Positions 1 through 21,515 of a DNA stretch of 21,515 nucleotides are shown here, one piece after another. A program made the translations under genes and the position numbers. This DNA comes from Phoronis ovalis. Its lineage: Eukaryota > Phoronida > Phoronidae. Where the stretch lies: contig JAOXYB010100493.1 in the NCBI GenBank assembly GCA_028565635.1, positions 1 to 21,515 of the forward strand, read 5' to 3'. Under the pieces are notes generated by a model. The model saw nothing but the letters and a program-made list of their open reading frames with translations. It searched no databases and was not told the origin of the DNA. Each line of letters starts with the position of its first letter. Positions within the stretch are counted from its first letter, which is position 1.

Positions 1-500
1 CCGATATTTCGTTAATACTTGACCGCGATCCCGGTTGACAAAGTCATTGTTCTCAGCCGTGATTGGCTGTTTTTTTTATGAACTTGACACACTAATTAGC
101 GCCAACCGGAAAAGAAGTCGTCGTATTTTGTACACGCTTCCGAGAATGTATAGATTTAAATTCCGTATCAGAGTTCATGAAATACAAAATATCGACGGAA
201 ATTTAACTTTTAACTTAAAAGTCCAAGAAAAACTAGGTGTATGAATCTAGAGAAACACCAAATTCTCAATTAATGGGGTGTACGAATTTCAAGAAATTAT
301 AAAATCTGAAAAAGGGGGTGTGTACGAATTGAGAAGAATTACCGTAGGTTATTTACAATATCTAGGATTAATGGAAGTATTATGAATGGAAAAAATTATT
401 CAATACATGTATTTCAAATTAAAAAAATATATTTTCTTGATTTTGTGATGTTAAATAGGCCTATAGTTACAAAATTATTGTTGATATTGGTTCATTGCAG
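1..500. other. Intron of BTBD9 upstream of its first visible exon
   Basis: No coding exon is recognisable here. The segment ends in an acceptor (TTCATTGCAG, ending at 500), so it is most simply the 3' part of a BTBD9 intron. A short motif close to GGGGTGTACGAATT occurs near 275 and again, imperfectly, near 317. A short open frame at 35-244 has no recognisable features. Confidence 0.6.
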
Positions 501-2241
501 TTCCATCCAGTAATGTAGCTACAGCAGAATTATTTGCTCTGGTTATTGAAGGAGTAAGTCGTAGTCGAAATGCATTAATCAATGGTGATTATAAGAATTA
601 TGACTGGGATTCTGGTTATACATGTCATCAGCTTGGTAGTGGTGCTATAGTTGTACAGCTGGCTCAACCTTACATGATAGGCTCTATGAGGTAGGTTGAT
701 GGGTAGAAACTTAACTAAGGGCTGGTCATCAAAAATTGCTAGTAGCGGACTTGAAATTTTTACAAATTCTTTCCAACAGTAACCCAAAGCATTTTCATAT
801 CTCTCCCACCACAGTCAAAAATTAACTGGCCAATAATGTGAACTTGCCTCCATACTAAATGTCATTAGAACACCAAGCTATTCCTAATCCTTTGTTTTTC
901 ATAAAACAAGTGAAATCACATACTACTAAAAACATTTTGGTCTTTAAGAATACATCTCTTACAAAACTGATCAATTTTATTCAAATTTTTGTCACTGGAA
1001 TTAGCAATATGACATCTTTGCAGGCTTCTGTTGTGGGACTGTGATGATAGGAGTTATCGCTTCACCATCGAGGTATCAAATAATCAACAACAGTGGTTTA
1101 TGGTATGTGATAAATCAAAAAAAGATTGCAAGTAAGTACTCTTGCCAGTTGTGCTTGATGCTAGCAGATTAATAATGTAATGTTGTATTAACCTGGTACA
1201 AAAGATATATATAATGTGCACAGGCTCTCTTACAGAGTCGCACCCACTTTGTACAAAATAGTTTAGGCTAAATGTTAATTCACATAAGAGAAGGAGTCCA
1301 TTTTAAGAGCAACATAGCAACTTTTCACTCTCCTGTCATGGCATCTGTAATATAGACAAACAGAAAATATTGTCTGGTGCTGTTCTAAACATGATATTGA
1401 ATTTTTTTTCATTTGCACATCACTTCCTGTATGCAATATTTTACATATTTTTTTATGAAATTGTTATTCTGGAAGCTTAATTACACTTATTTTCAAAGAA
1501 TGCAGTTTGTGAAATTAATCTATTTTTAGATCATGGAGCATCATCAAGTTCGAAAGACGACCTGTTACTTTTATAAGAATTATAGGAACTGGAAATACAG
1601 CTAATGAGGTATGGATTCTGAAGTTTGCTCATTAAGTGATGTTTAGATGCACACATGCATATTTCTTTAAACTAATATAAAAAATAACAAGCTTCTGATG
1701 GTTCTTTGATGTATTTTTTCTAGAGGTTCCTCAACAACATATATAACTGTTCTGCAGAAGTAGGATATTTAAATTATTACTTTTTCACAAATTCTTGTAG
1801 ACTATATGATTGCAACCTGAAAAGCAGAGGGCAGTTATGTAACATTATTCACGTTTGACTTTTATAAACTAAACAAATGTATTTCAAGTTTTGAACAGCG
1901 TTTCTGGTCATTGATGTTCTTCCAAACATGAAAAAGAGGATTTTTTTTTGTGATTTTGTCATCTGGCACTTACACCTCTTATTTTGTACCTACATTAGAA
2001 ATGCAGAATTCACATTTGAGTGTTTGTATTTCAGGTATTTCATTGTGTGCACTTTGAGTGCCCTGCTGATACAGAGGCTCTGAAGGAGTATGATGCTAGC
2101 GTTTCAGATACCACTTCGGTCATGAGTGCTTCATCGAACGACTCCACAGAGGTCGCAGTTGGCAGTGGTGCTCAGTCACCAGAATCGGCAAGTGGCTCAA
2201 TGAACAATATGAAATTTGCCCAAAGCTTAAGGCTGGCATAG
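501..2241 (+). CDS. BTBD9: BTBD9 orthologue, C-terminal exons (5' end outside window)
   Basis: Four coding exons are read: 501-690, 1024-1131, 1530-1608 and 2035-2241, the last ending in TAG. The introns are GT-AG and every join keeps the frame. Together they give 193 residues plus a split first codon. The product is the C-terminal discoidin (F5/8 type C)-like domain of BTBD9, recognised by NYDWDSGYTCHQLGSGAIVV, LLLWDCDDRSYRF, FIRIIGTGNTANE and VFHCVHFECP, which closely match the vertebrate protein. Past that domain the last roughly 55 residues are Ser/Thr-rich and less conserved, as in other BTBD9 tails. The BTB, BACK and first discoidin-like domains must lie to the left of the window. BTBD9 family proteins are BTB-domain proteins proposed as Cullin-3 adaptors and linked in animals to sleep, movement and iron regulation. 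That role is family knowledge and is not visible here. The gene is convergent with the 7TM-pseudokinase gene. Confidence 0.95.
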
Positions 2242-2984
2242 GAAAATTTTATTTTTGTCGGGCACATTTTGACACCCGTTCCACATAAAATGAACTTTTG
2301 AGCAATTCTTTATTTAAGCGCATTATTTTTATTACTTGCGAGTTCTATAATCTTATGTTAACCTTCTCAATATGGCAGAATGCCAAATGAAACAGATGTG
2401 GAATTTTCCTTGCATTTATGTATTCTGTGATTTTGCAATACGGCATAAGCTCAGATTTTGAACAAGCTAAAGCACTTTCGGCTTAGGTGATAGAATTTAA
2501 AATTGTGTTGAAGATCTAATAGAATTTTTAACTGTCCCATTTTTGCCAGGATTACTTTGCAAGGTTGGCAACTTGACACTACACTTTACGTGCAGGAGAA
2601 TTGTGTACATGGATAAAAAACTGTGATATCAAATCAAAAACCATTGTGAACTATTAAAGGATGCTATATTTATTTTGATAACGATATGTACAAAATAGTT
2701 TAGGTATAACATTAATTCTTATAATTTGAGGAGCAATTCGAAAATGTAGTCCAGTTGTATGTCAGCTTTTTTGTTTGACATTTGTTATAAACAAACAACT
2801 AATGCATTGTTTGGGAAAGAGGAATCAGTAATTTCTTACATTATTTTGCTCCTGGAAAATAGTAAAAAACATAAATCTTGAAAAAGTTCTAACTACGTTA
2901 AAACAAGCTGTGCAGTAAAACAATTTTATTAAATCTGGGTAACACCAGAGGTCAATAGTTGTGTTAGCAGATACATCAAACGTA

Positions 2985-2990
2985 AATAAA
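2985..2990 (+). other. Candidate BTBD9 polyadenylation signal
   Basis: An AATAAA hexamer lies about 745 bases after the BTBD9 stop. A second hexamer at 3112-3117 is an equally plausible alternative. No downstream GU-rich element was assessed. Confidence 0.4.
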
Positions 2991-3558
2991 ATGATTAACG
3001 ACTAAATATTAAGACACTCCTTCCAATATTGTAACAAGTGCTAGATGTAAGTTTGCATTTTAAGAGTAATTTTGAATTTACAGCTTATTCATAAATTAAT
3101 ATATTTTACTAAATAAAAAAGTACAAATTTTGTTTGTACTAATTTTGTATCCTATCAGTTTGTTTTTAGCCTTGTCTCAAAGCATATATGAATATGCTTC
3201 TTGTTGAATGTGCATTTTATGGAAACTTTAGTTTGTCCATTTGCCCATACATTTAAAAGGGTGCACACTAAAATGGTAAATGCAGTGAAGAATGTCCATC
3301 GTTGGTTTCAAACACGGCTGCACAGCAAACGGAAGATTCTAATAGTGCAGCAATAGTATGTGTAATTAGTTGAGAATGATTCAGTATTCTGATGTTGAAT
3401 TGGTTTTGTCACGTGCTGTTGGCATCTAATTGAAGCCATGAAATATATGAAGAAATCTGATAACGCATGCACCATCCATTTTCTAGGTGAGTCCTGAGAT
3501 TACTTATACTTTGTGTAATCAAACAAATCTGGTGAGCTTTTGTAAAGAACATATACAT

Positions 3559-3564
3559 TTTAAT
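3559..3564 (-). other. Candidate polyadenylation signal of the 7TM-pseudokinase gene
   Basis: An ATTAAA on the minus strand lies about 145 bases after the stop. It is a variant signal; the first canonical AATAAA on this strand is at 2930-2925. Confidence 0.3.
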
Positions 3565-3709
3565 CCAGGTTTAAACAAATTTAAAGGATTAGAAATTATT
3601 ATACTGGGTGAAATTGAATACAATTAACATGCTATTAATTGTTTTGACTTGCTTCTAGGTGTAGGTATGTTGGCTATAATTGGAATGTAATGGTGAAACC
3701 ACGAACAGA

Positions 3710-3796
3710 TTACACAGACCTTCGAAGTCGAGCAAGAATTTGTCCTGGTTTAAGTACGATTTGTTGCAACCAACAATCTTCAGCCAGACCCATCAG
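3710..3796 (-). other. Exon 5: kinase C-terminal subdomain XI and stop
   Basis: The acceptor CCTTCTTTACAG is followed in phase 0 by 28 codons and TAA at 3712-3710. The peptide begins LMGLAEDCW and continues into KPGQILARLRR. This is the kinase helix H-I signature (LMxxCWxxxPxxRPxFxxLxxxL) with the RP pair replaced by KP. Its presence after the insertion shows that the kinase domain is split and not simply truncated. Confidence 0.8.
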
Positions 3797-6700
3797 CTGT
3801 AAAGAAGGAGCAAATGTGTAAAGAGGTATGCATACTTTGTATAGTCTGGATAGAATTGCCTCACTACAAACTAGGGCACATTTTTTGATATATTATTCCT
3901 ACTAATACATATAAAATGCTTCAGCTTTGCAGAAATGTTCAACTCTAAGTATTTAGATTATGCAAGGTTACTGTAACTTGAAAATCAGATCTGTAGGGGG
4001 CAGAATATTGATTGTGTATTGTTTGTTTGGAGAGGCCTTAGAAGCATACTATTAACTGCATCTTCAAGGAAATTTGCGTGCTGCCACACACATTTTTGAT
4101 TGAAGACATTGACACAACAAATTATGCACTTTTCAATGAAAATTCAAATAATCACACATTACTAAATGGTATTGCTGACTTAGATTGTGTCTTAACATGG
4201 CATTTCATTCACCAAGGAATAATGCAGGCTGATTGCAATAATCCACGAGTACAGATGGTCTCGTTTGTTGCCATTTGGCAGTAATTACTGCCTTACTTAC
4301 AGAACTTGTTACAACAGCTAATTTAAAAGCGAGCTAAGCTTACCTGTTGTGCTGAAGCTCCTAAATTGCCTCTTGCTACAATGTTCTGTGCCATATTTTT
4401 CATTTCTGACTTTTTTCCACTTGTAAGATTGTTAAAGTCTATCTCCAAAAACATGGCTGCCAATTCTTTGCAATACTCCATGTGCACCAATCCGTTGTCA
4501 TATCTGTAATTGTTTGGAGGTACAAAATTTCCGGAAGAGTTGAATGATTCACATAAAGGCAGTGACTGATTAAGGCTAAAGTTATTATGTGGCATTTCAA
4601 TATCAGGCATTTTGATTTTGTCCATGATGAGATCAGAGTCTAAAATAAGTGAATTCACTGATATAGTATCTTCTTCTTTTCTTATTTGTTCTTCAGTTTT
4701 GTAATGATCACATTTTGTTTGAGGTCGAACTGTTGCTAAAGGGTGATTTACAAAATGTTCATCGATGGCACATTCCTCACAAATTTGAATGTCACCCTTG
4801 TTTTGCAGCCCTGAATTCGGCTTTGGCACATTTGATATCCGTTCGTGTTTCCTCATTGGCGTACTTTTTGTAAACATTTCATCAATATTAGTTTCTTCCA
4901 CAAATCCATCATTATCAAAGCAAAATGTCTCAGAGTCATTTGATATGCTGTTTTTGGACTGTTTACGAGGCGCAGAAACCATTCTTTTGTTATTATTTTC
5001 ATTTATATTATGAGATATCATTTCTATGTCAATGGTATCTGATTTTGCACCTGGAATTGTTTCATAAATTTCATCATCAGACAGCTCATTATCTACTTCA
5101 TACAAAGGTGAACCAGTAAATGAATCTGCAAAACTGGAGTTTGAATAGGTAGACATTGTAGACATTGCAAGATAATCAGAACCAGCTTGACTTTGTGCAA
5201 GTCCAGAATCAATACTGCTGAATGACTCTCGGTTTGTTTTACCTATCCCTTCCTTCTTTCTTATTACATAAGTCGTTCTGTTAAATCTGTTCTCTGGATG
5301 ATCAGAACATTGTGCATATATTGTGTTACGATTGCGAGGTTTATTTTCAAATGTAGATGGTGTTCTTCGTCCAATGGATTTGGACTGACCGGTATAAATA
5401 CCACTGTCATGGCTTGCCATACTGCTAGTTGACGCTAGTCTTTTGCATTTCATTTTTTCATCTGCTCTATGTATTCGAATATTGTCAGTTGCTGTTACTG
5501 CTGGACTGTCCTCAAAAACCTCACTGTATATAGATGTCGCAATTGAAGAATTTCTGTATTCTTCATCATTAAGTGTTGACATGGATTCGTTAACAGAAGT
5601 TCCATCAGTAAGCTGATGCTCATTTGCTTGTACAATGGTGGCTTTTCCATTTAATGGTGTATCATAGAGATTCAGTTTTGCAAGCTTGTTTGATGATTTC
5701 TGGGTTTGCTCACATACTTTTGGTAACACTTGCCTTTTTTGTTTGCCATTTCTTAATTGTATGGGATAACATGTATTTAGACTTGTACTGCTGGATTTTG
5801 CAGAGAACTCGCCACTGATAAATTCATTCAAGATGAAACCAGCATGCAACAGTTCATCAATCTCAGCTTCCTTAGTATCAGTAAGCTCTTCTGGAACTGG
5901 AGGCAATTGTCTGTTTGCCATTGAAGACATGCAATTGGAACCTTCTTGTAAAAGTAGTTGACCTTTCATTGCCTTCTGTGTTGTGAATTTTCCAAATGTA
6001 TTTTCCACCTTAGACTTATTCCTAGTTGTGCTTGAAATACCGAGTTTAAAACGGCTTAAAGATGTTAGTATTTCTAACAGTATCAGTCCATAAGAGCGTA
6101 TATCAGGGGCAAACAAGTTTTGAGATTCCTGATTGTTGGATATTTCCTGAGTAATGGCATGAATTACATTTGGACGGTGGTTTTCTAACATTTCCATTGC
6201 ATATACAGATTGTTGGATACATGATGAATTCTCAAAATCTCCAATGACTGCTTTTACTGCCATATTCTGAAAAACATGATAAAATAATTCTGCATTATGT
6301 GTGATTGTATGAATGCATAAATCTATTTTAAATTAATTGTACTCCTTCTTTTTTGTTTCCTGCAATAAAAATTTAGAGAATAAACGAATAAATAGTAGAT
6401 ATCTGTAGCAAGAATTCAAAAAATCTAGTAATCTGTGTGTACTTTATGACCACTATGGACCAGGCTTATATTTTTACATGATTAATGAATAAACTTATAA
6501 ACGTGTTTACTTTTATCCTACTAGTACTAATTAAAGTAAACACGTTTATAAGTTTATTCATTAATCATGTAAAAAAATAAGCCTGGCCCATAGTGGTTAT
6601 CAAGTACACACAGATTACTAGATTACATGCGAAATTGATGATACCACTGATATCTTTTGGAGCCAGATGATACGGATTAACTGCAGATAAAATGTTAGCA

Positions 6701-9700
6701 TCTGCATATTTGATTGTAAGATATGTCAAAGAAACTGAAAATTGCAATTATTAATATCTAAATTCAGTCTTGTTTTCATAGTCATGTTTTCAGAAATCTT
6801 CAAACAGCTTTACTATAGCAATTTGGAACAATAAAAAATCTGCACATGTGACATTTATTTGAACTTACAAAATCAGATTTTATTTCCTATAATCCTAAAG
6901 GTAATAAAAAATAAGGGAATTAAAATTGAATAGCCAATAATAAAGTAGGCAGAGGTATAACAGAATCAAACATAATGTCCCAGCTTATTGTGAACAGATT
7001 GTTTACTCCCTTGTTATAGAATTTGCCTACTTATACTGTAATCTTCAGTGTATTATGCCAGCTATGGTGATATAAGCTCTTAAAATGAATTATAATTTTG
7101 CAAATGGCTGGAAATCATTGGTTTCTTTTGAGTTTCAAGAGCACTTGTAAAAATCAACATTTCAAATGACATATTGATAAATATGATGTTTGACCATTAT
7201 ATTGCACAAGTACAGCTGAGAATTCTTCAAACATTGAAATAGTATTATCATTGAATGTTCTAAATGTCAAATGTCATTTCAGTTTTTGGATTTAAAAGAC
7301 TTTCATTTAAGTACCTGTCTAAGTTTAAATGAGCAGCTCTACTCAGAGTTTAGGATGTCAGACAAGTGAAATTGTATTGAACACTTGTGTCTGCTTGGTG
7401 AAGGTTTAATTGATACAACAAAGTTATGAGAATAAACTTATTTGCTATATTTCTGAAGACCTAGTGAAGTGGTCTTCAACAAAACAAACACAGACCCAGG
7501 ATGCAAAGACCCAGAAATTGAATAATTGGGATAGAAAAGTTTAGACAAAATATATTTGAGGGTCTGAGATAATTATGCTTTCCACAGAATTATTTTTCAA
7601 TGCAATTTTCTTTAGTTTGGTTTTGTTTAATTTGAATTATTTGGATAGTACACATTAATGAGCCAATTAACAAAATGTAGCTAATAACAAATCAGTGAAA
7701 TAAAAAATAATAATATTTTTGCAATTTGGAGTTACAAGAACTACTAAATTTGTAATATGGTTGTTTGAACTTAGAAATTAGAACAATAGTGTTTGATAGA
7801 AAACGAGTACAATTTATTAAAACTTATAGAAAAATGTTTGAAAGTTTCATTTTATATTTTTTGCTAAAAACAGGTTTCATTTGAAAAGGTGCACAAATTT
7901 CGTGAAATTGGAGAAATGGATTAATTAATTAATTTGGATTTTTTTTTGAAAATCTGGAAAAAGAGATTGCATCAAATACAGAGCCATGTCAACTGATAAT
8001 TTTTACGCTACTTTTGAGCCTTGTAGCACTTTTGACTTACTTGCAAAGAACCAGCAATCCATACAGTTTTTGTGCTGAGATTGTTGTGCAAAATTTTCAT
8101 TTCTTGTAAATGTTCTAAACCATTGGCAATGTCCAGGCTGATATGTCTAGCAGCATCTTCTGTCATCTTATGGACATTGGTTTGAAGGAACTGTCTTAGG
8201 TTTCCATGCTCAAAACATTGCATGCAAATTATTCTGCAAAAAGATTTAGAGAATTTTGCTATGACTGTATTACAAAGGGTTATCCTTGTTGTATTATTTA
8301 TAGACAATATTAAACAAAATAAAAAATCAAAAACTGAAGATCATGAGCTATGTAAAACCTACAGTATCTGCTTGAAGTAATAATTAAAATACAAATATGA
8401 AGCAACTGAGAAAAGACTTCCAAAAGATGATTTTCTGTGTGTCAGAAAGATTTGGTAGACAATATACACTGTTTGTTTTTGTATTTGTAAAATGTACACT
8501 TTATTTTCAAGATTAGGTTTTATATCAAAAATTAATAATATTATAAATTGTAAAATTTTAGGTTAACTTTAAAGTTTGGTAAAATTTATTGCTGATCTTT
8601 GTTCTAAAGGTATTTTTGGACACCTTGAATAATATCTAATCAAATAGACAATTGGAAAGTTGTCGGTTCATTTATCTTTTTGGTCATTAAATAATGAATT
8701 TAATGAAGTGTCTCTAATTGAAAGCAAAATATCAGAAATCAACCCCCAGTACTGAGGTAACAATGGAAAGACTGGATTGCAAAACAAATATTTGCAATTT
8801 TCAATAAAAGGTGAATCATATACTGAAATAGATTTTATTTTGTGTGTGTGGGAAGGTATCAATTGCTTTGTGTTTATCTGAAGGATCAGTTTTGAGTATG
8901 CATGTTCATTTGCAACAAAGTTCTTTTCTATAAAAAACAAACTTGCTATGCAGAGCCAAGTGAAAGCACTGCTACTATTTCCATATAATTACTTATATGT
9001 GAAAAATAGCAAAAATAAAAAAGTCCAACTAAACTATCAACTGTTTTTTTTTGTATGGCATGAATACATCTGAGTAACAAATCAATAATTACTCGACCTG
9101 GGTTAATGTCAATAAGCTCATCAATACCAATTAAAAGAATGTATTGACATTTTGCCAGTACTGAATATATCCTGCACAGCCTGTTGTCATTGTATTATGC
9201 CCATATGTTTAGTAAAGAAAAAATATCAATTATAAACAAAAGAATATTTGCAGCTTATTCAGTCATATGAAAAATGAGATCGTAATAATTAAGAAAAATT
9301 GAGAAGCCTGGTACAAACTTCCTCCTCATCAACTATTAGTCACCTTAGTTACCTTGGTGCTAGAAACCAAAACTTCTAATTGTTTTGTAGTGTAAGTGTA
9401 AAAGTCAAATAATGATTCCTAATTATTTATTTGAAAAAATTAGTTCCTTTAATTGTTGTTATAGATGTGGGTTGGTACGCAATAATTAAGGGACTTTCAT
9501 TTTTTTTGTTTTTGAACTCAAAATGGAACCCATCTCTAGGAATATCACTGAAAAAAGAGACCATATGATTTTTGCCCAGGCAGAGGGATCCATTTCTATA
9601 GTTTTGCTGCAAATACGGAATAAACAAGAATGTTGTTGGAAAGTGGACCCATTTCTTGGGACTTTTCTATAAAAACTATATCGATTTCTTGATGAAGGTG

Positions 9701-11669
9701 ACCTACTTGGGTGGTACATATATATTTACCATATAGTTAAGCCCCCCCCCCCATCTAACTTTGCAGCATACTTTGTCATTTTCCAAAAAGAAACATTCAG
9801 ATTTAAAACTGTACCTGTTATTTGGGTTTGTTATCACTCCTGTTATGGTTTGAATAGCTTCAGTGTATTTATTACTCTTGGTGATCCACATGCATTTCAA
9901 AATATTAGGATGCTCCATCTTAGATAACTTGAGCAGAGCACATTTTTCCATCATCCAGTGTGTACGCCCGCTTGGTTTATAAACTTTCATTATACCTTGA
10001 AGTGTCTGTCCCATTTTTCCAGTCCATTGTATTTTGAATTTTGAAATTTCTTTATTCTGAAAAGATAGATGTATCATAATTACTTTATTACATCATGTAT
10101 TAATGTTTTTGTTTAATCTAGGTATTTAGTATTAAACTTTTTAAATGTTGAAAAAGTACCTAAATATATATAACAATTTCAGTTTCAATAAAATCATCCA
10201 GTTGTAACTTAACTAAAAACCTTTTGATTTTATTCCATAAGAATAAAGAAATAATAATCAATTTAAAAGGAAAAATATTGTACTTTGCACTAAAGAAAAA
10301 CATCTACATTCATTTAATGCTACTATGTGTCTAACCAAATTAAATGCAGTACAAGATAAAATCATATGAATGTTTTCCCGTTCCACTAAATCAGAAAAGG
10401 CTTACAAGATTACTGAAGTATGCATTCTATTAAATATTAACAGATAATGTCATTTTGGTTCATATCTTTATGCTTTATGATTAAAAGTATACTATTATGT
10501 ATAAATAAGTAAGGATTTCCTTAAATGTAACCTAATTCACATAATGATAAACAAGAGATTTGTTTCTGGTTTATATTATATTATGAAATCTCACTGACAT
10601 TTCATGAAAATAAATATTTCATGTGAACTTTGGGCAAAAAGAGTTTATAGTACATCACTTTTTTAAAATAAAAGTCTAAAGCAAATAAAAAAGAAATACT
10701 CACTTTACTTGGAATTGTAATGAGGTTTCTCAATTCTTTTGGCGATTTATCATGTAAGGGTTCCTTGTTTTTTCTATGTTTACAACTGTGACACGATTTC
10801 TTCAACAACGAAAAACTGATTGCAAAATGCACAATAGGATGGATGAGTGTTATTCCTGTTATATAGATGGATAGCAACCATACAATGATGTTAATTCCTG
10901 TCTGTGTCGGTACGAAATAGATATAAGTAAAAATGGCAAAAAAGGCTGTCCAACAAGCAGTTTCTGTAAAAAGGGCTATAGCAGTTCGTCTAGCAATTAA
11001 GTCCGCAGAGTCATCTTGTAATGTACTATCCACATTAAGTATTCTTTTACACCTTTTCCATCGTTTCTTTTTGTTGGTGAGAATGGAAACTGTATTGCAT
11101 AATAAACTGGCACAAATGGTCATCCACAATAAAATTAGCATCATAAGTGAAAAAGCCCACCCTTTTTGTCCTACTAGTCTAATGGGCAAACAAGTAAATG
11201 GTGTCTCATCAGTGAGATCAAAGACATCCACTGCCATTAATGGTAAAAATGTCAGTACTGCCGCAAAGGAAAGTTCTATCACTATTATTGTTAAAAATAA
11301 CCAACCATACCTTTTTTCAGATTTTTTTGTTATTTCTCCAAGTCGCCATTCTAGTAAAAAAACAGATGCCATTGCAAGGAAACAACAAGACATTTGAATG
11401 ATGAACATTGTGGAATATCCTGCAATTTGACATAATAAATTATCCTGGAACTCTTTTGTTAAAAGGAACAGTGCCAAACCTAATCCTTCAAGGAAATATG
11501 ACAAGTCTGTGAGTATCATAAAACATTTCATAGACACAGTTATACTTCTTGTAAATTTGAATACATGCCAGATTAGTAAAAGCACATTCAATAAAATCCC
11601 CAGTCCTGTCATTCCACTTAAACAATAATCGCTAGCACTCAGGGAATCGTCCATACTATCTGTTGCCAT
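3710..11669 (-). CDS. Class A-like 7TM receptor fused to a tyrosine-kinase-like pseudokinase (complete, 5 exons)
   Basis: Exons in transcript order are 11669-10704, 10056-9815, 8233-8041, 6266-4344 and 3796-3710, the last ending in TAA. Donors are GTGAGT, GTACAG, GTAAGT and GTAAGC; acceptors end TTTTCAG, TTTTTGCAG, TTTTTCAG and CTTTACAG. Phases match at all four introns (0, 2, 0, 0), giving 1,136 residues. The ATG has a good context (ACAAAATGG) and an in-frame TAA six codons upstream. Residues 1-290 are a seven-helix receptor without a long ectodomain, and 323-535 plus about 1091-1136 form one kinase fold. Residues about 536-1090 are a low-complexity insertion. The catalytic Asp is Asn454 and DFG is D477-F-E. 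The predicted role is a plasma-membrane receptor whose intracellular part binds signalling proteins rather than phosphorylating them; this is inferred. The ligand is unknown. The gene has not been recognised as any named family member. Confidence 0.85.
4344..6266 (-). other. Exon 4: activation segment, helix F and a roughly 550-residue insertion
   Basis: The exon encodes residues 468-1108. It opens with VKAVIGDFENSS, in which the DFG Gly is replaced by Glu (D477, F478, E479), then a short activation segment and FAPDIRSYGLILLEILT (519-535), which matches kinase helix F (DVWSFGVLLWEIxT). Residues about 536-1090 (roughly 6062-4398) are Ser/Asn/Thr/Glu-rich, without a recognised fold. Tyrosine motifs in it are YDTP (668), YSEV (714), YTGQ (758), YAQC (784), YLAM (832, a YxxM), YEVD (856) and YETI (868). 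RxxPxxP is at 586-592, and DSG starts at 754 and 820. The kinase fold resumes near NIVARGNLG (from 1095). The donor is CAG|GTAAGC; reading past it would stop six codons later. Confidence 0.8.
6422..6624. repeat. Long inverted repeat (fold-back element) in intron 3
   Basis: The left arm at 6422-6513 and right arm at 6533-6624 are reverse complements over 92 bases with four mismatches, separated by a 19-base AT-rich loop that includes CTAGTACTA. The element lies in the 1,774-base intron between exons 3 and 4 of the 7TM-pseudokinase gene and would form a long RNA hairpin in its pre-mRNA. No clear target-site duplication was seen at its edges. It is most simply a MITE or fold-back transposon relic. 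Confidence 0.85.
6625..8040. other. Remainder of intron 3
   Basis: The sequence is AT-rich with no recognisable coding segment. It is bounded by the GTAAGT donor at 8040-8035 and the acceptor just before 6266, with the fold-back element at its transcript-downstream end. Confidence 0.6.
8041..8233 (-). other. Exon 3: hinge to catalytic loop of the pseudokinase
   Basis: The exon encodes residues 403-467. The hinge and helix D read CFEHGNLRQFLQTN, matching the tyrosine-kinase pattern EYMEHGNLxxFL. Helix E reads HISLDIANGLEHLQEMKI, followed by LHNNLSTKTVWI where active kinases have HRDLxxxNVL. The catalytic Asp is therefore Asn454 and the metal-binding Asn is Thr459, so phosphotransfer is not expected. 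The exon ends in phase 0 at a consensus GTAAGT. Confidence 0.85.
8234..9814. other. Intron 2 of the 7TM-pseudokinase gene
   Basis: The intron holds an unrecognised 90-residue open frame on the minus strand (8940-8668), with no convincing splice sites or kinase-like motifs, and a degenerate repeat patch at 9527-9760. Kinase homology is continuous across the join of exons 2 and 3, so no missing exon is needed. Confidence 0.6.
9527..9760. repeat. Degenerate tandem repeat of about 60 bases ending in a C-run
   Basis: Close variants of ACCCATTTCTAGG occur at 9528, 9588 and 9647, spaced about 60 bases apart, followed by a run of 11 C at 9742-9752. The intervening sequence is strongly diverged. This looks like a relic of a dispersed repeat of the type that also gives G-run sequence at the right end of the window. 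Confidence 0.5.
9815..10056 (-). other. Exon 2: kinase N-lobe
   Basis: The exon encodes residues 323-403, joined in phase 0 to the 7TM exon. It reads FKIQWTGKMGQTLQG (a degraded glycine loop), then GIMKVYK with Lys346 as the likely beta-3 lysine, a helix-C segment, and KMEHPNILK, matching the kinase HPNIV element before beta-4. The helix-C glutamate is uncertain: the only nearby Glu (359) is offset by about three residues from the usual distance to HPN. The exon ends in phase 2 at NPNN with a GTACAG donor. Confidence 0.8.
10057..10703. other. Intron 1, joining the 7TM exon to the kinase exons
   Basis: This 647-base intron has a consensus GTGAGT donor (10703-10698) and a TTTTCAG acceptor. It is AT-rich without stable coding potential. 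A minus-strand AATAAA lies at 10234-10229, so premature polyadenylation giving a 7TM-only product is possible but unproven. Confidence 0.7.
10704..11669 (-). other. Exon 1: seven-transmembrane receptor module
   Basis: This single exon encodes residues 1-322. Hydrophobic helices lie at about 18-37, 48-70, 80-106, 122-143, 171-195, 228-252 and 259-283. Class A hallmarks that remain are Asn28 in TM1 (GILLNVLLL), Asp55 in TM2 (ILTDLSYFLEG), Cys80 at the start of TM3 paired with Cys160 in the second extracellular loop (TPFTCLPIR), and an EWR triplet at 107-109 where DRY/ERW normally sits. TM6 begins RRTAIALFTETACW. The CLP loop and TM6 recall the leucine-rich-repeat receptor (LGR/glycoprotein-hormone) branch, but no leucine-rich repeats are encoded. 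NPxxY is replaced by HPIVHF (277-282). The short third intracellular loop is basic (KKKRWKRCKR). Reading past the donor would add 33 residues and stop at 10602, so a 7TM-only form is conceivable. Confidence 0.85.
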
Positions 11670-13974
11670 TTTGTACTTCAGCAGTTAGATTTGGCAGGTC
11701 AGATTTGAAGTTGTAAAATAGCTGACTTTGCCAATCATCCAGTCTCGATCAACAGCTTTTAACAATTGTGGTTTAAAAACCCATTGCCTTCTTATTTCAT
11801 CTCTTTGAAAAATTATTGCACCTCTCTAAATAAATGTTTGTTCAGATTTTCTCAGTTTTATTTGATTTCTGATCAAAGACACATTCCTTGTGAATTAATG
11901 AAGTTTGTTATCCACTGCAATCTTGTTCAGAATCCTTTATTTCATGAATTTATTTCTTCAGAAAAGTTCATGCCTGGCATAGTATAGTATAACATCCCGG
12001 AATTATTGAAACGATATGTGCTCTTGTACAGTATCATCTCTCTTCAGGACACAAATGAATAAATGATATTTTCTGTAGCCGCAGCACGTTTCATAAAGCA
12101 AGAGCCAATTATTGATAACCTAAGGTAATGGGCCTTACTTTTGTTGTTCTCTGCGGAATATTGGATGAGATCAATTCAGCTGAAATGAAATCAATAAAAA
12201 TCATAGCTAATGATTGAGATCATTCTCAACTTAATAAAAATTATATACATGATTTCTCACTAATAAAATTATTGCTGTAAAGCCAATTTTCTATTTTTAG
12301 TTTTTCTATAGTAACCTTACAAAGATTTTAGTTTAAATTCACAGATACGCACAAGTATTATTCCTGTCACCGTAAGGTTTCTTTGTATTATAATCAGGTT
12401 CACATCAAACTCTTTTTTCTAAGCAAAATAAATTATAACTAAAAGATAAATAATACGTCTCAACAATTTACCTAAGTTAACACTGTAACAAAGTGGTTTT
12501 AACAAGAAGTTTTAAATTTAGAAATCTATAGTTTAAGAAACAAGCGATCCATAGAAATGTTCTTTTGCTAATGGAGACATAAAAATAACAGACAGCTTCT
12601 CAGTAACAAGTTGTGTATTTTTTAGCAACTTAATTCCAAATATTTGATTTAAAGTTGTACAAGGACATCTTTGTACCAAATGCCTTCCCAATCTTTTACC
12701 ATATTTACTTTTCCCTAGAGGCATAAAGTATACTATTTATCTAAGATTAGTGTATAATCCCCCATATTTGCTGTCTTTATTGCTATAATCATCATCAATT
12801 GGCAAACAAATTATCAAGCTAAAATAAACTCCCTGTTATATTCTGGATATTTCTGGATATTCCTAATTTGTTATAACATACTGTTACTTTTCATATGATC
12901 GTGATGAGCATAATAAATTGAAAGAAAAAACACTTACTTGATTCTTTGGGATAATTAATCCTTTTTGCATTTGCATGGCCATGGAGAATGCATATTTTAT
13001 CAATCCATGTTACAGTACTGCATATAGCCTTGTCTTACCATTTTGCAACAAGTGGGATCTATAGTGCATCTAACTTTACTCCAGTTAAAACTATTGACAC
13101 TAGTTGGTCTGAGTACATGGTGACAACATAAGCCTCCTACAGATTTATCAGATGCATTTATAGGATTGAAAGTAAGCCACAGTTGCCTTTGCTCTACATG
13201 GGGATGGAGCCTACCGTAAAACACCAAATTGTTTTGCCTGCAAAGTCCCCCTTTTTATGGATAGGAGATTCTCAGAAAATTCTACTATTTAAATGTTGCC
13301 TATTCAGATTTTCAGGGTAGAGCTTGTGAAACATATATATCAAATGTATATACCTCTCAAATAAAATTCTGTAACCATAGCAACAACTCACCCTAGTGAT
13401 GATCGAATTGACTGTGTTCCTTTACATAAATACTTTTAATCATTTCTGCCTACACACAATCATTTCTTTAAATAAATACAATATTGAACAAAAATTAAAT
13501 AAGGCAAATATTTGTTTGTTCACAAGTAGTACTAATACAGGATTATATTACATGCAAAATGAAAGCATAAAATTATTAGCTTTTTATAAAACCCTTGGTA
13601 ATCAAACAGTCATCAAAGGATTTTCATCTAATATCCTTATAATCCAACGTTATGTCATCAGTAGTGGAGAATAATCCATCTGCCATATTACAATACATCC
13701 CCAGGGCTGGTTGTCAGCACATGCATCCCCAGGCATTTGTTGTCCTCTGCTGAATCATACAAAAGGTATTTCATTAAATTTGAAAAACAGTGATATGTCT
13801 ATTATAATAATTTGGCTAAACTCTTATTTACTACATTTATAGTTTTTGACATTAATACATTTTTATTATATAATTATAGTTTAATAATATGTATAAAAAA
13901 TATATATTTACCTCTTGTTTACTATTTCCCATTACAGGCAAAGCGCAGGGGGGCACTGCCATCCAAAGTGGTTA
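11670..13974. other. Intergenic region upstream of the 7TM-pseudokinase gene
   Basis: The region is AT-rich and must contain the receptor promoter near 11670-12000, but no TATA box or initiator can be assigned with confidence. Short open frames at 11766-11987 (plus) and 12724-12533 (minus) have no recognisable motifs. A 199-base splice-bounded open segment at 13237-13039 on the minus strand is listed separately. Confidence 0.5.
13039..13237 (-). other. Unrecognised exon-like open segment
   Basis: The segment is flanked by an acceptor-like CTTTGCAG and a donor-like ATG|GTAAGA, is open for 66 codons in one frame, and is visibly less AT-rich than its surroundings. The peptide contains GGLCCHHVLRPT and CTIDPTCCKM, with five Cys. 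It resembles no family I can name. It may be an exon of an unseen gene, a noncoding first exon of the receptor gene, or a transposon relic. Confidence 0.2.
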
Positions 13975-14300
13975 ATATATATACATGCCGCCCTATGGGG
14001 TATGGTTTTTCAGTGTCCCTGCTTGCAACATGGTATATATATTTCAGCCCAGGACGCTCGCAACAGGATATATTTTTAGCTCACTGTCAACAACGGGTCC
14101 CGAAAATCTAACAACGGGTCCCAAAAATCATGTTTATACCTATAAAGGGGTATATATTTTGCCATGAATGTTACTAAAGATGTATGTTTTTAGCCATGTT
14201 TACTGTCAACGGGGTATGTTTTTAGCCATCTTTTTGGACAACGGGATATGTTTTTTGCCATAGCTGGTTTGCAATGGGTATAGGGTTTTGAGGGCTGGGC
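13975..14300. repeat. Degenerate short tandem repeat patch
   Basis: Variants of CAACGGGGTATGTTTTTAGC recur about every 30 bases, with the clearest copies near 14059, 14145, 14183, 14209 and 14240. Two copies of CAACGGGTCCC occur near 14093-14120. The patch is richer in G and C than its flanks and ends in a G/C-rich stretch (GGGCTGGGCCTCACCCC) near 14293. It looks like a decayed satellite or transposon-internal repeat. Confidence 0.6.
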
Positions 14301-16579
14301 CTCACCCCTGTACCATAAATTGGCTAAGTGGGCCCCCAGTAGGCAAGGCTATTATAAGGGGCTTATAAGAATATCTGTTACTTAATAGCTCACTGGCTGG
14401 TTTATCAAATGATTAAAACAATGCAATATCATAAAGATTGATAATTTCCTTTCAGATACGCTTGCTTTGCTTTATAAGGCCGCAAAAATACCAGGACAAA
14501 ACCAAACAGGAATAACCAAACAATAAAACAAAAATAAAGTATCACTGTTATCACAGCAGGGCTTTGTTTGGTGTTTATCCATAACCAAAAATATATACAT
14601 TATAATGTTGTCTTCTTAAATGAAAATATAACTTTTAATAACAAATTTCAACAATATGAGGTTCATTGTGTTTGAAATTCTTTGCAGTAACTTATTAATG
14701 TATAATAAGAAAAAGGGTATATATATATAGTTTTTGAATATAATTATGACAAAGGTGTGTCAACATTAAAATAATTTACTCCAGTTCTCTGAAGTTACAT
14801 TTCTTTGTTTTTATATTTTCCATCCAATTAGTATAGACATTCCAAAACAAGTTTTAATTAGATTTGTGTGTTTATTTGTGTACCCAGGTACTAAAGCAAA
14901 AGAACATTAAGGAATGGAGACAAATGAATATTCTATAAGCAAATCAGCAATTAACTTAGTCTATTTAAACACGAGTTGATATATTGGAATTTGTATGTGA
15001 TGCAGTAAATAATTAAACTTGGAACAGGAAATCAATAAAACAATCCGATATTAAATATTAACTTCAAGGTGTCTGAGATGAAATGAAAATGTTGATAAGT
15101 TTGGCAGACATGACCAAAACCATTTAGTGCATTTTGCAAATTATCTCCTATATCAACTATATGGCTTTATGAGAAAACCTACAATGTATATAAAACGTGT
15201 GAATTTTCTGAATGAGCCACAAATGACTATCTTGTTCAATTGTTAAGGAATTTTACACATCTACTTAATATTCAAGCAGTCTATACACATCCCAGTTAAT
15301 ACAGAAAAATGTGTGTATCAGCAAAGTTTCAGAATATGGTGCCAGTTCTTTTTTCTGATATTTTTAATTTGTTTTATAAATAACAAGTAGGAACCGTGCA
15401 ATTTCCCTTTTGCTAACCAATCAATTAGTAAGAAGCTGACATTTGTACTTTTAAAATGCCTATTAGTAAAAAAATTACACAATAAATTTGTGAGGTGTTC
15501 AGAAACAAATTTTAGTTTTTATTAATAACAGTACAATATTTAATGCCGTGGTTAAGTATTTTTGCATATGCTTGCCAAATATTGCTGTTCTAAGGTTTTA
15601 GAAGAAATTGGCCATTGAAGTTCTTTTTAACTAAAATATATTTTGCGACTGCAGGGGCACTTTTCAAAAAATGTGCTGGGATAAAAATGGTAGGACTAGT
15701 TAGATTTTTAAGAAATCCCATTCAAATGAATAATGAGAAGATCTATTTAATGCCTCTGAGCATCTATTCTTAGGAAATTTTAATAACAGCGCATTTTTCC
15801 TGGACTTGAGTCGCAAGATGCATCTGTATGCCAAAAAGTCTGTATAAGCCGTTCTACCCAAACCTTATTAATAATTCAATTATTTATTTATTTAAAGAAT
15901 GTCTGATTATTGGTTTGGTATCAAAAAGTAAGGCACAGAGCTTGCCCCTTGTATTTAAATGTTGATATGAAGAAGTTTTTCAGCCTCCAAGCAGCTAAGG
16001 CCATCTCGTGAGTGCCTTGGAAAACGTGTAGATATGAGAAAAATGCAATTAGTACATGTGAAATTTTTTTATTAATAATTTGTTTTTTTTAGACTAGTTA
16101 TTCAAGGCAATTTTTAATAAATACATAAACATAGTTTAAAAGTAATACATTTCTTTTACTTTGAACATCAATAAATTAATTATTAGACAACATACCGAAT
16201 AAATTTCACATAGTCCAAAGATATTTGCAACAATTTTTTATCAGCTCATTGCACCATGCTAACATAAATGTGAGCAAAGCATTTACCATAGGTAGCACAA
16301 GTTACTATTAAAATTTAACAAATTATAAAATACATAAGAAGATACTTTTATTTACATTGGATATTCCAAGCTATTTGATACACGGCCATGTTATAGATAA
16401 GCCAATAAAAGGGCAACACTTGATGTTAACAGTGGGTTTCAATTATTGACAACACTGCAGTAAATAAGCTGTATTAAAATTTCCAGATTTTTATTTGATT
16501 TCCAATTTCCAATTGTAACCTTGTAAGAAATAGTTGATTTGTTCAACAGCATCTGTTCCTGTTTTAAACGGTTTTAATT
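14301..16579. other. Intergenic region downstream of the LOXHD1-like gene
   Basis: The region is AT-rich with no recognisable coding sequence. Its right end is the 3' untranslated region of the LOXHD1-like gene. A minus-strand AATAAA lies at 16495-16490, about 85 bases past the stop, and further TTTATT occurrences lie to the left. Confidence 0.6.
16490..16495 (-). other. Candidate polyadenylation signal of the LOXHD1-like gene
   Basis: A canonical AATAAA on the minus strand lies about 85 bases after the TAA/TGA-bounded end of the final exon. It is the first such hexamer downstream of the stop. Confidence 0.45.
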
Positions 16580-19500
16580 CTATGTGTGTTTAAACAAAGT
16601 CTTTTTCCTACTCGGTATTAAAATCCGTTGTATCTGTCCATCACCCTCATCAGCAGCAAACCATTGTTGACAAATAAATTCATACTCATCACAATATGGT
16701 ATTTTTCTTGGTAAATGCCTGTGTCCTCTGTTAGTTTTAACTTCATTTTCACTGTCAATATCCAAATCAGTATCGTCAACAGAGTCATCGGAATCTTGAC
16801 TTTTTTCTTTTGCCTCATCTTCATCAGAAGATTCGCCAGAATCTTTTTTATGCTTTCTAGACTTCATTTTAGGCTGTTTCTGATATTTACTGGCATCTTG
16901 TCTCCATTTCTCTATCTCTTTCTTTTTTAGTGTTGTACCTTTCTCCGTATCAGAATTGTCTGAATCAATAAACTGAACACTTTTTTGACTTCCAAACAAT
17001 GAGTTACGTTTTTTAAGGCTAGATTTACTACCTTTCCTTTCAAGAGATTTGCTATGTTTCCTTTCGATGGCTTTACCCTTCTTATGTGTCACTTTCTTTT
17101 CCTCTTCATCATCATTGCCCAACAAGGATGCTCCGGACTTTGATCTAGATGTTCCAAATGGATTAAATTCCTCTTCAAATTTACTCCCTTTTCTCTTTTG
17201 TTTTTTCTCATCAACATCTTTCTTCAATTTTCTAGTTTTCCTTGTTTTAGATTTTTCATCTTCTGAATCACTAGACAAATCTGATGAGTCTGATGATTTT
17301 TTCCGATTTTTCATAATTTCTTTCGTAGACACCACATTAGACTTTTTATTTTTATCTTTTCTCGATGATGTCTTCTGCTTGTGTACTATCTTTTTCTTGT
17401 CCTCAGCATCATCTGAATCACTGTTAGGCTTTGATTTTTTCTTTAATTTCTGTTTCTTTTTATCATTATCTGATTCGCTGTCTTCAGAATCGCTATCTGA
17501 TCCTAATATTTTACTAAAGAAACCCTTCTTTTTCTTTTTAGATTTCTTTTTTCCTTCATCTGAATCGCTGCACTCCTCCTTATCACTATCCTTCCTTCCT
17601 TGTTTCTTTTTTCTTTCCTTTTTCTCTTCTTTTGATTCATTGTCTTCAGAGTGTTTATCCTTTAGCTCTAACACCCTCGTTTTAATTTCATTAGATGGTA
17701 AAAATCTTTTAACTATGACCTATAAGACAACATAAATCACCTTAGTTTCATTGCCATGCAATTGATGCATAAATCTTTATGTAATTTTAAATTAACAACA
17801 GTTATTTCCATATGCGTTAAAAGAATGAAAAAATGTTTTTATTAAAACGACACTTAGTCTACAAATGGTTATGAGCCACAATTTAATGATACAAAAGAAT
17901 ATCCATAGTCAGCCTTTCCTTTTTTCTTAATAATAAGAATTATATCTATACAGAAATGCTTTTTGAACGAATCGTATAGTTTTTGTGACAATTTGATGAG
18001 TATTTGAAATTCATTTATTGATTGATGTTTATTTTTTACAAGTATCAATAAAGCTCACCTTATCCAGGAACCAGCCAGCACCTAGGCCAGCATTATCATG
18101 ACCAATCATAATCTTCTGAATTAGACCAACATCTCTCACATCAAACTAAAAAAGAAAAGCATTTTTCATGAATCTGAGTCACATGGAATCAACAACATAG
18201 ATTATGCTTCTTTCACATGTTAACATTCGTAAATGTTCTCAATAGCTTTTAGGTGTTTTCCTTATTCCAAATTTTACCTTTTTATTAAGTTTGTACAAAC
18301 TAATTTGTTATTGCAACATTTTTTTATTCTTGTCATTAGCTCTCTTCAAAACATTATACTTATATGTTTATTAAGAAGTGGTGCTATTCTGAATTTTCTG
18401 AGTCATTTTCCAATAATCTGCTTAAGGTGGCATAAAAATGGCAATTCTGGGCTTTTAACTTCAACTGTAATACTAAATAACTTACTTGAAATTTGTCTAC
18501 TTGATTTCTCTCAAATGGATCCGCATGATTTCCTTTTTCTGCAGTCAATGGTAATAGCTTTGTTTTCCCTTTCTTGCCAAACATCTGAAGGAATACATTT
18601 GCATTGGTTCCTGCCATCATCTTGTCTCCCGTGTAGATGTTAAATTCAAATGGGACTGTGCCACCTAGAATAGTGAATCTCAAATGTTAAAAAGTTACAC
18701 TTAGAAAAGGAGAAAGGAAACAGCAACTATATCAGTAGGTGGTGTTTGAAACACATAACCAGCAATAATGACAGGTGAGAAATGTAAATTCAAGTGAAAT
18801 GTACATAAAAACATTAAGATTAGAAAAACTATAAATCTAAAAAAAATTTTCTTTTGTGCTTACTTTTTTCATTTCTTTTGCTTTGTTCAATATCAGCTTT
18901 AGTTGCACCTCTCGCTGCAATATCCCGCCATAGTTCACCATCTCCTTCATCTCTAGCTAACCAGTCATGACATGGGAACAGGTATTTATTCGACTTGTCC
19001 TCTGTGTCGACAATGACAACTTTTTCTAAAAACCAACCTGCAGCAATGCCTGTGCCATCATGTTCAATCCTTCAAGGAAAAGTTATAAGGTAATGTTTAT
19101 CAGTGTCTTACTGTTTTGCTTTACATTTTCAAAAGACAGTTAATTTGTGAACATGTCCATCTGACATCATAATACCACAGTCTATGATATTATAATTATA
19201 TGTAGTCGTATAAATAATATTCCTATATTATATTCAGTCCTATAAATCCATTAAGGTTACATAGACTAAAGACAATTATAACCTAATTATATTTTCAATT
19301 AACTAAGCTCATGGTATTTCTCTTAGATGTTTTCAAATTATGTCTGATTGCATAGAAATGCAACAAAATGTCAAATTTCTCGAATTGCTTCACACTCACA
19401 TTGACGTTTTGATTTTTTTTTCATTTTTTTTACTTTAACACTAAGTTGTACCTATAAATGAGTGTCAAGGAGATTTTGCATACCCTCCATTGGGGAAAAT

Positions 19501-20799
19501 TCTGTATCCGTAATGAACTTTTATCGTTGATATTTTGCATGCCCCCTTTGTGGAAAATCCTTGATCCGCCACTGCTTGAATTTCCTCTATAATATTTCAT
19601 GCATCATCTGAATTAGCCACTAACCTTATTTTTGTAAGAGGTCCAATATCTTCCAGACTTAAATCAAACTTGTCAGTCTCTCTACGCTCAAAACAATTTT
19701 TTGATTTATCTTGTAATTTGAATTTTGCACTAACACCTTGTCGTCCAAACAGTGTAATGAACACATTTGAGTCAGTGCCAGCTCCTCTTTTCGAACCAGT
19801 ATAAACTAGGACTATGTAATCTATAAAAAAATCAAGTGACAAACTAAATAATGAACACATTTGAGTCAATGCCAGCTCCTCTTTTCGAATCAGTATAAAC
19901 TAGGACTATGTAATCTATAAAAAAACAAGTGATAAACAAAATAATGAACACAACTAAGTCAGTATCAGCTTCTGTTTTTGAACTAGTGCACACTGGGATT
20001 ATATAATCAACAATAACGTGATACAAATAACAAGCTACTGTAACAAAAGACATGCGCTTTATCTGTTATACAACTTAAAAATGCCTTATGCCCATAAGAA
20101 CCAATTCAAAGTAATATAATTAATAGTAAGATTTGGTATTTAATAAGTTATATAACATACTAGTTTGGTATAATTATGAAACAAACATTATACAATAATC
20201 TGTGTCTTATGTTAATTTTTAGAGATATATAAAATATAAAAAAAGTATACCTTTAATCTCAGCTTCTTTTTCTTCTGCTGTAAGTTTTCGTTTAACTTTC
20301 TGGTCCTTCTCAAAAAGAGATAACCAATTCTGGCATTGAAATTCCCATGTCTGTCGTGTTTTCATATTTGTCATTTGTATTCTTTCTAAAAACCAGCCTT
20401 GTTTTTTCTCTACACCATCATGCTAAAAGAACCAATAGTTTTATCATGTTATTTAGAATTTAACCTAACTGCTGGTGTAAATAAAATTGAACATTGGCAA
20501 TGTTGCATTCTCTGGATTTTAGTCATTGCCAGCAATTTGATAACTATTCCACAAAAATTATATTAACGTTTGAATTCTGTAGTCTATCAGGTATACTTGT
20601 ATGTAAATTAGATGTGCTCAACAACACATAGAGTTCAACTCATACTTACCTCAACTATTAAATACTGAAGATCTCCCATATCAGGACCTTTGATGTAAAA
20701 CACCTCAGATGTATTTCGACCAAAATTAAAATGTGATCTGTTCTTTCTTAACTGAGTTTTCTTTAACAGCCCATCGGTTCCTTTTACAGTTATGAAAAC
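16580..20799 (-). CDS. LOXHD1: LOXHD1-like tandem PLAT-domain protein, C-terminal seven exons (5' end outside window)
   Basis: Exons in transcript order are 20799-20650, 20422-20251, 19820-19625, 19069-18864, 18664-18486, 18145-18059 and 17719-16580. All joins are GT-AG and frame-consistent, giving 709 residues plus stop. Three PLAT units are read: a partial one (from VFITVKGTDG to FQCQNWL), a complete one (DYIVLVYTGSKRGAGTDSN to FPCHDWLARDEGDG), and a third (FEFNIYTGDKMMAGTNAN to YEFICQQWFAADEGDG). Each shows the family elements GAGT(D/N)xNVF, FERxxxDKF, IGHD/EHDG, AGWFL and WLAxDEGDG. LOXHD1 proteins are long arrays of PLAT domains; in vertebrates LOXHD1 is needed in hair-cell stereocilia. 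The third domain is split by a charged insertion. More PLAT exons should lie to the right. A different tandem-PLAT paralogue remains possible. Confidence 0.88.
16709..17692 (-). other. Charged low-complexity insertion inside the last PLAT domain
   Basis: Residues about 340-667 of the visible protein are dominated by Lys, Ser, Asp and Glu. Runs include KKSKKKKKGFF, SDSDSEDSESDND and SSDSSDLSSDSEDE, which are many acidic-Ser motifs of the casein kinase 2 type. PLAT sequence is readable on both sides: WFLDKVIVKRF before (18059 into 17719), and YEFICQQWFAADEGDG then IQRILIP after (about 16700-16600). A long open frame on the opposite strand (17049-17735) is an artefact of this composition. Confidence 0.85.
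19472..19573. repeat. Transposon-derived repeat, two imperfect copies
   Basis: Two related units, GATTTTGCATACCCTCC (from 19472) and GATATTTTGCATGCCCCC (from 19529), are each followed by TGGAAAATxCT and ATCCG. The second ends CTTGATCCGCCACTG. The reverse complement begins CAGTGGCGGATC, which resembles the termini of nonautonomous DNA transposons common in invertebrate genomes. It lies in the intron between the 19069 and 19625 exons. Confidence 0.5.
19755..20033 (-). repeat. Tandem triplication of the 5' half of a PLAT exon
   Basis: Units begin with TAATGAACAC at 19755, 19849 and 19942 (94 and 93 bases apart). Unit 1 includes the functional acceptor and first 22 or so codons of the real exon. 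Unit 2 is nearly identical and keeps an acceptor (TTTTTTATAG), reading DYIVLVYTDSKRGAGIDSN before a stop. Unit 3 is clearly more diverged. Units 2 and 3 lie in the upstream intron and are exon-fragment pseudo-copies. Confidence 0.85.
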
Positions 20800-21515
20800 C
20801 TTCAAAAATAAGCAGCATGTTGCAAAAAATCAAGCACATTACAATTTTCATGTATTCTGTTACTTTAAAATGTAGCTACAGTGACCAAAGTAACATTATT
20901 GGTGTAATGATGAACAAATCTAAGCAATAACATGTTGATAAGAATACCTGCTTTAATTTCTAGGTGATAAAAATGCACTGATAGGTCTAATTTGTGTCAT
21001 TGTGTACTCGAATAAGTGTAGCACATCTTAGTATGATAAATACCTTATTACCCTGATAGAAAGACCAGAATCTTGAAGGTTTTTTTTGTGTATCATGGAA
21101 GGTACGGTTTATGAAAATGGGTCTAGTGAAAAATTTACTATAATCATTAATAAATCAACCATTTTCATATCACGTGCTCCTTTACATAAATATTTTATTC
21201 ACTTTAATGTTGCTCCTGTAACAGTATTCAAACTCAGTGAGCATCTTTTTGCACTGTTTTCTGGATCGAGTCTGTTTCAATCAACATTTATTAACTGTAA
21301 AACAACCTATTATATATAGTGCTATCACACATTTTTGCTTTACTTTGGAAGGTACAACCTGCCCGGGGGGGGGTACTCAGGGTATTTTTTGGTGGGGGTG
21401 TGCAGCCGAGTTGAAAATTTTGGATTTGGATTGTATAGTTTTTACTGTATTTTTTTGTATTGCTACCGTAACGATATTCAAAAATTTGGATTGCTACCCA
21501 CTGCTTACAGCAAAT
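20800..21515. other. Intron of the LOXHD1-like gene at the right edge
   Basis: No PLAT exon is visible on the minus strand, although the first half of the PLAT unit that starts at 20799 must be encoded further upstream. Related sequences GCTCCTGTAACAGTATTC (about 21211) and GCTACCGTAACGATATTC (about 21462) form a diverged direct repeat. A run of nine G at 21365-21373 opens a G-rich patch ending near 21410. Confidence 0.55.
21356..21515. repeat. G-run repeat of dispersed type (partial)
   Basis: The motif CCCGGGGGGGGGTACTCAGG, followed by GGTATTTTTTGGTGGGGGTG, resembles a dispersed repeat seen in many invertebrate genomes. TTTTGGATTTGGATTG and AAATTTGGATTGCTACCC recur within the patch. The element runs to the window edge, so its full length is unknown. 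Confidence 0.4.

Follow-up and report, generated by a model that had tools for sequence, protein, structure and literature searches.

The stretch of Phoronis ovalis DNA analyzed here (the window; 21,515 nucleotides of contig JAOXYB010100493.1, assembly GCA_028565635.1) raises the question of whether a seven-transmembrane (7TM) receptor and a kinase-like domain encoded on its minus strand belong to a single protein. Joining the five minus-strand exons listed in Table 1 rebuilt exactly the 1,136-residue open frame put forward in the first-pass annotation, with phases 0, 2, 0 and 0. A stop codon lies in frame six codons upstream of the ATG at 11669 and the frame's own stop codon ends at 3710. The splice sites were of consensus quality as had been claimed: the four introns follow the GT-AG rule, and among the 1,033 GT and 1,198 AG sites on the minus strand their donors rank within the top 0.1-3.9% and their acceptors within the top 0.3-5.1%, respectively. 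The junction between exons 1 and 2 had been given as 10703/10056; 10056 was retained, but exon 1 ends at 10704 and 10703 is the first base of the intron. Similarly, of the four exons that had been called kinase exons, exons 2, 3 and the first part of exon 4 fit this description, but the remainder of exon 4, together with exon 5, forms a non-kinase tail of about 560 residues.

Table 1. Features of the predicted 7TM-kinase gene, in window positions.
Feature	Position	Strand	Description
Exon 1	11669-10704	-	322 codons: short N-terminus, seven predicted transmembrane helices, basic juxtamembrane stretch
Intron 1	10057..10703	-	647 bases, phase 0; AAA/GTGAGT ... TATCTTTTCAG
Exon 2	10056-9815	-	start of kinase fold: N-lobe, HPNI motif; support weaker with own-genome profiles
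Exon 3	8233-8041	-	hinge through catalytic loop; HNN in place of HRD
Exon 4	6266-4344	-	remaining kinase fold, then long Ser/Asn-rich tail
Exon 5	3796-3710	-	final 28 codons and stop
Intron 3 hairpin	6422..6624	.	95-nt arms, 95% complementary, 13-nt gap

The sequence around intron 1 points to exon 1 being spliced to exon 2, and one gene is likely the best model for the 7TM and kinase parts, in keeping with the earlier proposal that receptor and kinase form one protein. Between 10860 and 10560, no donor other than that at 10703 scored above 2. From the site densities, chance alone would place about 0.16 donors of at least this quality between TM7 and the stop and about 0.04 comparable acceptors in the 36 bases before exon 2. 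Combined with a phase match of 1 in 3 this resulted in a value of about 0.002 for two unrelated genes, which is only a guide as the thresholds were set by the sites themselves. The frame of exon 1 left unspliced stays open to a stop at 10602, giving a normal-sized receptor of 355 amino acids, and an ATG lies in frame seven codons upstream of exon 2, so that two genes are possible. The locus would then hold two adjacent same-strand genes. One would encode a 7TM receptor, either some 355 residues long or ending in a small undetected exon within intron 1; the other would encode a cytosolic pseudokinase of its own, with its start near 10077 or in an undetected 5' exon. Intron 1 contains poly(A)-like signals (scored for presence) and an open stretch at 10401-10261 that scores -0.02, within the range of real exons, both of which favor two genes. 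However, the acceptor seen by eye before 10401-10261 is out of phase with exon 1, the gap from stop to ATG is only about 525 bases, and the donor and acceptor of intron 1 are strong and phase-matched.

Codon scores also bear on this alternative. These were trained on 54 frames (21,263 codons), the longest open frames of retrieved loci, which were not individually curated as genes. Reading through past the 10703 donor added 33 codons at -0.216 bits per codon, below every one of the 979 exon windows (33 codons each, overlapping), while 84 of 1,074 non-coding open windows were as low. The read-through codons thus look non-coding, which argues against two genes, and we consider that arrangement unlikely. 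Codon signal was weak in the exons themselves, with exons 1, 2 and 3 averaging only 0.00-0.02, and this counts against a single gene. One gene could also give two products, a short receptor made by intron 1 retention or early polyadenylation and a spliced long receptor-pseudokinase. The frame open across the donor to 10602 and the poly(A)-like signals are consistent with this, but the missing coding signal in the read-through codons is not, making two products rather improbable. A short product of this kind would be compatible with the single-protein explanation.

Exons 2-4 matched both PF07714 (E=3.2e-15, 56.6 bits, cut-off 23.1) and PF00069 (42.2 bits, cut-off 31.7), and with both above the Pfam cut-off the encoded domain is a member of the protein kinase superfamily. 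The Pfam match ended at residue 214 of exons 2-5, position 200 of 258 in the PF07714 profile, and kinase homology ends short of the full C-lobe. The homology had been described as continuous; this was borne out by one PF07714 match over exons 2-4, but exon 2 alone matched no kinase model in Pfam. Taken by themselves, the opening 111 codons of exon 4 also matched none, and exon 3 matched PF07714 at 4e-10. Joining exon 2 to exon 3 raised the PF07714 score from 39.9 to 49.5 bits (+9.6), whereas replacing exon 2 in this pair by any of ten shuffled copies gave 38.1-42.1 bits, and none was as good as the real exon. With PF00069 the margin was narrow (36.4 for the real exon 2 with exon 3 vs 34.8 for the best shuffle). 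With own-genome kinase profiles, the real exon 2 was equalled by 23 of 500 shuffles in one comparison and by 44 of 500 in the other, and the PDB and own-genome kinase matches do not begin until close to the end of exon 2. The kinase identity of exon 2 comes mainly from Pfam, with own-genome profiles barely favoring it. PDB matches included JAK2 (2.2e-6) and LRRK2 (7.3e-6), and an own-genome tyrosine kinase profile matched at E=1.1e-9, the best of 200 shuffles reaching 0.16.

The intact HRD, DFG and APE motifs of an active tyrosine kinase were absent from the alignments, which had HNN, DFE and TQE instead, the latter two in exon 4 together with the DIRSYGLILLEIL stretch aligned with SDVWSFGVxLxELF. 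The motif alignment took in six of eight retrieved kinases (three tyrosine kinases by eye); the remaining two, L020 and L031, were left out as they had no HRD-like pattern in the longest frame. HNN for HRD and DFE for DFG make it likely that the domain is a pseudokinase, and the tyrosine-kinase-like pseudokinase of the first-pass annotation agrees with the PF07714 match and these missing catalytic residues. Some atypical kinases are active despite altered motifs, and here DFG keeps its Asp and APE its Glu, while the lysine of IMKV, a stretch left unaligned in the motif alignment, is by eye a candidate for the beta-3 lysine. An active domain would put the protein alongside the GPCR-TKs of sponges and choanoflagellates as a genuine 7TM receptor kinase. 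We regard this as very unlikely given that Asn replaces the catalytic-loop Asp, that DFE and TQE are also altered, that the alpha-C Glu is out of its usual register (by eye) and that homology halts before the end of the C-lobe.

The claim of a 7TM protein held up. Exon 1 encodes seven hydrophobic helices, their hydropathy peaks all lying within residues 16-276, preceded by an N-terminus of 15 residues. The K+R loop charges from N- to C-terminus were 0, 3, 1, 5, 2, 10, 0 and 10, a positive-inside distribution that fits an N-terminus outside and a C-terminus in the cytosol. An AlphaFold model of exon 1 contained seven long helices and one short one at low confidence (mean pLDDT 50.9). Against this topology, an eighth hydrophobic peak (1.23) falls within the kinase domain at residues 527-545. 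The further description as class A-like was not established. Exon 1 matched no Pfam 7TM family at E<=1, including 7tm_1, and was absent from the 148 7tm_1 matches listed for the genome. Prostaglandin EP1 was its only PDB match, in register over TM4-TM5 at E=0.15. Rhodopsin-type profiles built from 10 and then 30 own-genome receptors did not separate the query from segment-shuffled copies. Against the 30 receptors, shuffles scored as well as the query in 27 of 100 cases by best phmmer score and 64 of 100 by hmmsearch, and hhalign gave 51.7% over TM6-TM7 with 1 of 40 shuffled controls higher. Read off exon 1 by eye, N1.50, D2.50, C3.25, CW in TM6 and P7.50 are putative class A hallmarks, with EWR at the DRY-like site and HPIVH in the place of NPxxY.

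The C-terminal tail carries three YxN docking motifs and one each of the YxxM, YDxP and ITIM-like types. The combined count was reached by 3.7% of 5,000 shuffles and each single type by at least 7.7%, a hint that docking motifs in the tail may be enriched, barely above chance.

Searching 5.8 billion proteins with the 1,136-residue translation, as suggested in the first-pass annotation, returned no homologue at E<=10 (5,319 candidates scored), and the same was true of exon 1 (2,780 scored) and exon 4 with short flanks (8,000 scored). Exons 1 and 4 had no confirmed match in viral contigs. No paralogue was found in its own genome, where an initial screen passed only 2 and 4 candidates for the two queries: the 7TM part found only itself, and the kinase part found itself and a single further sequence (23% identity, E=0.25). 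NCBIfam gave no match, and Pfam detected one kinase domain only and no FERM, SH2, second kinase or DEP domain in exons 1-5 at E<=1. No second 7TM-kinase fusion was seen among the own-genome matches listed (148 for 7tm_1 and the best 150 of 161 for PF07714), which are single-exon matches and lower bounds. Only contigs C3494 and C219 had both domains among these, on opposite strands, and the fusion's own contig (C4688) had only the kinase match of exon 3.

GPCR-kinase fusions in choanoflagellates, sponges and protists, as stated in the first-pass annotation, are described in the excerpted text of two papers (PMC12716839; PMC5784254). In the excerpts of the first, GPCR-TKs occur in choanoflagellates and among metazoans only in sponges, and the choanoflagellate kinase domains are strong matches to curated metazoan tyrosine kinases (PMC12716839). 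The excerpts also place GPCR-TKL/K in acanthoecid choanoflagellates and GPCR-TKLs in oomycetes and amoebozoans, with a DEP domain in 8 of 17 P. infestans GPCR-TKLs (PMC12716839; PMC5784254), and metazoan GPCRs fused to catalytic domains are there termed rare or even nonexistent (PMC5784254). The literature searched contained no report of GPCR-kinase fusions in more complex animals, only in choanoflagellates, sponges and some protists. Like the choanoflagellate and sponge GPCR-TKs, the predicted Phoronis ovalis protein combines a 7TM part with a C-terminal domain of tyrosine-kinase type in a single chain, here by way of the predicted splice. Unlike the choanoflagellate GPCR-TKs, which were compared by description only, its kinase domain is degenerate, and unlike the GPCR-TKs found among metazoans only in sponges, its host is a bilaterian. 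The genome carries Hox1/2/3-like genes, uses the invertebrate mitochondrial code and has a gene order of lophotrochozoan type, which make the host a bilaterian and probably a lophotrochozoan. The order of 7TM then kinase is shared with GPCR-TKL/K and GPCR-TKLs. However, these proteins carry TKL or other non-tyrosine kinases, whereas the best PDB match here was a tyrosine kinase with LRRK2 close behind, and the DEP domain of the 8 P. infestans proteins has no counterpart by Pfam.

HER3, ROR and RYK are receptor tyrosine kinases with pseudokinase domains. The predicted protein resembles them in being a membrane receptor whose tyrosine-kinase-like domain is probably non-catalytic and whose tail carries tyrosines, but it has seven helices and a 15-residue N-terminus rather than one helix and a large ectodomain. 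Among solved kinases JAK2 scored highest by sequence, in a match confined to exons 3-4 and with an E of about 2e-6 that assigns no family; unlike JAK, the protein is without FERM, SH2 and second kinase domains by Pfam.

On balance we favor an explanation in which one bilaterian gene encodes a 1,136-residue membrane protein made up of a 7TM domain, a short basic juxtamembrane segment, a tyrosine-kinase-like pseudokinase and the long tail, acting as a receptor-scaffold that recruits partners. The 7TM domain would sense ligand and its movement would alter the attached pseudokinase. The pseudokinase, presumably unable to transfer phosphate itself, may provide docking or allosteric control both to an active tyrosine kinase and to SH2 or other adaptor proteins bound to the tail, a role for which HER3 and the JAK JH2 domain are precedents. 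The coupling without a separate G-protein step put forward in the first-pass annotation is speculative. Such a gene may have originated by placement of a single-exon receptor upstream of a kinase gene, with a new phase-0 donor bypassing the receptor's last codons and stop. A stronger reading, which we put forward only tentatively, is a receptor type undescribed in bilaterians, in which a 7TM sensor has given up much of the G-protein switch (EWR for DRY, HPIVH for NPxxY) and signals via the fused pseudokinase and a phosphotyrosine docking tail. It is the bilaterian host that makes the fusion unusual. If true, GPCR-type input would feed directly into wiring of the receptor tyrosine kinase type. 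A 7TM receptor fused to a dead-looking kinase in a bilaterian would mean that complex animals, too, can take the fusion route, and it would provide a naturally occurring case of a pseudokinase coupled to the conformational changes of a 7TM domain.

The window is part of contig C4688 in a 77.4-Mb assembly of 4,805 contigs. The minus-strand gene was rebuilt from sequence, and the five-exon model of the first-pass annotation was reproduced exactly, with exon phases of 0, 2, 0 and 0 giving a single open frame of 1,136 codons. This confirmed the observation of a seven-transmembrane (7TM) part and a kinase-like part in one frame. The junction previously placed at 10703/10056 held on its acceptor side, where exon 2 starts; on the donor side the exon 1 boundary is 10704, as 10703 is the first base of intron 1. 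Ranked on the strand with a textbook matrix, the GT sites fell in the top 0.1-3.9% and the AG sites in the top 0.3-5.1%. No second copy of the intron 3 hairpin turned up in a search of its own genome. The neighbouring gene also carries a long Lys/Ser/Asp-rich stretch and resembles LOXHD1.

Exons of the probable 7TM-kinase gene and other features in the window
Feature	Coordinates	Strand	Details
Exon 1	11669-10704	minus	
Exon 2	10056-9815	minus	
Exon 3	8233-8041	minus	
Exon 4	6266-4344	minus	
Exon 5	3796-3710	minus	
Hairpin in intron 3	6422-6624		95-nt arms, 95% complementary
Neighbour gene with PLAT/LH2 domain matches	16580-19899	minus	1.9e-11, 3.6e-8 and 7.5e-5 in 3 of 4 pieces

The 7TM and kinase parts quite probably belong to one gene. 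The real rival is two genes, with unspliced exon 1 encoding a separate receptor and the kinase part using its own start. Unspliced exon 1 would give a 355-residue receptor with a stop at 10602, an in-frame ATG lies seven codons 5' of the exon 2 acceptor, poly(A)-like signals are present in intron 1, and an open stretch of that intron (10401-10261) has an exon-like codon score of -0.02; however, the acceptor seen by eye before this stretch is out of phase with exon 1. The 33 read-through codons beyond the exon 1 donor scored -0.216 bits per codon in a codon model for which 54 long open frames from this genome served as the training set. Scores as low were seen in 84 of 1,074 open non-coding windows and in none of 979 exon windows, which overlapped and were likewise 33 codons long. 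The contrast in codon score was modest (median 0.073 for exon windows vs -0.102 for open non-coding windows) and exons 1, 2 and 3 averaged only 0.00-0.02. The exon 1 donor was the sole donor scoring above 2 in 10860-10560, and by our own arithmetic from the splice-site densities, with thresholds taken from the sites themselves, an equally good phase-matched donor and acceptor would occur at the two junction positions in about 2 of 1,000 unrelated neighbour pairs. The phase-matched, good splice sites and the non-coding-like read-through codons argue for a single receptor-kinase protein, as first proposed, and we grade the one-gene reading as likely.

Exons 2-5 joined matched PF07714 (E=3.2e-15, 56.6 bits, profile positions 10-200 of 258) and PF00069 (E=8.4e-11). 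Exon 3 matched PF07714 by itself (4e-10), and no kinase match was found for exon 2 or for codons 1-111 of exon 4 by themselves. The PF07714 score was 39.9 bits for exon 3, 49.5 for exons 2+3 and 50.1 for exons 3+4, while putting each of ten shuffled copies of exon 2 before exon 3 gave 38.1-42.1 bits, none reaching 49.5. With PF00069 the real exon 2 plus exon 3 scored 36.4 bits vs 34.8 for the best shuffle. The gain from exon 2 was less clear with own-genome kinase profiles (23/500 and 44/500 shuffles equally good), and PDB and own-genome kinase matches begin close to its end. The top PDB matches, JAK2 (2.2e-6) and LRRK2 (7.3e-6), assign no family. When aligned to six kinases of this genome (three were judged by eye to be tyrosine kinases; two others without an HRD-like pattern were omitted), HRDLAARN read HNNLSTKT, DFG read DFE and APE read TQE, with the Asp of DFG and the Glu of APE conserved. 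The lysine of IMKV may be the beta-3 lysine, a point the alignment leaves undecided. These changed motifs make the domain probably a pseudokinase, and together with the PF07714 match they support the earlier description of it as a tyrosine-kinase-like pseudokinase. Because the match still ended at the residue 219-222 stretch with a lengthened query, the C-lobe end appears either degenerate or split by an insertion.

Exon 1 showed seven hydrophobic peaks within residues 1-322 (19-residue mean of at least 1.2), and loop K+R counts from N- to C-terminus of 0, 3, 1, 5, 2, 10, 0 and 10 follow the positive-inside rule cleanly if the N-terminus faces outwards. A further, weaker peak (1.23) lies at residues 527-545 within the kinase domain. 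An AlphaFold model of exon 1 made with no alignment had seven long helices and one short one, at low confidence (mean pLDDT 50.9). Class A hallmark residues are present in TM1 (N), TM2 (D), the start of TM3 (C), loop 4 (C), TM6 (CW) and TM7 (P); DRY is EWR, NPxxY is HPIVH and the prolines of TM5 and TM6 are absent. No Pfam 7TM family was matched by exon 1, and profiles of 10 and 30 same-genome rhodopsin-type receptors could not tell it apart from shuffled controls, its best score being reached by 27/100 shuffles with phmmer and 64/100 with hmmsearch. An hhalign match (51.7%) placed the TM6 CW and TM7 proline in register, with 1 of 40 controls scoring higher. The sole PDB match was prostaglandin receptor EP1 over TM4-TM5, in register (E=0.15, or a post-hoc 0.028 after cropping the query to the matched region). 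Kinship to class A receptors, as in the earlier label of class A-like, is at most plausible.

The most economical mechanism would be a receptor-scaffold. We infer a membrane protein whose cytosolic part would comprise the pseudokinase and a tail of some 560 residues. On ligand binding the helices would move, the pseudokinase attached to them would bind a partner kinase differently, and adaptors would be recruited by the tail. The tail has 15 tyrosines, and YRNS, YSNS, YDNG, YLAM and YDTP resemble docking motifs for the SH2 domains of Grb2, PI3-kinase and Crk, at a combined count slightly above chance (reached by 3.7% of 5,000 shuffles). Degeneracy at DRY and NPxxY would be in keeping with a receptor that relies less on G proteins, but does not demonstrate it.

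The host genome contains at least 148 rhodopsin-type receptor matches, among those listed, and 60 homeodomain matches. From translated residues we take three homeodomains on one 9-kb stretch of contig C3291 to be Hox1, Hox2 and Hox3, and others to be Engrailed, Cdx and NK1, with three NK1-like homeodomains each on its own contig (loci L052, L053 and L059). The mitochondrial contig, C1114, has cox1 with in-frame TGA, and by eye at conserved positions AGR reads as serine, ATA as methionine and AAA as lysine, the invertebrate code. Its order, with protein genes named by eye, is nad3-trnS-nad2-cox1-cox2-trnD-atp8, then trnF on the opposite strand, which we take to be like the lophotrochozoan ground pattern. 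Based on the homeodomains, mitochondrial code and gene order, the genome is bilaterian, very likely protostome and probably lophotrochozoan. The Hox3-, Hox2- and Hox1-like homeoboxes lie about 4 kb apart at C3291 12181-21132, a tight spacing. Ten of the listed receptor matches lie in single open frames of 740-788 codons (contigs C3458, C3181, C843, C1594, C4425, C111, C92, C252, C1519 and C1711), far exceeding the receptor domain and possibly a family with long termini; those on C483 and C4563 have 802 and 798 codons. Two EGFR-like kinase domains, by eye, also lie in single open frames (locus L018 on C726, 1,392 codons; L019 on C720, 1,220 codons), an intron absence unusual for such genes.

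No homologue of the protein was found at E<=10 among scored candidates from a 5.8-billion-protein set. GPCR-kinase fusions of choanoflagellates, sponges and protists, cited in the first-pass annotation, are indeed reported. In the available portions of PMC12716839, GPCR-TKL/Ks are confined to acanthoecid choanoflagellates and the authors know of no GPCR-TKL/K or GPCR-TK that has been characterised. The available text of PMC5784254 confines GPCR-TKLs to oomycetes and amoebozoans, records GPCR-PIPKs, in which the fused part is a lipid kinase, up to sponges, and terms metazoan GPCR-bigrams rare, even nonexistent. The word "kinase" is absent from the main text, as available, of a sponge GPCR study (PMC4302439). 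Among the open-licence papers that full-text searches listed, no title or abstract opening describes a 7TM-kinase or 7TM-pseudokinase fusion in a bilaterian, which does not prove absence. GPCR-TKs are described, in the same portions of PMC12716839, from choanoflagellates and, within metazoans, from sponges only, whereas the host of this probable fusion is bilaterian. The probable fusion is a variant on known GPCR-kinase fusions, and its real interest lies in its bilaterian host and its dead-looking kinase.
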